64,000 nt of DNA from Nitrospira sp. Lineage in GTDB: Bacteria > Nitrospirota > Nitrospiria > Nitrospirales > Nitrospiraceae. A program made the translations under genes and the position numbers. Location: the NCBI GenBank assembly GCA_031315995.1, contig JALDRG010000003.1, positions 1 to 64,000 of the forward strand, read 5' to 3'. The notes beneath the pieces were generated by a model, which had not been told where the DNA came from, made no database searches, and saw only the letters and a program-made list of their open reading frames with translations. Shown one piece after another: positions 1 to 64,000 of the stretch; the stretch's first letter is position 1, and each line of letters starts with the position of its first letter.

Positions 1-83
1 ATGTATTTCCTGATCGTGCTTTCCTTGAGCCCTAACCGGTTGGCCGCTTCTCGAATGGTGATCAATTTTGTACTGGGGACCAT
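1..83 (-). CDS. Helix-turn-helix (excisionase/MerR-like) protein, 5' part only
   Basis: The minus strand has a strong ribosome site (AAGGAGGTG) followed by an ATG at 83-81. The 27 visible codons read MVPSTKLITIREAANRLGLK and then ESTIRKY, with the frame still open at the window edge. The pattern 'TIREAANRLGLKESTIRKY' is the start of an excisionase or MerR-type winged helix, the kind of small DNA-binding protein that sits beside phage-type integrases. It is divergent from the CGNR gene and the integrase, so it could be the recombination directionality factor or a regulator of the element. Only the N-terminus is visible and the exact family cannot be fixed. Confidence 0.6.
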   Translation of the reverse strand, partial: MVPSTKLITIREAANRLGLKESTIRKY

Positions 84-115
84 CGGACACCTCCTTAAAG
101 AATGGTTCAAAAATG

Positions 116-142
116 ATCACGGCTGATATTGTTGAGCCGTGA
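116..142. promoter_or_regulatory. Inverted repeat between divergent element genes
   Basis: A perfect 9-bp inverted repeat, ATCACGGCT (116-124) and AGCCGTGAT (134-142), is separated by 9 bp. It lies in the intergenic region between the leftward HTH gene and the rightward CGNR gene. A TTGACA sequence follows at 149-154 on the plus strand. The position fits an operator or integrase/excisionase arm site, but a transcribed hairpin is equally possible. There is no T-tract after either arm that would make it a convincing terminator. Confidence 0.45.
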
Positions 143-285
143 TTCTTCTTGACACCCATTAGCAATCCGGAGGTACACTTGCCAAACACATTCCGGTGAA
201 ATCGGCCCTTTCGCACGACACATTTTTCGGTGGTGTTGGGATCAAGAAACTCAGGAGGGGTCGGCGTGAAAAAGGAGCCGAAGGC

Positions 286-951
286 ATGAGCGCACAGGGG
301 CACGCGGAACAGGACTTCCAAGTTGAGTATGAGAAGGCGATGGAGCGGATCCAGACGATGCCGGATGGCGCCGTGGGGTGGGTGCTCCGGTTTTTACAGA
401 CCGATCTGGAGGCTTTGACGCCCACGGAATGGACGCTGGTAGCATTTGAGGTCGCGGCCTTTGTCGATGAGACGGGGGAGCGCTATGGCGGGATGGTGGC
501 CCCGGAGAGTGGCTGGAGCGTGGAGGGCGTGCCTCACGCGAAGAACTATCAGACGATACCCAGTCGCAAAGAAGCCCTGGACATTCAGGCTGCCGTCCTG
601 GAGCACTTGGAGCTCTATTGGCATGAAGGCTACACCGAGTTCACGTTTCCGCAGATGACGCTGGTCGTGGTGTCGCCGGGTGAGGGCTCTGACGAGGCCG
701 GGACGGTCATCGTGAGTGCGAAACGCAAGGCGAAGGAGTTTGAATACCGGTTTGTCCACCTCCTGGCCCACACGGGGGACTACATCCGGCGTTGTCCGGA
801 ATGCGCCACGATCTTTTTCGCGATCAGACGCGACCAGCTGTACTGTCAGCCCCGCTGTCAAAACCGAGTCGCGGCGAGAAAGTGGCGCGAGACCCAGAAG
901 ACCGGGGAGCGAAAGGAGAGCCACCGTGGCAAGAAAAGCGGGAAAGGATAG
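286..951 (+). CDS. CGNR zinc-finger domain protein
   Basis: A 221-residue protein. Its C-terminal part has the zf-CGNR arrangement: CPEC, then RRDQLYC, then CQNRVAARKWR. This is a small treble-clef zinc finger found in predicted DNA- or RNA-binding regulators. The N-terminal two thirds resembles no family I recognise. I chose the ATG at 286 because AAAGGAG lies about 10 bases upstream; a GTG at 196 in the same frame is possible. The 3' end overlaps the start of the integrase gene by 26 bases, so the two are probably translated together and belong to the same mobile element. The function is unknown; a regulatory role in the element is inference. Confidence 0.75.
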   Translation: MSAQGHAEQDFQVEYEKAMERIQTMPDGAVGWVLRFLQTDLEALTPTEWTLVAFEVAAFVDETGERYGGMVAPESGWSVEGVPHAKNYQTIPSRKEALDIQAAVLEHLELYWHEGYTEFTFPQMTLVVVSPGEGSDEAGTVIVSAKRKAKEFEYRFVHLLAHTGDYIRRCPECATIFFAIRRDQLYCQPRCQNRVAARKWRETQKTGERKESHRGKKSGKG

Positions 952-2140
952 AGGCATCACCCAGAGAAAGGGCCGCAAAGGCTGGTGGGTACGTCTGTAT
1001 GACAACGGGCGGGAGCGCTGGCATCGCTGTGATACCAAATCACAGGCCAAAGCATTGTATGGACGGCTGAAGGCCGATATTCGGGAAGGGACCTATTTCC
1101 CTGAAAAATTCGCACCTCGAAAAGACATCACCCTCCGGGCTTGGATCAAACGCTACCTCGAAGGAACTGTGAACCGAAACAAAGCTGGCGAAGTACTCTA
1201 CGGGCGGCGCTGGTCCCTGCTTATCGGGAGTCGCCTAGTCACCCAGATTACGGTCGATGATCTTCGACGGATTCAAGCCAGAATGCGCGCCAAGATGAAG
1301 GTGAATACGAAGGAACCGCAACGGCTGTGGGCGGATGCCACGATCAACAGACATTTTGCCTTCCTTCGCCATGTGCTGATGCTAGCCGTCAAAGATGACA
1401 AGCTGACCAAGAACCCGGTCTCCAGCCTTAAATTTTTTCCTGAATCCAACAGAACGAGGTTCCTGACGAGTGAAGAACTTGACCGACTGAAGGGCGTAAT
1501 GCCTCCGGGTGACTGGAAATTAGTCGCCTTCGCCGTCGAGACCGGGTTGAGACGTGGCGAGCAGTTCTCGCTTCGCTGGAACCAGATTGATCTGGAGAAC
1601 GAAGTCTTGACGCTGCCTATGCCAAAGGGAGGCAAAACCCGGCATGTGCCCTTAAGCGAAGGAGCCAAGACCATTCTAAGGTCATTTGACTCGTTTCTCC
1701 GGTCGGCTTGGGTATTCCCAGGATTAAAGGACGTGGCCCACCCTATGGACAGCCGTGCGTTCCTCCGGCGTTCCTTTGAGCCTGGCCTGAGGCGAGCGGG
1801 AATCGAGGGAGCCTGTTGGCACTCCCTCCGACACACCGCAGCCAGCCGCCGTGTCATGGCAGGCGTCGATCTCGTATCGGTGAAGGAGATCCTCGGGCAC
1901 CGTGATATTGAGACGACTATGCGGTACGCGCACCTCGCACCAGGACATCTTCGAGAAGCCGTGAATCGAGGCAGTCTGAGTGGAACCGTGACCAAAACCG
2001 TGACCGAGGAAGAGGAAGAACCTGAGGAAGAGATACAACCTGTTGATTATATGGTGCGCCCGGAGGGACTTGAACCCCCAACCCTCGGATCCGAAGTCCG
2101 ATGCTCTATCCAATTGAGCTACGGGCGCGCGCCGGTATAA
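926..2140 (+). CDS. Tyrosine site-specific integrase
   Basis: A 404-residue tyrosine recombinase that would integrate or excise the element ending here. The N-terminus (residues 10-50) looks like an AP2-like arm-binding domain, residues 65-165 a core-binding (SAM-like) domain, and residues 178-350 the catalytic domain. Visible catalytic residues are R209 (TGLRRGE), K237, H299 and R302 (HSLRH), H325 (LGHRD) and the nucleophile Y334 (TMRYAHL). The start is a GTG at 926 preceded by AAAGGAGAG, overlapping the CGNR gene. The last 29 residues are encoded antisense to the tRNA-Arg gene (RPEGLEPPTL...), so the true C-terminus before integration was probably different. An acidic run (TEEEEEPEEE) precedes this tail. 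It appears intact and possibly functional. Confidence 0.93.
   Translation: MARKAGKDRGITQRKGRKGWWVRLYDNGRERWHRCDTKSQAKALYGRLKADIREGTYFPEKFAPRKDITLRAWIKRYLEGTVNRNKAGEVLYGRRWSLLIGSRLVTQITVDDLRRIQARMRAKMKVNTKEPQRLWADATINRHFAFLRHVLMLAVKDDKLTKNPVSSLKFFPESNRTRFLTSEELDRLKGVMPPGDWKLVAFAVETGLRRGEQFSLRWNQIDLENEVLTLPMPKGGKTRHVPLSEGAKTILRSFDSFLRSAWVFPGLKDVAHPMDSRAFLRRSFEPGLRRAGIEGACWHSLRHTAASRRVMAGVDLVSVKEILGHRDIETTMRYAHLAPGHLREAVNRGSLSGTVTKTVTEEEEEPEEEIQPVDYMVRPEGLEPPTLGSEVRCSIQLSYGRAPV
2052..2128 (-). tRNA. tRNA-Arg(TCG)
   Basis: The minus strand folds as a complete tRNA. The acceptor stem is GCGCCCG with CGGGCGC and discriminator A, followed by an encoded CCA. The D-arm starts TAGCTCAATTGGATAGAGCA, the anticodon stem-loop is TCGGA-CTTCGGA-TCCGA with anticodon TCG, and the T-loop is GGTTCAAGTC. 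It reads CGA codons. The 3' end faces the integrase gene, which runs through it on the opposite strand, the usual geometry of a tRNA used as an attachment site. Confidence 0.96.
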
Positions 2141-2166
2141 GAACCATGTTACGAAAGGGATGTCAA
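2137..2166 (-). promoter_or_regulatory. Likely tRNA-Arg promoter
   Basis: On the minus strand a perfect TTGACA (2161-2166) lies upstream of the tRNA. A -10-like TCTTAT follows (2137-2142) with an 18-base spacer. The distance to the tRNA 5' end is short. The -35 box is convincing and the -10 box is weak. Confidence 0.4.
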
Positions 2167-2173
2167 GAAACGC

Positions 2174-2193
2174 ACCGCCCGCCGGCAGGCGGT
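2174..2193 (-). terminator. Putative terminator after aroK
   Basis: ACCGCC (2174-2179) pairs with GGCGGT (2188-2193). On the minus strand this GC-rich hairpin is followed by TGCGTTTCTTG, a modest T-rich tract. It lies between the aroK stop and the tRNA-Arg promoter, where the leftward aroE-aroK transcript would be expected to end. Confidence 0.4.
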
Positions 2194-2215
2194 ACGACGC
2201 AGCCGCCCCAACGCT

Positions 2216-2734
2216 TCAACTGCCCGCCTCACGACCTGTCAGCTGAAGAATACGTTCGGCCACCTCGGCCGTCGACGCGCCGTCGGTCGGCACGACGTGG
2301 GTGGCCGCGGCCTGATACTTCGGCGTCCGTTCGGTCAACACGTCGCGGATTTCCTCCGTGAAGGATTTCGTGCCGGTGAGCGAAGGGCGCTGGGTATCAC
2401 CGCCGATCCGGCGCGTGATCGTCTCCACCGATGCGGTGAGCCAGACCAAGGTTCCGGTCCGCCGCAACGCCTCCACATTCTCAGACCGCAAAATGGCGCC
2501 GCCGCCGGTATCGATGATCAGCTGGTCCTGTGCGGCAACATCCCGGCACACGGCCGACTCCAAATCGCGAAAGTAATCCCATCCACACTGCTTCACGATC
2601 TCAGGAACGGAGAGTTTCGCCCGCTTTACGATCTCGGCATCGGTCGACACCAGGGTGCGGCCAAGCCTGCGAGCCAAGACCTTTCCGACCGTGCTCTTGC
2701 CGGTCCCACGATATCCGATCAAGACGAGATTCAT
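2216..2734 (-). CDS. aroK: Shikimate kinase
   Basis: A 172-residue P-loop kinase that phosphorylates shikimate at the 3-hydroxyl in the fifth step of chorismate synthesis, in the cytoplasm. The Walker A motif is GYRGTGKST (residues 7-15). The conserved shikimate-binding region 'STDAEI' follows near residue 30, 'WDYFRDLE' near 52-59, and the 'DTGGGAI' motif near 75-81. The lid region carries 'QRPSL'. The length is normal for the family. It lies 66 bases after aroE on the same strand and probably shares its transcript. Confidence 0.95.
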   Translation of the reverse strand: MNLVLIGYRGTGKSTVGKVLARRLGRTLVSTDAEIVKRAKLSVPEIVKQCGWDYFRDLESAVCRDVAAQDQLIIDTGGGAILRSENVEALRRTGTLVWLTASVETITRRIGGDTQRPSLTGTKSFTEEIRDVLTERTPKYQAAATHVVPTDGASTAEVAERILQLTGREAGS

Positions 2735-2800
2735 ACGAGGATCCAGACCCGAACGCGAGGATCGGTTGCGAGGTGCTGCTGCGAGAGACCGGCGGATTCC

Positions 2801-3655
2801 CTAGCCAAAGCGAGCCTCCAATACCTGTCGCATCACGTCGGCCGGGGCCGGCTGTTTCGTCCAGAGTTCGAATTGCAGCACGGCTTGATTGAGGAACATC
2901 TCCAGGCCTGAAATAGTCCGGCAACCGGCCGCCTTCGCTTCCTGCAGCAACTTCGTCTCGCGCGGATTGTAGACAATATCCATGACCGTCAGTTCGGGCC
3001 TGAAGAGATTGGTCGGCACACAGGACTCGTCGACACGAGGGGACATCCCCACCGGCGTGCAGTGAATCAAGGTGCGCACGTGCGGGACCCAATTGCGCAA
3101 CAGGTCCAGCGTGAGCGGGCCTTCCTCGATGGGTATCCCCGACTTCTCCCGTAGATCCTTGACCAACTTCTGCCGCTCGGCCTCTTCGATCCCGAGTATC
3201 GTCAGGCCGGCGATCCCCGTCCCGGTCGCCAGCGCGACGGCAATCGCCCGGGCGGCGCCACCGGAGCCCAGAATCAACACCCGATGCCCGTCAAGCAGCG
3301 CACCGCCTTCTTTCAGCGCGCGCAGCGCACCGGACGCGTCCGTGTTGAACCCCTTCAGCTTTCCCTCTTCAACGACGATGGTATTGATCGCGCCGATATA
3401 CTTGGCGGTGGTCTCCACCTCATCGAGAAATGGAATCGCCGCCACTTTGTGCGGAATCGTGACGCTGAACCCTCGCGCATTCCCCAAGGCCCGCACACCC
3501 TTCAGCGCGTCACCGAGGGATTCCACGCGAAACGCCAGGTACACCATATCCAGCCCCACGTTCCGGAAGGCCGCATTATGGATAGCCGGCGAGAGGGAAT
3601 GTTCGACCGGATTGCCGATGATGCCGCACCATTGAGTCTGAGTCGTGATGTCCAT
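2801..3655 (-). CDS. aroE: Shikimate dehydrogenase (NADP+)
   Basis: A 284-residue enzyme that reduces 3-dehydroshikimate to shikimate. The N-terminal substrate domain has the signature 'GNPVEHSLSPAIHNAAF' with the shikimate-binding SLS, and 'SVTIPHK' containing the catalytic Lys. 'GFNTDASG' contributes the catalytic Asp region. The C-terminal Rossmann domain shows the nucleotide motif GSGGAARA. The length is typical. It starts 13 bases after a small exported-protein gene and precedes aroK, so the two shikimate steps are adjacent here while the rest of the aromatic pathway sits at 23862-29363. Confidence 0.96.
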   Translation of the reverse strand: MDITTQTQWCGIIGNPVEHSLSPAIHNAAFRNVGLDMVYLAFRVESLGDALKGVRALGNARGFSVTIPHKVAAIPFLDEVETTAKYIGAINTIVVEEGKLKGFNTDASGALRALKEGGALLDGHRVLILGSGGAARAIAVALATGTGIAGLTILGIEEAERQKLVKDLREKSGIPIEEGPLTLDLLRNWVPHVRTLIHCTPVGMSPRVDESCVPTNLFRPELTVMDIVYNPRETKLLQEAKAAGCRTISGLEMFLNQAVLQFELWTKQPAPADVMRQVLEARFG

Positions 3656-3668
3656 ACGCGAGAACCTT

Positions 3669-4004
3669 TTACTTCTTGAGCGTGACGTTCAGGGCCACAT
3701 ACTGAGATCCGTGCACCTGATACAGCACGGTCACATGATCGTCTTTCTTGAGATCCTTCACGGCTTTCGCCCCGCCGTCGAAATGGGTTGTTTCATTGGC
3801 CACGAAGGTGAAGCGGCTTCCCCCGCCGTCTTTCTTGACGGCAAACTTTCCGGATGCCGGATCCACCGATACGATCGTCCCCGCGAACTCCGTTCCACCT
3901 TCCGCTCGCACCGGCTCCAGGCTTGATTCCAACAATCCCGATCCGACGGCGGCCAAGAAAAGCGCCGGAACCACCAATGAGCTCATCCGTGACACGATAC
4001 TCAT
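3669..4004 (-). CDS. Small exported protein of unknown function
   Basis: A 111-residue protein with a probable signal peptide (hydrophobic stretch VVPALFLAAVGSGLL near residues 11-25, cleavage expected after an Ala near 35). The mature part, about 75 residues, is a single small beta-rich domain: 'GTIVSVDPASGKFAVKKDG' followed by 'DHVTVLYQVHGSQYVALNV'. It resembles DUF5666-like OB-type periplasmic domains in style, but I cannot assign a family. It lies between an SDR gene and aroE on the same strand with only 13 bases to aroE, so it may be cotranscribed with the shikimate genes. Function unknown. Confidence 0.75.
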   Translation of the reverse strand: MSIVSRMSSLVVPALFLAAVGSGLLESSLEPVRAEGGTEFAGTIVSVDPASGKFAVKKDGGGSRFTFVANETTHFDGGAKAVKDLKKDDHVTVLYQVHGSQYVALNVTLKK

Positions 4005-4094
4005 GATCGCCTCCTTGCTTCCGGCGACCTAGTGCCGCAGCACCCGTTCTGAGTCGTTGCCCTCGGCCGCGGCAGAGCGGTCGCCCTCTGTTGC

Positions 4095-4856
4095 TTACCC
4101 CTTGCTGATGGTCATGCCGCCATCGATGGGGAACGTCGCTCCGGTCACCCATGTCGCCTCGTCGGACGCAAGATAGAGCACCAACTTCGCCACTTCCTCG
4201 GGCTTGCCGGGACGATGGATGGCGTACTGCGCCAAGATGGGCTCGAGGCTGGCCGGATCGGCCATCAAGGGCGCCGCCATGGGCGTGTCGACCAGCCCTG
4301 GATTCACGACGTTGCAGCGGATGTTGTCCTGCGCATAATCGACGGCGATGGTCCGGGTCAACGCGTCCAACCCGCCCTTGGACGCGGCGTAGGCCGACAA
4401 ACCGCGAATCCCGACCAGGCTCGCCACGGTGGAGATGTTGATGACCGCGCCCCCGCCGCTTTTCATGAGCTCGGGAAGAGCCGCGCGCGTCATACGGAAG
4501 ACGCCCGTGAGATTGATGTCCAACACCTTCGTCCACGTGGCATCGTCGGTTTCGTGGAGACGTTTGCCGAAGTCGCCGATCCCGGCATTGTTCACAAGAA
4601 TATGCAGTTTGCCGAAGGTGCGTATGGTCTGCGCCACCGCGTCCTGCACGTGGGCTTCGTCGGTGACCGATCCCACCACCGCCAGCGCCCGTCCGCCATT
4701 CACACCGATGCCCTTCACCACCCGATCGAGCTCTTCTTTCCGGCGACCAGTCACCACGACGGAGGCCCCTTCATCCGCAAACAACTTGGCAATCGCCTCC
4801 CCGATTCCTGCGTTCCCACCGGTAATAACCGCCACTTTTCCTTGTAACCGATTCAT
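4095..4856 (-). CDS. Short-chain dehydrogenase/reductase (SDR)
   Basis: A 253-residue classical SDR, an NAD(P)-dependent oxidoreductase of unknown substrate. The cofactor motif is TGGNAGIGEAIA near residues 12-23, the NNAGIG structural motif is near 86-91, and the catalytic set is S (near 138, 'INISTVAS'), Y-x-x-x-K ('YAASKGG', near 151-155). The C-terminus 'TGATFPIDGGMT' is typical of the FabG-like branch. I chose the ATG at 4856 because it forms an ATGA overlap with the upstream trmI stop and follows GGAGGGGGAGG. FabG is an alternative name, but no other fatty-acid synthesis gene is adjacent. Confidence 0.9.
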   Translation of the reverse strand: MNRLQGKVAVITGGNAGIGEAIAKLFADEGASVVVTGRRKEELDRVVKGIGVNGGRALAVVGSVTDEAHVQDAVAQTIRTFGKLHILVNNAGIGDFGKRLHETDDATWTKVLDINLTGVFRMTRAALPELMKSGGGAVINISTVASLVGIRGLSAYAASKGGLDALTRTIAVDYAQDNIRCNVVNPGLVDTPMAAPLMADPASLEPILAQYAIHRPGKPEEVAKLVLYLASDEATWVTGATFPIDGGMTISKG

Positions 4857-5731
4857 GTTGTTGCGTCCTCCCCCTCCTGCCCGTCGTGGTCCTGCTCGCC
4901 GACTGCGTCTGGCTCGGCCGTCCGGCTTGCCCGCGACCACCAACCCTCCTCGACCTTTCTCGCGACGGTGAGAAAACCCGAATGCGCCACCATCCGATGA
5001 TCGGGGCGAACGCTTCGCCCCTGGATCGACCAGGTCCGCAACAACGTCTCAAAGGTTTCGATCATACCGAACACCGAGGTTCGCTCGAGCGCGTCCACGG
5101 TTTGCATTACTTGCGGCACGGTCGGCACAAAACTCAGATAGATGCCGCCCGAGCGCAAAACCTTCGCCGCATGCGGCACCACCTGCCAGGGTTCCGGCAA
5201 ATCCAGCACCAACCGATCGAACAAGCGCCCGTCTTCAAGCACATCAATCCCCTCGTACGCATTCTTTCGACAGGGCATGAGAGTGGACACCGGCCCCATG
5301 TAGCGCTCGATGTTGGTCAAGGCCGTGCGTGCAAAGTCATCCCGGGCTTCGTAAGTCACGACCAGTCCCGTCGGGCCCACGGCACGCAACAACGCCATCG
5401 TCAGCGCTCCCGACCCGGTTCCGGCCTCGAACACCCGCGCGCCGGGATACACATCCGCCCACATCGGGATCAACGACAGATCTTTGGGGTATAGCACCTG
5501 CGCCCCCCGCGGCATCTTCAGGACATATTCCCCGAAGGTCGGCCGTAGCGCCAGAAACCGCTTTCCCCTGGAAAGGGTCACGATGGAGCCATCCGGCTTG
5601 CCGATGAGCTCCTCGTGTGGAATCGTCTCGCCGCTGAAGTGATAGATATCTCCGGCTTTCAACGTCAGGGCATAGTGCCGGCCCTTCTTATCCACCAAGT
5701 GCACACGTTCGCCATTGTGTAGTTGTGACAT
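4853..5731 (-). CDS. trmI: tRNA (adenine-N1-)-methyltransferase, TrmI family
   Basis: A 292-residue SAM-dependent methyltransferase expected to make m1A58 in the T-loop of tRNAs. The N-terminal beta domain (residues 1-60) is followed by a Rossmann methyltransferase domain with motif I 'VFEAGTGSGALT' near residue 100 and a catalytic-region motif 'DLPEPW' near 178-183 (the conserved DxPxPW of the family). 'YPKDLSLI' is the typical pre-motif. The C-terminal 45 residues are low-complexity and hydrophilic and look lineage specific. Translation appears coupled to the downstream SDR through ATGA. Bacterial homologues occur in Thermus, actinobacteria and others. Confidence 0.93.
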   Translation of the reverse strand: MSQLHNGERVHLVDKKGRHYALTLKAGDIYHFSGETIPHEELIGKPDGSIVTLSRGKRFLALRPTFGEYVLKMPRGAQVLYPKDLSLIPMWADVYPGARVFEAGTGSGALTMALLRAVGPTGLVVTYEARDDFARTALTNIERYMGPVSTLMPCRKNAYEGIDVLEDGRLFDRLVLDLPEPWQVVPHAAKVLRSGGIYLSFVPTVPQVMQTVDALERTSVFGMIETFETLLRTWSIQGRSVRPDHRMVAHSGFLTVARKVEEGWWSRASRTAEPDAVGEQDHDGQEGEDATT

Positions 5732-6023
5732 GATTCGGCATTCTAGGAGACTGCCGACGGGTTTTCAACCGAACGGCCTGGAGATATAACGAGAGCCGGT
5801 CGCCCATCCTCTTGATAGTTCAGAAAACGTCCCTATCTCGCGTAACAGGCAATCTGATCGGACTGCTGTCTCGTAGTACCACTCAGTGAATCAGGAAAGC
5901 GCGGGACCCAACGGCGTCGAATCCTTTTCCCGCCCTCCTGTCTCTAACCTGGTAGTGGACTAGAGAGCCTCTCCAAGCGATCTATGGTTAACCTCCCCAG
6001 GACGGGGAAGAGGGGTGACGACG

Positions 6024-7280
<1,257 letters not shown>

Positions 7281-7310
7281 CGGCGACGCCGCTTGACACC
7301 GTCGTGCGAT

Positions 7311-7344
7311 GCGGGCGAGGTTCACACCTCGCCCGCGTTGTTTT
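7311..7344 (+). terminator. Intrinsic terminator after the sigma factor gene
   Basis: A perfect 10-bp stem GCGGGCGAGG / CCTCGCCCGC with a 6-base loop (TTCACA) is followed by GTTGTTTT. This is a textbook rho-independent terminator, 30 bases after the sigma factor stop codon. Confidence 0.9.
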
Positions 7345-7408
7345 GGGCGCGCTTTCGTCGTCCGCCCTGTTGTGAGAGAATGCGCCGGCGGAGGAATGGT
7401 TCCCCCTT

Positions 7409-8485
7409 ATGGTGACAGGCTCCTACAGTCGCAACGCTGCAGGCCGGCCCGGCCCGACACGCTGGTTGGCCTGGGGACTTCTCTCATTCTCCATCTTCAT
7501 CCTCGACGAACGGGCCGCGCGCGCCGATCCCAACCCCGGTGAAATTGCCTCACTGACCGAACTCTCGGTGCCTGCCGTGGTCGCAAAAGTACGACCGTCG
7601 GTCGTCACCGTTCTCACGCGTGGCGTTCCCCAGGGAGGATCGCAACACGGGGCTCCACCGGGATCCGGCTCAGGCGTCATTCTTGATGTCAGCGGCTACA
7701 TCCTCACCAACAATCACCTGGTGCAGGGAGTGACCAGCGTCGTGGTGGGGCTTTCGACGGGCCGGCTCACACCGGGCCGGGTGGTCGCCCGCGACTTTCT
7801 CCTCGATCTTGCGCTCGTCCGAATCACGGCTCCGGACCTGGTTCCGGCCGAATTCAGCCGCCGGACGTCCTTCGAAATCGGAGAAACCGTTATCGCCATC
7901 GGGAATCCCCTTGCGCTGAAGGGAGGTTCCACCGTGACGGTCGGCGTGATCAGCGCGCTGGATCGCTCGGTCCTCACTCCGGAAGGAGAGACCCTCTACA
8001 ATCTGCTGCAAACAGATGCGGCGATCAACCCGGGAAACAGCGGCGGCCCGCTGGTCGATCGGTACGGCCAGGTCCTCGGCATCAATGTCGCGATTGCCCC
8101 TTCTGCGCAAGCCATCAGTTATGCCATTGCCATCGAGGCGATGATGCCTCATATCCAATCCATGATTGATCGTGGAGCCGTCCTGCGGCCGGATCTCGGC
8201 CTGACCCCGGTGACCATTACCCCGAGTGTCGCGGCAAGTTTCGATCTGGAAAGCGACCGGGGGATTCTCGCGCTTCGTGTGGACCAGGCCAAACCGGCCG
8301 GGCAAGCCGGATTGCAATCCGGCGATGTGGTGACCGCGATCGATAATCATCCGCTCTATAACATCGGAGACTTCTGGCATGCCGTCATGCATGCCGGCGA
8401 CCAGATGTCGTTTCAGATCATCGCGCAAGGGAAAGCCGGCGCTACGACCATCACGGTCTCGCCATCCGGCTCGTCACGGCCGTAA
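7409..8485 (+). CDS. HtrA/DegP-type trypsin-like serine protease with one PDZ domain
   Basis: A 358-residue secreted or membrane-anchored protease for periplasmic protein quality control. A hydrophobic segment near residues 18-32 serves as signal or anchor. The catalytic triad is visible: H103 (TNNHLV), D133 (LLDLALV) and S211 (NPGNSGGP). The PDZ domain spans about residues 265-345 ('AGLQSGDVVTAID'). The length fits the one-PDZ DegS/HtrA class. The ATG at 7409 has a GGAGGA about 14 bases upstream, a rather long spacing. It lies 3 bases upstream of lipB and may share a transcript with it. The targets are unknown. Confidence 0.93.
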   Translation: MVTGSYSRNAAGRPGPTRWLAWGLLSFSIFILDERAARADPNPGEIASLTELSVPAVVAKVRPSVVTVLTRGVPQGGSQHGAPPGSGSGVILDVSGYILTNNHLVQGVTSVVVGLSTGRLTPGRVVARDFLLDLALVRITAPDLVPAEFSRRTSFEIGETVIAIGNPLALKGGSTVTVGVISALDRSVLTPEGETLYNLLQTDAAINPGNSGGPLVDRYGQVLGINVAIAPSAQAISYAIAIEAMMPHIQSMIDRGAVLRPDLGLTPVTITPSVAASFDLESDRGILALRVDQAKPAGQAGLQSGDVVTAIDNHPLYNIGDFWHAVMHAGDQMSFQIIAQGKAGATTITVSPSGSSRP

Positions 8486-8488
8486 CCA

Positions 8489-9304
8489 ATGAGACGTGAT
8501 CCGCCGCTCCAGACTGAGTATCCGACCCCGGCCTGGAAGGAGCGGACACCGGACGAGCGGCCGCAACCGGGACTCCTGGTATGCGGCGAGCGCCTCGCGT
8601 ATGAAGAAGCCTGGAGCCTGCAACGCGCCTGTCGCGCCAAGCGTGCTGCCGACCGCTGTCCCGACCTGCTCTTGCTCATGGAGCACCCTCCCATTTTTAC
8701 CCTGGGACGGACGACGCACGATCGACATTGGCCAGGAGAAGACCAGCTCACGCAGCATACCGGCATCCCCGTGATGCACACGGAACGAGGCGGGTCGATC
8801 ACCTACCACGGACCGGGTCAATTGATCGGCTACCCCATTCTTCGCCTCTCGGACTTCTGTGCCGGCCCGAAAACGTACGTCCAACGGCTCGAAGATGTGA
8901 TCATCACCACCTTGGCCGAATGGGGCCTTGCCGGGCACCGGCGGGAACGCCTGCCAGGCGTATGGGTCGGAGGCGACCGCCCGTCGAAAATCGCCTCGAT
9001 CGGGGTGCGTATTTCACACGGCGTGACGACGCATGGTTTCGCCCTGAATGTCTGTCTGGATCTGACGCCCTTTTCCCACATCGTCCCCTGCGGGATCGCG
9101 GACTGCCGCGTGACATCCATGGCGGTGCTGCTGGGGCAGGCGCCGGAGATCGGCACGGTACGAGAACGGCTCGCCGCCAATTTTGCCGAACGGTTTCATC
9201 TGGCCTGGGCCGAACGCGTCGGTCTGGAAGAGTTCAGGGCCCTGATGGGACCTCTGCCGCCGGAGACGCAGGATCTTTCCCCTCAGCGCGCTACTCAACC
9301 ATGA
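8489..9304 (+). CDS. lipB: Lipoyl(octanoyl) transferase
   Basis: A 271-residue enzyme transferring octanoyl from acyl carrier protein to lipoyl domains of enzymes such as pyruvate dehydrogenase and the glycine cleavage system. Motifs seen are 'RGGSITYHGPGQLIGYP' (residues 100-116), the catalytic Lys K167 in 'SKIASIGVR', and the acyl-carrying Cys C201 in 'PCGIADCRVTS'. An N-terminal extension of about 28 residues precedes the usual LipB start; a later start is possible. It follows the HtrA gene by 3 bases and precedes glutamate dehydrogenase by 11 bases. No lipA is nearby. Confidence 0.95.
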   Translation: MRRDPPLQTEYPTPAWKERTPDERPQPGLLVCGERLAYEEAWSLQRACRAKRAADRCPDLLLLMEHPPIFTLGRTTHDRHWPGEDQLTQHTGIPVMHTERGGSITYHGPGQLIGYPILRLSDFCAGPKTYVQRLEDVIITTLAEWGLAGHRRERLPGVWVGGDRPSKIASIGVRISHGVTTHGFALNVCLDLTPFSHIVPCGIADCRVTSMAVLLGQAPEIGTVRERLAANFAERFHLAWAERVGLEEFRALMGPLPPETQDLSPQRATQP

Positions 9305-9315
9305 GGAGTTACGCA

Positions 9316-10572
9316 ATGAACGAATTCGACACTCACACGTTCCGGCTTGCCGTCGCCCAATTCAATGAAGCCGCCGAGACCATGGGCCTCGAGACCAATC
9401 TCCGTGAGCGACTGAAACTTCCGCAGCGTTCCCTACTCGTCAGCATCCCGGTGAAGATGGATGACGGGCATGTGGAAGTCTTCACCGGCTATCGTGTGCA
9501 ACACGACTCCGCGCGGGGCCCCTGCAAGGGAGGCATCCGGTATCATCCTGACGTGAACCTGGGCGAAGTCGCGGCACTGGCCATGTGGATGACCTGGAAA
9601 TGTGCCCTCGCGGACCTACCCTATGGCGGAGCGAAGGGCGGCGTCAAGGTGGATCCCAAGAAACTGTCCCGCGGCGAACTGCAACGCCTGACGCGGCGGT
9701 ATGCCGCAGAAATCTTTCCGCTGATCGGCCCGGATAAGGATGTTCCGGCGCCCGATGTTGGGACCGATCAACAGATCATGGCCTGGATCATGGATACCTA
9801 CAGCCAGCAGGTCGGCTATGCCGTGCAAGGCGTCGTCACAGGCAAGCCGTTGTCGATCGGCGGCAGTTTGGGACGCGAGGAAGCGACCGGTCGGGGCGTC
9901 TCGTATGTCACGCTGGAAGCTTTGCAGCACCTGAAGATGGACGTGACCAATGCCACCGTCGCCATTCAAGGGTTCGGCAATGTCGGTTCGCATACCGCTC
10001 TGATCATGCAGCAGGCCGGCGCGCGAATCGTGGCCGTCAGCGACGTCGGCGGGGGATTATACAACCCGAAGGGCCTGGACATTGCCGAAGTGCTCCATCG
10101 CTATCGCGACCAACACGAACCGTTAGGCGAGATCGCGCTGGGGGAGTCGATCACGAACGAAGAGTTGTTGCAACTGGACTGTTCCGTCTTGGTTCCCGCG
10201 GCGCTGTCCGAACAAATCACCGCCGCCAACGCTGGCAAGTTACGCTGCCGAATTCTAGCGGAGGGCGCGAACGGTCCGACGACCTTGGAGGCAGACCGCA
10301 TCCTGACCGACAAGGGTGTGTTTATCATTCCCGATATTCTGACGAACTCGGGAGGCGTGATCGTCTCCTATTTTGAATGGGTGCAGGACGTGCAGCGCTT
10401 CTTCTGGAAGGCCAAAGATATTCAAGACCGGCTACAAGACATCATTACCAGCGCCTTCCACCGAACCTTGCAGTTTTCAGCGAAGAAAAAGACGACCATG
10501 CGGATGGCGGCCTTGATGTCGGGCATCGACAAGGTCGCCCAAGCGCATCTTCAACGTGGCCTCTATCCTTAA
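9316..10572 (+). CDS. gdhA: Glutamate dehydrogenase (Glu/Leu/Phe/Val dehydrogenase family)
   Basis: A 418-residue enzyme interconverting glutamate and 2-oxoglutarate plus ammonia. The substrate domain has 'GGIRYHPDVNLGEV' and the catalytic-lysine motif 'PYGGAKGGVKVDP' (K107). The Rossmann domain shows GFGNVGSHTA (residues 219-228). 'PDILTNSGGVIVSYFEW' is the conserved C-terminal motif. The length fits the hexameric class shared by archaea and many bacteria. The ATG at 9316 follows GAGGAG at 9303-9308. Coenzyme preference cannot be read with certainty. In an ammonia-handling organism it would link nitrogen assimilation to the TCA cycle. Confidence 0.95.
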   Translation: MNEFDTHTFRLAVAQFNEAAETMGLETNLRERLKLPQRSLLVSIPVKMDDGHVEVFTGYRVQHDSARGPCKGGIRYHPDVNLGEVAALAMWMTWKCALADLPYGGAKGGVKVDPKKLSRGELQRLTRRYAAEIFPLIGPDKDVPAPDVGTDQQIMAWIMDTYSQQVGYAVQGVVTGKPLSIGGSLGREEATGRGVSYVTLEALQHLKMDVTNATVAIQGFGNVGSHTALIMQQAGARIVAVSDVGGGLYNPKGLDIAEVLHRYRDQHEPLGEIALGESITNEELLQLDCSVLVPAALSEQITAANAGKLRCRILAEGANGPTTLEADRILTDKGVFIIPDILTNSGGVIVSYFEWVQDVQRFFWKAKDIQDRLQDIITSAFHRTLQFSAKKKTTMRMAALMSGIDKVAQAHLQRGLYP

Positions 10573-10604
10573 GTCAAGAGGATGACGAGGCACTCGTCCT
10601 CACC

Positions 10605-10991
10605 ATGACACGGTACCTGCTTGCAGCGATTGCTGCGCTCTGGATGGCCGATGGGCTCGCTCTTCTCAGCGTCCCCCTCCTCGTAGTCCAACGGGTCCAG
10701 GGCTCACTTCAGCAGAGCCCACAACTCCTCCGCTGGGAAGCCATCGGCATCTGCCTCGGGGGGATTCTGCTCTTCTGGTCGGGGCAGCTTCCCTATCAGC
10801 CTCTGTGGTGGTTCACCGGGGGCGCCATGGTCGTCACAGGGGCCTTCCTTGCCTGGGGACCCGCCACGTGGCGCACTCCTCTCTTGGCCTGGTGCTTCAC
10901 TCGCGAGGCCATTGACTATCGTTTTTTCGGATTGTGGTTGTGCCTGCTTGCCGTCCTGCTCCTGCATGCGTTAGGGTTGTTGGGCGGGTAA
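10605..10991 (+). CDS. Small polytopic membrane protein
   Basis: A 128-residue protein dominated by hydrophobic segments: about residues 1-25 (LLAAIAALWMADGLALL...), 45-62 (AIGICLGGILLFWSG), 68-85 and 104-126 (FGLWLCLLAVLLLHALGLL). About four membrane passes are expected. No family signature is recognisable. It follows gdhA by 32 bases on the same strand and may be cotranscribed. The ribosome site is weak (a GAGG about 14 bases upstream), so the start is uncertain. Confidence 0.6.
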   Translation: MTRYLLAAIAALWMADGLALLSVPLLVVQRVQGSLQQSPQLLRWEAIGICLGGILLFWSGQLPYQPLWWFTGGAMVVTGAFLAWGPATWRTPLLAWCFTREAIDYRFFGLWLCLLAVLLLHALGLLGG

Positions 10992-11029
10992 CTCTTTTCA
11001 CTGGGCAGGGATCGATCGAGACCATCGGG

Positions 11030-11323
11030 ATGAGCCACCAAGACATCGCCGCACTCTGGGACGAGCATAGCCGCGAAGGCTGGCCGCGCTTTTCCAGCCC
11101 CAACGAAGGACAACTCATGACGCTGGATACCGTCATCGGCGGCTGCGCGGTGTTCTATCTCGATGGGCAAGCGGAGATGGACAGCCAGCGTATCGCCATT
11201 CTTCAGGACTGCGTGGCCGACCTCGATACGCTTCTCGATGACCTGAGCGAAGACAGCTTGAGTTATTTTCAGCGCCTCCGCAGACTGGCCACCGCTCTCG
11301 CCCAATTGAATCAACCCACGTAA
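11030..11323 (+). CDS. Conserved-looking small soluble protein, unknown
   Basis: A 97-residue acidic protein starting 'MSHQDIAALWDEHSREGWPR'. It contains 'GQLMTLDTVIGGCAVFYLDG' and ends with a helical region 'DCVADLDTLLDDLSEDSLSY' followed by 'FQRLRRLATALAQL'. The amphipathic helices and balanced composition make it look like a real gene rather than noise. No known domain is evident. It lies 38 bases after the membrane protein gene on the same strand. The ribosome site is weak. Confidence 0.6.
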   Translation: MSHQDIAALWDEHSREGWPRFSSPNEGQLMTLDTVIGGCAVFYLDGQAEMDSQRIAILQDCVADLDTLLDDLSEDSLSYFQRLRRLATALAQLNQPT

Positions 11324-11703
11324 CTTCGACGCCACAGCGGCCTTCTCTCAAATTTCGAGGTCAGAATCCGCCGGTTTCGCCGCCCCCTCGCTCAGCGACA
11401 CCATGGCCTGGCTGAGGAGAGATTTGGAACGCTCTGCCGGACCACCATGCAGCACGGGTTTTCCACCTCCGAATAGTCCACCAAGAAGCCAGGAAGGCGG
11501 GAAAGATGAACGGGGCTCCGCTTCCTATTCGCCCCCCTCACCCCTGTTCTTGAGCCGCAGGACAGACAGAACCCTCGCCGCGACCTTGAAAATCAGACGA
11601 CGCGTTAGATAGAATACCGTGATTCGTGAGTCATTCCCCTGAAATCCGGTACCGAATGTCAGAGCGGCGTACGTTCTGAAGATCCGTTCCTAAGGAGGCC
11701 TTC
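11324..11703. other. Intergenic region without a supported gene
   Basis: This 380-base stretch has open frames, for example around 11403-11612, but their Pro/Ser/Arg-rich translations look like noise. An AAGGAGG at 11692-11698 serves the next gene. No RNA gene or convincing terminator was recognised. Confidence 0.5.
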
Positions 11704-12234
11704 ATGATGCAGCGCAAGTGGGCGGTCACAGCCTTGATGGCGACGATGGGCGCTCTTTGTCTCGCTGCCACCGTGACCGCCGAGCCGTATGAACTCAGCA
11801 AGAACGATTTGACCGATCCCAAAGGCATTAAGAGCCAGGAAGTGTCCCTCTTCGGTATCAAGCTAGGCGATGACGAAGGGAGAGCGCTCGAGGGGTTGGT
11901 AAACGAAAAGATCCCCGGCATCAAGGCCGAACAAGAGGCCACGTTTATTTTCTTGCTCGATCAACGGAAACCGACCGGCCCGATGGCCGGGGTTCGGGTA
12001 CAAGACGGCAAGGTCGATCTCATTTTCATCAACAATCGCTTTGCCTATAAAACTCGCGGGATCTTTCGCAACGTGCTCAATAGCGAGAGTCCGGATGATG
12101 TCCGAAAGCTCCTGGGCAAGGAAGATTATGGCGACGAAAACGTCATGGGCGCCCTGCTCGCGTATGACAAACAGGGCTTCCAGGTCAACTACCTCGGGAA
12201 AGACGTCAACGTGGAGTTTTCGCTTCCCCACTAA
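11704..12234 (+). CDS. Exported protein of unknown function
   Basis: A 176-residue protein with a signal peptide: 'MMQRKWAVTALMATMGALCL' with cleavage probably after AATVTA near residue 26. The mature part contains 'SLFGIKLGDDEGRAL' and later 'VNEKIPG', 'DLIFINNRFAYKTRG' and 'DVRKLLGKEDYGDE', ending in a beta hairpin 'GFQVNYLGKDVNVEFSLP'. The arrangement 'FGIKLGDD...DVRKLLGKED' resembles small periplasmic proteins that measure a substrate in a lipoprotein-like fold, but no family can be named. The ribosome site AAGGAGG is excellent. It is probably monocistronic, facing the convergent carboxypeptidase gene. Confidence 0.8.
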   Translation: MMQRKWAVTALMATMGALCLAATVTAEPYELSKNDLTDPKGIKSQEVSLFGIKLGDDEGRALEGLVNEKIPGIKAEQEATFIFLLDQRKPTGPMAGVRVQDGKVDLIFINNRFAYKTRGIFRNVLNSESPDDVRKLLGKEDYGDENVMGALLAYDKQGFQVNYLGKDVNVEFSLPH

Positions 12235-12355
12235 ACCCTAAACCCTCTCGCCGAGCGCACCCGCTCCCGCGTACTCAACCTGCCGGCAATATCCCCACGC
12301 CGTCTGGGCCGACTCCCTGACGAAATCCATTCTGGCAGTAAGATACCGTCCTGCG

Positions 12356-12376
12356 GGTTTCGCCCACGGCGAAACC
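12356..12376. terminator. Perfect hairpin between convergent genes
   Basis: GGTTTCGCC and GGCGAAACC form a perfect 9-bp stem with the loop CAC. It lies between the rightward exported-protein gene and the leftward carboxypeptidase gene. It could act as a bidirectional terminator, although no T-tract follows on either strand. Confidence 0.45.
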
Positions 12377-12413
12377 GACACAGGGGAGAATCCCGATAGG
12401 AGGCAGCAGAACG

Positions 12414-13343
12414 CTAGCGGGAAAGGCTGGCGCGGCTGTCACTGAGCCGCAGACCGTAATTGATCAGGCTCGTCGCCGTATTCCAGCGACGCTTGGAGTT
12501 GAGAATGACCAGCAGCAGATCGCTGCCGTCTTGGGAGACTTTGGCAATGAGGCATCGGCCGGCCTTGGATGTGAACCCTGTCTTGACTCCCTGCACTCCA
12601 GGAATTCTCCCCAGGAGCCGGTTGGTCGTGCGCAAGACATAGGCCCGGTGTTCATTGATCGGCATGATGATTTCCCGCTCTTCACGGACCAATTCGTTAA
12701 ACACGGGGTGATGCAAGGCAATCTCGCTGAGTGTGGCCAGATCTTCCGCCGTCGAATAGTGTTCGGGCGCATCGAATCCGCAGGCGTTGCTGAAATGGGT
12801 ATTGTGTAATTCGAGCGCGGCGGCCTTCGCGTTCATGAGATCGACAAACCGCTCTTCGTCCCCACCGACATGCTCGCTGGCCGCTAGACAGGCGTCGTTC
12901 GCCGATACGATCAGCATGGCCTTCAACAAATCTTCCAGACGAAAAATCTGACCCGTCCGAAGCCGTAAGTGCGTCTTGTGCGCGCGCGCGGCCTTCGGGC
13001 TGACGGTGACTTCGTCATCAAGATGCCCATATTCCAGAATGACCAAGGCCGACATGATCTTGGTGAGACTGGCCGGAGACAGCCGCTTTTCGCTTTCAAA
13101 CTGATACAGGGTCCTCCCCGTCTTCAATTCCTTGAGCAAAATGCTATGCGCCGGCACATGCCGCCATCGAAGACTGTGATGCGCTTGCTTGGCCGACGGG
13201 ACCGGTCGCGGATCAAAGGGTACCGTAATCACTTCGTCATCCACGTCACCCTCGACGGCCAACGCCGGACCACCCCAGAGGGCGAACAAGAACGCCAGGA
13301 CTCCAACGCTATATATCGGCAGAGTACGATGTGAAAGGTTCAT
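12414..13343 (-). CDS. D-alanyl-D-alanine carboxypeptidase (penicillin-binding protein 5 type)
   Basis: A 309-residue serine peptidase of family S11 that trims the terminal D-Ala from peptidoglycan stem peptides in the periplasm. The signal peptide ends near 'WGGPALA' (residue 29). The catalytic motifs are S92-L-T-K95, S147-A-N149 and K254-T-G. The protein ends soon after the catalytic domain and lacks the C-terminal beta domain and amphipathic anchor of E. coli PBP5, so it may be periplasmic. I chose the ATG at 13343 because it begins directly before the signal peptide; a GTG at 13394 is possible. Confidence 0.93.
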   Translation of the reverse strand: MNLSHRTLPIYSVGVLAFLFALWGGPALAVEGDVDDEVITVPFDPRPVPSAKQAHHSLRWRHVPAHSILLKELKTGRTLYQFESEKRLSPASLTKIMSALVILEYGHLDDEVTVSPKAARAHKTHLRLRTGQIFRLEDLLKAMLIVSANDACLAASEHVGGDEERFVDLMNAKAAALELHNTHFSNACGFDAPEHYSTAEDLATLSEIALHHPVFNELVREEREIIMPINEHRAYVLRTTNRLLGRIPGVQGVKTGFTSKAGRCLIAKVSQDGSDLLLVILNSKRRWNTATSLINYGLRLSDSRASLSR

Positions 13344-13390
13344 GCAGAGGGTCTGTGCTTTCTTGTGACGAACAGACTGAATCTGACCGG

Positions 13391-13579
13391 TCACAGGGTA
13401 TAGGTTTCTCGAACCTTCGAGCCGCTCAGGCTGCTGGAGATCACCTTATGAAAGAATCGGAGCAAGTCGGCGAGGTCTATCCAAAATCCACAATTCAAGC
13501 AACGAGCATAGAGACGGCGATTCATGAGCGTATAATGCCGCTCCACCATCATGAATCCCTTGCATTTCAGGCAGTGCAT
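13391..13579 (-). CDS. Small zinc-ribbon-like protein
   Basis: A 62-residue protein with two Cys pairs, 'MHCLKCKG' and 'RCLNCGFW', about 24 residues apart, the spacing of a four-Cys zinc ribbon. The C-terminal half is helical and basic. It lies just upstream of the carboxypeptidase gene on the same strand. The start is supported only by a G-rich stretch before the ATG. The two CxxC knuckles are the main evidence that the gene is real. A nucleic-acid or protein-binding role is inference. Confidence 0.5.
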   Translation of the reverse strand: MHCLKCKGFMMVERHYTLMNRRLYARCLNCGFWIDLADLLRFFHKVISSSLSGSKVRETYTL

Positions 13580-13657
13580 CCCCCAACCTTTGTCCCTTTG
13601 AGCTGTTTCCCAAACGTCTCGGCGCCTCTCGGACCGATACGCACGCCGTCACTCTGT

Positions 13658-13858
13658 TTAACGGAGACGATTGAGGATGAGGGCGAGGCAGCCGGCCAAC
13701 AACCCACCCCCGAAGATCGTGGTGCCAAAGGAAAGGATTGCGCTCGAGCTCCCCGTCGGGTTGGCTCCTGAGACTAGATCGCGCACTCCGCCTTGAACCA
13801 TCAAGACTGCCAGCGTCGTCAGGCAGCCCATGCTAAACCACCACAAAAACGATCGCAC
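13658..13858 (-). CDS. Small membrane protein with two predicted helices
   Basis: A 66-residue protein with two hydrophobic segments, 'FLWWFSMGCLTTLAVLMVQG' (residues 4-23) and 'FGTTIFGGGLLAGCLALIL' (residues 44-62), ending in a short basic tail NRLR. The arrangement of a small membrane hairpin with a basic end is plausible for a real gene. There is no recognisable family and no strong ribosome site. It lies on the same strand as the zinc-ribbon and carboxypeptidase genes. Confidence 0.4.
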   Translation of the reverse strand: MRSFLWWFSMGCLTTLAVLMVQGGVRDLVSGANPTGSSSAILSFGTTIFGGGLLAGCLALILNRLR

Positions 13859-13997
13859 GAGCCCCCACGTCCGGTGGCTGAAAATGGCGCGGCCCCTTGT
13901 CCGACAGCCTTTTCGAACTCTATCCGAGCCCTACCGAGGTGTCAAGCAAACCGGCTGTCTTCTCTTCGGTTCAACCGCAGCAAACCTGAATCGGCTG

Positions 13998-15197
13998 CTA
14001 CTCCGTCGCGCGATTGGCCGGCGCCTGCCCCTTGTGGCCGTGATGCAAAAATATTGAAACACTGCCGGCGCCGTTATCCGCCGTCACCAAACCCGGCTCT
14101 TCCATGTTATCTGCGGAGACACGATAACTCGCGACGGCAAACGGACCGTTTTTTGTGCGGTAGTTGCGTGGCGGATAATGAAATGTGCCGTCTCCTCGCC
14201 CGAAGAGAATCGAGAGGTCGGTGGATTGCAGATTGACGATGGCGACATCGGCGATATGATCGCCGTCAAAGTCATGGGCCGTCCCGAAATTCGGGCTGGC
14301 ATCGGCGCCGGAATCCTTGCCCGGCTGAAACGTGGCGTTGCCGTTGCCAAGAAACGTGGTGAAGCTGTCCCCTTCTCCATTGATGACTAAGAGATCCGCC
14401 AACTGATCGTTATTGAAATCGGCGAAACTGACACCCAGCGGCCGTCTTCCTGTCTTATAGTCTTTCGGATCTCGAAACGTCCCGTCACCGTTGCCGATCC
14501 ATATGGACACGGCGCTCAACATCGGCCCGCCGTTCGTTACCACCAAGTCAGGCTTGCCGTCCTGATTGAGATCGCGCAAGGCGACCGAGGTGGGGGTGTC
14601 GCCGTACTCGTACTGCACTCCAGGGCGAAAGGCCCCGCTGGCGCTCCCGAGAAAAATCTTCACCTTATCGTTGCGCAACGCCACCACCAGGTCGGGATGG
14701 CCGTCCCCGTTCACATCGTCGCTGGCGACAGAGACCGGTGTGCGATGAACCGGATACTGCGGCCCTTCGTCGAACTTCCCGTTGCCTCGACCAAACAGAA
14801 TGGAAACCTGATCACTGCCCGAGCAGGCCAGCACCAGATCAAGTTGAGCATCGTGATTAAAATCGTTGATGGCCAGAGAGCGAGGCTCCTGGCACACTTT
14901 CACCTGAATCTGATCCCGAAACGTTCCGTCGCCGTTCCCGAAGAGCAGTGAAATCGTATTGCTCGAAATATTCGTTGTGATGAGGTCCGTGATTTGATCC
15001 CGGTCGAAGTCCGCCGTGGTGACGGTGGTCGGATTCTTACCGACCGGATAACTGGCAAAGTAGTAGAAGGGGTCCGGCGGAATATAGGGGTCGGCCTTCG
15101 AACAGGCGGAGAGCATGGCCACACCGGCCAACAACGCCGATCCGATACCGAACATCGACGGAATCTTGATGGCCCGGCGGTCGGCGGTCATATTCAT
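13998..15197 (-). CDS. FG-GAP/VCBS repeat lipoprotein (beta-propeller)
   Basis: A 399-residue protein with a lipoprotein signal ('GVAMLSACSK', Cys near residue 31), so it is probably anchored in a membrane facing the periplasm or outside. The rest consists of about seven repeats, each with a Dx[DN]xDx[xx]D calcium-type loop such as DFDRDQITDL, DFNHDAQLDL, DVNGDGHPDL, DLNQDGKPDL, DFNNDQLADL and DFDGDHIADV, alternating with 'LFGNGDGTF'-type strands. This is the integrin-like seven-bladed propeller fold. Such proteins bind ligands or partners outside the cell; the ligand is unknown. The ATG at 15197 is chosen because it precedes the lipoprotein signal. Confidence 0.9.
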   Translation of the reverse strand: MNMTADRRAIKIPSMFGIGSALLAGVAMLSACSKADPYIPPDPFYYFASYPVGKNPTTVTTADFDRDQITDLITTNISSNTISLLFGNGDGTFRDQIQVKVCQEPRSLAINDFNHDAQLDLVLACSGSDQVSILFGRGNGKFDEGPQYPVHRTPVSVASDDVNGDGHPDLVVALRNDKVKIFLGSASGAFRPGVQYEYGDTPTSVALRDLNQDGKPDLVVTNGGPMLSAVSIWIGNGDGTFRDPKDYKTGRRPLGVSFADFNNDQLADLLVINGEGDSFTTFLGNGNATFQPGKDSGADASPNFGTAHDFDGDHIADVAIVNLQSTDLSILFGRGDGTFHYPPRNYRTKNGPFAVASYRVSADNMEEPGLVTADNGAGSVSIFLHHGHKGQAPANRATE

Positions 15198-15437
15198 CTC
15201 GTGACACAAGGCATGACATTCCGGCCAAGTCCATGCTTCGCCGCTCCTAATTCTCCCACGATGGGCGGAGTATACAGAGGCGCCTCCGGCTTCGCAACGA
15301 AACCATCCGTCTGCAGATTCCATCCCAAGATCGAGTCGCCGACTTGCCAAATGGACTGCGGCATCTAGGCCTTTCGCCCCTTTGAAATCTCGGAAAGTCT
15401 TAGGCTACAATGCGGGCCAAGTGTGGAGGAGGTGCCC

Positions 15438-15758
15438 ATGAGCAAGAAAGTCAATATCCCCTTGTCGATGTACGGTGTCGCAGAAGTGTTGAAATGGTGT
15501 GTCGATCGCAATAACGGCCGCGTGAGCGGTGTCGATACAGACGGCTTTAAGAAGATGCAGACGCTCCTGGCTGAGAAGCCGACTTCAAATGATTACCTGG
15601 CGCTGGATCAGTTCTGGAAGAAACAAGTCGTGCTGGAGCTGACGGAGGACGAGGTTTCAACCATCGACCGTTGTCTGTACGACATTCCAAACTTTGACAA
15701 CGAACCACTTCCCCAGATTCGCCACAAGTTCTGGCCTTCCGCCATCGGGGCTCACTAA
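15438..15758 (+). CDS. Small soluble protein of unknown function
   Basis: A 106-residue protein beginning MSKKVNIPLSMYGVAEVLKW. It contains 'NNGRVSGVDTDGFKKMQTLL' and a Trp/Lys-rich centre 'ALDQFWKKQVVLELTEDEVS', and ends with 'PQIRHKFWPSAIGAH'. The ribosome site GGAGGAGG (15425-15432) is very strong and fixes the start at 15438. No domain is recognised. A 12-bp hairpin lies about 32 bases downstream of its stop. It stands alone between divergent and convergent neighbours. Confidence 0.75.
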   Translation: MSKKVNIPLSMYGVAEVLKWCVDRNNGRVSGVDTDGFKKMQTLLAEKPTSNDYLALDQFWKKQVVLELTEDEVSTIDRCLYDIPNFDNEPLPQIRHKFWPSAIGAH

Positions 15759-16211
15759 GTCCGGCACTGACGGTCGCCTCAATTTTGCCGGCAACTCACA
15801 GATCTTCACCTCTGTGGGTTGCACGGGGGGATTGAGATGCGTGAGATCCCGCTACCTTTGCTCATGACTCCAGTCCACCCTTCGTTCATGCGAGAGAGCT
15901 TCGCATCATCGCCGCTGCCCACGCTTCGGAATGCTCACATCGACTGATCGAGGTTGATCAGATACCGATCCGTTCATCCACGCTCCAGCAGGCACACCAG
16001 GATCAAGGTCGACGGAGGTGGAGAAGTCGGCATGCGACTGCTGTTGCTGTGCGAGGGACCTGCCTGAGTCATCCCGCACATTCGGCTGGACAAGGCTTGA
16101 TGGGACTCCTGGGGGAAATCCCGCGGGCGAGGCGAGCTGGAGGTGGAACAGAGCTGCCTGTGAGTAGGCTGAGGCAAGGATAGGCAGTGGCCGTGAGGCC
16201 GCGAAGTGCCG
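15759..16211. other. Intergenic region with a 12-bp hairpin
   Basis: This 453-base gap lies between convergent genes. It contains a near-perfect hairpin, GCAACTCACAGA (15791-15802) with TCTGTGGGTTGC (15811-15822), one G-T pair, loop of 8, followed by ACGGGGGG rather than T residues. It may terminate the upstream small gene. The rest has only noise-like open frames and no RNA gene that I recognise. Confidence 0.45.
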
Positions 16212-18071
16212 TCATGCCTGATCGGTTCGTCGATTGAGGACCTGTGCAAGCCTTCGTGGAAGGTCGGCGGATTCAAGCTCTTCGATGGTCGTGGGGAGAG
16301 CGAGGGACCAGTTGGGATAGGTGCCGGATACAGACGGCATATTGGGGCGCTCGCTCACCTCGCCCGCGGTCTCCAACTCTGCGAGCACCACCGCAGAGGG
16401 AGAGTTCGACAGCTGTTCAACGGTCTTCATGATCACAAGGGTGACATCGGCGTCGGAATCGACCCCACTCGTCTCAGCGATCTTCTGCCGGAATTCCTCC
16501 TGCATGGCCTGATTTGGTGTCACCCCATATTCCCGCTGCATCTCCAGGTCCGCTCCGGTCCATACGCCTGCCAGGGTGGGTAAGTCGTGGGTCGTGACCG
16601 CGGCCAGAGCCTTTTCAGGATATTCCGATGGCGGCTCCTTCTCGAACCACAGGAGACGGTAAGAAAGGATGTTCTGTTCAGCCAACATCTCACGCACGCC
16701 TTCTTCTACCGTGCCCAGATCTTCCCCGACCACGATGGCTTTGGCGCGCTGGCTTTCCACAGCGAGGATCGCCAGAAGTTCCTTGGCCGAGTAGCGGACA
16801 AAGGCGCCGTCCTTAGGTTGGCAACCGTTCGGCACCCACCAGAGACGGAACAGACCCATGACATGGTCGATCCGAATCCCACCGGCATATCGGAGGATCG
16901 ATCGAATCGTCTGCCTGAACGGCTCATAACCCGCCGAGCGGAGCTTATGCGGAATGAAGGGTGGCAGACCCCAGTCCTGGCCCGTGGTGTTATAGAGATC
17001 CGGCGGAGCCCCGACGGTCATGTCGGCTGCGATCAGATCCTGCCATAACCAGGCGTCGGCTCCGTCAGGCGAAAATCCGATCGGGAGGTCCTGCATGAGT
17101 GGAACTGAGGTGGCGGCCCGTTTCAATTGCTGATTGAGCAACCACTGCAGCCACATGTGAAATTGGACCCGATCGACCTCAGCAGCGCCGAATGCCGCTA
17201 GGCCTGCTTGATCGGGGCGACGGTACTCCGGAGGCCATTCGTGCCAATTTGCGCCATGCTTCTCGGCCACGCAGCAAAAGAGCGCAAACTGCCGGAGGGA
17301 ATCGCCTTCCTGCCGTTGAAATAGGTCGAAGTCCTGATCTCCATCGAAATGCGACCAGAGGAGCTGTAAGGCTTCTTGTTTCAGTTGAAAGACCCGGTCC
17401 CGGTCGATGTGGCGGTCCTCGTTGAGGGCATGTCCGAGGGCGGCCAGGCGCGCAAGGTCGTGCCCGAGTCGCGCCGCTCCAGACACTTCTTCGATCCGCA
17501 GATATAGGGGGTTCAAAAACCGCCGGCTCGATGGAGAGTAGGGACTGGCTTCCTGCGGCAAGAGCGGCTGGGTCGCATGGAGCGGATTGACCAGGAACAG
17601 CCCTGCCCCGAGGCTTCGCGCCCAACTCGTCAAGCGGCGAAGGTCCGCCAGATCCCCCATCCCCCAGCTCGCTTGACTGCGCGTCGCATAGAGTTGTGCA
17701 CTCCAGCCCCAGATCCGAAGATCGTCGGGCAAATGGCATCGGCCCGGTGTGACGATGAGGCGCACCGATATGTCGGCACTGTCGTTGGGTGCGAGGCGGT
17801 GGTATCCAACGGGAAGATCGCTCGGCAATCGGTCGGTGACGGTGCTCACGCTGCCGTCTTCCAGCGTCAAGGTCGACGCTGCGTGAAGCGGAAGCGATTC
17901 GCCCTGGCGGATCACTGTGACGCTGTCGTCACACCATGAGGAGGCAGGGCTTGGAGGCTGACCCATGGACGTCTTGATGCGTGCCAGCGCTCCCTTGGGC
18001 ACCCGACGTTTCTTCCCGGCTGCATCTTCATAGGTAGCCTGAATGCCATATGCATCACTTTTCAATGGCAC
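16212..18071 (-). CDS. malQ: 4-alpha-glucanotransferase (amylomaltase, GH77)
   Basis: A 619-residue enzyme that transfers maltooligosaccharide segments, used in glycogen or maltodextrin metabolism. After an N-terminal beta-rich region (residues 1-125), the GH77 barrel starts at 'WGWSAQLYATRSQASWGMGD'. Catalytic residues are in 'GIRIDHVMGLFRLW' (nucleophile Asp), 'VVGEDLGTVEEGV' (acid/base Glu) and 'TTHDLPTLAG' (third Asp). The N-terminal extension resembles the long MalQ of proteobacteria. The start is a GTG at 18071 with GGAGACGG upstream. No other glycogen gene is nearby. Confidence 0.94.
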   Translation of the reverse strand: MPLKSDAYGIQATYEDAAGKKRRVPKGALARIKTSMGQPPSPASSWCDDSVTVIRQGESLPLHAASTLTLEDGSVSTVTDRLPSDLPVGYHRLAPNDSADISVRLIVTPGRCHLPDDLRIWGWSAQLYATRSQASWGMGDLADLRRLTSWARSLGAGLFLVNPLHATQPLLPQEASPYSPSSRRFLNPLYLRIEEVSGAARLGHDLARLAALGHALNEDRHIDRDRVFQLKQEALQLLWSHFDGDQDFDLFQRQEGDSLRQFALFCCVAEKHGANWHEWPPEYRRPDQAGLAAFGAAEVDRVQFHMWLQWLLNQQLKRAATSVPLMQDLPIGFSPDGADAWLWQDLIAADMTVGAPPDLYNTTGQDWGLPPFIPHKLRSAGYEPFRQTIRSILRYAGGIRIDHVMGLFRLWWVPNGCQPKDGAFVRYSAKELLAILAVESQRAKAIVVGEDLGTVEEGVREMLAEQNILSYRLLWFEKEPPSEYPEKALAAVTTHDLPTLAGVWTGADLEMQREYGVTPNQAMQEEFRQKIAETSGVDSDADVTLVIMKTVEQLSNSPSAVVLAELETAGEVSERPNMPSVSGTYPNWSLALPTTIEELESADLPRRLAQVLNRRTDQA

Positions 18072-18409
18072 CGCATCCGTCTCCTAATTCAGTCCCTACC
18101 TACCAGATGCGCGCCAGTCATGCAATGATCAAACGTGGCTTGATCGGTGGCGTGCTCGTTCATGGATCAGACTCGATCAGATCTGAGCGGGCGTTCAGGC
18201 CTGCGGCGCTCGCTGCGGGAAACGTTCGACCAGAGCTCAGGGCATTTCACTGTGAGGCGATGAGGAGGGAAATCTCGTAGCATTTCGTGGTCGTGAACCT
18301 CGCTCACGCGAGAAGGTGGGAACGCGCACAGGGGTCAGGCAGATGTCCCTGCCGAGGCCATCAGACCGTCTGCTCCGAAAGCGGTTGGGACGGTTCTTCG
18401 GACAGATTC
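18072..18409. other. Intergenic region, no supported gene
   Basis: This 338-base gap lies between malQ and the PCP_red gene, both leftward. Several GATCA-containing words recur (for example near 18127, 18139, 18165 and 18176), but they do not form a regular repeat. No gene, RNA or strong terminator was recognised. Confidence 0.4.
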
Positions 18410-19405
18410 CTACAGCGATCCTTCGCCCTTGAGAAACCGCCTGAACCGCCCCATGAGGTCGGCACCGAGAGTGCCGCCTTCCGGCTTTTTGACCTCAGGG
18501 TCGCTAAAATGTGAGCGGATTTCCTGCAACCGTTTTTCCGCCTGGTCGTTGCCCTGGAGCCGCTTGGTTTTCTGAAGCGCGGTATCGAAGGCGTCGAATG
18601 TGAGTTCGTTGTACCCGAACGACCGGATCCGCTTCACGGCCTTCATCATGGCTTGGTTGCGGAACGTGGTCAGGTGCTCGGAATCCACTTCTTTGAGCCC
18701 CAGTTTGCGGGCTCTGCGCTCAGCCGCCTTGCGGATGCCGCTGCGGACGAAATCCGGCGAGGTTTGGAGACGCTTCCAGGCCTCATCGCTCCAGGCCACG
18801 CGCTCCTGCGGGGCTTCCCACAGCTGCACCGCCGCCTGCTCATCAATCCTGGTCAGTCCCTTCTCCCGCGCCAACTCTTCGGTATCATGCCGAATCATGT
18901 CGCTGACGAAATCCATGGCGATCGGCGGTGATTCCTTGATCTTCTGTTGCAGCAGCGCCAGCGCACCCTCGGTCCATTCCAGCGGTGCCGCTTCTCGTTC
19001 GCGGATCTCGCCCAGAGCTTCGACCTTTTCAAAGAGATCGACGTTGACCTCCATGTGACCGCCCTTCCGGGCAATCTCATCGGCGATCTGCTTGATCATC
19101 CCTCGCATGAACTCCGGCACCGCGGCCAGGCGCTCCTTCGCCGCCGCAGTCCACGGCAGCTGCCCTTTGGCCATTTGATCGGCCGCCTCGGCCATCCCGC
19201 CCTCACCGCCCATGGTCCCCATCATCTGGCCTTTGAACTGGTCGAGGATCTCTTCGGTAATTTCAGGATAGCCCAATTCCCGCGCCTTTTTCTCGGCCAG
19301 GCGGCGGACCATCCCTCGCAAGAACATGGGCGCTCGCTCCATTCGCTTGAGCGCGCCGTCACTCCATCGAACGTCTTGGGCTGTTATATTTGGAGACTCT
19401 GCCAC
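18410..19405 (-). CDS. Protein with four PCP_red-like repeats
   Basis: A 331-residue protein built almost entirely of one repeated module of about 45 residues. Modules start near residues 12 ('VRWSDGALKRMERAPMFLRG'), 83 ('PWTAAAKERLAAVPEFMRGM'), 141 ('LEWTEGALALLQQ') and 200 ('VAWSDEAWKRLQTSPDFVRS'). Each carries a W-[ST] start, a central 'P-x-F-[VLM]-R-x-[GM]' and a helical 'A-x-[KR]-x-A-R-[EK]-x-G' end. This is the PCP_red family, known from the C-terminus of the ChlB/BchB subunit of light-independent protochlorophyllide reductase. No ChlB, ChlN or ChlL is nearby. The protein has no signal peptide. It is the last gene of the aromatic/rpsA cluster, 13 bases after the HU/IHF gene. Function unknown. 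Confidence 0.85.
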   Translation of the reverse strand: MAESPNITAQDVRWSDGALKRMERAPMFLRGMVRRLAEKKARELGYPEITEEILDQFKGQMMGTMGGEGGMAEAADQMAKGQLPWTAAAKERLAAVPEFMRGMIKQIADEIARKGGHMEVNVDLFEKVEALGEIREREAAPLEWTEGALALLQQKIKESPPIAMDFVSDMIRHDTEELAREKGLTRIDEQAAVQLWEAPQERVAWSDEAWKRLQTSPDFVRSGIRKAAERRARKLGLKEVDSEHLTTFRNQAMMKAVKRIRSFGYNELTFDAFDTALQKTKRLQGNDQAEKRLQEIRSHFSDPEVKKPEGGTLGADLMGRFRRFLKGEGSL

Positions 19406-19418
19406 GGTACCACTCCTG

Positions 19419-19697
19419 TTACTTATTGAGTAATTCCTTCAATTCCTTGCCCGCCTTGAAGAACGGCACGCGCTTGGCCGGTACAGCTACGGTTGCCCCG
19501 GTCTTGGGATTGCGGCCTTCCTTCATCCGTCTGGCGCGGAGACGAAAGCTGCCGAACCCTCGAATCTCCGTCTTGTTGCCGTCCCGCAGTGAGTCGCGAA
19601 TACAATCGAAGATCGTATTCACCACGATCTCCGCCTGCCGCTTCGTCAACGTCGTGACCTGCTCCGATACCCGCTCGATAATCTGCGCTTTGGTCAT
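19419..19697 (-). CDS. HU/IHF family DNA-binding protein
   Basis: A 92-residue nucleoid protein that bends DNA as a dimer. The sequence 'MTKAQIIERVSEQVTTLTKR' begins the helical dimer core, and the DNA-gripping arm is marked by 'GFGSFRLRARRMKEGRNPKTG' trimmed to its core GFGSFR and GRNPKTG. 'PAKRVPFFKAGKELKELL' is the normal C-terminus, and the arm-tip proline region 'TVAVPAKRV' is present. Its place right behind rpsA-sppA recalls the rpsA-ihfB order of proteobacteria, so it may be the IHF-beta-like paralogue. A second HU gene lies at 43944-44216. Confidence 0.93.
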   Translation of the reverse strand: MTKAQIIERVSEQVTTLTKRQAEIVVNTIFDCIRDSLRDGNKTEIRGFGSFRLRARRMKEGRNPKTGATVAVPAKRVPFFKAGKELKELLNK

Positions 19698-19771
19698 CGT
19701 CCCTCTCCTGGTGGGTGGGCCTCACGCACGGCTGAATTGCCCCGTTGCCATACCGATGGTGATCCGGCCGC

Positions 19772-20671
19772 TCAGAACGCCATCAAGTATTTCAGTTTGA
19801 CGCCGGTATCCAACTCCAGCTTCGGAAACACCGACGACCAACGTGATTCAATCATATCTCGAAATGAAAACCGCTTACGCGGTTCAACGACTTTCGGCTC
19901 GCCTTCCATGCCGGCGATGTCCGCTGCGATATGGATGGCGTCATCCAGGTCGCCCAATTCGTCCACCAACCGAGCCTCTTTCGCCTGGCGACCGGTGTAG
20001 ATTCGCCCATCGGCCAAGGGCTCCACGTCGGACACTTCCAACGACCGTCCGTCGGCTACGGCCTGAATGAATTGGTGATGCACGTCATCCATCACCGACT
20101 GCAAGAGTTTGCGTTCCTCGTCGCTCATTTTACGCAACGGTGATCCGACATCTTTAAATCGCCCGCTTTTAATGACCACGCCTTCGACCCCGACTTTTTT
20201 CAGCAGGCCTTCGAAGTTCGCCATTTCCATGATCACGCCGATACTTCCGGTTAACGTGCCGGGATTGGCGATAATGCGATCCGTGGCCGCGGCGATGTAA
20301 TAGCCTCCGGAGGCCGCAACCGTGCCCATGGAGGCGATCACGGCCTTATTGCTCTTGTTCTTCACCCGCTTCACCGCATCATGAATTTCCTGGGACGGCA
20401 CGACCCCGCCGCCTGGGCTGTCGATACGCAATACGATCGCTTTGACCAGCGGGTTCTCACTGTAGTGCTTCAACTCGCTAATGGTCGCCTGCGCGTCGAG
20501 GATGACTCCCTCGACACGAATGAGGGCGACCCGGTCTTGCCCCGAGAGATCGAGATCGGGGAGGAGCGTGTTCAAGAGAATCCACGCTCCTACCCCTATC
20601 AGGATGGCCCAGAAGATCCGGCGCAGCATGCTCCGCTTTGGTTTGACCGCGGTGTCTGCTTGTGGGCCCAT
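19772..20671 (-). CDS. sppA: Signal peptide peptidase SppA (short form)
   Basis: A 299-residue membrane-bound serine protease that degrades released signal peptides. One transmembrane helix (residues 18-35, 'RIFWAILIGVGAWILL') anchors the catalytic domain outside the cytoplasm. The catalytic Ser is S121 ('GTVAASGGYY') and the catalytic Lys K173 ('KSGRFKDVGSP'), 52 residues apart as in the Bacillus type. 'DSPGGGVVPSQEI' is the conserved oxyanion region. The length matches the single-domain form. It lies 14 bases after rpsA in the same direction. Confidence 0.94.
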   Translation of the reverse strand: MGPQADTAVKPKRSMLRRIFWAILIGVGAWILLNTLLPDLDLSGQDRVALIRVEGVILDAQATISELKHYSENPLVKAIVLRIDSPGGGVVPSQEIHDAVKRVKNKSNKAVIASMGTVAASGGYYIAAATDRIIANPGTLTGSIGVIMEMANFEGLLKKVGVEGVVIKSGRFKDVGSPLRKMSDEERKLLQSVMDDVHHQFIQAVADGRSLEVSDVEPLADGRIYTGRQAKEARLVDELGDLDDAIHIAADIAGMEGEPKVVEPRKRFSFRDMIESRWSSVFPKLELDTGVKLKYLMAF

Positions 20672-20685
20672 TCAACCTCCGGGAA

Positions 20686-22401
<1,716 letters not shown>

Positions 22402-22458
22402 GAAAGGGTCCTCGTCCTCCGGCCCGTGCCGGGTGCTGATAGTGAGAAAAACCGAGTC

Positions 22459-23154
22459 TTACTCAGCGTTGCAAGACTTGGCTGTGGGTGTGGCAGCGGG
22501 ACCTTGAGGCTGCCCGGCGGCCGCCGGCCATTCCCCGGGCATCGGAACCTGTCCCAGCTCTGCAATCTTCGCCATCACCGTCCGACTGACGTGTTGATAA
22601 AACGCTTTCCCCTCCAACCGTGCGGCATCCGATGAAAAGTCCAGCGGCTCTCCATAAGCCACGGTCACGCGGCGAAATCTCGGCCACTTCGCGCCGGGAG
22701 GCAGGACATCAAACGTGCCGCCGATATGCGCCGGTACCACCTGACAGCCCGTCTGCGACACGATCACTCCGATGCCCGGCTTGCCCGGCTTCAGCGCCCC
22801 CGTCATCGTCCGTCCCCCTTCGGGGAAAATCGCGACCGCCTTCCCGTCTTGAATCAATGCGACCGCTTTGCTGAAGGCGTCGCGATCGAGACGACCGATC
22901 CGTAAGGGTATCCACCCCAGGGCCTGCAGCAGACCGTTGAGAAGCGGAATCGGAAATAAATCATGCCGGCCCATATACCAGACCCGACGAGGAATCCCGC
23001 AACCGAGCAGAGGGATATCCAAATAACTGGCATGGTTCGAAGCGATGAGGAATGCGCCATGCCGCGGCACCTTCCCGACGGTGCGATACCGAAAACACAC
23101 CCAGCCGATTACCCGGGAGAGAACCCACAACAGGCCATACAGCGCAGAGCTCAC
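22459..23154 (-). CDS. plsC: 1-acyl-sn-glycerol-3-phosphate acyltransferase
   Basis: A 231-residue membrane-associated enzyme that acylates lysophosphatidate to phosphatidate in phospholipid synthesis. The catalytic motif is N40-H41-A-S-Y-L-D46 (HxxxxD), and the glycerol-phosphate motif is FPEGGR (residues 110-115). An N-terminal hydrophobic segment (residues 3-20) gives membrane attachment. The gene overlaps the cmk stop by 4 bases (ATGA-type), implying coupled translation. The C-terminal 20 residues are Ala/Gly/Pro rich and probably disordered. Confidence 0.93.
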   Translation of the reverse strand: MSSALYGLLWVLSRVIGWVCFRYRTVGKVPRHGAFLIASNHASYLDIPLLGCGIPRRVWYMGRHDLFPIPLLNGLLQALGWIPLRIGRLDRDAFSKAVALIQDGKAVAIFPEGGRTMTGALKPGKPGIGVIVSQTGCQVVPAHIGGTFDVLPPGAKWPRFRRVTVAYGEPLDFSSDAARLEGKAFYQHVSRTVMAKIAELGQVPMPGEWPAAAGQPQGPAATPTAKSCNAE

Positions 23155-23849
23155 AATCTCGCCGTGATCACGGCCATCATGTGCTCAACGACTGCCTCCG
23201 CCGGCATGCTCGACGTATCGATTCGTTCAGCATCGGGCGCGGGGATCAACGGCGCCACCGTTCGAGAACGATCCCGATCATCCCGTCCGGTCAGATCTCG
23301 TTTCGTCTGATCAAATTGAACCGAGTGGCCGGCCGCCACCAGCTCACGATGTCGTCGCGTCGCTCGGACCTCCGCATCGGCCTCGAGGAAAAATTTCACA
23401 TCGGCTTCCGGGAACACTCGAGTCCCGATGTCGCGCCCCTCTGCCACGATACAGCCCTCGGCGCCGATCTGCCGTTGCACCGGTAGCAGCCATTCCCGGA
23501 CGGCCGGAATCGCCGAGACCATGGACGCCAGTGCCGTCACCCCGGGCGTGCGCAATTCGCCGGTGATATCTCGCCCATCCAGCAACACATGGGATTGCTC
23601 AGGTCCACAGGCCATATGCAGCGTCGTCTTGGGGAGCAGCGCGATGATCGCGGATGGCTCGTCAGGGCTCAACCCTGCATCCCGCACTTTCCAGGCAACG
23701 GCGCGGTACAAGGCGCCGGTATCCAGATAGAGGTATCCCAGCTGCAGCGCCAGAAGTCTCGCAACCGTACTTTTCCCGACACCCGCCGGGCCGTCGATGG
23801 CGATGATCAACCCCCGCTTCCCCTGACTGGACGTGCCGGTCTCACCCAC
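23151..23849 (-). CDS. cmk: Cytidylate kinase
   Basis: A 232-residue kinase converting CMP or dCMP to the diphosphate. The P-loop is GPAGVGKST (residues 20-28). 'YLDTGALYRAVAWK' is the conserved nucleoside-binding region, and 'EGRDIGTRVFPEADVKFFL' is the signature motif near residue 140. The length is typical of the long bacterial CMP kinase. It starts 12 bases after aroA and overlaps plsC, so it sits in the middle of the pheA-to-rpsA operon. The aroA-cmk-rpsA order is widely conserved. Confidence 0.96.
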   Translation of the reverse strand: MGETGTSSQGKRGLIIAIDGPAGVGKSTVARLLALQLGYLYLDTGALYRAVAWKVRDAGLSPDEPSAIIALLPKTTLHMACGPEQSHVLLDGRDITGELRTPGVTALASMVSAIPAVREWLLPVQRQIGAEGCIVAEGRDIGTRVFPEADVKFFLEADAEVRATRRHRELVAAGHSVQFDQTKRDLTGRDDRDRSRTVAPLIPAPDAERIDTSSMPAEAVVEHMMAVITARL

Positions 23850-23861
23850 GCAACCCTCGCA

Positions 23862-25190
23862 CTATAGACGTTTCCCAGAATGAGTCAACAGCTCCCCGAG
23901 CGTATGATCGAATTTCGGGAATGAGGTCTCGATACAGGCCGTGTCTTGAATTTGAGTCGGTTGCGCCGCGGTTAGGGCGCCGATCGCGACCGACATGGCG
24001 ACACGATGATCGCCATGACTCGCGCACGTCGCTCCGGTGAGCGTGCCGTTCGCACCCTTTCGTCCCAGCCCCTGGATCACCATGCCGTCCGGCCGCTCTT
24101 CGATGCGCGCCCCCATCGCCCGAAGCTCCGTTGCCATGGTAGCGATACGGTCGCTTTCCTTGACTCGCAGCTCTTCGGCCCCGGTGATCACCGTGTCTCC
24201 CTCGGCCACGGCGGCCGCCACACAAAGAATCGGAAACTCATCGATCGTCTGAGGAATCTGGTCCGGCCCAATCCGTACCCCCCGAAGCGGCATCGAACGC
24301 ACGTGCAAATCCGCTACCGGCTCTCCGGCCTCTTCGCGCGGATTGAGCACGTCGATCTGCGCCCCCATGTTACGCAGGATCTCCAGCAGGCCGGTCCGCG
24401 TGGGATTCATGCCCACCGAGAGCACCGTCACCTCGGAATCGGGCACAATCGATGCTCCCACGATAAAAAAGGCGGCGGCAGACAGGTCTCCAGGCACCAC
24501 CACCGTTTTCCCACTCCAGCGCACTGAGGGACGCCCTTCGATCCGAACCGTACACCCGTCGCGGTGAAAAGGAATCCCGAAGTAGGCGAACATGCGTTCG
24601 GTATGGTCGCGGGAAAGCCGTGGTTCTGAGATGGTCGTCAGGCCATCGGCATAGAGCGCGGCCAAGAGCAGTGAAGATTTAATTTGGGCGCTCGCGACCG
24701 GCGAGACATACGACATACCCCTGAGCCGTGTTCCGGTGATCGCCAACGGTGCCAGCTCTCCGCCTTTCCGTCCGGCAATCGTGGCCCCCATCGTCCGTAA
24801 GGGTTTCACGACGCGACCCATGGGACGGCGCCGGATCGATTCGTCTCCGGTAAGGACGGTGAAAAAATCCTGTCCGGCCAGCAAACCGGTCATCAAGCGA
24901 ATCCCGGTGCCCGAGTTGCCGCAATCGATCGGACCGAACGGCTCAGTGAGTCCCCACATGCCCTTGCCATGGACGCGCAACTCTGCCGGAGTCTCTTCGA
25001 TCCGTATGCCCAACGACTGGACCGCGCGCATGGTGTTCAAACAATCTTCGCCGCGGCAATAATCGGTCACCGTGCTCAGCCCTTCAGCCAGGGCCGTGAG
25101 AATGATCGCCCGATGGGTGACGGACTTGTCGCCCGGAACCGCAATGGTCCCCTTCAACGGACGGCCCGGCGTAATCGTCAGGGATGCCAT
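23862..25190 (-). CDS. aroA: 3-phosphoshikimate 1-carboxyvinyltransferase (EPSP synthase)
   Basis: A 442-residue enzyme joining PEP to shikimate-3-phosphate. 'PGDKSVTHRAIIL' (residues 18-30) has the conserved Lys-Ser substrate-binding motif, 'GNSGTGIRLM' is near residue 91-100, 'RRPMGRVVKPLRTMGA' is near 121-136, and 'KESDRIATMATELRAMGA' contains the conserved KESDR. 'HGDHRVAMSVAIGAL' is near the C-terminus. The length is standard. It is six bases after tyrA and 12 before cmk, so tightly packed. Confidence 0.97.
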   Translation of the reverse strand: MASLTITPGRPLKGTIAVPGDKSVTHRAIILTALAEGLSTVTDYCRGEDCLNTMRAVQSLGIRIEETPAELRVHGKGMWGLTEPFGPIDCGNSGTGIRLMTGLLAGQDFFTVLTGDESIRRRPMGRVVKPLRTMGATIAGRKGGELAPLAITGTRLRGMSYVSPVASAQIKSSLLLAALYADGLTTISEPRLSRDHTERMFAYFGIPFHRDGCTVRIEGRPSVRWSGKTVVVPGDLSAAAFFIVGASIVPDSEVTVLSVGMNPTRTGLLEILRNMGAQIDVLNPREEAGEPVADLHVRSMPLRGVRIGPDQIPQTIDEFPILCVAAAVAEGDTVITGAEELRVKESDRIATMATELRAMGARIEERPDGMVIQGLGRKGANGTLTGATCASHGDHRVAMSVAIGALTAAQPTQIQDTACIETSFPKFDHTLGELLTHSGKRL

Positions 25191-25196
25191 CGCAAC

Positions 25197-26090
25197 CTAC
25201 CCCTTCTCCGAAGTTCGAGGCGTGAGTTGCTCCCGTTCATACTTGGCCTTGTCCAGTTGCTTCTCGATTCCCGCGCCATCACCCGCGGCGATCAACCGCT
25301 TGAGCTCATCGAGGTGCCGTTCGTACGTCTCAATCAGCGACACGACGTTGTCCCGGTTCCACAAGAAAATGTCCCGCCACATCTCAGGTGAGCTCGCTGC
25401 GATCCTGGTGGTATCGCGTAACCCCCCGCCCGAATGGGCGGCCAGGTCGAGTTCCGCCACCCCATGGTCGCGCACGTCCGCCAATGCGGTCATCAACGCA
25501 AATGCAGCGACATGTGGAAGGTGGCTGACGGCACCGAGTATCTTGTCGTGCAGAAAGGGATCCATCTCCAACACAATCGAACCGGCTTGTTCCCAGAGGA
25601 TCCGCACCGTCCGCAACGCCTCGGGATCTGTGTTGACCGTCGGAGTCAGAATGCAGCGGGCTCCGACAAAAAGGGCTTCCGACCCTGCGGCAACCCCGGT
25701 CTTTTCCTTGCCGGCAATGGGATGCGCGCCGACGAACCGCACGGACGGCGGCAGCAAGGCCTCCGCTCGCGTCACCAGCTCACCCTTCACGCTGCCCACA
25801 TCACTGACGATCGTTCCCGGCTTGAGACAATTCGCCCATTCCTGCAGGTGCCGCTCGTAGGTGTCCACCGGCGTGGCCAGCAGCACAAAGTCCGACCCTT
25901 CGACACCTTCACGCGGGTCCGACACATACCGGTCGATGGCGCCCACTTCGACCGCGGTCTTGAGATTCTCGACGCGTCGTCCGATACCGACGACGGAATC
26001 CGCCAGCTTCTGGCGGCGTAGAATCATCCCCAGTGAGCCACCGATCAGACCGACACCGACAATCGCCACTTGTTTGAAATGTGGTGCCAT
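25197..26090 (-). CDS. tyrA: Prephenate (or arogenate) dehydrogenase
   Basis: A 297-residue enzyme oxidatively decarboxylating prephenate (or arogenate) on the way to tyrosine. The Rossmann motif is 'VGVGLIGGSLGMIL' (residues 11-24). 'GAHPIAGKEKTGV' contains the conserved His and Gly of the active site, and 'HDKILGAVSHLPHVAAFAL' is the second signature region. The monofunctional length shows that chorismate mutase is not fused here; that activity is in pheA. Specificity for prephenate or arogenate cannot be read from these motifs with confidence. Confidence 0.94.
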   Translation of the reverse strand: MAPHFKQVAIVGVGLIGGSLGMILRRQKLADSVVGIGRRVENLKTAVEVGAIDRYVSDPREGVEGSDFVLLATPVDTYERHLQEWANCLKPGTIVSDVGSVKGELVTRAEALLPPSVRFVGAHPIAGKEKTGVAAGSEALFVGARCILTPTVNTDPEALRTVRILWEQAGSIVLEMDPFLHDKILGAVSHLPHVAAFALMTALADVRDHGVAELDLAAHSGGGLRDTTRIAASSPEMWRDIFLWNRDNVVSLIETYERHLDELKRLIAAGDGAGIEKQLDKAKYEREQLTPRTSEKG

Positions 26091-26152
26091 CGTTCAATGT
26101 TTGCTGGTCTTCAGAAATCCCGAGCATCTGACGCGGAACGTCGTCACGATGC

Positions 26153-27166
26153 TTACACCGTTCGGTCGACGGCTGCGGCAATCTTCCGCAAATCCCCCAT
26201 TAACTCTTTGAATTTCGACGGCCGGATAGACTCCTCCCCGTCGCATAACGCGCATTCAGGATTGGAATGCACTTCGATCAAGAGTCCGTCGGCCCCGGCC
26301 GCGATGGCCGCCTTCGACATGGGAGCCACCAAATCCCACTTCCCCGTCGCATGACTGGGGTCCACGATGACCGGCAAATGCGAGAGCCCCTTGAGAGTTG
26401 GAATGGCCGCCAAATCGAGCGTATTTCGATACTGTGTTTCAAACGTTCGGATGCCGCGCTCGCACAACATGACATTCCGGTTACCGCGGGACATGATGTA
26501 CTCAGCAGAGAGGAGAAACTCCTTGATCGTGGCGGAGAGCCCGCGCTTCAGCAATACCGGCTTGTCATACGCGCCGACTTCCTTGAGCAATTCAAAATTC
26601 TGCATGTTCCGGGCGCCGACCTGAATGATGTCGGCCTTTTCCAGGAACAGCTCGATATCACGGGTGTCCAGAATCTCGCTCACGACCGGAAGCCCGGTCT
26701 GCTTTTTGGCTTCGACCAGATAATCCAACCCCTCCCGACCCAACCCCTGGAAGGAATAGGGCGAGGTGCGCGGCTTATAGGCGCCGCCACGGAGGACGGT
26801 CGCGCCGGACGATTTGACCTCATGGGCAATGCCCACGGTCAACTCCAACCGTTCGACCGCACAGGGACCGGCCATGATCGTAATCTTCTTGTCGCCGATC
26901 TTGACGCCATTGACGTCGATGATCGTGTTCTCTTTCTTGAATTCCCGGCTGACCAGTTTCCAGGGAGCCAATATCGGCAACACGCTCTCCACCCCGGGCA
27001 ATGCGGTCAGCGGCTGATTGTGCAAGATACGATCATCCCCGATTACCCCGATAATGGTCCGTTCTTGGCCCGCCGAAATATGCGACTTCAACCCCAGTTC
27101 GCGAAGCCGGTCGATGATGTGATCGACTTCCCGCTCCGACGCGTCAGGCTTCAAGACAATAATCAT
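26153..27166 (-). CDS. aroF: 3-deoxy-7-phosphoheptulonate synthase with N-terminal regulatory domain
   Basis: A 337-residue DAHP synthase, the first step of the shikimate pathway (PEP plus erythrose-4-phosphate). Residues 1-65 form a ferredoxin-like regulatory domain ('[20 protein letters not shown]'), as in the Thermotoga type feedback-inhibited by aromatic amino acids. The barrel shows 'MAGPCAVE', '[17 protein letters not shown]', 'LLKRGL' and 'VDPSHATG', giving the metal and substrate ligands. The length fits type I-beta with regulator. Tyr or Phe inhibition is likely from the architecture but not shown. It lies 18 bases after hisC. Confidence 0.95.
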
Positions 27167-27184
27167 GATCTCGTCTCGCTTTCC

Positions 27185-28270
27185 TTATCGAGCCGCGCGC
27201 GTCACGTCCTGAAGCGCGCTCAGGAACAGTTGATTTTCTTCCGGAAGGCCGACGGTCACCCGCAGCATTCGGCCTTCAATGTGGCGGACAATGATGCCCT
27301 TCCGCAACAGCGCGTCGAATACCTCGCGGCCGTCTCTCCCGACATCGAAATAGAGAAAATTCGCTTCACTCGGTAAAGCGTCGAAGCCCAATGTCCGCAA
27401 GCCCGCCCGGACCTTGTCCATTTCTGCATGGTTGAGGGTCCGACTTGCGCTCACATGCGCGTCATCGCTCAACGCCGCCAACGCCGCGCGTTGCGCCATG
27501 CTGTTGGCATTGAAGGGCGGACGAATTCTATTCAGGTAGTTCGTGATCTCCGGCGTGGTGATACCGTATCCGATCCGCAGTCCGGCCAATCCGTATATCT
27601 TGGAGAATGTCCGTAACACAATGACATTGCGGCCGCCCTTCACGTAGCTGAGCGACTCCGGAAATTCGGGATGCCGGACATATTCGTAATAGGCCTCGTC
27701 GAACACCACCACGACATGCTCGGGCACCAGTGCCATCAACGCCGCCACTTCAGCCTTGGTCGCCATGGTCCCGGTCGGATTGTTCGGATTACAGACAAAC
27801 AGTAAACGGGTCTTGTCGGTGATGGCCGCCGCCATGGCAGGCACATCGTGGTGCCATTTCTTCTGCGGCACTTCCACCGCTACACCGTGAGCCGCTTTCA
27901 CCTCCATTTTATAAATCACGAAGGTATGCTCGGCCATCACGGCCTCATCGCCGGGCGACAAGAAAGTCCGCGCGAGCAACCCGAGGATTTCGTCCGAACC
28001 GTTTCCGAGAATGACCTGATCGGGCGTGACTTTCCACCGCTCGGCCAACGCGCCCCGCAAACGAAAGGCTCCGCCGTCGGGGTACCGATGCAGCGTCGAT
28101 GCGGTCTCGGCCAGCACCGCGAGGGCTTTGGGTGAGGGTCCGATCGGATTTTCATTGGAGGCTAATTTAATGGCGCGCGGCAGGCTCAGCTCTCGCTGCA
28201 GCTCTTCGATGGGCTTTCCGGGCACGTACGGCACAAGAGAGGCGATATCGGGATGCACCTTCAATGGCAT
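27185..28270 (-). CDS. hisC: Histidinol-phosphate / aromatic aminotransferase
   Basis: A 361-residue PLP enzyme of fold type I. The PLP lysine is in 'TFSKIYGLAGLRIGYG' (near residue 222), 'CNPNNPTGT' is the aspartate-family PLP motif, and 'DEAYYEYV' supplies the conserved Asp and Tyr. Full-length HisC of the standard family. Between pheA and aroF, with tyrA and aroA next, it is well placed to transaminate prephenate, phenylpyruvate or hydroxyphenylpyruvate as well as histidinol phosphate, as known for some HisC enzymes. No other his gene is in the window. Confidence 0.93.
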   Translation of the reverse strand: MPLKVHPDIASLVPYVPGKPIEELQRELSLPRAIKLASNENPIGPSPKALAVLAETASTLHRYPDGGAFRLRGALAERWKVTPDQVILGNGSDEILGLLARTFLSPGDEAVMAEHTFVIYKMEVKAAHGVAVEVPQKKWHHDVPAMAAAITDKTRLLFVCNPNNPTGTMATKAEVAALMALVPEHVVVVFDEAYYEYVRHPEFPESLSYVKGGRNVIVLRTFSKIYGLAGLRIGYGITTPEITNYLNRIRPPFNANSMAQRAALAALSDDAHVSASRTLNHAEMDKVRAGLRTLGFDALPSEANFLYFDVGRDGREVFDALLRKGIIVRHIEGRMLRVTVGLPEENQLFLSALQDVTRAAR

Positions 28271-28286
28271 GGCGTAACTCGGACCT

Positions 28287-29363
28287 CTAGGGATGGGCGG
28301 GATACGACCCGAGAATCTTCATAAAAAGACAGCGGCTCTTGACCTCTTCCGCCGCCTTCTTGAGCCGCTCTTCATCGATATGCCCCTCGATGTCGACAAA
28401 GAAAATGTATTCCCAGGCCTTCCTGCGGGAGGGGCGAGATTCGATCTTGGTCATGTTGAGGCCGTGGGACGCAAAGGGCCGCAACAAGTCGTACAAAGCG
28501 CCCACCTTATCTTTGACCGACAACATCAGCGACGTTTTATCGCGCCCCGTCCGTTCAGGCGCCTTCTGCGACAAAACCAGAAAGCGCGTGAAGTTATTGA
28601 TATTATCTTCGATCCGAGCCGTGAGGACTTTCAATCCGTATAACTGGGCGGCCAGCTCCGACGCGATCGCCGCAGCCGACGGATCGTCGACGGACAGTTC
28701 CGCCGCCCGTGCCGTACTCGCTACTTCGGACACCGGCACGTGGGGCAAGTTCGTTTCCAACCAATTGCGACATTGAGCGATGGCATGCGGGTGCGAATAG
28801 ATTCGCTTGATATCCCCTGTCACCCCGTTCTTGGACATCAAGTGATGCGCCACTTCCTGCAAAACCTCTCCGTAAATCAGCAGGCTGGAATCGACGAACA
28901 TGTCCAGCGTGTGATTGACCACGCCTTCGGTCGTGTTTTCGATCGGCACCACCCCAAAATGGGCTCGACCGCGCTCCACTTCGCTGAACACATCTTTGAT
29001 ACTGTTGACGGGAATGTACTGGGCAGACGCCCCAAACTTCTGCATGCAGGCCATATGCGTAAATGTGGCCCGCGGACCAAGATAGGCAACCTTCTGAGGC
29101 CCTTCCAGGGACAGCGACGCCGACATGATCTCTCGATATACCGCTCGGATGGCGTCGGTAGGAAAGGGGCCGGTATTTTGCTTGCTCAGGCGTTCAAAAA
29201 TCGCCGCTTCACGAGCCGGCGTATGCAGATGTGCATCCGCATCCTTCTTTTTCTTGAGTTTTCCGATTTCGATCACGGACTTCGAGCGCTCATTCAGAAG
29301 GCGCAAAATCTGATCGTCGATCCGATCGATTTCCTGGCGATGTCCCTGTAGATCATCAGACAT
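28287..29363 (-). CDS. pheA: Chorismate mutase / prephenate dehydratase
   Basis: A 358-residue bifunctional enzyme making phenylpyruvate from chorismate. Residues 1-85 are an AroQ-type chorismate mutase ('RQEIDRIDDQILRLLNERSK'). Residues 92-270 are prephenate dehydratase: 'VAYLGPRATFTHMACMQKF' begins it and the catalytic 'TRFLVL' motif is near 255. Residues 278-355 are an ACT domain with 'FASHGLNMTKIESRPSR', the phenylalanine-binding ESRP. It is the first gene of the aromatic cluster, with a 138-base leader region before ruvB. Feedback inhibition by Phe is expected from the ACT domain. Confidence 0.96.
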   Translation of the reverse strand: MSDDLQGHRQEIDRIDDQILRLLNERSKSVIEIGKLKKKKDADAHLHTPAREAAIFERLSKQNTGPFPTDAIRAVYREIMSASLSLEGPQKVAYLGPRATFTHMACMQKFGASAQYIPVNSIKDVFSEVERGRAHFGVVPIENTTEGVVNHTLDMFVDSSLLIYGEVLQEVAHHLMSKNGVTGDIKRIYSHPHAIAQCRNWLETNLPHVPVSEVASTARAAELSVDDPSAAAIASELAAQLYGLKVLTARIEDNINNFTRFLVLSQKAPERTGRDKTSLMLSVKDKVGALYDLLRPFASHGLNMTKIESRPSRRKAWEYIFFVDIEGHIDEERLKKAAEEVKSRCLFMKILGSYPAHP

Positions 29364-29455
29364 GACGGTGGAGTTCCCTCCTCGAGGAACCAGCCGTTAG
29401 CACGACGAAACCGCGAACCGAATCCAAGACCACGGCCGAACTTGGACAAGTGAGT

Positions 29456-29485
29456 ATCCTACAGGAGCCTTCAAGGGCATTGCAA
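29456..29485 (-). promoter_or_regulatory. Candidate promoter for the aromatic cluster
   Basis: On the minus strand TTGCAA (29480-29485) and TAGGAT (29456-29461) are separated by 18 bases, about 95 bases upstream of pheA. Both boxes match the sigma-70 consensus in four of six positions. No attenuator-like Phe codon run was noticed in the leader. This is a weak call. Confidence 0.3.
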
Positions 29486-29501
29486 GGATAGGTGTGGGGA
29501 T

Positions 29502-30539
29502 TCAAGGAGTTGTGACGGATGTCGCGTCGCCGGAGAGAGACAACAGGTCTTTCTGTTTTTTGAAATGCTCGAAGGCCAACCTGGTGGCCTGCCGGCCACG
29601 GCCGGTGCGCTCCAGAAAACCCGCCTGTATGAGATACGGTTCATAGACGTCTTCCAGCGTGCCCTTGTCCTCTTGCACCGCCGCTGCCAAGGAATCCACC
29701 CCGACCGGCCCGCCGTTGAACTTCTCGATCACGGTCAGCAGAATACGGCGGTCCATCTCATCCAATCCCGCGGCATCGACGGCCAGCCAGACCAAGGCGT
29801 CCTGCGCCACTTGCTTGGTGATTCGCCCCCCGGCTTTGATCTCGGCATAGTCCCGGATACGTTTAATCAGCCGATTCACGATGCGTGGGGTGCCCCGAGC
29901 TCGGTGGGCGATCTCCACGGCGCCGGCTTCGTCGATCGGAATATTCAGCAACCCCGCCGACCGTGTGACGATCGAGGTCAGCTCCTGGGAAGAATAAAAC
30001 TCCAGCCTGTGGACCAATCCGAACCGGTCCCGCAACGGCGACGTCAGCGCCCCGGCCCTGGTCGTGGCACCGACAAGTGTAAATCGGGGCAATTCCAGCT
30101 TGACCGTCCTCGTTGAGGCTCCTTGGCCAACCACCAAATCCAGCTGGTAGTCTTCCATGGCTGGATAGAGGGCTTCCTCCACGGAGGCCGGAAGTCGGTG
30201 GATTTCATCGATGAACAACACATCCCGCTCCTGCAAATTGGTCAAGATCGCAGCAAGGTCTCCGGCATGGCTCAGCACCAGGCCCGACGTCGACCGAATC
30301 GCCGACCCCATCTCACGCGCGATGATATGCGCGATCGTCGTCTTTCCTAATCCCGGCGGACCGTAAAAAATCGCATGGTCCAACGCTTCTCCGCGACGCT
30401 TGGCTGCCTCAATACAGATCTCCAGCGATTCCTTCATCCGCGACTGGCCCACATACTCCTGCAAGCTGTGAGGACGCAGCGCGGCTTCCAGCCCGCGTTC
30501 ATCATCGGTCATTTGATTGCTCACGGTGCGGTCGGACAT
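29502..30539 (-). CDS. ruvB: Holliday junction branch-migration ATPase RuvB
   Basis: A 345-residue AAA+ helicase motor that with RuvA drives branch migration of Holliday junctions. Walker A is GPPGLGKTT, Walker B '[10 protein letters not shown]', sensor 1 '[19 protein letters not shown]', and the C-terminal winged helix ends with '[19 protein letters not shown]'. The length is standard. I chose the ATG at 30539. A Cys-rich exported-protein gene separates it from ruvA, an unusual arrangement. Confidence 0.97.
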
Positions 30540-30568
30540 AGGATGATCTTGTCGAAGAGTGAGTCGGG

Positions 30569-31075
30569 TTACCTGACGTCCGGTGACGGCCTGAATTTCG
30601 GCGGCGGCGGTGCGGCCCCCTGGCCTGGCGCAGCCGCGCTCCCACAATCGGGCGGACACCTGATTCCGCCCTGACTCGGATCGGGCAGGCTCGTCCCCAT
30701 GTTCTGCAGCTGACACTGCGACACAAGGCCGCCATCTGCGGATCCGCAACGCGAGGGAACATTCGAGCGCCCAACCTCCACATACCCTTCCGGACAGGTC
30801 CCGCAGACGGAGAGCATATTGCCGCCCAAGGGCACGCACTGCACCAGGGTCGGCTCGCCATCCTTGCAGAGTTCCGGCGCAGGGGTCACACCGGTCATCG
30901 CATACCCCTCCGGGCACACCCCGCAGGTCTTGCGGATGGTCTTGGGCTCCTCCACGACGTCCGCCGCCTGAATGAGTCCTGCTAAGCCGGAACACCACAA
31001 TGCGGCTATCATGACCACCCTCGCCATAGAGGCACGCCCACTTCTGCCCCCTTGCGTCTGTCGCGTCCCCATCAT
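30569..31075 (-). CDS. Cys-rich exported protein of unknown function
   Basis: A 168-residue protein with an N-terminal hydrophobic signal ('[20 protein letters not shown]', cleavage near QAA). The mature part repeats a Cys motif twice: '[14 protein letters not shown]' and '[14 protein letters not shown]', each followed by 'ELC' or 'SRC' and then a 'VQC' or 'SQC' Cys. A Pro/Ala-rich tail follows '[15 protein letters not shown]'. The spaced cysteines suggest disulfides in a periplasmic or cell-surface protein. It begins at the ruvA stop and runs up to ruvB. No family is recognised. Confidence 0.75.
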
Positions 31076-31077
31076 GG

Positions 31078-31686
31078 TCACCCCTTGGCCAAATCTTTCA
31101 GTGCCTCGCGAATCACGCCTTCCAATCCCTGCGCCATTGCGCCTGACTTTTCAACTCTCTTCAATGTCTCTTTCACATCAGGTTGCCGATACCCCAGATT
31201 CACAAGCGCCGACAAGGCATCCTCGTAAAGTGGATTCTCGGGGCGCGCGCCCCTCCCCTCGACCGGTTCCCCGGAGGGGACCAGCCGCGCCACCTTATCT
31301 TTTAACTCCAGAGCAATCCTTGCCGCTGACTTTTTGCCGATGCCCGAGACCGTTCCCAATTTTTCAATATCACCGGACTGAATGGCTGAAAAGAGGTCGC
31401 GGACCGACAGCGTCGAGAGAACGCTGAGTCCCAATTTGGGCCCTATGCCGGAGATCCCGGTCAGTAACAAAAAAGCTTCCTTCTCCGCTGCAGTCAGAAA
31501 TCCGTAGAGCTGAATCGCATCCTCGCGCACATGGGTATGGATGCTGAGCGTCACAAGTTCATGCTGATGGGGCAACGAATAGTAGGTACTGAGGGGAATC
31601 AATACTTCATAGCCCACGCCATGGACATCAAGGATGACGTGCGTAGGCGCCTTGAAGGCCATGAGGCCCGTCAGTAGGGCGATCAT
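31078..31686 (-). CDS. ruvA: Holliday junction DNA-binding protein RuvA
   Basis: A 202-residue protein that forms the tetramer holding four-way junctions for RuvB. The N-terminal OB domain begins '[20 protein letters not shown]'. Two helix-hairpin-helix motifs are '[19 protein letters not shown]' and '[19 protein letters not shown]'. The C-terminal three-helix domain that contacts RuvB is present ('[16 protein letters not shown]'). The next gene starts at its stop codon. No ruvC lies between it and yebC upstream. Confidence 0.96.
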
Positions 31687-31767
31687 GTGAGCAGCGGTAG
31701 CGTGTGATGCGAAGGAACTGGTGGAGAGACTGCGTGCGCCTGGGTACTCAGTGCCGATCCTCCCGGA

Positions 31768-32523
31768 TTACGCGGTGGCAGCGGCGACTTTCTCCATGAC
31801 TTCGTCGGAAATGTCAAAGTTCGCATGGACCTTCTGCACATCATCATGTTCGTCCAGAATCTCCATCAGCCTCAACATCTGTTCGGCGGGTCGCTCGTCC
31901 AGCGCAATCGTATTCTGGGGGATGAAATTCAATTCGGCAAGCGTGCAGTCGATTTTTGCGTCGCTGAGCGCTTTCTTCACCGCTTCAAAATCGTGCGTGT
32001 CGGTGAGCACTTCGAAGGTCTTGTCGGTTACTTTGACGTCTTCGGCGCCGGCTTCCAAGGCAATGCTCAGCAGAGCATCTTCCTCGACTTTCCCTTTTTC
32101 GACCACCAACATTCCCTTTTTGTGGAACTGCCAGGCTACGGCACCTGCCTCGGCCATGTTGCCGCCGTTCTTCGTCAACAAGTTACGGATTTCAGCGACC
32201 GTGCGATTTCGATTGTCGGAAGTAATTTCCATCAGCACGGCTGTGCCGCCGGGACCGTATCCTTCCAGCGTAAATTCTTCATAGGTCACGCCCGGGAGTT
32301 CGCCGGTCCCACGCTGAATCGCCTTTTTCATGTTATCGCCGGGCATGTTGGCTTCTTTCGCCTTGGCAATCGCCAGTCGCAGGCGCGGATTGCCGTCCGG
32401 ATCACTACCGGACCGCGCGGCAATCGTCAACTCACGGATAAGGCGGGTAAAAATCTTGCCCCGCTTCGCATCGACCGCGGACTTATGGCGCTTGATTGTT
32501 GCCCAATGACTATGGCCACCCAT
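31768..32523 (-). CDS. yebC: YebC/PmpR family protein
   Basis: A 251-residue protein of the YebC/TACO1 family, described as transcriptional regulators and, more recently, as translation factors easing stalled polyproline synthesis. The start 'MGGHSHWATIKRHKSAVDAK' matches the family's usual MAGHSKWANIKHRK with changes. The three-domain layout is intact, with 'GYGPGGTAVLMEITSDNRNR' as the signature. The ATG at 32523 is chosen by that match; an in-frame start 9 codons earlier is unlikely. It precedes ruvA by 81 bases, where many bacteria have ruvC. Confidence 0.94.
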   Translation of the reverse strand: MGGHSHWATIKRHKSAVDAKRGKIFTRLIRELTIAARSGSDPDGNPRLRLAIAKAKEANMPGDNMKKAIQRGTGELPGVTYEEFTLEGYGPGGTAVLMEITSDNRNRTVAEIRNLLTKNGGNMAEAGAVAWQFHKKGMLVVEKGKVEEDALLSIALEAGAEDVKVTDKTFEVLTDTHDFEAVKKALSDAKIDCTLAELNFIPQNTIALDERPAEQMLRLMEILDEHDDVQKVHANFDISDEVMEKVAAATA

Positions 32524-32739
32524 GGCGACTCCTCTTTCCTGAACCGGCACGGTCTCGTTCCAGATCAGGCCCGCACTGAAATCTCATCGCAAAAAATTAC
32601 AGCTAACACAGACCCTACGGGACTGTCAACGCGAGGAGGCAGGTACCTTGCCGCCGACTACTGCGATGAGAGGAGCCGCTCTTGCTGGAAATGCCGTGAG
32701 AACGAAGATGGCCTGGAACACAGTACCGCGGAAGAATCC

Positions 32740-33456
32740 TTACTCCGAGTAGAGGAGCAACTGCAACCCAATCATCAATACCAAGCTGGCCCAAATGAGT
32801 TCCCATAGAGAGCGCTCGGTCATGAGTTGCCGCCCTCGCCACCCGGAGACCAATTTTGATGACCCGGCGGTGATGGCCATAGCTCCCATGATCGCATGGT
32901 GCAGCGCAATCTGATATGCCCCGGGATGGTCTCCATGAGAGTGGCTGAATAGCATAAGACCGCCGACGATCGCGAAGAGCGGCAAGGGCATCATCCAAGC
33001 TGCATGAGCAAACCAGCCGAGCCTTCGCAGCAGTTCGACGGCTCCTACCATGACCGCCAAAATACCATTGATCTTGTGTTGCAGGATCTCCTGATCGTCA
33101 CCGAAGAACGTCTGAACGAAGGTCATCGACCCGATCGGCCAGGAATCATGATCACTCCAAATCAGGAGGAAAATCCCTCCCACAGTCAAGGCGCTGGGGA
33201 GAAGAAATCTCGTCCACACCAGCGCCGGCCACCCCAGAGCTTGCCGGATTTCGCTCAATCCGATCAGCAGCAGAAAAATTCCGGCCAAGTGATGGTTGAA
33301 TTCAGAATAAGCGATGCCCTGCAGCGAGCCTTCCCAAGGCTCCCCCGTGGCTGCGACATGATGATGCCCCTGCTCCTCGACCGCCGCATGGCCGTGATCA
33401 GTAGACTGCGCCACCGCGGAAGACGCGCCCCACATCAAAACGATGGCACAGAACAT
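32740..33456 (-). CDS. His-rich polytopic membrane protein
   Basis: A protein of about 238 residues with a signal-like start ('MFCAIVLMWGASSAVAQ') and then His-rich stretches, 'TDHGHAAVEEQGHHHVA', 'SEFNHHLAGIFLLL', 'SDHDSW', 'FSHSHGDHPG' and 'LHHAIMGAM'. About five or six further hydrophobic helices are visible. Repeated His in loops and helix ends suggests metal binding or copper handling, but no family was identified with confidence. The start is uncertain: a longer frame begins at 33579, but a hairpin terminator at 33535-33560 lies inside that extension. No good ribosome site precedes 33456. Confidence 0.65.
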   Translation of the reverse strand: MFCAIVLMWGASSAVAQSTDHGHAAVEEQGHHHVAATGEPWEGSLQGIAYSEFNHHLAGIFLLLIGLSEIRQALGWPALVWTRFLLPSALTVGGIFLLIWSDHDSWPIGSMTFVQTFFGDDQEILQHKINGILAVMVGAVELLRRLGWFAHAAWMMPLPLFAIVGGLMLFSHSHGDHPGAYQIALHHAIMGAMAITAGSSKLVSGWRGRQLMTERSLWELIWASLVLMIGLQLLLYSE

Positions 33457-33534
33457 CACCGAAGGGAGGAGCCATGGCCCCAGGACTCTCAGACGATGAA
33501 TCGGTCGAGAAGAAAGACTTGGCGGGAATCGGAA

Positions 33535-33560
33535 GGCCCATCCGGCGATCCGGATGGGCC
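33535..33560 (-). terminator. Hairpin after the zinc-ribbon PCP_red gene
   Basis: GGCCCATCCGG (33535-33545) and CCGGATGGGCC (33550-33560) form a perfect 11-bp stem with a 4-base loop. On the minus strand it lies 30 bases past the stop of the PCP_red gene and is followed by TTCCGATTCCC. The T-tract is short. It probably marks the end of the sulfur operon transcript. Confidence 0.65.
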
Positions 33561-33590
33561 GCACACTCATCTCACACATGCATTCGTCGA

Positions 33591-34352
33591 CTACATGAAC
33601 TTCATGAACTTCTCTTTGGCTTCATCCATCACTTGCGCCGTGATCTCCGTCAGCCCGCGCTCCTTCGCAATCCGCTCGATTTCTCGTCTGGCCATCGGAC
33701 GAATGAAGTCGGGAATATTATCCATGCGCTGTTCGGCGTCTTTAGTCCACGCGATGCCGTTGGGTGAATCGTTCTTAGAATCATCCATGACCTGCAGCGT
33801 GATACTCTTATACCCCTGCTTGCGCGCATAGGCTTCCACACTGCTTTGGACCATCGGCTTCACAAAAGACGGCAGTCGTTCCAACTTCTCTTTGGCATCT
33901 GCGGACCATGTGAAGTCGCTTGTGCCATTTCCATTCTGTGGCTTGCCGCCGGAGGTCAATCCCATTTCTGCCACCATGGCGGAGAACGGACAGCCGCCGG
34001 AGGTCTTCTCCTCGCCAGATGCAGACGTGGGGGTGCTGGATTTTTCCGAGACAGTTGCTGGTTGCCCACTTTGAATTTTCTCATTGAGATAGGCAGCCAT
34101 TTGTCCCGCACCGGCTTGCGCTTCGTCCTTGAGGGTCCCGCGAGTCATCTCAAAAGGTTCAGCCGTTTCTGTGCGACCTCCGAGCTTCACGCCAAGCGAG
34201 GCGACCATTTGCGTCTCGCCGGGATTGGTCACCATGGAGAACTTGGCATCGCAAGACGGGCAGCCGAAAAAGACACCGAGCGACCCCTCGCCGGGCTTTT
34301 CGACCTTCTGAAACGTCATGTAGGTCTCGCAGTTCAAACAAACGAACTTCAT
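33591..34352 (-). CDS. Zinc-ribbon protein with two PCP_red modules
   Basis: A 253-residue protein. The N-terminus is a four-Cys zinc ribbon (C5, C8, C31, C34), followed by a Ser/Thr/Gly-rich linker. Two modules of the PCP_red type lie in the C-terminal half: 'FTWSADAKEKLERLPSFVKP' with 'VEAYARKQGYKSIT', and 'IAWTKDAEQRMDNIPDFIRP' with 'IERIAKERGLTEIT'. Both have the W-[ST] start and a central P-x-F-[VI]. A 'GGCPF' motif near residue 118 could add a metal ligand. It follows the Mrp ATPase gene by 26 bases and ends the leftward sulfur cluster. Function unknown; the Fe-S neighbour suggests a role in cofactor or redox chemistry, which is inference. Confidence 0.85.
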   Translation of the reverse strand: MKFVCLNCETYMTFQKVEKPGEGSLGVFFGCPSCDAKFSMVTNPGETQMVASLGVKLGGRTETAEPFEMTRGTLKDEAQAGAGQMAAYLNEKIQSGQPATVSEKSSTPTSASGEEKTSGGCPFSAMVAEMGLTSGGKPQNGNGTSDFTWSADAKEKLERLPSFVKPMVQSSVEAYARKQGYKSITLQVMDDSKNDSPNGIAWTKDAEQRMDNIPDFIRPMARREIERIAKERGLTEITAQVMDEAKEKFMKFM

Positions 34353-34378
34353 AGGATCCCCCTTCCCGGTCGGCGCTG

Positions 34379-35305
34379 TTACAGCTTCTCCGCCAGGACT
34401 TTTTTGTAATCCAGTAACGATTGAATCCGCCCGACGATCTCCTGATATTTTTGGATCGTCGGATAGTCGGGATCGAGGAGCGGCTGACCCTTATCGAACG
34501 TCTTCGCTAATTTTCGGTCGAACGGGATACGCCCAAGCAACGGCAGATCCAGCACGTCGCACATCGCCTCGGTATTCCCCTCAAACAGCTCATTCTCCGC
34601 TCCACAGGCGGGGCAGCGATACTCACTCATGTTTTCAACGATGCCCAACACCCGTATGCCCATATCCCGCGCGTAGGTCACGGACTTCTGCACCACATCA
34701 GATGCCACTTCCGACGGGGTCGTGACGACGATGGCGCCGGCCAGGTCAGGGATGAATCCTGCGATGACCGGAGGTTTATCGGCAGCCGCACCCGGGGGAA
34801 GATCGGCCAGAAGATAGTCCAGCTCTCCCCAGATCACATCGGCCAAGAATTCTCGAATCACATTCATTTCCATTAAGCCCAGCCATACCGGGCTCAAATC
34901 CATGGGACCCTTCCAACGCACCGGCGAAGCGTCATCGAGGAAAAAATCCATCGAGGCCACTTTAATGCCGAGCGGGCCGACAGGAGGCTGCGCACCTTCA
35001 GGAGTCATGGTGAGCGATTGGCCGTGGAGGCCCATCATCCTCGGGACACAGGGGCCGTTCAGATCAACATCCAGCAAACCGACCTTCGCGCCCTGGCGTG
35101 CAAACGCGAGGGCGAGATTCACCGTCGTCATGCTCTTGCCGACGCCGCCCTTCCCGCTCATGACCACCAGCTTCTGCTTGACACCGGCCATTCGAGCCTG
35201 CACCTGCTTCATCTGCGCAGTGATCTGCTGGACGACTTTGGCATCGTCGGAATACTGGAGTTTCGTGAGGATCGACTTGAGATCCTTGCCGGCAGCCATG
35301 GTCAT
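34379..35305 (-). CDS. Mrp/NBP35 family ATPase (iron-sulfur carrier)
   Basis: A 308-residue P-loop ATPase of the Mrp/ApbC group, which carries or delivers Fe-S clusters. The deviant Walker A is 'SGKGGVGKSMTTVNLALAFA', and the Mrp-type 'DLPPGAA' follows. The C-terminal CxxC (CPACG, near residue 230) is the cluster-binding pair shared by the dimer. The N-terminal segment of about 40 residues is shorter than the MIP18-like domain of E. coli ApbC. It lies 77 bases after the CysN gene. The upstream sulfite reductase and APS reductase both need [4Fe-4S] clusters, so it may serve them (inference). Confidence 0.9.
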   Translation of the reverse strand: MTMAAGKDLKSILTKLQYSDDAKVVQQITAQMKQVQARMAGVKQKLVVMSGKGGVGKSMTTVNLALAFARQGAKVGLLDVDLNGPCVPRMMGLHGQSLTMTPEGAQPPVGPLGIKVASMDFFLDDASPVRWKGPMDLSPVWLGLMEMNVIREFLADVIWGELDYLLADLPPGAAADKPPVIAGFIPDLAGAIVVTTPSEVASDVVQKSVTYARDMGIRVLGIVENMSEYRCPACGAENELFEGNTEAMCDVLDLPLLGRIPFDRKLAKTFDKGQPLLDPDYPTIQKYQEIVGRIQSLLDYKKVLAEKL

Positions 35306-35382
35306 GAAAAACCCTCGAAATTGTTGATGAAGAACGCTACCACAGCGGTTTCAATGGAGTCAAACGACTCCACACCCCTTAC

Positions 35383-37239
35383 CTAGATTGAGTATTGGAT
35401 CGTAGGCTTCGTTCCGGATGGCTGCATGAGCACCCCACTCCGCTTCAACTCCTCCAGGATCTGCCGGGCAGCTGCGTCGAAATCCTGAGGCCCGGCAAAG
35501 TGCAGATCGGTATTCGGCGGCGGCTCCTCCCCGGCTCGGCTCATGTGCACGGAGATGACTGGAGCCGGCTGAACCAAGGTCCGTATCATCTCGGCCATCC
35601 GCTGGTAATTGATGCCGAAGGTTTTGCTGGTGGACACGACAATGAGCCCCGTATCAATCAGCAGCCTGGCCACCTCCCCATACCGGCGCACTCGCTCGGC
35701 CGCGAAGGACGGATCGGCGGCGGATAAATCCGCATCCAATCCTTGGAGCAGATTCTCACCCTCCAACAGATACGCATGCCGGCTATCGGCAACCAGCAAC
35801 GCCTCCACCCGTCTCGCGAGAAACGTCTTACCCGTCTGGGCCGATCCCGTGAACAGCACAATGGCGGCCCGATGCCCATACTGCACCGCGCGATCTTCCG
35901 CCCGGACATCCCCCGAGAGCCACGCATATTCTCGTTGCCGAGCCTCTTCTCGCAATCCCTCCTGTTCGTCATGCACCAACTCGGTGATAATCCCGCCCCC
36001 GGCAATGTCGTACTCATCGACTAGCACGAACCGGCCGGTCGCTTCAAATGATGACGAGAGATCAAACGCGAGAGGCGCCTTCACACGCAACGTCAGTTCG
36101 GCCACCTGATTTTTGGCCACTGACTGACTCTCCTGAAGCTGATCCAGGTCGGCGGTGTCGATAATGCGGTGGATGGCGGCCACTTCACAGGCGACTTCAC
36201 GCGTGGCAAGGCGCAGGACATACTTCCGCCCCTTCTCCAAAGGCCGCCGTCCCATCCAGAATAAATTCACCCGAACTGCGGTCGAGACGAGCGGAACAGA
36301 ATCCCGATGCGAGGCGATTTCTCCGCGCTCGACAAAAATTTGCTCGTCCAGCGTGATCCCGACCGATTGACCGGCCTGGGCCTCGCTTCCCGGTGGATCG
36401 ACATTGAATCCTTCGATCGATTGCACCACCGCCGTCTTGTTGGAAGGGGAAAACACCAGTTGATCGCCGACCTTGAGGCGGCCGGCTGTGATGCGACCGG
36501 CCAAAATCCGCCGCGCATCGAACTTATAGACGTCCTGCAGGGGAAACCGAAGCGGCTGTTCGGAACGGACCTGCTCTTTCTTGAAGAGCGCCAGCGTCTC
36601 CAGCACGGTGGGACCTTGATACCAGCTCATATTGCCGCTGCGAACCGCAATGTTGTCGCCCATCTTGGCGCTGACCGGAATCATCTGTTGAGGGACGGCC
36701 CGGAACTGGCCCAGAAACTCCCGATATTCCTTTTCAATCCCGTCGAACACATCCTGGCGATACCCGACCAGATCCATTTTGTTGACGACGACCGCGAACT
36801 GCGTCACGCCCAGCAAGGACAGGAGATAGCCATGTTTCTTCGATTGCTCGCGCACCCCTTCCAGAGCGTCGATCAGCAAGAGCGCGGCTTCGGCCCGAGC
36901 GGCGCCCGAGATCATGTTCTTCAAAAACTCTTTGTGGCCAGGCGCATCGATGATGATGTACTGACGTCCGTTCCAGATGAAGAACGTGCGCGCCGTATCG
37001 ATCGTGATCCCCTGTTCCTGTTCCTCCAGAAACGCATCGAAGAGGAACGCATACTCAAATTCCTTGCCCTGCTGGCGGCAGATGGCCTGCACCTTTTCCA
37101 ATTTGCCGTCCGGCAACGAGCCCGTATCGGCATAGAGTCGTCCCACCAGCGTGGATTTCCCGTGATCCACATGGCCCACGATGACGATGTTGAGACTCTC
37201 TTGCGGCTTGGTCTGGTCCTGCTGTGTCATATCATTCAC
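35383..37239 (-). CDS. cysN: Sulfate adenylyltransferase GTPase subunit fused to a degenerate APS-kinase domain
   Basis: A 618-residue protein. Residues 15-440 are the CysN GTPase that activates ATP sulfurylase: P-loop GHVDHGKS (22-29), 'DAPGHKEF', and 'NKMDLV', followed by EF-Tu-like beta domains. Residues 459-618 match the APS kinase (CysC) fold. Its P-loop is kept as GSAQTGKT (465-472), but the APS-binding motif usually written DGDNVRHGL is EGENLLQGL (493-501), and the KGLYxKAR loop near the C-terminus is absent. The second domain is therefore probably not a normal APS kinase. It works with CysD (37315-38112) to make adenylylsulfate. The organism's reductase is of the APS type, so a kinase would not be needed for assimilation. 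Confidence 0.93.
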
Positions 37240-37314
37240 TCGTTCAATTGAACCCTGGTTGCATGATCGTCGTCGTTCGGATGCTCATCAGCCAACCGGC
37301 CGAGGTCAGCCAGT

Positions 37315-38112
37315 TTACATGTACCCCTTCTTGCGGAGCATCTCCATGCCTCGCCCCGCGTCCTGCGCACGGCCCGCTCGTTCCGCCACATGACTCCCCC
37401 GCAGTTCGGTAATAATCTCGTCGACCGTCTTCGCCGTAGATTGGATGGGCATGGTGCAGGGCGCACAGCCCAAGCTTCGATAGCGCGTCCCATCTCCTCT
37501 GTCGAGATACAGATCCATGAATGGAATGTTCTCGTGCTTGATGTATTCCCAGATGTTGATCTCGGTCCAATCGAGGAGCGGATGAATCCGGATATGCGTG
37601 CCCGGCGGAAAGGTCGTCTTGAACTGGTCCCACAATTCCGGCGGCTGATCACGAAAGTCCCAATCACCATGTTTGTCGCGAGGAGAAAAATATCGTTCCT
37701 TTGCCCTGGTGCTGTCTTCATCCGCGCGAACGCCGAGGATAATGCCGGTGTAACCTTTCTCTTCGACCAGATTCTTCATGGCCGTTGTCTTCAAGGCGGT
37801 ACAGCAGACATCTCGCCCCAGAGTATGGTTCATACCCGCAGCCAGAGCTTCCTTGTTCTGACCAACGACCAGATTCAACCGCCATTCGCGTGCAATCCGA
37901 TCGCGGTATTCGATCATCGCCGGGATCTTGTAACTGGTATCCACATGAAGCAACGGGAAGGGCACATGCCCGAAAAACGCCTTGCGGGCCAGCCACAGGA
38001 GCACCGTCGAATCCTTCCCCATCGACCAGAGCATGGCAAGATGATTGAAATGCTTATAGGCTTCCCGGAGGATATAGACGCTTTGATCTTCGAGTTGACG
38101 CAAATGTTTCAT
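37315..38112 (-). CDS. cysD: Sulfate adenylyltransferase subunit 2
   Basis: A 265-residue ATP-sulfurylase catalytic subunit that adenylates sulfate to APS with the help of the CysN GTPase. The PP-loop is S30-M-G-K-D-S-T36. '[17 protein letters not shown]' and '[14 protein letters not shown]' with the conserved R/RxE and '[20 protein letters not shown]' are family motifs. 'GCAPCT' near 218 is a conserved Cys pair. The length is slightly short of the E. coli enzyme. It lies 17 bases after the TrpD2-like gene and 75 bases before cysN in the same direction. Confidence 0.96.
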
Positions 38113-38129
38113 GATTCACACTCTTCTGG

Positions 38130-39197
38130 TTACGCTGACAGGCCGACCTTGGGCTCACGACCGGCGCTCGATCCGGCGGCCGCCACCAGCTCCGCCAGCT
38201 TAGCCTTGGCCTGTCCGGACTCCAGTGCGCTTCTGGCAGTCACAAGATTTCCGGTGATCGACGCCCCCTTGCCGGCCGCATACAGCAACATCGCCGCATT
38301 GAGAAGCACCCAGTCGCGCTGCCCCCCCTGAATCTCATTTGCAAGCAGCCGCTTGATCAGATCGGCCTCCCGCTCCCGTTGCTCAACAGGGAATCCGGCC
38401 ATCTCACGAAACGTCGCCATCGTCAGCCCCGCATCCTTTGGCTGGAAGGTAAACGGAGTGATGCGCTCGTCCTTCAGTTCTAAAAGCCGCGTCGAATTGC
38501 CGATCGAGAGCTCCGGATCACCTTCGACACCGCGGATGACCAATGCACGCGGACAACTCAACATGCGCAAGGCTTCGATTGTCTTCTCAAAGTAGGGCGG
38601 ATGCGACAGGCCGATCACCTGTGAGGTCGCACGGGCGGGGTTGAGCATTCGCGCCACGGGATGGAAAAAATTCCGTACACCCAATTCCTGCCGCATTTCC
38701 AGAAACCGGCTTACTGGCGGGTGATACAGCGCCAGGTCCAAGTAGGCAAACCCTTTCTTTTCCAGCTCGGCTCCGACCAACTTGGCCGTCATATCGATAG
38801 GAATGCCCAACAATTTCAGCACGGACGAGATGCCCCGTCGATCCGGAGGCCCATCCACCCCATGCAGCAACAGGACCGCTCCGGCTGCTGCCGCGACAAT
38901 CGCGGCGGGAATAATTGCGTGAAAGGTCTCCCGCTTGCCCCCATAAACGGGAACATCGACGACTCCCAGCCCAGCACGAACGGGCACCGGCGGAACATAT
39001 TGGCGGGCGGTCGCGGTGAAGGCGGCTAACTCTGAGAACGATTCCGACTTGAATCGCATGGCAATGAGGAAGGCTCCGACCTGGGCAGGTGTCGCGGTCC
39101 CCTCGATCAACAGGCGCATGGCCTGCTTGGCTTCCTCCCACGTGAGATCCTTGGATGTTTTTTGACCTTTGGCGACTTTCGCGAGCAGATGTTGCAT
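38130..39197 (-). CDS. TrpD2-like protein (anthranilate phosphoribosyltransferase fold)
   Basis: A 355-residue protein with the TrpD nucleoside-phosphorylase/transferase fold: helical 'LTWEEAKQAMRLLIEGTATP' and 'VGAFLIAMRFKSES', 'AAGAVLLLHGVDG', and 'LGIPIDMTAK'. The PRPP-binding GTGGD motif of real TrpD is replaced by 'VYGGKRETFHAI', so catalysis as a Trp-pathway enzyme is doubtful. It resembles the TrpD2/YbiB group, which binds nucleic acid in E. coli. It sits inside the sulfate-assimilation operon, between cysH and cysD, an unexpected place for a Trp-type enzyme. No other trp gene is in the window. Confidence 0.85.
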   Translation of the reverse strand: MQHLLAKVAKGQKTSKDLTWEEAKQAMRLLIEGTATPAQVGAFLIAMRFKSESFSELAAFTATARQYVPPVPVRAGLGVVDVPVYGGKRETFHAIIPAAIVAAAAGAVLLLHGVDGPPDRRGISSVLKLLGIPIDMTAKLVGAELEKKGFAYLDLALYHPPVSRFLEMRQELGVRNFFHPVARMLNPARATSQVIGLSHPPYFEKTIEALRMLSCPRALVIRGVEGDPELSIGNSTRLLELKDERITPFTFQPKDAGLTMATFREMAGFPVEQREREADLIKRLLANEIQGGQRDWVLLNAAMLLYAAGKGASITGNLVTARSALESGQAKAKLAELVAAAGSSAGREPKVGLSA

Positions 39198-39237
39198 GGA
39201 TCGTACTGACCTTGTCTGATTTCAGGGTGATGCAATA

Positions 39238-39960
39238 TTACTTGTGGAGGCCGCACTCGGTCTTGCCGAAATTCTTCCACCGACCGGAACGCGGATCGGC
39301 TCCCGGAAGGACTGGCGCCGTACAATGGGTACAGCCGATGCTGGGGTAATTACGGTCGTGTAGCGCGTTATACGGGACCTCATGGAGCTGGAGATATGTC
39401 CAGACGTCTTCACTGCTCCATCGGGCCAGCGGATTCACTTTGACCAGATTGAATTTCTTGTCCCACTCGATCAGCCCGGCGTTCGCCCTTGTCGGAGCTT
39501 GGTCTCGCCTGATCCCGGTGATCCAAGCCCTATACCCGGCGAGAATGCGAGTGAGCGGTTCGATTTTCCGCAACTCGCAGCAGAGGTCCGGCTTGCTCGC
39601 CCATAACATCGCTCCCTGCTGGGAAGCCTGCTGTTCCGGCGTCAATAGGGATTTCATTGCAATGACCTGCGCCGGCTTCAACCCGTACCGCGCGATAATC
39701 CGGTCACGCACGTCGAAGGTTTCAGGAAACAGAAAGTCCGTATCCAGATAAAAGAGCGGTGCCTCCGGATCGATCCGATGCACCATATCCACCAGGGCGA
39801 CATCCTCCGCCCCAAAACTGCAGGCCAGCACAATTCGCTGCCGGAAGGTCGTGAGCGCATACTCCAGCACCTCCCATGGCTGCTTGGACTCAAACGAGTC
39901 GCTCAGCGCATTCAGCTCTGCGTCGGATGGTCGTGCAGCAGGCGTCTGTTCGTCTGGCAT
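39238..39960 (-). CDS. cysH: Adenylylsulfate reductase (APS type, thioredoxin- or glutathione-dependent)
   Basis: A 240-residue assimilatory reductase of the CysH family that reduces APS to sulfite and AMP. 'VLACSFGAEDVALVDMV' is the PP-loop-like region. Four conserved Cys, C127-C128 (LCCELRK) and C210, C213 (GCTHC), are the ligands of a [4Fe-4S] cluster, the mark of APS-specific enzymes, and 'ECGLHK' at the C-terminus holds the catalytic Cys236. PAPS-specific CysH lacks the Cys pairs. The ATG at 39960 follows GAGGGG and lies 5 bases after the sulfite reductase stop. Confidence 0.95.
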   Translation of the reverse strand: MPDEQTPAARPSDAELNALSDSFESKQPWEVLEYALTTFRQRIVLACSFGAEDVALVDMVHRIDPEAPLFYLDTDFLFPETFDVRDRIIARYGLKPAQVIAMKSLLTPEQQASQQGAMLWASKPDLCCELRKIEPLTRILAGYRAWITGIRRDQAPTRANAGLIEWDKKFNLVKVNPLARWSSEDVWTYLQLHEVPYNALHDRNYPSIGCTHCTAPVLPGADPRSGRWKNFGKTECGLHK

Positions 39961-39965
39961 CCCGT

Positions 39966-42437
39966 TTACCCCTCGACCTTTTCCACCAGGATTTTGAAAT
40001 GCGTGGCCTCCGGTTCCAACGGTCCCTCCTTGAGAATCTTGTGTCCGTCGTTCCGCAAGCTCATCGGCACATTTCGAATGGGCTCTCCGGCGTCGAGCCA
40101 GACTTCCAGCTGCTCGCCGTTGTCCATCATTTCCAGTTTCAATTTGGTCTTCACATAGTTCATCGGACAGGCGACGCCGCGCAGATCGTACACGGGCGCC
40201 GTGGCAACGGGAGCGGCCGGCACCACGGCGGGAGTCGCCGGTGGCCCAGTGTCCTCTTTCACCTGGGCCAACTTCAGATCTTTGCCCAGTTGCTCCGTGG
40301 CCGCTCTGCACACCGCGAGGAACTGTTTCGCAAACGCCATTTTCTCCGCCGCCGTCTCGGCGGTCGCATCCTTCGAACCGAGGTCGCCGACCTGCGCGCC
40401 AAGATCCTTGTATGTGGCCGGAACGATGCCTTTGCTTGCCAGCCGCAGATCGAACTCCTGAAAGGTGTCGGCATCGGTCGCCGGATCGACCCCCTCGGTG
40501 ACCAGCAGGCCTTTCGCCGCCGCCAACACCGCCCGATACGATTTATTCACCGACAGAGCATACTGATGCTTCTCGACAAGCAATTTCGCCTGATAGAGTT
40601 CCTGATCGGCCTCCAGCATGCGGTCGTCGATCATCTCCAAGGCACCCCCCGCGCACTCACCGGGACCGAGATCCTCAAGCACAAATTCCGCCTCCCCTTC
40701 CCAATCGTAATAATAGGTCGGGTCCTGGTCATGTGTCGGCACGATCGTATAAGGAATGAGCTCATCCTTGAGGACGTTTTTTCCGACTCGCGCGATGAAC
40801 GACTGAAGCGTCTCCCCGGCCTTCCGATCCCGACGATAGACGTCCACCAGATGGCGCACTGCCGCCGGCACACTCTTGGCCGGCAGCTTGACCACCAACT
40901 GTCCGATCTTCGGCGTGCCGTCCACGTGCCCGCCCAGATGCAGTTCATAATGCGGAGCCGTATGCTCGCCGAGACGTTTGCCGACTCCATGCAAGCCGAT
41001 GGTGGCAATATGGTGCTGGGCGCAGGAGTTATGGCATCCGCTGATCTTGACACTGACATCCCTCAGGTCTTCGGGAACCTGGCCGGCTGGAAACACTTCG
41101 GCCAAAGCTCGCGCCATACCTTTGGAGGAGGTGATTCCCAAGCCGCAGGTGTCGGTGCCGGGACAGGCGATGATGTCCTCGACGAGTTCAGCGCCGGGAT
41201 CGCCCAAGCTATGCGCCACGAGCTCCTGATAGAATTCTTCCAGCCGTCCCTCGGCAATCCATCGGATGACCACGTTCTGATTAATGGTGGTGCGGATGTT
41301 GCCGTTCGAATAGCGTTCGGCCAGATCCGCGACGACCCACATTTGCTCACCCGTCAAATCACCCATCGGCAATTTGATCGCCGCCGTGACAAAGCCCGCC
41401 TGTCGCTGCGGAACCACATTGGTGCGCGTCCAGGCCTGGAACGCGGAGGCCTGGCCATTCAACGACCCGACACCATTCCCCTTGCCGTTGGAGGGGATGC
41501 CTGCCTTGCTCGGCATGATCAACGGCGGCACATCGGCATACTCCAGCAACTTGATCGGCTCATGCGTCGGCACCGCATACCCCATGGACGCGTAGGCCGC
41601 TTCCCAGCGACGCTTGAATTCCTCGAAGCCGAGCTTCTCGATGACGAACTTCATGCGCGCCTTGTTGCGATTCTTGCGGTTCCCCAGCGTATCGAACACC
41701 TTGATCACCGCCTCGATGGTCGGAAGCAATTCATCCATCGGCGTAAATTCTCTCAGCACTTGGGCCATGCGCGGCGTCGATCCCAATCCACCGCCCGCCA
41801 CCATTCGGAAACCGATGGCCCCGTCGGCCCGTTTCGCCGCGAGCAACCCTATGTCGTGAATGGGTGTGAGGGCGCAATCCTGCCGGCACCCGGACAGCGC
41901 AATCTTGAACTTCCGCGGGAGACTCTGATTCAACGGATTGCGCAAGAGGTGATAGGCCACCGTCTTCGCGTACGGCGTCACATCGAAGACCTCTCCCTGG
42001 CACACGCCCGCCAAATGACAGGCCGTGACGTTGCGGACGGTATTCGCACAGGCCTCGCGCGTGGTCAGCCCTACAGACGCCAACAGACGCATCATCTCAG
42101 GGACATGTTTGAGTTCCACGAAGTGCAGTTGAATATCCTGGCGTGTCGTGACATGACCCACCCCGGTGGCGAACTGGTCGGCAAGGTCAGCCACTTGGCG
42201 CAACTGATTTCCCGTCAGTCCGCCGAACGGGATCTTAATCCGCACCATCTGAACCCCGGGTTGCCGCTGGCCATAGATCCCGTATTGCAGACGGAAGGGT
42301 TTGAAGATGTCGGTCGAGAGATCTCCCCCAAGGACCCGATGGGCCTCCGCTTCAAACGTTTCGATTTCTTCGACGATATGGGCTGGAATGGGCTCCGTTT
42401 TGATCGCTGGACGGAGAGCCACTGTATTAGGAGTCAT
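39966..42437 (-). CDS. Ferredoxin-type sulfite/nitrite reductase fused to a HEPN-like and a TusA domain
   Basis: An 823-residue fusion. Residues 1-560 form a siroheme reductase of the NirA/Sir family with two homologous halves: the second carries the [4Fe-4S] ligands C425, C431 (CPGTDTC), C468 and C472 (GCHNSC), which bridge to siroheme. The first half keeps 'SGCRQDC' at 182-188. Residues 600-715 are a helical block of HEPN type ('YALSVNKSYRAVLAAAKGLL'). Residues 748-823 match TusA, with 'YDLRGVACPMN' holding the sulfur-carrier Cys757. It should reduce sulfite to sulfide; nitrite is the alternative. The TusA domain suggests that sulfide or persulfide is passed on. It is the first enzyme gene behind the Rrf2 regulator. 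Confidence 0.92.
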   Translation of the reverse strand: MTPNTVALRPAIKTEPIPAHIVEEIETFEAEAHRVLGGDLSTDIFKPFRLQYGIYGQRQPGVQMVRIKIPFGGLTGNQLRQVADLADQFATGVGHVTTRQDIQLHFVELKHVPEMMRLLASVGLTTREACANTVRNVTACHLAGVCQGEVFDVTPYAKTVAYHLLRNPLNQSLPRKFKIALSGCRQDCALTPIHDIGLLAAKRADGAIGFRMVAGGGLGSTPRMAQVLREFTPMDELLPTIEAVIKVFDTLGNRKNRNKARMKFVIEKLGFEEFKRRWEAAYASMGYAVPTHEPIKLLEYADVPPLIMPSKAGIPSNGKGNGVGSLNGQASAFQAWTRTNVVPQRQAGFVTAAIKLPMGDLTGEQMWVVADLAERYSNGNIRTTINQNVVIRWIAEGRLEEFYQELVAHSLGDPGAELVEDIIACPGTDTCGLGITSSKGMARALAEVFPAGQVPEDLRDVSVKISGCHNSCAQHHIATIGLHGVGKRLGEHTAPHYELHLGGHVDGTPKIGQLVVKLPAKSVPAAVRHLVDVYRRDRKAGETLQSFIARVGKNVLKDELIPYTIVPTHDQDPTYYYDWEGEAEFVLEDLGPGECAGGALEMIDDRMLEADQELYQAKLLVEKHQYALSVNKSYRAVLAAAKGLLVTEGVDPATDADTFQEFDLRLASKGIVPATYKDLGAQVGDLGSKDATAETAAEKMAFAKQFLAVCRAATEQLGKDLKLAQVKEDTGPPATPAVVPAAPVATAPVYDLRGVACPMNYVKTKLKLEMMDNGEQLEVWLDAGEPIRNVPMSLRNDGHKILKEGPLEPEATHFKILVEKVEG

Positions 42438-42491
42438 AATGACGACCTCGTCGGTTGGAGAATAATGTGCGTGGGCATGATTCAGGCCGTT

Positions 42492-42944
42492 TCAGATGTG
42501 ATACATCAATGTATGCTGCGCGTCGAGAGCCCGCTGGCGCTGGGCCAATTCCTCGACCGTGACTTCCGAAAGAACACTCAGTTCCGCCCGTTTCACCCGA
42601 TCCCAAATGTGTGCAAGCAAGGCCTCCTGCTTCGCCCCTCGCGCTGATGAGTTCTTCATGCCGACCTCTCCATTCGAGGTGAGAAGCGGGCCTTCTAATG
42701 CGTCGAGAATGTCCGCCACGGACAACTCCGAGGGCTTGCGGCTCAGCACATACCCGCCTTGAGCTCCCCGCTGACTGGTAACCACCCCAGCCTTTTTCAT
42801 CGCATGAAGAACCTGCTCCAGGAACCGGGCCGGAATTGCTTGGCGTTTGGCAATCGACTTGGCACAGACCGGCTGTTCGTCATGCTGTAACGCCAGATCC
42901 ACGGCGGCAATAATTCCATAGGTGGCTCGAAGACTAACCTTCAT
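42492..42944 (-). CDS. Rrf2 family transcriptional regulator
   Basis: A 150-residue winged-helix regulator. 'MKVSLRATYGIIAAVDLALQ' and 'IPARFLEQVLHAMKKAGVV' followed by 'RGAQGGYVLSRKP' are the Rrf2 core. It lacks the Cys triad that binds an Fe-S cluster in IscR; only one Cys (C27) is present. This fits CymR-like regulators of cysteine metabolism that sense O-acetylserine or cysteine rather than Fe-S status. It is the first gene of the sulfur operon, 54 bases ahead of the sulfite reductase gene, with its own promoter and palindrome just upstream, so autoregulation is likely. Confidence 0.94.
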   Translation of the reverse strand: MKVSLRATYGIIAAVDLALQHDEQPVCAKSIAKRQAIPARFLEQVLHAMKKAGVVTSQRGAQGGYVLSRKPSELSVADILDALEGPLLTSNGEVGMKNSSARGAKQEALLAHIWDRVKRAELSVLSEVTVEELAQRQRALDAQHTLMYHI

Positions 42945-42963
42945 TTGCGAGTATTCCGATGGG

Positions 42964-43005
42964 GATTCATGAATCTCTATACCTTGAGCGCGACTTTACT
43001 GTCAA
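42964..43005 (-). promoter_or_regulatory. Rrf2/sulfur operon promoter with palindromic operator
   Basis: On the minus strand TTGACA (43000-43005) and TATAGA (42976-42981) are separated by 18 bases, a strong sigma-70 promoter. A perfect 12-bp palindrome, GATTCATGAATC (42964-42975), follows directly and covers the expected start site. The regulator gene starts 20 bases further down. This places a repressor site over the transcription start, as expected for an autoregulated Rrf2 gene. Confidence 0.8.
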
Positions 43006-43215
43006 GCCAGGCTGTATGCCATATCCGATAACCACGCCGTGAGCCATAGAGATATGGGGATGTCCGGAGAGCACCCGCGGCCGCCGCTTCATTTCTGCTT
43101 GCCTCCGTTTCACGGCACCACGCTTCGACCGCCACCGCCTTGCGACCCCAGGGCCATGCCGACCCATAAATGGTTCACACCCGTCGTCGGCCACATCTCG
43201 GTACATTTTTGGTGA

Positions 43216-43244
43216 TTGACATCATCTGGGGCCTGCGCAATAAT
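43216..43244 (+). promoter_or_regulatory. Strong sigma-70 promoter for the Fis-type regulator
   Basis: TTGACA (43216-43221) and AATAAT (43239-43244) are separated by exactly 17 bases. The next start codon in frame is the ATG at 43272, about 20 bases after the expected transcription start. The gene is divergent from the Rrf2 operon. Confidence 0.8.
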
Positions 43245-43271
43245 CCCGCCCTCTTCTTCCTCGGTATCTTC

Positions 43272-43856
43272 ATGACGCTGCGATCATCAACATTTAATAT
43301 CCTCTTACTCAGCTCTGACAGCGAGATCCAAGCTCACTACAAGGACCTTTTCGGCGAGCAGGCGGTCACCATCGGCCGCGAGGGACTGTCGCTCTCGAAG
43401 GACATTGCGAAGCGTGGGTACGATGCCGTCATTGTGGAATCGAAAACCCTGACGACGGCAGACCTTGGGAAGTGGCTTGCGGGGATCGATCCAGCGCGGA
43501 CGCTCTTGCTCGCAGGATCTCGAACGGTTCTGAAACGGACCGCAACGTTGCTACGCGCAACCAAGCCTCCTAAGGCGGACCTACCGCTCTCCAATGGAAC
43601 AGGGCAATCGGTCTGCTTGGAATCTTTTCTGGAACATAAAGTCGGTGATTTCGTCAAAGGGATGCGGAACGGCTCGGGAAGAAACCTCCATCCGATGCTG
43701 ATCGCCGCCGTCGAACGCCCTTTGATCTTACTGACCCTGCGGGAGACCAAGGGCAACCAGATCCAAGCCGCCGAACTGCTCGGGCTGAATCGAAATACAT
43801 TGAGAAAAAAGATTCTTGATCTGGATATCCCGGTCAAACGCGCAAGGGCGAGCTAG
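43272..43856 (+). CDS. Fis/NtrC-type C-terminal HTH regulator with a degenerate receiver-like N-terminus
   Basis: A 194-residue protein. The C-terminus ends with the Fis-family helix-turn-helix 'ETKGNQIQAAELLGLNRNTL' followed by RKKILDLDI, as in NtrC-type activators and Fis. The N-terminal 90 residues begin 'TFNILLLSSDSEIQAHYKDL' and look like a receiver domain (alpha/beta pattern), but the phosphoacceptor region reads 'YDAVIVESKTL', without a clear Asp at the usual place. No sigma-54 ATPase domain is present. I chose the ATG at 43272 because the promoter lies between it and a longer frame. There is no clear ribosome site. It may act together with the HU gene just downstream. Confidence 0.8.
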   Translation: MTLRSSTFNILLLSSDSEIQAHYKDLFGEQAVTIGREGLSLSKDIAKRGYDAVIVESKTLTTADLGKWLAGIDPARTLLLAGSRTVLKRTATLLRATKPPKADLPLSNGTGQSVCLESFLEHKVGDFVKGMRNGSGRNLHPMLIAAVERPLILLTLRETKGNQIQAAELLGLNRNTLRKKILDLDIPVKRARAS

Positions 43857-43943
43857 ATTCGCCCGCGTCTGAACCCTCACCAGAGGCGCCAGATCGATGC
43901 GCCCATACATCCACCGGTCGCCAACCACCAATGGAGGGAAGCA

Positions 43944-44216
43944 ATGACCAAGGAAGAACTGATTGCGAAAATGGCCAATAGCGCCGGAATCACCAAAGTC
44001 GCAGCGACGGTTGCACTCGAAGCCTTCACCGGAGCGGTCACCACATCGCTCAAGAAGGGAAAACGCGTGACGCTGGTAAATTTCGGTACCTTTACGATTT
44101 CGAAACGGAAGGCCAGGATGGGACGTAATCCGCGGACCGGCGAGGCCCTGAAGATTCCCGCCGCCCGCATCCCCAAATTCTCAGCCGGCAAAGAGCTGAA
44201 AGCGGCGGTCAAGTAG
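43944..44216 (+). CDS. HU family DNA-binding protein
   Basis: A 90-residue HU-type protein that wraps or bends DNA as a dimer. 'MTKEELIAKMANSAGITKVA' begins the core, 'NFGTFTISKRKARMGRNPRT' covers the arm region and 'PKFSAGKELKAAV' is the conserved C-terminus. The short second helix differs from the other HU/IHF copy at 19419-19697. AATGGAGGGAAGCAATG gives a good ribosome site. It lies 87 bases after the Fis-type gene on the same strand. Confidence 0.94.
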   Translation: MTKEELIAKMANSAGITKVAATVALEAFTGAVTTSLKKGKRVTLVNFGTFTISKRKARMGRNPRTGEALKIPAARIPKFSAGKELKAAVK

Positions 44217-44309
44217 CCTCTCGCCGTCAAACCCGATGTCAGCTGCATGATGGGGCGGCATTTCTTTCACGAGGTCGCTGAGAAAAGCCCCTCTCGCCAG
44301 CGGGTTTCC

Positions 44310-44336
44310 TTGACACCTTTGGTGAGGCTGTATTAG
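44310..44336 (+). promoter_or_regulatory. Candidate promoter of tRNA-Val
   Basis: TTGACA (44310-44315) is followed after 15 bases by TATTAG (44331-44336). The tRNA begins 15 bases further on. The -35 box is perfect, but the spacer is short and the -10 box weak. Confidence 0.45.
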
Positions 44337-44350
44337 CATCGCCGGGCGAT

Positions 44351-44425
44351 AGGCGCGTAGCTCAGGGGGAGAGCGCTACCTTGACACGGTAGAGGTCGAC
44401 GGTTCAAGACCGTCCGCGCCTACCA
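44351..44425 (+). tRNA. tRNA-Val(GAC)
   Basis: A complete tRNA. The acceptor stem AGGCGCG pairs with CGCGCCT, followed by discriminator A and an encoded CCA. The D-arm is GCTCAGGGGGAGAGC, the anticodon stem-loop CTACC-TTGACAC-GGTAG has anticodon GAC, and the T-loop is GGTTCAAGAC. It is followed by TTTTT. It reads GTC and GTT codons. Confidence 0.96.
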
Positions 44426-44511
44426 TTTTTGGTTCGCTCACACATTCGTGATCCGACTACCGGCGGCATGGTGGTCGGCACGGCGCTGTATTTTTTGTAG
44501 GATTGACCGGA

Positions 44512-46467
44512 GTGGCCTCACTGCAGATTCACATTACCCTTCCTGACGGAACTCGAAAACAAGTACCAGCAGGATGCACGGTCCGCGAGGCCCTCACTCC
44601 GGAGGGCGGACGCCTCGACGGCAAGGTGCTGGCAGCCAAGCTCAACGGCGCGCCGGTGGACTTGTCGCATGCATTGGAACATGACGCGACTCTCGAGCCT
44701 CTGACCTTCGCCTCGGCGGAAGGGCGAGAAGTCTATCGGCACAGCAGCACCCACATCATGGCGCAAGCCGTCAAGGAAATATTTCCCACGGCACAACTCA
44801 CGATCGGTCCGGCACTGGACGATGGGTTTTATTATGATTTCGCCTTCGACCGCCCATTCACACCTGAGGATTTAGAAAAGATCGAGGCGCGCGCCATCGA
44901 GATCACGAAACGTGGCCTGACTGTCACCCGGAGCGAGCTATCCAAGCAGGATGCCATCAAATTTTTCCAGGAACGCGGGGAAGCGTACAAGGTCGAACTG
45001 ATTAATACCTTCGACGACGCGTCCCCTATCTCGCTCTATCGCCAAGGGGAATTTGTCGACCTTTGCCGCGGGCCGCACCTTCCCACGACCGGGTATGTGG
45101 GAGCCTTCAAGCTTCTGTCCACCGGCGGCGCCTATTGGCGCGGCGACGAGCGAAACCCGATGCTGCAGCGGGTCTACGGCACGTCATTCCCGACCAAAAA
45201 AGAACTCGATGCCCATCTCGCGAAATTAGAAGAGATTAAGCGGCGGGACCATCGAAAGCTCGGCAAGGAACTCGACTTGATTACGATTCAGGACGAGATC
45301 GGTCCCGGCTTGGTTCTGTGGCATCCCAAGGGTTCACTGATCCGCCTGCTCATCGAAAACTTCTGGCGGGAACAACATATCAAGGACGGCTACGATCTGG
45401 TGTATTCCCCCCATGTCGCCAGGCTGGACCTGTGGAAAACGAGCGGTCACGTCGATTACTACCGCGAAAACATGTTCGCGTCGATGAAGCTGGAGGGCAG
45501 CGAGTACCAGCTCAAGCCGATGAACTGCCCCTTCCATATCATGATCTACAAATCCCACCTGCGCAGTTATCGGGATTTGCCGATCCGCTACGGAGAGTTG
45601 GGAACCGTCTATCGCTACGAACGAACCGGCGTGCTACACGGTTTGCTGCGTGTCCGCGGATTTACCCAGGATGACGCGCATCTGTTTTGTCGGCCCGATC
45701 AGATCGAAGCCGAAGTCAGTCGCGTGCTGGACTTTACCTTTTTTGTCCTTGGCACCTTCGGATTTACCGAGTTTGAGGTGTATCTCTCGACTCGCCCGGA
45801 AAAGTCCGTCGGCTCCGAGGAGAATTGGACGATCGCGACTAACGCCCTAGAGGCTGCGCTCAAGAGCCGCGGCGTGGCCTACGAAGTAGATCCCGGAGAA
45901 GGGGTGTTCTACGGCCCCAAAATCGATATCAAGATCAAAGACGTACTCGGTCGATCCTGGCAATGTTCAACGGTCCAGGTGGATTTCAACAATCCTGAGC
46001 GGTTCAAGCTGGCCTATACGGGCGACGACGGCAAAGCGCATCAGCCGATCATGATTCATCGGGCACTCATGGGCTCCATCGAGCGCTTCTTCGGCATCTT
46101 GATCGAGCACTATGCCGGCGCCTTCCCGACGTGGCTCGCCCCCGTGCAGGCCGCCGTACTCACGATCACGGACAATCAGCATGAATTTGCAGCGAAGATC
46201 GTCTCGACGCTCAAGAGCCACGGCTTTCGAGTCGAAGCGGACATCCGCAATGAGAAGATCGGATTTAAGATCCGTGAAGCGGAAAAGAATAAGATTCCGT
46301 ATATGCTGGTCGTGGGAGACAAGGAAGTGCAGAGCGGCATGGTGTCGGTTCGCGGCCGAAGCGGGGCGAATCATGGGACTATGCCGATCGAACACTTCCT
46401 GGAACTTCTCCGAACAGACACGAATCACACATTACGTGAAACGGTAACCCACTCACAAACGAGGTGA
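44512..46467 (+). CDS. thrS: Threonyl-tRNA synthetase
   Basis: A 651-residue class II synthetase that charges tRNA-Thr. A TGS domain (residues 1-60), an editing domain with 'HSSTHIMAQAVKEIFP' and 'VDLCRGPHLPTTG' (metal-binding editing site), the catalytic core with 'MNCPFHIMIY' (zinc-site Cys), motif 2 'GTVYRYERTGVLHGLLRVRG', and a C-terminal anticodon-binding domain are all visible. I chose GTG 44512 since AGGA lies nine bases upstream; TTG 44503 is possible. It heads the thrS-infC-rpmI-rplT block. No T-box leader was seen. Confidence 0.96.
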   Translation: MASLQIHITLPDGTRKQVPAGCTVREALTPEGGRLDGKVLAAKLNGAPVDLSHALEHDATLEPLTFASAEGREVYRHSSTHIMAQAVKEIFPTAQLTIGPALDDGFYYDFAFDRPFTPEDLEKIEARAIEITKRGLTVTRSELSKQDAIKFFQERGEAYKVELINTFDDASPISLYRQGEFVDLCRGPHLPTTGYVGAFKLLSTGGAYWRGDERNPMLQRVYGTSFPTKKELDAHLAKLEEIKRRDHRKLGKELDLITIQDEIGPGLVLWHPKGSLIRLLIENFWREQHIKDGYDLVYSPHVARLDLWKTSGHVDYYRENMFASMKLEGSEYQLKPMNCPFHIMIYKSHLRSYRDLPIRYGELGTVYRYERTGVLHGLLRVRGFTQDDAHLFCRPDQIEAEVSRVLDFTFFVLGTFGFTEFEVYLSTRPEKSVGSEENWTIATNALEAALKSRGVAYEVDPGEGVFYGPKIDIKIKDVLGRSWQCSTVQVDFNNPERFKLAYTGDDGKAHQPIMIHRALMGSIERFFGILIEHYAGAFPTWLAPVQAAVLTITDNQHEFAAKIVSTLKSHGFRVEADIRNEKIGFKIREAEKNKIPYMLVVGDKEVQSGMVSVRGRSGANHGTMPIEHFLELLRTDTNHTLRETVTHSQTR

Positions 46468-46470
46468 CCT

Positions 46471-46977
46471 ATCGTCCCTAAATTACGTGTAAACCGGGAA
46501 ATCAGGATTCGGGAAGTTCGAGTCATCGGTCCTGAAGGCGAACAACTAGGAATACTGCCGACCGCAGAGGCCTTCAGTAAGGCACAGGAGGGGGGGTACG
46601 ATCTCGTCGAGGTGGCCCCGACTTCCCAGCCGCCGGTTTGCCGCATCATGGACTATGGGAAATATAAGTTCGAACTCAGCAAGAAAGATCACCAAAGCCG
46701 GCGTCATCAAAAGTCTACCCAGGTCAAAGAGATCAAACTTCGTCCGCGCACCGACAAGCACGATCTCGAGATTAAGATTCGCCAGATCAAGGAATTCCTG
46801 GCCGACGGCAACAAGACTAAGGTGACCCTGACCTATCGTGGACGCGAAATGGCCAATCAGGAAATGGGGCGCACAATGATGGCCAGCGTCATCAAGGAAT
46901 GTACGGAGGCGGGAACCGTGGAGTTTGCACCAAGAATGGAAGGGCGGAGCCTGATCATGATTCTGGCTCCCAAATAG
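46471..46977 (+). CDS. infC: Translation initiation factor IF-3 with an ATC start codon
   Basis: A 168-residue IF-3 that stops the ribosomal subunits joining early and checks the start codon. Full homology runs from 'KLRVNREIRIREVRVIGPEG' through 'PPVCRIMDYGKYKFELSKK' to 'SLIMILAPK'. The open frame before the first ATG (46612) is required for the conserved N-terminal domain. The only fitting start is ATC at 46471, after GAGGTGACCT, a strong ribosome site. E. coli infC starts with AUU, also a rare codon, which allows autoregulation through IF-3's discrimination against non-canonical starts. It starts 3 bases after the thrS stop. Confidence 0.93.
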   Translation: MVPKLRVNREIRIREVRVIGPEGEQLGILPTAEAFSKAQEGGYDLVEVAPTSQPPVCRIMDYGKYKFELSKKDHQSRRHQKSTQVKEIKLRPRTDKHDLEIKIRQIKEFLADGNKTKVTLTYRGREMANQEMGRTMMASVIKECTEAGTVEFAPRMEGRSLIMILAPK

Positions 46978-47010
46978 TGTGCCACGCGCACACAAGGAAG
47001 GAATGAGAGC

Positions 47011-47208
47011 ATGAAAGTGAAAATGAAAACTCACAGCGGCGCCAAGAAACGGTTTCGACGCACGGGAACGGGGAAGCTGGTTCGCCGGAAGGCCGGAGGG
47101 CGGCATTTACTCACCGGAAAACCTCGCGACCGCAAGCGGCGCCTGAAGGGAGCCGTTGAGGTTTCCTCCGCCTCGACCACCGCGCTGAACCGTTTGCTTC
47201 CGCAATAA
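47011..47208 (+). CDS. rpmI: 50S ribosomal protein L35
   Basis: A 65-residue basic ribosomal protein. 'MKVKMKTHSGAKKRFRRTGT' is the family start, and 'RRKAGGRHLLTGKPRDRKRR' contains the conserved 'H-L-L-T-x-K' region. It belongs to the 50S subunit. It lies between infC and rplT as in most bacteria. AGGAAGGAATGAGAGC provides the ribosome site. Confidence 0.96.
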   Translation: MKVKMKTHSGAKKRFRRTGTGKLVRRKAGGRHLLTGKPRDRKRRLKGAVEVSSASTTALNRLLPQ

Positions 47209-47251
47209 TGATGATTGTGCCGTGAACAGGATCTGAAAGGAGTAGTTCCTC

Positions 47252-47617
47252 ATGCCTCGTACAAAAGGTGGTCCAAAAACACGACAGCGGCGAAAAAAGC
47301 GCCTGAAACTGGCGAAAGGCCAGTACGGAGCCAAGAGCCGGCTGTTTCGAACAGCAACGGAATCAGTCGATAAAGGGCAGGCTTATGCCTACGTCGGACG
47401 AAAGCATCGCAAGCGCGACTTCCGCCAGCTCTGGATCGCACGCATCAGCGCCGCGACCCGCCTGCATGGCATCGCCTATAGCCGCTTCATGAATGCGCTG
47501 AAGAAAGCGAATATCTTGTTAGATCGAAAAGTGCTGTCAGATATGGCAATCCGGGATATGGCGGGATTTGAAAAACTCGTCGGGGTTGCGAAACAACAGC
47601 TCACGACTGCGAGCTAA
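47252..47617 (+). CDS. rplT: 50S ribosomal protein L20
   Basis: A 121-residue ribosomal protein that binds 23S rRNA early in 50S assembly and is known in E. coli to repress its own operon. 'MPRTKGGPKTRQRRKKRLKL' begins it, 'GQAYAYVGRKHRKRDFRQLW' is the conserved helical rRNA-binding part, and 'AIRDMAGFEKLVGVAKQQL' ends it. In many bacteria pheS follows; here the convergent pheT follows instead. Confidence 0.96.
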   Translation: MPRTKGGPKTRQRRKKRLKLAKGQYGAKSRLFRTATESVDKGQAYAYVGRKHRKRDFRQLWIARISAATRLHGIAYSRFMNALKKANILLDRKVLSDMAIRDMAGFEKLVGVAKQQLTTAS

Positions 47618-47619
47618 GG

Positions 47620-47672
47620 TTCCCGCATACGCACACTGTCTGTGGCGGGAAAATCCTGAACGAACGGATTTT
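47620..47672. terminator. Two hairpins between rplT and pheT
   Basis: TTCCCGC (47620-47626) pairs with GCGGGAA (47645-47651), and a second 7-bp stem AAAATCC (47650-47656) / GGATTTT (47666-47672) ends in T residues on the plus strand and starts with A residues, giving T residues on the minus strand. This gap between convergent operons probably contains a bidirectional terminator. The two stems overlap by two bases, so both cannot fully form together. Confidence 0.65.
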
Positions 47673-47676
47673 CTCG

Positions 47677-49395
47677 TCACACCTCACCCAACAACCGGTC
47701 GATCTCCAACTCCAGCGCGACGGCAGGCACTCCAATTTGCCAGTGCTCCAGCACCTCGGGATGCAACTCTCCCAGCAACCCAATGGCCTGACCGTTCGAC
47801 ACAATCGTCCCGGCTCGACCGTCAAGAAATGAGGGATGAGCCACCGGCTCCAACGTGAAGGGACGATCCAGGTAATACAGCAGCAGATCCAGACAGGAAT
47901 GAATTTCAGAGAAGTGGGCTCCGGCATGGGCAATCACGGCACCCAGCATCGTTACGGTCCGAGAGCCGACATCGGCACTCCTATCAGGAACAGCCACTTC
48001 CCCGACCTCGAATATGCGGTGCGGATAGAACGCTCGGCTTGAATTCGTTTCCACCTGCAGCAGCGACGGCGTGATCCACTGACGCAGGCAGGAGTAGTTG
48101 AGGGACATCACATTGTCCACCTCCACAACCTTCGCCCACTCCGTACCCTCCAGCCGCATTTTCCCGCAAAAGTCCTGCTGGGATCCCATGATATTGGAAA
48201 TGATCTCCTGGAATTCCAAGCCCACCATGAGGTGACGGACTCGATCGGCCATCTGCTCTAACCGCGACAAACCGCCTACCGTAAACTGCGAGGGCATGAC
48301 GGGTGCAAACCGTGCATATCCCTGGCTGATGGCCACATCCTCCACCACGTCGACGGTGTGAAGCAGATCGTTCCGATACGGCGGTAGCTGCACGGCCACC
48401 TTCCGCCCCGCCGACTTGACCATATAACCGTAGGACTTCAGCGCCGCAGAAACTTCCTTGGCACCGAGGGCCTCCCCTAATGCCGATTCAATGGCATCGA
48501 GCGGAATCGTTCGTGGCGCCCCGAAATCGATCGGCGTACTCCAGCGACGCCCAAAAGTGGTTTTCACCGGCGATTGAATCTCCACCGGAGAAATCACGGC
48601 ACCGCGATCCGCAAGATTGGCCGCAAAAATATTCAGGGTGAGCGCGACCATCCATAGATCGATCCCTGTCACTTCGACGAACAATTCATGATCCCCGACC
48701 TGGACCTCACCGATTTCCCGACTATTGATGATCGGAGGAAAGGACAGCACCTGTCCCTTCGCATCCCGCAACACAGGGAGCTGGTCATGGCCGCTGACAA
48801 TGTTGCCGTACTCCACGCCTTTAGGATGGACCATGAGGATCTCCCGGAGCGTCATCATTGTCTCCATGCCGAGCGGCGTGAACCGCACGTCATCCGGCTT
48901 GACCAGATCGTACGACACCGGAAACACGATAGGGGCCAACCGATACAAGCCGATCGAGACCGAGCGCCGCTTACGCCCGAAAATGTCGGCTAACTTTTCC
49001 TGTGTCTGAATGAGCTGTGTCAGTCCTGACGCCGTCACCCGATATCCCACCGCCGTACAAGCGGCCACATACGGACGAATCTTGTCGAGACCCGGCGCCA
49101 CGACCAGCTTCCCGGCAACGCGCTGCTGCTTCGTGAAGAAGGGATAGGCACTCGCCTTGCCTTGCCGCTTGATCCGAATCTGTCGCGCAATCCCCTCGCA
49201 GCACCACAAATCCGGACGATTGCTGTCCTGCAACTCGATGCGCAACTCGCCTGTGTCCGAATTGTGGCCCTTCAACTCCCCCTTCACCAACATCAACCAT
49301 TGCTCGAGTTGATCGAGCGGGATACGCGACGGCTCCTCGCCCGGTCCGGCGATCAAGGCTTCGAGATCATCTCGTTGAAGGGAAATAGTGGGCAT
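47677..49395 (-). CDS. pheT: Phenylalanyl-tRNA synthetase beta subunit, archaeal/eukaryal type
   Basis: A 572-residue beta chain of PheRS, which with PheS charges tRNA-Phe. Bacterial PheT is usually about 790-800 residues, with an N-terminal EMAP-like tRNA-binding domain and a C-terminal FDX-ACB anticodon-binding domain. Both are missing here, and the start 'MPTISLQRDDLEALI' goes straight into the archaeal/eukaryal-type B1 region. The B3/B4 editing region ('RPYVAACTAVGY', 'HPKGVEYGNIVSGHDQLPVL') and B5 ('RRWSTPIDFGAP...') are visible. It lies 12 bases after pheS and converges on rplT. It almost certainly came by lateral transfer. Confidence 0.95.
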   Translation of the reverse strand: MPTISLQRDDLEALIAGPGEEPSRIPLDQLEQWLMLVKGELKGHNSDTGELRIELQDSNRPDLWCCEGIARQIRIKRQGKASAYPFFTKQQRVAGKLVVAPGLDKIRPYVAACTAVGYRVTASGLTQLIQTQEKLADIFGRKRRSVSIGLYRLAPIVFPVSYDLVKPDDVRFTPLGMETMMTLREILMVHPKGVEYGNIVSGHDQLPVLRDAKGQVLSFPPIINSREIGEVQVGDHELFVEVTGIDLWMVALTLNIFAANLADRGAVISPVEIQSPVKTTFGRRWSTPIDFGAPRTIPLDAIESALGEALGAKEVSAALKSYGYMVKSAGRKVAVQLPPYRNDLLHTVDVVEDVAISQGYARFAPVMPSQFTVGGLSRLEQMADRVRHLMVGLEFQEIISNIMGSQQDFCGKMRLEGTEWAKVVEVDNVMSLNYSCLRQWITPSLLQVETNSSRAFYPHRIFEVGEVAVPDRSADVGSRTVTMLGAVIAHAGAHFSEIHSCLDLLLYYLDRPFTLEPVAHPSFLDGRAGTIVSNGQAIGLLGELHPEVLEHWQIGVPAVALELEIDRLLGEV

Positions 49396-49407
49396 GGTGT
49401 CGTCGTC

Positions 49408-50952
49408 CTAAAAGTTTCCCCGCATGGTGCGAATGAATTCGAGATCCGTCGAGAATAAATCGCGAATGTCGTGAATCCCCAATGCCACCATCGCCATGCG
49501 ATCGAGCCCAAGCCCCCAGGCAATGACCGGTACGGAGACACCGAGCGGTGTCGTCACTTCAGGCCGGAACAATCCGGCACCGCCCAATTCCATCCACCCC
49601 AGCTTCGGATGGCGCACATGCATTTCGACCGACGGCTCGGTGAACGGGAAATAGGCCGGAAGAAATTTCACTTCCTTGGCTTGCGCCACTTCCCGTGCAA
49701 ACAGATTGAGCAATCCGAGCAGGGTCCGGAAATTGATATCCGAACCTGCGACGATCCCTTCCACCTGGAAAAAATCGGTGGCATGGGTGGCATCTACCTG
49801 GTCATACCGAAAGCATCGGGCGATCGAGAAATATTTCCCCGGCACGGAGGCGCCGGCCGCCAACGTCCGCGCCGACACGGCGGTCCCTTGACTCCGCAAC
49901 ACCAGGCGTTTCGCGCGCTCGGCATCAAAGGTATATCCCCAACCAGTCGATCCGGCTCCTGTCCCCTGTTCATGCACCTGCATTACTTGCGTCAGATACG
50001 GCTCGGCGATCGCGGGAGCGTGGGTCGGATCTTTCACAAAATAGACATCGTGGATGTCACGAGCGGGATGAAACTGCGGCATGAACAGGGCGTCCATATT
50101 CCAGAACTCTGTTTCGACGAGGGTCCCCCGCATTTCTTGAAATCCCATGCTGACCAGCTTGAGCTTCACCAGATCCAGAAACTCTCGATAGGGATGGCGT
50201 TTCCCCGCCGCAATTCTCGGGGCCCGCAAACTGATCGTATATTTCCGAAACCGTTTCGTCCGCCATGCGCCTTCTTTCAGCAGCTCCGGCGTCAATTGCG
50301 AGACTTCCTCTGGGACCCCGTCGCATGAAAGCTGCTGCGCCACCTCCTGTCCGTCAGGAGTCAGCAGAAATGAGCGAGTCACCCGCTCATCAATCCGAAA
50401 CGGCTCGCGCGCATTTCCGCGCTTCACCGCATGTTGTTGCAGCACATTCCGAAGTGGCTCGGGAAAGGCCTGCTGCTCCCGTGGGCCGCTGCGCAACTCC
50501 TGCAACAACGCGCGCATGGCCTCGGCCGTCGCACTATTGCGACCGGTGCTTTCAATGCATCCGCCTTGAACGATTAAAATCGCGCCCTCTTTCTTGAGAG
50601 TCCCGACGGCCTTGCTCACATCAGACGGTTCGAGAGCTTCCTTGGCCTGAATGTCCTGGATCGTGAGCCGTTTCCCGGTCTGTCCGGCATCCCGCGCCGC
50701 CGATAGGACACGCTCGATCGGAGAGTACTTCTCAAAAAAGACTTCTCCGATCGTGGTCAGCGAGGCGATGTGCGCGACGGTTTCCGCATGAACGGCGATC
50801 AGCGACTTGGCCAACAGCCATTCAACGGCCATGCTCAACTGCGAGGGCTCCAAACCCGTGGATTCCGCAAGGTGATCGAGCGTCGGAGGCGAGTCAGGCT
50901 GCCGGGTCAATGCCAGCAGCACTTTGCTTTCAAGGGGATGAAGATTATCCAT
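49408..50952 (-). CDS. pheS: Phenylalanyl-tRNA synthetase alpha subunit, archaeal/eukaryal type
   Basis: A 514-residue alpha chain containing the class II catalytic core. Bacterial PheS is about 330-350 residues with an N-terminal coiled coil. This one has three winged-helix-like segments in residues 1-210 ('TLDHLAESTGLEPSQLSMAV', 'LTIQDIQAKEALEPSDVSKA'), the DNA-binding-fold domains seen in archaeal and eukaryotic PheS. The core begins near 'HPYREFLDLVKLKLVSMGFQ'; motif 2 includes 'YFSIARCFRYDQVDATHATD' and motif 3 is 'IAWGLGLDRMAMV'. I chose ATG 50952; a TTG at 50958 is possible. It starts 28 bases after rpe. Confidence 0.95.
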   Translation of the reverse strand: MDNLHPLESKVLLALTRQPDSPPTLDHLAESTGLEPSQLSMAVEWLLAKSLIAVHAETVAHIASLTTIGEVFFEKYSPIERVLSAARDAGQTGKRLTIQDIQAKEALEPSDVSKAVGTLKKEGAILIVQGGCIESTGRNSATAEAMRALLQELRSGPREQQAFPEPLRNVLQQHAVKRGNAREPFRIDERVTRSFLLTPDGQEVAQQLSCDGVPEEVSQLTPELLKEGAWRTKRFRKYTISLRAPRIAAGKRHPYREFLDLVKLKLVSMGFQEMRGTLVETEFWNMDALFMPQFHPARDIHDVYFVKDPTHAPAIAEPYLTQVMQVHEQGTGAGSTGWGYTFDAERAKRLVLRSQGTAVSARTLAAGASVPGKYFSIARCFRYDQVDATHATDFFQVEGIVAGSDINFRTLLGLLNLFAREVAQAKEVKFLPAYFPFTEPSVEMHVRHPKLGWMELGGAGLFRPEVTTPLGVSVPVIAWGLGLDRMAMVALGIHDIRDLFSTDLEFIRTMRGNF

Positions 50953-50979
50953 GAACAAGGGTGCGGTCTGACGCCTCTT

Positions 50980-51687
50980 CTATCGCTGTGCAGCCGCAAT
51001 TCTGCTGATGCGGGCGGCAGGCTGATGCCCGGCTCTCAACGCCGTAATAGCCGCCGCATAGTCATGGCTTGAAAATACGGCCGATCCTGCGACGAGTACC
51101 TCGGCGCCAGCCGCGAGAATCTCCTTCACATTGTCCGGCTTCACACCCCCATCCACTTCCAGGAGCGCTCGGCTCTGCGTACGATCGATCAAGGTCCGGA
51201 CCTCAGCAATCTTCTGTAACGACGAAGGAATAAACTGTTGCCCGCCGAATCCAGGGTTCACGGACATGACGAGAATGAGATCCGCGTCCCGAACGATTTC
51301 CGACAGGGTACCGACCGGCGTAGCAGGGTTCAACGTCACCCCCGCCTTCACGCCCCGCTCTTTGATCGACTGAACGGTCCGATGCAGGTGCGGACAGGTC
51401 TCCACATGCACGGTGAGAGAATCGGCGCCCGCCTCGGCGAATTCTTGGATGAAGGCATCCGGATTCGTCATCATCAGATGCACATCCAACGGCAAGGTGG
51501 TGACTTTTCGCAAGGCTTCGACGATCGGAGGCCCCACGGTCAAATTCGGCACAAAGTGGCCGTCCATCACATCGATGTGCAACCAGTCAGCTCCTGCTTC
51601 CTCAACCCGCGCCACCTCATCCGCCAGGCGGGCAAAGTCAGCCGACAGAATGGAGGGCGCGATACGAATGGTCCGGCCGGTGGTCAT
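50980..51687 (-). CDS. rpe: Ribulose-phosphate 3-epimerase
   Basis: A 235-residue TIM-barrel enzyme interconverting ribulose-5-phosphate and xylulose-5-phosphate in the pentose phosphate pathway and Calvin cycle. Motifs are 'APSILSADFARLADEV', 'LHIDVMDGHFVPNLTVGP' (metal ligands and catalytic Asp), 'DVHLMMTNPDAFI', 'MSVNPGFGGQQFIP' and 'LLEVDGGVKPDN' (second catalytic Asp). The ATG at 51687 follows GCGGAGGAC and overlaps the rsmB stop as ATGA. It sits between translation genes with no obvious functional link. Confidence 0.96.
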   Translation of the reverse strand: MTTGRTIRIAPSILSADFARLADEVARVEEAGADWLHIDVMDGHFVPNLTVGPPIVEALRKVTTLPLDVHLMMTNPDAFIQEFAEAGADSLTVHVETCPHLHRTVQSIKERGVKAGVTLNPATPVGTLSEIVRDADLILVMSVNPGFGGQQFIPSSLQKIAEVRTLIDRTQSRALLEVDGGVKPDNVKEILAAGAEVLVAGSAVFSSHDYAAAITALRAGHQPAARISRIAAAQR

Positions 51688-53126
51688 TCTGTCCTCCGCA
51701 GGCGGGCGGCAAAGAAGCAATCCATGTTGTTCATATTGGTCATCGTAGAAAGGTCCCCTCGGGGGGTCACGAATGGGACACCGGCTGGGGGTAACCAGGG
51801 CGCGATCGACTCACGCAGAAAGCCACGATGTGACTGACAAAACTCATCAATGATTGATTCGGTTTCTTCCGGCTCAATCGAGCAGGTACTATAGACCAAC
51901 ACCCCACCAGGCCGCAAGAGACGGCTCGTCGCGGTCAGCAATTCCATCTGCACCTGCCGGTGCTGCACGATCGACTCCGGCGCTTTATACCACTTGCCTT
52001 CCGGATGACGCCGCAACACGCCGAGGCCGCTGCAGGGGGCATCCAAAAGAATACGGTCGAACGGTCGAGACAGCGCCGGATAGGGCACAGCAGCGCTCAC
52101 GCCCTGTCCTCCAGACACCGGCACTGAACCGATCAGCGCGCGCACGTCACCAGCCAGCGTCGTCAGTACATCCACTCCGAGACGGCGACAATTGGCCATC
52201 ACAAGATCAAGCCGAGCTGAGGTCCGGTCCACCGCGACGATCTCTCCTCGATTCTCCATGAGGGCCGCCAAATGCGTGGCCTTCCCTCCCGGCGCGGCAC
52301 AGGCATCCAACACCCGTTGACCTGGCCGGACATCCAGCAGCAACGGAACAAGTTGCCCGGCCTCATCCTCCACGTAAAACCGTCCCTCGGCGAATCCCGG
52401 CAGGTCTGCGACGGAGCCGGGGCGGGCCAATTGAATGCCGACCTCGCTGACTAACGTCGGGCCGGCGTCCACCTGCGCCTCCGCCAAGTCGGCCAGCAGC
52501 GTCGCGCGCGATGTTCGCAGCGTATTCACCCGTAGCGTGAGCGGCGGCACCTCTACTGACGCTCGGCAGAGGGCCTCGGCGCGCTCGTCGCCCCAGGTAC
52601 GACACCAGCGCTCCACGAGCCAGGTCGGACAGGAATAGCGCACGGCAAAGGCCTCGACAGGATTGTTGGCGGCATCGGGCCAGGCCGGTTCGGAGGATCT
52701 GAGGAGGGCCCTGAGCACCGCATTCACGAACCCGCTCCAATCCCGTCCCAGACGCCGACTCTGCTGCTTGATCATCCGCACAGACTCGTTCACGGCCGCG
52801 GAATCGGGCACCCTGTCTAAGTACAGGACTTGGTAAGCGCCGAGACGCAAACTGGTCTGGACCAGGATGGGAAGTTTCGCGATCCGCCGATCCGACAGCA
52901 AGCCCAATCGCCAGTCGAGAGTCGCACGATACCGCAAGACCCCGCGCACGAGTTCCACCATGAAGGCCCGATCTCGCAAATCCAAGGCGTCACGGGAAGA
53001 CACCTGATTGAAGAGGTCATCCCCCAGCAGACCCGCCTTGTCGATCGCCAGCAACGCCTTCACGGCCGCGCGACGCCCTGGAGAAGCAGTCCCGACAGCA
53101 TGTGATGGCTGCTGATCAGACGCCAT
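51684..53126 (-). CDS. rsmB: 16S rRNA (cytosine-967-C5)-methyltransferase
   Basis: A 480-residue enzyme making m5C967 in 16S rRNA. Residues 15-160 are the NusB-like N-terminal domain ('LGAYQVLYLDRVPDSAAVNE'). The methyltransferase domain shows 'VLDACAAPGGKATHLAALM' (SAM motif I), 'LLDAPCSGLGVLRRHPE' (first Cys region) and 'LVYSTCSIEPEE' (catalytic Cys motif VI). The length is a little above E. coli RsmB. It overlaps rpe by four bases and follows fmt by 61 bases, the same fmt-rsmB order found in E. coli. Confidence 0.96.
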   Translation of the reverse strand: MASDQQPSHAVGTASPGRRAAVKALLAIDKAGLLGDDLFNQVSSRDALDLRDRAFMVELVRGVLRYRATLDWRLGLLSDRRIAKLPILVQTSLRLGAYQVLYLDRVPDSAAVNESVRMIKQQSRRLGRDWSGFVNAVLRALLRSSEPAWPDAANNPVEAFAVRYSCPTWLVERWCRTWGDERAEALCRASVEVPPLTLRVNTLRTSRATLLADLAEAQVDAGPTLVSEVGIQLARPGSVADLPGFAEGRFYVEDEAGQLVPLLLDVRPGQRVLDACAAPGGKATHLAALMENRGEIVAVDRTSARLDLVMANCRRLGVDVLTTLAGDVRALIGSVPVSGGQGVSAAVPYPALSRPFDRILLDAPCSGLGVLRRHPEGKWYKAPESIVQHRQVQMELLTATSRLLRPGGVLVYSTCSIEPEETESIIDEFCQSHRGFLRESIAPWLPPAGVPFVTPRGDLSTMTNMNNMDCFFAARLRRTE

Positions 53127-53187
53127 GTTCGAAAAAAATAGTCATGGAGAGAGAGTCGTCCAGAGGAGGCGCGTGCCGGGCTCGCAA

Positions 53188-54138
53188 TCAGCCCTGTGAG
53201 GAAGAAATCGTTTGCAGGCTGATGCCTTCGGCCAGGCGATGGCCGGCCAGATACTGCGCCATCGTCATACGTCGACTATTGGAAGGCTGGATATCGACGA
53301 TGTGGATCGTCCCGCCGCCGGTCGCCACATCGACCCGGTCTTTCGTCACCTTCGTCACGGTTCCGGGAGCCGCATTCTGAGCCTCATCACCCGATGTCAC
53401 ACGCCACAGTATCCAACGCTCGCCGTTCACATAGGTGTATGCGCCTGGCCATGGGGAGAGTCCACGCACCCGATTCACAATTTCCACGGCCGTCAACGTC
53501 CAATCGACTACACCGTCTTCTTTTTTCAACATCGGCGCCATGGTCGCTTGCGCATGATCCTGCGGTTGAGGAGTGAGCGTCCCTTCCCTCAGACGGCGGA
53601 GGGTCTCAACCAATAACCGCCCGCCCACCTCCGCCAGTCGAGGCGCCAGCGTGCCGGCAGTATCATCGGGCTGGATCGCTACCTTCTCCTGCAGCAGCAT
53701 GTCGCCGGTATCCATGCCTTCTGCCATAAACATGGTCGTGATGCCGGTTTCCCGTTCCCCCCTGATAATAGCCCATTGGATGGGACCTGCTCCACGGTAC
53801 TTCGGCAAGAGCGACCCATGCACATTGATACAGCCACGAGACGGCAATGTCAGAATCGCCGGAGGGAGAATGCGGCCATATGCGGTGACCGCAATGACCT
53901 CGGGCTCCCATTGTCGCAACGCGTCTAGAAAGACCGGGTCCTTCATCTTGAGGGGCTGGAGGACGGGAATCCCCTCGCGCTGGCAGACGGCTTTCACGGG
54001 AGACCAGACCACTTCCTGGCCACGACCCTTCGGCCGGTCGGGCTGAGTCACCACACCGACCACTTCATCCTTCGACTTGAGCAACGCCTCCAGAGATGGT
54101 ACGGCGAAGTCAGGCGTCCCCATGAATACGATGCGCAT
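53188..54138 (-). CDS. fmt: Methionyl-tRNA formyltransferase
   Basis: A 316-residue enzyme that formylates initiator Met-tRNA using 10-formyl-THF. 'MRIVFMGTPDFAVPSLEALL' starts it, 'INVHGSLLPKYRGAGPIQWA' is the conserved catalytic region with the His and Asn, and 'MDTGDMLLQE' completes the active site. The C-terminal OB-fold binds tRNA ('VRGLSPWPGAYTY'). The ATG at 54138 is chosen over a GTG two codons earlier. It is divergent from the tRNA-fMet gene (54226) with only 87 bases between them. def is not adjacent. Confidence 0.96.
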   Translation of the reverse strand: MRIVFMGTPDFAVPSLEALLKSKDEVVGVVTQPDRPKGRGQEVVWSPVKAVCQREGIPVLQPLKMKDPVFLDALRQWEPEVIAVTAYGRILPPAILTLPSRGCINVHGSLLPKYRGAGPIQWAIIRGERETGITTMFMAEGMDTGDMLLQEKVAIQPDDTAGTLAPRLAEVGGRLLVETLRRLREGTLTPQPQDHAQATMAPMLKKEDGVVDWTLTAVEIVNRVRGLSPWPGAYTYVNGERWILWRVTSGDEAQNAAPGTVTKVTKDRVDVATGGGTIHIVDIQPSNSRRMTMAQYLAGHRLAEGISLQTISSSQG

Positions 54139-54190
54139 GCGCACGCTTTATCATTCTCCTCATCCGAATGCAATTCTCCCAGTCCGTTCC

Positions 54191-54220
54191 TTGACTCTCG
54201 TTTCACACGCCTGCTAGTAT
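54191..54220 (+). promoter_or_regulatory. Promoter of tRNA-fMet
   Basis: TTGACT (54191-54196) and TAGTAT (54215-54220) are separated by 18 bases. The mature tRNA starts 5 bases later, so transcription would begin very close to the tRNA 5' end. fmt reads away from the same short gap. Confidence 0.6.
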
Positions 54221-54225
54221 CCGAC

Positions 54226-54302
<77 letters not shown>

Positions 54303-54321
54303 ACCCTTCTCTCTTCGCCTC

Positions 54322-54720
54322 CTACCACTTAACAGCCGCTTCGATCGCGACCTCGGCACTCATCCGAGAAGCCGATTGTGCCCCATTTGTGTTCACTCCC
54401 ATCAGAACGCGATCCAAGATCTCCACACCTGCATGCAAACTCTCTGGATAATGATGAGCATACCGGATCACCATGGAGAGGCTTTCCATCGTCCAAGTTT
54501 CGGCACGGTGCAGATATCGACCCCGGCTTGCTCAAGACGTGTCGCGAAGATATGGCGCAGATCGTGAAACCGAAAGGCTTTCACCTCTGCCTCCGCATGG
54601 CATCGTTCAATCAGATTACGCAACGCACTTTCTCTCTCGACACGCGGATGACCGAATTCTCCATCACCCACTCCCATTCCTTGACGGCGAGCTGAAAGGC
54701 ATGGCTCACGATTCCTCATT
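54322..54720 (-). pseudogene. Decayed phage-type integrase at tRNA-fMet
   Basis: Fragments of one tyrosine recombinase catalytic domain lie in different minus-strand frames. 'FQLAVKEWEWVMENSVIRVS' (near 54700-54640) is followed, after a frameshift, by 'FRFHDLRHIFATRLEQAGVD' (H-x-x-R box), and after another by 'MVIRYAHHYPESLHAGVEIL' (the R-Y-A-H tyrosine motif), which runs to a stop at 54322-54324. No single frame spans the gene, and the N-terminal part is missing or unrecognisable. It ends 19 bases after the tRNA-fMet gene, so it is probably the remnant of an element integrated at that tRNA. It belongs to a different branch from the intact integrase at 926-2140. Confidence 0.8.
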
Positions 54721-54817
54721 CGATATGAGTGGTCTTGGGCGCCGCAATGAGCTTGTCTCCGTCCGCGCCGATATAGCGTTCGCAGACATAGTCGCTCTCG
54801 GCATGAGACTTTATGAT

Positions 54818-55675
54818 TTATTCGTTCGTTCGAAAAAAATTGGTCATGTCATCAATGACCGATGACTCCGGACCCCACCCAGAGAAGGTTCCAATAATGC
54901 CAATATGGCCTAGACTCGGATAGGTCATGACCTCCACACGACCCCCGCTATCGCGAATCCGCGCCGCCAATCGTTCATGGTTATAGGGCTTCACGGTCCC
55001 ATCCTCCTCTCCATAAAGCAGAAGCATGGGTGGTTCGTTTCCCTCTATAAACGTCGTTGCCTGCATTTGCGGATAGCGTTCGGGCGGTCCAAACATATCG
55101 GTCAGATCACTTGCCTCCGGCGTAAAGTCATACGGGCCGGCCAATCCCGCAAAGTCCGTTATTACCAATCGTGTCTCCTTGCCTTCCGCAGCAAGGTAAT
55201 GCGTATCAACCGTCAACAAAGCGGCCATATGTGCGCCGGAGGAATGGCCGGTGAGATGGATGCGGTCGTGCCGTCCCCCGTATTCCTCGATATGATCATC
55301 TACCCAGGCCAACGCTTTGGCGCCGTCTTCAACAAAGACGGGGAAGCGAACATCAGGATATTTTCTGAAATCTGGAATGACCGCGACGAATCCGCGCTGA
55401 GCCAAGGCGGTACCCACAAAACGATATTGTTCTTTTGTTCCGGATTGCCAACGACCACCATGGAAAAAGACGATGACCTCTTTCCCTGCAGAGCGACCTC
55501 CATCCGGAACATAGATGTCCAGCTTATCTGACGGGCCGTCGCCATAAGAGACCTCCTGCACCGAATAGCCACCCTTGAGCGCTGCTGGAATATTGAGCAG
55601 CGAACACCCTGCCGATGTGCAGGCTGTCAGAATAAGCAGCACGCTGACTGCAAACATGCGGTGCCTTTGGGTCAT
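54818..55675 (-). CDS. Alpha/beta hydrolase (esterase-like) lipoprotein
   Basis: A 285-residue hydrolase. The signal includes a lipobox-like 'LTAC' near residue 19 or 'SAGC' near residue 24, suggesting a lipid-anchored protein. The fold is the carboxylesterase/BD-FAE type: oxyanion region 'FFHGGRW' (71-77), nucleophile S145 in 'GHSSGAH', then Asp in 'GEEDGTV' and His in 'LGHIG'. The C-terminus ends near the decayed integrase. The substrate is unknown, but an ester or amide of small acids fits the family. The length is typical. Confidence 0.88.
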   Translation of the reverse strand: MTQRHRMFAVSVLLILTACTSAGCSLLNIPAALKGGYSVQEVSYGDGPSDKLDIYVPDGGRSAGKEVIVFFHGGRWQSGTKEQYRFVGTALAQRGFVAVIPDFRKYPDVRFPVFVEDGAKALAWVDDHIEEYGGRHDRIHLTGHSSGAHMAALLTVDTHYLAAEGKETRLVITDFAGLAGPYDFTPEASDLTDMFGPPERYPQMQATTFIEGNEPPMLLLYGEEDGTVKPYNHERLAARIRDSGGRVEVMTYPSLGHIGIIGTFSGWGPESSVIDDMTNFFRTNE

Positions 55676-56110
55676 GATCGTGTCCGAAGCTGCAGGAGGT
55701 TATTGATTGCCCTCTGTGATTGGCCAGTCACGTTCATCAACGGTTCGCCCCACGATACCGTCCGGGCATGAGATGAGGTGAAGGTATCGTCGCACCCAGC
55801 GAAGTTGCGTATTGCAGCCTCGAAAGCACCCGCGCTGGATGAAGAAGTACCTCCGACACGATCACACTTTAGGGAGAGCGTCCGTATCTATGACTTTCAG
55901 ACCAGTCATGTATCTTTTTCGACCATGGTGACGCGATACGACAGGCTACCACACTAGGCGGTAGCCTAGTCCTGGAGTTGCCAGACCTGCAATCCACGTA
56001 TCACTTTCCCGCTATGTGACCATAAGGGCCACCCGCATGGTCGGCCTTGATAGAGACTGGTGTTCCCTAGGAACGCACACAAACGATGGGGACACCCGTG
56101 TCGGAAGCGG
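55676..56110. other. Intergenic region with nested hairpins
   Basis: This 435-base stretch between two leftward genes has no supported gene. It contains competing hairpins: AGGCTACC (55943-55950) with GGTAGCCT (55960-55967), and CTAGGC (55954-55959) with GCCTAG (55964-55969). The two pairings exclude each other. They could act as a terminator for the transglycosylase gene on the minus strand. No RNA gene is recognisable. Confidence 0.4.
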
Positions 56111-56884
56111 CTACTTCTTGGCAACCGATCGTGAGCCGCGCACCTCAGGAGAAACAGGCCGTGGCTCAAGTTGCAGTGGTTTATGGTGTATGGCCAACCA
56201 CACCGCCCTCCCGGGACTCGCTTGATAGTCACCTCGGAAGCGCTTGTAGTAGATCATTACTTTCCTGACATAATCGCGGGTTTCCGGATACGGGGGAATC
56301 GCGCGATACCGCTCCACGCGCCGTTCACCCGCATTGTAGGCAGCCACCGCCAACCGCACGTTCCCGTTAAATCGATCCAGCAAGGACCGAAGATGCCGCG
56401 CGCCGCCGCGAATGTTGTCACCGGTGTCATACAAATTTTGCACTCCGTGCCTGATGGCGGTCTCAGGAATCAGTTGCATGAGTCCGACCGCCCCGGAGCG
56501 TGAAATGACGGTGGGATTAAAATCCGACTCTGCCTTGATCACGGCCAACAGTAAGGCAGGATGGAGTTGGAATTGCCAGGCATAGCGCTCAACCGCCTCT
56601 TCTACTTCTTCCGCCTGGACACGATGTGACAGGCGACGAGCCTGCGATTCAGCCGGTCGAAAACGTTGGTCGGTCGGAACATTGGTCATTTCAAAGACTC
56701 CGTTCGGCCCGACATAGCCGTAGATCTCACTCTCCGCAGCAACGGAATCCCCGACCACCAGCATTCCCGTAAGCGCCAGAGGAATGACCCACGTGATGGC
56801 AATCCGCATGCCATCATCACGCTGGCCGCCCGAGCTCTGGTTCGTTGCTCGTGACAAAAGTCGGACAGATTGTCCGTGATTCAT
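56111..56884 (-). CDS. Lytic transglycosylase (SLT family)
   Basis: A 257-residue exported peptidoglycan-cleaving enzyme. A hydrophobic signal lies near residues 28-45, followed by a short DUF4124-like segment ('EIYGYVGPNGVFEMTNVP'). The SLT domain begins near residue 95. The catalytic Glu is E119 in 'AVIKAESDFNP', with 'SGAVGLMQLIPETA' and 'LAVAAYNAGERRV' as the other family motifs. It releases 1,6-anhydro-muropeptides in the periplasm. I chose ATG 56884 because GGGAGGAG lies directly upstream. Its product 1,6-anhydro-MurNAc is the substrate of AnmK encoded at 60727-61911. Confidence 0.92.
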   Translation of the reverse strand: MNHGQSVRLLSRATNQSSGGQRDDGMRIAITWVIPLALTGMLVVGDSVAAESEIYGYVGPNGVFEMTNVPTDQRFRPAESQARRLSHRVQAEEVEEAVERYAWQFQLHPALLLAVIKAESDFNPTVISRSGAVGLMQLIPETAIRHGVQNLYDTGDNIRGGARHLRSLLDRFNGNVRLAVAAYNAGERRVERYRAIPPYPETRDYVRKVMIYYKRFRGDYQASPGRAVWLAIHHKPLQLEPRPVSPEVRGSRSVAKK

Positions 56885-57276
56885 GACTCCTCCCATTTCG
56901 CCACAGATCACTACCGAAGTTCCGCCGCGTTGCGAACCAGCCTGCTTACCGCAGCTTTCATGCCAACGTCCCGGCGCGTACCAAAACGGCCAGTGCCAGT
57001 AACTTTGGATAGTTAGCGCGTCCACCGGGATACACCTTTGTGGGGAGTGGCAGAAGGACCTACGCCGTTTTGTGCCACCACCTGGCCGTATTTTGCTCCT
57101 TAGCTCGTTCCTCTCCGTTACCGGATCACGGATAGAACGCATGACGGACGAACGCACAGAGGTGGCATTAAAAACGTGAGTTGCCTGCCGAAGATGCGCT
57201 CACCACCAGCGGCACCGTCACAGGGACAACAGCACATGACGTAATCCAATGCCGTCGAGAGGAAGCACGCTCTTAT

Positions 57277-57304
57277 TTGACGCGTCGAAGCGCCGTGTTA
57301 GAAT
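57277..57304 (+). promoter_or_regulatory. Promoter for the receiver-GGDEF gene
   Basis: TTGACG (57277-57282) and TAGAAT (57299-57304) are separated by 16 bases, each matching the sigma-70 consensus in five of six positions. The gene starts about 140 bases downstream, leaving a long untranslated leader with no evident structure. Confidence 0.6.
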
Positions 57305-57444
57305 CGCTTCCGAGTCGTTCGTTGTACGACACAGCGCGTCTAGCTGGGGAGACCTTCTCGCACCGAGTTCACCTTGAGTGCTCCGTTCCTTCGTCGATAC
57401 CACAGAACCAGACCTGAGTGTCTTGCGGGCGCAGGCACCAACCG

Positions 57445-58377
57445 ATGATCAAATTGCTGCTGGTTGAAGACAATCCTGTCGATGCCGAACTGACGCAAGA
57501 CCTCCTTGCCGAATGGCCGCACGACCGATTCGAGATCACGCATGCCGCGATCCTGGCGGACGGCCTAGTCAGCCTGAGCCGGAATCGGTTTGATGTCGTG
57601 CTTCTCGATCTCTCACTTCCCGACACCCACGGACTGAGCACCGTGACTCAAGTCTTGGCGACAAGTCCCGGCGTGCCGGTCGTGGTGCTGAGCGGGCACG
57701 ATGATCACCCACTCGCCCTCAAAGCCCTCCAGCACGGTGCACAGGATTATCTCGTGAAAGGCGAAGGCGGGACCGACTTTCTCGCGCGCTCGATTCTCTA
57801 TGCGATCGAGCGCAAGCGGGCACAGGAACGCCTGACCTACCTCGCCCAGCACGATCAACTGACCGGCCTGATCAACCGGGCTCTCTTTCGCGATCGGCTC
57901 GTTCATGCCATGGCGCGCAGCAAACGGAAAGATCTCCCCTTGGCGATCATGCTCCTCGATCTCGATCGATTCAAAACCGTCAATGATACGCTCGGACACG
58001 ACGTCGGCGATCAGCTTCTGAAGGTCGTGGCTATGCGCTTGGAGGAATGCGTTCGTGAAGTGGATACCGTTGCCCGCATGGGCGGCGATGAGTTCACCGC
58101 GATCCTGGAAGGCATTGCCGGCGAAGAAGATGTGCTGGTGGTCGCCAAGCGCATTGTGGCGTCGCTCAGCACACCGTTTGAGATCGGGCCGCATCGGATC
58201 TCGATCGGCGTGAGCATCGGCATCACGCTCTACCCATCAGACGATGAGGATATCGACGAACTGCTCAGACATGCCGACAAGGCCATGTATGCCGCCAAGC
58301 ACCAAGGCGGGAACCGCTTTCACTTTCATTCGCCGACCGGACAACCTCCCTCCGGTACCCCCGCCCCGATACAGTAA
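57445..58377 (+). CDS. Receiver-GGDEF diguanylate cyclase
   Basis: A 310-residue regulator. Residues 1-120 are a response-regulator receiver with the phosphoacceptor D55 ('VVLLDLSLPD'), acidic pair E8/D9 ('VEDNP') and K105 ('YLVKG'). Residues 130-300 are the GGDEF domain that makes cyclic di-GMP; the motif is intact (GGDEF, 213-217), and the inhibitory I-site R204-E-V-D207 lies five residues upstream, so feedback inhibition is expected. No EAL domain is present. This resembles the PleD/WspR output design with one receiver. No sensor kinase is adjacent. I chose ATG 57445 because it starts at the receiver's first strand. Confidence 0.94.
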   Translation: MIKLLLVEDNPVDAELTQDLLAEWPHDRFEITHAAILADGLVSLSRNRFDVVLLDLSLPDTHGLSTVTQVLATSPGVPVVVLSGHDDHPLALKALQHGAQDYLVKGEGGTDFLARSILYAIERKRAQERLTYLAQHDQLTGLINRALFRDRLVHAMARSKRKDLPLAIMLLDLDRFKTVNDTLGHDVGDQLLKVVAMRLEECVREVDTVARMGGDEFTAILEGIAGEEDVLVVAKRIVASLSTPFEIGPHRISIGVSIGITLYPSDDEDIDELLRHADKAMYAAKHQGGNRFHFHSPTGQPPSGTPAPIQ

Positions 58378-58456
58378 CGAGAAGCCCCTTCAGGAGCAGT
58401 TCTTCCTTCGCAGATCGACTGCCGCAACAAGAACCCCCTCCGCACGACACGTCTGC

Positions 58457-59290
58457 TTAGCGACCGATATCGGCGAGCGGCTGCTCTGTCACGACCAACG
58501 ACCCTCGGGGATTCGGCAGCAATACATTGGACGTGACCAAGTCCTCGCGAGGCGGAGTCGGATGCGTATCCGGGGTCATGACCAACCCCCAGTGCTGGTT
58601 GTCCCGACAGGTGTTGTCGAGCAGGAGCGCCTCCGCATGGTGGAAGAGTAAGATCCCGCTGAGCATGTTGCTGTGGCAGATATTGCGGACACATTCCGGA
58701 TGGCTCCCGGGATCTCGCACGGCCAGGCCAAAGTGATGGTTGCCATAACACAGGTTTTGCGCCACGCGTGGTTGTGCGCCCGCAAAGACAAAAATGCCGG
58801 ACTCCCGGTTGTAACAGACCTCGTTATCGATAAACGTCGCACGGGCCTCCGGGCCATAGATCACCACTCCGGACAGCACACCTTCCGTCGCCCGACATTG
58901 GGTAATCGTACAGACCGAGTCCAAGACGTTGATCGCCGAATGTTGATCACTCCCCACGTACCGGAAGGTGATTCCGCTGATCATGCCCGAGGGCACCCGT
59001 TGAAGGTAAAGCGGCCCTCCGCGCCGACTGTAAATCTGTACATGATCACGCCCGGCGCCGATGAGGAGTATGGGACGATCCGCGACAAAGACCTTATCCT
59101 CATAGATGCCGGGACGAACAAACACCTGATCGGTTTCGCCGGCTTCTTTCAGCGCCGCGCTCGGCCTAATATACGCATGGGGATCTCGGGCGTCGACAAT
59201 CAACGTCCGGCCCCCTTTCGGATTCGGAGGAGGCTCGTTGAGTGGCTCCTTCCCCCCGCCGACAGCGCCTGATTCGTACGATCGTTCCAT
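58457..59290 (-). CDS. Right-handed parallel beta-helix protein
   Basis: A protein of about 277 residues. After an N-terminal tail ('GGRTLIVDARDPHAYI'), short repeats of about 22 residues build a pectate-lyase-like coil: 'IYEDKVFVADRPILLIGAG', 'CTITQCRATEGVLSGVVIYG', 'ATFIDNEVCYNRESGIFVF', 'PRVAQNLCYGNHHFGLAV', 'PECVRNICHSNMLSGILLF' and 'DNTCRDNQHWGLVMTPD'. It belongs to the NosD/Pbl1-type beta-helix group. No signal peptide is visible, so it may be cytoplasmic or its start is misplaced. A GTG at 59326 is an alternative start. Function unknown; carbohydrate binding is typical of the fold. Confidence 0.75.
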   Translation of the reverse strand: MERSYESGAVGGGKEPLNEPPPNPKGGRTLIVDARDPHAYIRPSAALKEAGETDQVFVRPGIYEDKVFVADRPILLIGAGRDHVQIYSRRGGPLYLQRVPSGMISGITFRYVGSDQHSAINVLDSVCTITQCRATEGVLSGVVIYGPEARATFIDNEVCYNRESGIFVFAGAQPRVAQNLCYGNHHFGLAVRDPGSHPECVRNICHSNMLSGILLFHHAEALLLDNTCRDNQHWGLVMTPDTHPTPPREDLVTSNVLLPNPRGSLVVTEQPLADIGR

Positions 59291-59619
59291 GCCGGTCTTT
59301 CTAATCCTTTCGGGGCTCGGAATCACTACCCCAGTCCCTCACGCCCTGCTGCCTGTTAACCGACAACAAGTGAGACCGTGCGATCTGTCAACTTGCTCCT
59401 GCCTCACCTCGCGGCTGGCGCTTTCCGTACAATGCTGTCTGCTTTCCGTCCACGACTTTCCCGCAAATCTTTGCCACCCCAGCCTCACTTTCCTGCGAAC
59501 CCTCCAATTTCACAGCAGGTTCGCGCATGGCGCCTCGCTGGTGCGTTTCTTTCATATCGGCAGTGCACAGCGATTGCGTGGAACCAGACTCTGCCAACAG
59601 GGAAGAAAGAGGGGCTCTC
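59291..59619. other. Intergenic region between divergent genes
   Basis: This 329-base region separates the leftward beta-helix gene from the rightward CpoB-like gene. It contains C/T-rich stretches and a good ribosome site just before 59620. No gene, RNA or convincing promoter pair was recognised. Confidence 0.4.
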
Positions 59620-60141
59620 ATGACCATCACTCATTTCAACCTCGGTTCGGTACGAGGCATCTGTATCCTATTAGTGTTGGTCGGCCAACTCATGACCGTT
59701 CCGCATCTGTTCGCGGCGTCGCCCCAACCACCTGATGCCTCCCGCCGCCTGTACGATCGCGTGATGGAAGAGTTCCGCCACAAAGACTATGACGCCGCCC
59801 TCGCAGGGTTTCGTTTCTTCCTCGAACTCCATGGGCAATCGTCACTGTCAGCGAACGCTCAATATTGGCTGGGTGAGTGCCAGTACCGCACGGGCCGATA
59901 TAAAGACGCGCTGGGGTCGTTCTACAGTCTTATCGCCGATTACCCGACGAGCCAAAAACTCGCCGCCTCGACTCTCAAGATCGCCCAAATTTACACTAAG
60001 CAGGGCGATCGCGAAAAAGCGCAGATGATGTTTGAACGGGTGACGGACCAGTATCCCGATAGCGCGGAGGCCGAGGTGGCTCGTAAGGCCTTGGATGCCG
60101 CCGCCGCAAAAGGTGAACTGATCACTTCTGAGCCGAGCTGA
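59620..60141 (+). CDS. TPR-containing periplasmic protein, CpoB/YbgF-like
   Basis: A 173-residue exported protein. A signal segment ('GICILLVLVGQLMTVPHLFA') ends near residue 33. The rest consists of three tetratricopeptide-like repeats: 'EEFRHKDYDAALAGFRFFLE', 'SANAQYWLGECQYRTGRYKD' and 'TLKIAQIYTKQGDREKAQMM', with the phrase 'GECQYRTGRYKDAL', as in the YbgF C-terminal domain. The N-terminal coiled coil of CpoB is missing. CpoB coordinates peptidoglycan synthesis and outer-membrane constriction with the Tol-Pal system. No tol gene is adjacent. The ribosome site is GAGGGG. Confidence 0.8.
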   Translation: MTITHFNLGSVRGICILLVLVGQLMTVPHLFAASPQPPDASRRLYDRVMEEFRHKDYDAALAGFRFFLELHGQSSLSANAQYWLGECQYRTGRYKDALGSFYSLIADYPTSQKLAASTLKIAQIYTKQGDREKAQMMFERVTDQYPDSAEAEVARKALDAAAAKGELITSEPS

Positions 60142-60192
60142 TTTGAACTCCGTCCCCGTTTACCCAGCACCCGTTCCGCCGGCGTGGCGACG

Positions 60193-60714
60193 TCATTCCG
60201 GGTCGGCAAGATCCAACACCGTGACGAGGCCGGGCACGGTATAGACATGCAGAGGACTCAGGCGGACGAGTTGTACGCCCGCAGCGCGGAGGGCCGTGTC
60301 AAACAGAGAATCCTGGGTGCTATCCGGGGCATCATCCGGCACCGGCCGCTCGACTTGTACCACCTTCTCGACCATGCGGCTGCCCGGATGCACCAGCACA
60401 AAGGTCGCGGGTTTCAATGCAAGATCCCGCAGAGTCTCCGCAGGCGGCGTTCCCGAAGGTACACGCAAATCCAAGAGGCTCCAGAGGGGAATTTGCGTGA
60501 ACAACAGGTACCGATCCTCCACGGCCAAGCGGAGTAGATTGTAGAGCTGCACTTCCTGGTCGGTCAGCAGGGGTTTTGCGACAAAGCTCATCCCGGCTGG
60601 AGGACCAGCCTTGGACAGACCAGGTAACCGCCTCCGCCCAAAACTCTCCCACGCCAGGCTCCCCAGAAAGACCAGCACCCCGATGCCAAGGATAGGATAC
60701 AGCAAATCCATCAC
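60193..60714 (-). CDS. DUF2726-like membrane-anchored protein
   Basis: A 173-residue protein with one N-terminal transmembrane helix (residues 3-20, 'DLLYPILGIGVLVFLGSLAW'). The soluble part follows the DUF2726 pattern: 'LLTDQEVQLYNLLRLAVEDR' and then a divergent endonuclease-like core with 'VQVERPVPDDAPDST' and 'ALRAAGVQLVRLSP'. The usual 'ELDD' metal motif of the family is weak here (VERPVPDD). DUF2726 proteins resemble restriction-endonuclease-fold topoisomerase C-terminal parts; activity is unproven. It lies 12 bases after anmK on the same strand. Confidence 0.7.
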   Translation of the reverse strand: MMDLLYPILGIGVLVFLGSLAWESFGRRRLPGLSKAGPPAGMSFVAKPLLTDQEVQLYNLLRLAVEDRYLLFTQIPLWSLLDLRVPSGTPPAETLRDLALKPATFVLVHPGSRMVEKVVQVERPVPDDAPDSTQDSLFDTALRAAGVQLVRLSPLHVYTVPGLVTVLDLADPE

Positions 60715-60726
60715 AGTCCGATCGAG

Positions 60727-61911
60727 TCAACCGGCGCGTTGCGCCCCTTTCATCAGCATCTGAGGGACACCCGGGACTATGGAGCCGAGCAGCACGGGAT
60801 GATGGGCACCTGTCACCTGTGGAACGTTCGCACATTGCCCATGATACGTGTCGTGGGCGAGCAGGGCGAACGCCGTCGCTTCAAACGCCTTGCTGCTCCA
60901 TCCACAGTCGTCAAACGTCACTACGGGTATCGGCGCAAACACCTGCCGGAGCGATGCCATGACGGCGCGATTGTACACACCGCCGCCACCGACGATCACT
61001 TCGTGGATGTCACCGGTTACCCATCGCCGGGACGAGCCGATTGCCTCCGCCGTCCACGCGGCACAAGTCGCTAGGAGATCCTCGACGGACATGCGCACTT
61101 TGCGCTGCTTCGCGAGCAGGCTTCGAACCAACGGCGTACCGAACTCTTCCCGGCCGGTAGACTTCGGCGGACGCCGTGCCAGAAACGGATGGGTCATCAG
61201 ATCGGCGAGCAATCGCCGATTCACCTCTCCTTTTCGTGCCCATCGCCCGCCGACATCGTAGACACGCTGTCCGTTGGTCAGCTCCCGCACGATCGCATCG
61301 AGCACCATGTTGCCGGGGCCGGTGTCGAACGCACGGAGTTGGGCCACCCCGCCTCCCGGCGGCAGATAGGTCACGTTACTGATGCCACCGATATTCACCA
61401 CGAGCCGCCCTCGGCGAGCATGACAGAAGGCGATCGCATGGGCATAGGGAACCAACGGCGCCCCCTCGCCGCCCGCCGCCATATCACGGGCTCTGAAATT
61501 CGCGACGGTGGTAATGCCAGTACGTTCCGCGATGACGGCCGGCTCGCCGATCTGCAGGGTGGACCGGACCAGCCCGATGCCCGGCTCACGTATCCCTTTT
61601 GGCAAGTGCTGAATCGTTTGCCCATGTGAGCCGATCAAGTCGATATCGGCCGGCCGATGTTTCGCCTGCTGGATCACGCGCAACGCCGCCTTGGCAAACA
61701 ATTCCCCCAGATACGTGTTCATGTGACAGATCTCGGCCACCCGGCCGTGGAGCGACAGCTCAACAATGCGTTGCTGCAGGGATCGTGGATAGGGGAGGGA
61801 GGCAAAGGCCACAGGGGTGATTCGAGGCTTCCCGTTGCGCCGGATAATCCGCACAAGCGCCGCGTCCACACCATCCGCCGACGTCCCGGACATGAGTCCG
61901 ACCACCTTCAT
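60727..61911 (-). CDS. anmK: Anhydro-N-acetylmuramic acid kinase
   Basis: A 394-residue sugar kinase converting 1,6-anhydro-MurNAc to MurNAc-6-phosphate for peptidoglycan recycling. 'MKVVGLMSGTSADGVDAALV' is the phosphate-binding N-terminus, 'GSHGQTIQHLP' is the substrate motif, 'VANFRARDMAAGGEGAPLVP' and 'VNIGGISNVTYLP' follow, and 'DTGPGNMVLDAIV' is the second phosphate loop. The ATG at 61911 is chosen from the family start. It complements the lytic transglycosylase at 56111-56884. murQ and ampG are not in the window. Confidence 0.95.
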   Translation of the reverse strand: MKVVGLMSGTSADGVDAALVRIIRRNGKPRITPVAFASLPYPRSLQQRIVELSLHGRVAEICHMNTYLGELFAKAALRVIQQAKHRPADIDLIGSHGQTIQHLPKGIREPGIGLVRSTLQIGEPAVIAERTGITTVANFRARDMAAGGEGAPLVPYAHAIAFCHARRGRLVVNIGGISNVTYLPPGGGVAQLRAFDTGPGNMVLDAIVRELTNGQRVYDVGGRWARKGEVNRRLLADLMTHPFLARRPPKSTGREEFGTPLVRSLLAKQRKVRMSVEDLLATCAAWTAEAIGSSRRWVTGDIHEVIVGGGGVYNRAVMASLRQVFAPIPVVTFDDCGWSSKAFEATAFALLAHDTYHGQCANVPQVTGAHHPVLLGSIVPGVPQMLMKGAQRAG

Positions 61912-62077
61912 TCTGCCCCTCCTCACGCACATATCTGAGAGAAATCCGGTTTGTATTCGGTCCGCTACGCTAATCGAAACCCCGGCGACGGGTCAAGCGT
62001 TGCACGGCATGCCCACACACGTGCTCCATCGGCCGTCGCGTTGACTTTTTCAGAAATCGGGTGTTACCGTCCGCCGG

Positions 62078-63004
62078 ATGTTGCGCCTGATCGTACTGAC
62101 CATTCTGTTCCTGCTTGCGATACCATGCGAGTGGAATTCCACCGCCACTGTTCCCCTTGTCTCTGCTGCCGAACCGCTCAATGTCGTCGTGACCCTTCCC
62201 GTGCTGAAAGATTGGGTACAACAGATCGGCGGACCGCATGTGCGCGTCCACTCACTCATGACCGGGTATGAGAGCGAGCATACCTATTCACCGAAACCAA
62301 GCGATCTGGTGGTGATTCATAAAGCCGCGCTGCTGTTCGAAGTCGGTGCCGGACTCGAAATATGGGTCTCCTCGCTCGTCAAAAACGCGGGCAACGGATC
62401 CTTGCACGTCGTGACCACCTCCAACGATATTGAGCTGATCCAGGATCAGCCCGAACCCGTAGGAACTACACACGCACACCATCATGCGGCGGGTAATCCA
62501 CATGTGTGGCTCGACCCAGCTGCCGCAGCCACGATGGTGCAACACATCTCGAACGCCTTGGCTGCGGCCGACCCCGCCCATGCGCCGGACTATGGGACCA
62601 ACACCGCAACCTATCTTCAGGCGCTCACGCGCGTCCAGGACGAATCGCTGGCCAGGCTCCGCCCGTTGACCAACCGAACCGTCATCGTCCACCACCCGGC
62701 CTGGCCCTATTTTGCCCGACGCTTCGATCTGCGCATCGCCGGGACAATCCTGACGCAACCGGGAGGAGAACCGTCCGCTCGACATCTGCATACCTTGATC
62801 GAAACCATTAAGCGAGAACACGTCCGCGTGATTATCTCCGAGGTGCAACTGAATCAGAAGCTTCCAGAGCTCCTTGCACGGGAAACCGGGGCGCGCATCG
62901 CCGTGCTGACCACCTTGCCGGGAGGCGTACCGGGAACCGAGACCTACCTCGACATGCTCCGCTATAATGTGCTCCAATTGGCCCAGGCACTTGAGCAGAC
63001 CTAA
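62078..63004 (+). CDS. znuA: Zinc (or manganese) ABC transporter, substrate-binding protein
   Basis: A 308-residue periplasmic metal-binding protein of the ZnuA/TroA family (cluster A-I). The signal peptide ends near residue 30. The first lobe begins 'LNVVVTLPVLKDWVQQIGG' and 'GYESEHTYSPKPSDL' holds the first His ligand. A His-rich loop ('TTHAHHHAAGNPHVWLDP') follows, as in zinc-specific members, then 'VIVHHPAWPYFARRF' and 'EVQLNQKLPELLARETGA'. It precedes znuC by 59 bases. A TTGACT at 62043 lies upstream, but no clear Zur box was identified. Confidence 0.92.
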   Translation: MLRLIVLTILFLLAIPCEWNSTATVPLVSAAEPLNVVVTLPVLKDWVQQIGGPHVRVHSLMTGYESEHTYSPKPSDLVVIHKAALLFEVGAGLEIWVSSLVKNAGNGSLHVVTTSNDIELIQDQPEPVGTTHAHHHAAGNPHVWLDPAAAATMVQHISNALAAADPAHAPDYGTNTATYLQALTRVQDESLARLRPLTNRTVIVHHPAWPYFARRFDLRIAGTILTQPGGEPSARHLHTLIETIKREHVRVIISEVQLNQKLPELLARETGARIAVLTTLPGGVPGTETYLDMLRYNVLQLAQALEQT

Positions 63005-63063
63005 CCGCCGCAGCCATCCGGACATCGACTGCTCAACCAGCATTTCAACGAACGCCGCCACGC

Positions 63064-63843
63064 ATGACCCATCCCATTATTCGCTTTGACCATGCCACCT
63101 TCGGTTTTCCCGGCATCGTGGCACTGGAAGACATCACCCTGACCATTCCTGAATCGGAGTTCGTCGGCGTGATCGGGCCCAATGGATCCGGCAAAACGAC
63201 CCTCTGCCGTGCCGTGCTCGGCCTGATGGCCCCATTGCGGGGAACACTCCGCGTCCTCGACTGTGCCTGCGAAGAACTCCGCTGCCACCATCGCGCCCTC
63301 ATCGGGTATCTGCCGCAAAAAGGCATGATCGATCGGAACTTTCCCGTCACCGTGCTGGAAGCCGTCATGATGGGACGATACGGCGCGCTCGGTCTCTTTC
63401 GTCGACCCACACAGAAAGATCGGGACATTGCCCGTCAAGCGCTCACTCAGGTCGGCATGGATCACCATCGAGACTCCGCGTTAGGGGCCCTTTCCGGCGG
63501 ACAGCAGCAACGTGTGTTCATCGCGCGGGCACTGGCGCAGCAACCACGGATTCTTCTGCTGGACGAACCGACGACCGGGCTCGACCTCACCGCTCAACAT
63601 AACGTGGTGGAATTGATCCAACAGCTGCATCGAGATCTGAAGCTGACGATCCTCATGATCACCCACGATATCAATATGATTCGGTCTCGGGTGGACCGGT
63701 TGGTCCTTCTCAAGACCAAGCTGTTTGCGGCGGGGCCGCCTCAAGAAGTCTTGAAACCCGATATTCTGAGCCAGGTGTATGGGAAGGAACTGGTCATTAC
63801 CGACAAGGACTTCGTCATCGTGGAAGATTACCACCACCACTGA
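63064..63843 (+). CDS. znuC: Zinc (or manganese) ABC transporter, ATP-binding protein
   Basis: A 259-residue ABC ATPase that powers metal import. Walker A is GPNGSGKTT, the Q-loop is 'IGYLPQKGMID', the signature is LSGGQQQRV, Walker B is 'RILLLDEPTTGLD' and the H-loop is 'LMITHDINMI'. 'EAVMMGRYGALGLFRRPTQK' is typical of the ZnuC/MntB-type family. The C-terminus ends with 'EDYHHH', a His triplet possibly interacting with metal. It sits between znuA and the start of the permease gene. Confidence 0.94.
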   Translation: MTHPIIRFDHATFGFPGIVALEDITLTIPESEFVGVIGPNGSGKTTLCRAVLGLMAPLRGTLRVLDCACEELRCHHRALIGYLPQKGMIDRNFPVTVLEAVMMGRYGALGLFRRPTQKDRDIARQALTQVGMDHHRDSALGALSGGQQQRVFIARALAQQPRILLLDEPTTGLDLTAQHNVVELIQQLHRDLKLTILMITHDINMIRSRVDRLVLLKTKLFAAGPPQEVLKPDILSQVYGKELVITDKDFVIVEDYHHH

Positions 63844-63957
63844 AGAAAGTACGATGTGCGGATCTGGTGACGGTCTTGATTCGAGGATCGAGAGGCGCTG
63901 TCGGATCCCTCTTCACCATCACTCATTCACCAGATCGCCACGTCACCACATACCACC

Positions 63958-64000
63958 ATGCTAGAACTTCTCGCATACGATTTCATGCAACGCTCCCTCC
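63958..64000 (+). CDS. znuB: Zinc ABC transporter permease, 5' end only
   Basis: An ATG at 63958 starts 'MLELLAYDFMQRSL' up to the window edge. Metal-family permeases begin with the same pattern of a short amphipathic helix before the first membrane segment. Its place after znuC supports the call. It lies 114 bases after the znuC stop. Only 14 codons are visible. Confidence 0.75.
   Translation, partial: MLELLAYDFMQRSL

Follow-up and report, generated by a model that had tools for sequence, protein, structure and literature searches.

The window, by which we mean the whole stretch of 64,000 nucleotides of Nitrospira sp. DNA that was analyzed, carries a pheT-pheS pair that encodes a full-length phenylalanyl-tRNA synthetase of the archaeal/eukaryotic type (PheRS-A), and this pair is the only PheRS of the genome. 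The class of Nitrospira is that of the nitrite oxidizers and the comammox bacteria. We consider it very probable that this sole PheRS of archaeal/eukaryotic kind goes back to an ancestral lateral gain, in which the native pair was replaced and the bacterial tRNA-Phe was kept. The type of the enzyme, its single copy, the clade that it forms, its distribution, its genomic site, the tRNA bases, and the editing residues were computed, and the history is read from them.

The gene pair and its neighborhood

At this locus, a plus-strand block, thrS-infC-rpmI-rplT, is met convergently by the minus-strand block fmt-rsmB-rpe-pheS-pheT (Table 1). The original prediction had described exactly this order, and the two open reading frames were recovered at the positions and with the lengths that it gave. 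The start of PheS was placed at the ATG at position 50952; an alternative TTG at 50958, two codons upstream, would yield a protein of 516 aa. The spacing in the minus-strand block is 61 nt between fmt and rsmB, an overlap of 37 nt between rsmB and rpe, 27 nt between rpe and pheS (measured from the PheS ATG), and 12 nt between pheS and pheT. Judged from this spacing, the five genes are probably cotranscribed.

Table 1. Genes of the PheRS locus and its surroundings, in positions of the window
Gene	Positions	Strand	Description
thrS	44503..46467	+	
infC	46612..46977	+	true start possibly further upstream
rpmI	47011..47208	+	
rplT	47252..47617	+	last gene of the plus-strand block
pheT	47677..49395	-	archaeal/eukaryotic-type PheRS beta chain, 572 aa; B1, B3/4 editing, B5, and catalytic-like module; without EMAP and FDX-ACB
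pheS	49408..50952	-	archaeal/eukaryotic-type PheRS alpha chain, 514 aa; N-terminal winged-helix region and class II catalytic core
rpe	50980..51720	-	ribulose-phosphate 3-epimerase (name from the original prediction and the sequence); upstream of pheS in the operon-like block; synteny marker
rsmB	51684..53126	-	in the operon-like block of rpe-pheS-pheT
fmt	53188..54144	-	in the operon-like block of rsmB-rpe-pheS-pheT

Domain architecture and fold of the two chains

In comparisons with NCBIfam profiles, PheT scores 467.4 bits against TIGR00471 (pheT_arch; cutoff, 282.65) over its full length (residues 1 to 569), and 105 bits against TIGR00472 (pheT_bact; cutoff, 402.65), the latter match being confined to the shared C-terminal half. 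PheS scores 579 bits against the archaeal PheS profile NF003210 (cutoff, 350) over residues 4 to 514. Pfam detects the B5 and CLM domains and, weakly, B1 in PheT, and neither FDX-ACB (PF03147) nor tRNA_bind/EMAP (PF01588) was found in it at an E value of ≤1; a bacterial PheT used as a control (L086) displays both. With its pheT_bact match below the cutoff and no FDX-ACB domain, PheT falls outside the bacterial PheRS-B. The bacterial-type PheT of the sister Nitrospirota class also lacks the EMAP region, so the absence of EMAP is not diagnostic in this phylum; the diagnostic features within Nitrospirota are the missing FDX-ACB domain and the profile scores.

In PheS, Pfam detects the class II core and two weak winged-helix matches (residues 6 to 56 and 96 to 130) below its cutoffs, and the N terminus is predicted to form helix-helix-helix-strand units. 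The AlphaFold models have a mean pLDDT of 87 (PheT) and 81.5 (PheS), and human cytosolic PheRS is their best or near-best match in the PDB. The best match of the PheS model is the human alpha chain (3l4g_C) over 518 columns, with a poor global superposition (rmsd of 18.9 Å), and the N-terminal part of the PheT model superposes on the Pyrococcus horikoshii PheT fragment 2cxi with a TM score of 0.93 on the target and 2.3 Å. The domain searches thus place both chains in the archaeal/eukaryotic type in NCBIfam and Pfam alike and uphold what had been proposed of them, namely, a PheT devoid of the EMAP-like and FDX-ACB domains and a PheS with N-terminal winged-helix repeats, to which the weak Pfam matches, the predicted fold units, and the 3l4g_C match all point.

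Copy number and spread within Nitrospirota

In the window genome, which is 93.6% complete at 3.88 Mb in 37 contigs, a single PheS-family gene is present. A genome-wide search revealed no second pheST of the bacterial type: the other, borderline match to PF01409 is a HisRS by its sequence, and no match to TIGR00472 reaches the cutoff. Among 198 sampled Nitrospirota genomes, 116 exceed the archaeal PheT cutoff and 73 exceed the bacterial one; comparison of the two lists found no genome over both. The archaeal type is present throughout the window's class (65 of 65 sampled genomes, families f1 to f9 of our sample) and, outside it, in five further families (f10, f11, f14, f17, and f18). The bacterial type is seen in f12, f13, f15, f16, and f19 to f32, f22 being assigned from a partial match only. 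The idea of a replacement by lateral transfer, with which the original prediction had explained this locus, is supported by the domains, the phylogeny, and the single copy; its tie to this one locus has to be given up, as the replacement is an ancient trait of the whole class and of neighboring families.

The genomic site of the probable replacement

Synteny was read within up to 18 kb around each sampled locus. In most of the bacterial-type families sampled (f13, f15, f16, f19, f20, f23 to f26, and f28 to f32), rplT-pheS-pheT lie on one strand, usually behind thrS-infC-rpmI. In f1, f2, f3, f7, f8, f11, f17, and f18, the thrS-infC-rpmI-rplT block is met convergently by the archaeal-type pheT-pheS, either immediately or across a few intervening genes. 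Within the window's class, the convergent pair is usually continued by rpe-rsmB-fmt, and the order rsmB-rpe-pheS-pheT is seen in most loci. The rplT site is not universal, because f5, f6, f10, and f14 carry the archaeal-type pair elsewhere, with no pheST after rplT, and the bacterial-type f12 has its pheST away from rplT too.

Most simply, the archaeal pair would have come in next to rpe-rsmB and replaced the native pheST at the end of rplT, after which some families underwent rearrangement. A swap at or near the ancestral site, as initially suggested for the window, is thus backed by the rplT-pheS-pheT arrangement of most bacterial-type relatives sampled. In the history that we infer, including its direction of transfer and its order of gain and loss, an ancestor of the class Nitrospiria and several neighboring lineages would have gained pheS-pheT laterally from an archaeon; the acquired pair would have settled behind rsmB-rpe in the opposite orientation, at the native spot downstream of rplT, and the native bacterial pair would have been lost.

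Phylogeny and number of gains

In trees of the PheS core, all archaeal-type Nitrospirota rows form one clade (support of 100), and they group with archaeal sequences, apart from the bacterial PheS of Nitrospirota, from which a long, starred branch divides them (100), with about 2.9 changes per site between the two groups. The archaeal-type PheT sequences of Nitrospirota likewise form one clade (100), with which the P. horikoshii fragment groups at 98.9 to 100, this single 348-residue PheT fragment being the sole representative of Thermococcales across the PheS and PheT trees. The stem of the Nitrospirota clade in the PheS trees is about 1 change per site and has no supported sister. On these sequences, the donor was probably an archaeon related to Thermococcales. 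The lateral origin claimed for the pair is supported by these trees of archaeal, Nitrospirota, and other bacterial sequences: its PheS stands apart from bacterial PheS (100), and each chain has one archaeal-type Nitrospirota clade.

A binning or assembly artifact might be suspected of a draft genome such as this one, but it has practically no chance as an explanation. The window lies on a contig of 322 kb, every sampled genome of the class has the archaeal-type gene, single-contig ones included, and the sampled loci share their context; the class-wide presence and shared context refute an artifact in practice. We also judge it improbable that the archaeal type was ancestral in Nitrospirota and that the Thermodesulfovibrio-like class reacquired a bacterial pheST. 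The bacterial-type families have PheT in two forms, one of about 690 aa that lacks EMAP and one of about 803 aa that includes it, and this difference might hint at separate gains; yet vertical retention would leave rplT-pheS-pheT in place, as it is in most of the bacterial-type families sampled, and the deepest split of the rooted RpoB tree has bacterial-type families on both sides. A stronger contender, with a chance that we place somewhat below even, is more than one transfer within the phylum, that is, an ancestral acquisition followed by a secondary transfer from an f17-like lineage to f14 and perhaps to others. In the rooted RpoB tree, the archaeal-type families other than f14 form a clade (100), with f14 branching outside it, in a fork with f12, f15, and f16 that lacks resolution; moreover, the PheS and PheT of f14 each group with f17 at 88, and its pheST lies away from rplT. 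Nevertheless, RpoB does not reject a single clade of all archaeal-type families including f14 (p-AU of 0.218), and the PheRS data, tested under LG+G with a reduced set of rows, do not reject f14 as an outside branch (p-AU of 0.728). Because neither RpoB nor PheRS settles the position of f14, a single gain followed by vertical descent is not proven; the account that needs the fewest events is one acquisition that postdates the split from the Thermodesulfovibrio-like class.

Beyond Nitrospirota, a scan of named genomes recovered archaeal-type PheS in 14 bacterial records among the best 80 matches listed, from Planctomycetota (including Thalassoglobus neptunius strain KOR42), Gemmatimonadota, Myxococcota, WOR-3, an unnamed bin, an "Actinomycetes" bin, and an Aminicenantes bin; in none of these 14 genomes does a bacterial PheT exceed the cutoff. 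Thirteen of the 14 sequences form a clade of their own (100). The exception is Aminicenantes, whose PheS is nested in Woesearchaeota (96) and whose PheT lies among the same DPANN archaea; its genome measures 1.1 Mb, rpoB is matched there only in broken form, and the case may be a binning error. That all these enzymes stem from one archaea-to-bacteria transfer, after which Nitrospirota, Spirochaetaceae, and possibly other phyla exchanged them, seems rather unlikely to us. Spirochaetaceae are reported (PMC3191353), and Nitrospirota are found in the PheT trees, to be closest to Thermococcales, and PheS does not reject a single clade of Nitrospirota and the Planctomycetota/Gemmatimonadota/Myxococcota group (p-AU of 0.521); PheT, on the other hand, rejects that clade (p-AU of 0.011), and PheS rejects it once it is enlarged by Aminicenantes (p of about 2e-15). 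Because of these two rejections, the data hold at least two separate bacterial acquisitions, and probably three, to which the Spirochaetaceae case is additional. Planctomycetota, Gemmatimonadota, Myxococcota, and WOR-3 apparently gained their archaeal-type PheRS by a transfer separate from that of Nitrospirota. As for mobile elements, viral contigs searched with PheS or PheT patterns gave no relative, and a virus-borne source was rejected on this ground. A plasmid source was likewise rejected, as the plasmid matches have <60% identity and cover at most about 63% of PheS, as expected of bacterial PheS.

Editing pocket and tRNA-Phe

The PheT positions that we compared, which presumably include the editing-pocket residues of the 2cxi work, are largely invariant. 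In Pyrococcus numbering, Q126, S211, P213, P214, N217, T236, and G237 are identical in the window and in 49 of 49 Nitrospirota sequences and L202 is identical in 48 of the 49, while D234 is replaced by Glu in every one of the 49, as it is in human PheRS. The B3/4 editing domain of the window's PheT is recognized from its superposition on 2cxi, and, as far as residues can tell, the beta-chain editing pocket is conserved in Nitrospirota. The FRxE...FHQ region of PheS takes the form FRYD...DFFQ in most Nitrospirota; in f11, f17, and part of f18, FRYE is combined with DFFQ or DFYQ.

Complete tRNA-Phe genes were read with a relaxed pattern, a stricter one with TGAAAATC having missed many genomes whose loop continues TGAAAAG; a genome of the same genus stands in for the window, whose own tRNA-Phe was not matched by the pattern, and Thalassoglobus and one Woesearchaeota match, with a noncanonical D arm, were left out of the counts. 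G34, A35, A36, and A73 are tRNA-Phe identity elements common to all, and they are supplemented by G20 in yeast and A. pernix and by U20 in E. coli (PMC9976931). The Nitrospirota with the archaeal-type enzyme have U20 in 8 of 10 genomes and C20 in the other 2, those with the bacterial-type enzyme have U20 in 11 of 11, and the other bacteria with the archaeal type have it in 9 of 9 readable tRNA-Phe genes; archaea have G20 in 6 of 6 readable ones. The enzyme was exchanged, and tRNA-Phe stayed bacterial. A remodeling of the tRNA that tracks the enzyme was considered and rejected: the C27-G43 flip seen in f1 and f2 is also present in the bacterial-type f28.

The archaeal-type enzyme would therefore seem to tolerate U20, and, because its hosts offer U20 or C20 rather than the archaeal G20, the GAA anticodon and A73 would have to carry most of the recognition. 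We picture it as a housekeeping (alpha-beta)2 PheRS, presumably active in both catalysis and editing, that has retained its beta-chain editing pocket and would serve an unchanged bacterial tRNA-Phe. More generally, we tentatively entertain, at slightly less than even confidence, that at least three bacterial lineages (Nitrospirota; Planctomycetota/Gemmatimonadota/Myxococcota/WOR-3; and Spirochaetaceae) underwent an archaeal-type replacement independently of one another, in which the tRNA was never remodeled and the enzyme was retuned from G20 to U20/C20. If this is true, these lineages are natural repeat experiments on the cross-domain swap of an essential synthetase, and convergent changes are predicted where the enzyme surface touches the tRNA elbow. 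The repeated pairing of an archaeal-type synthetase with a bacterial tRNA devoid of G20 makes the coevolution of tRNA identity directly testable. Since PheRS is essential and the swap is clean, at the native site, and in a large class, it also gives the Nitrospirota tree a useful shared derived character.

Comparison with known PheRS systems

Close relatives in kind are the PheRS-A enzymes of human (FARSA/FARSB, 3l4g) and P. horikoshii (PheT, 2cxi), with which the Nitrospira pair shares its domain architecture, profile membership, fold, and editing-pocket residues. It differs from them in its bacterial host and in a tRNA-Phe with U20 or C20 rather than G20, and from the human enzyme in the motif 2 region, which reads FRYD..DATHATDFFQ as against FRNE..DATHLAEFHQ. 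With the PheRS-B of the sister Nitrospirota families it shares the function and, in most families sampled, the site downstream of rplT, whereas it belongs to a different family, is in the opposite orientation, and lacks the FDX-ACB domain that is present there.

The kind of event is already known, and Spirochaetaceae are the precedent. An archaeal-type PheRS with affinity to Thermococcales has been described in Spirochaeta, Borrelia, and Treponema (Andam and Gogarten 2011, PMC3191353), which agrees with the original prediction's mention of spirochetes as a known case; the main text of that study makes no mention of Nitrospira or Leptospirillum. Among the papers searched, we found no report of an archaeal-type PheRS in Nitrospirota, and there may be an earlier one. 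In both cases, part of a phylum has the two archaeal-type subunits in place of the bacterial enzyme, the affinity is Thermococcales-like, and the sizes are similar, the alpha and beta chains of Spirochaetaceae being of 513 to 528 and 514 to 573 aa, against 514 and 572 aa in Nitrospira. The case described here differs in that it concerns another phylum, spans a broad set of families, and occupies in many genomes the former site of the bacterial pheST.

Archaeal-type PheRS in other phyla, and features of tRNA-Phe, RpoB and bacterial-type PheT

Archaeal-type PheRS is also encoded in genomes of Planctomycetota, Gemmatimonadota, Myxococcota, and WOR-3 (at least 13 loci among the matches listed), where it forms a separate clade; no bacterial PheT scored over the cut-off in the genomes carrying these 13 loci. 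The pheS-pheT pair of an Aminicenantes bin (L150, genome G208) falls among DPANN archaea, Woesearchaeota included, in the PheS and PheT trees alike, and may reflect either a transfer or a mis-binned contig.

PheT and PheRS loci
Feature	Locus	Coordinates
Bacterial-type PheT example, short form	L096	7272-9347
Archaeal-type PheRS, other phyla	L122, L124, L125, L126, L130, L131, L133, L137, L144, L147, L154, L193, L194	

The tRNA-Phe of Nitrospirota families f1 and f2 (L242, L245, L246) displays a C27-G43 pair in the anticodon stem, where most relatives possess G27-C43; the same pair is seen in a bacterial-type genome of f28 (G113). In Thalassoglobus neptunius, a tRNA-Phe-like match (L387) occurs in two copies on the same contig; no canonical D arm precedes its AGAGC, so the gene may be atypical or interrupted.

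In f18 genomes (L344, L345, L348), probably Leptospirillum, the RpoB open frame spans ~1724-1733 aa, with ~400 additional residues between profile positions ~223 and ~272 that are absent from the remaining Nitrospirota rpoB frames listed.

Forms of bacterial-type PheT in Nitrospirota

In the Thermodesulfovibrio-like sister class (f13, f16, and f19-f32), the bacterial-type PheT lacks the N-terminal EMAP/tRNA_bind region, its profile match beginning at ~156 of 798, and is ~690 aa long, in contrast to the full form of ~803 aa seen in f12 and f15.
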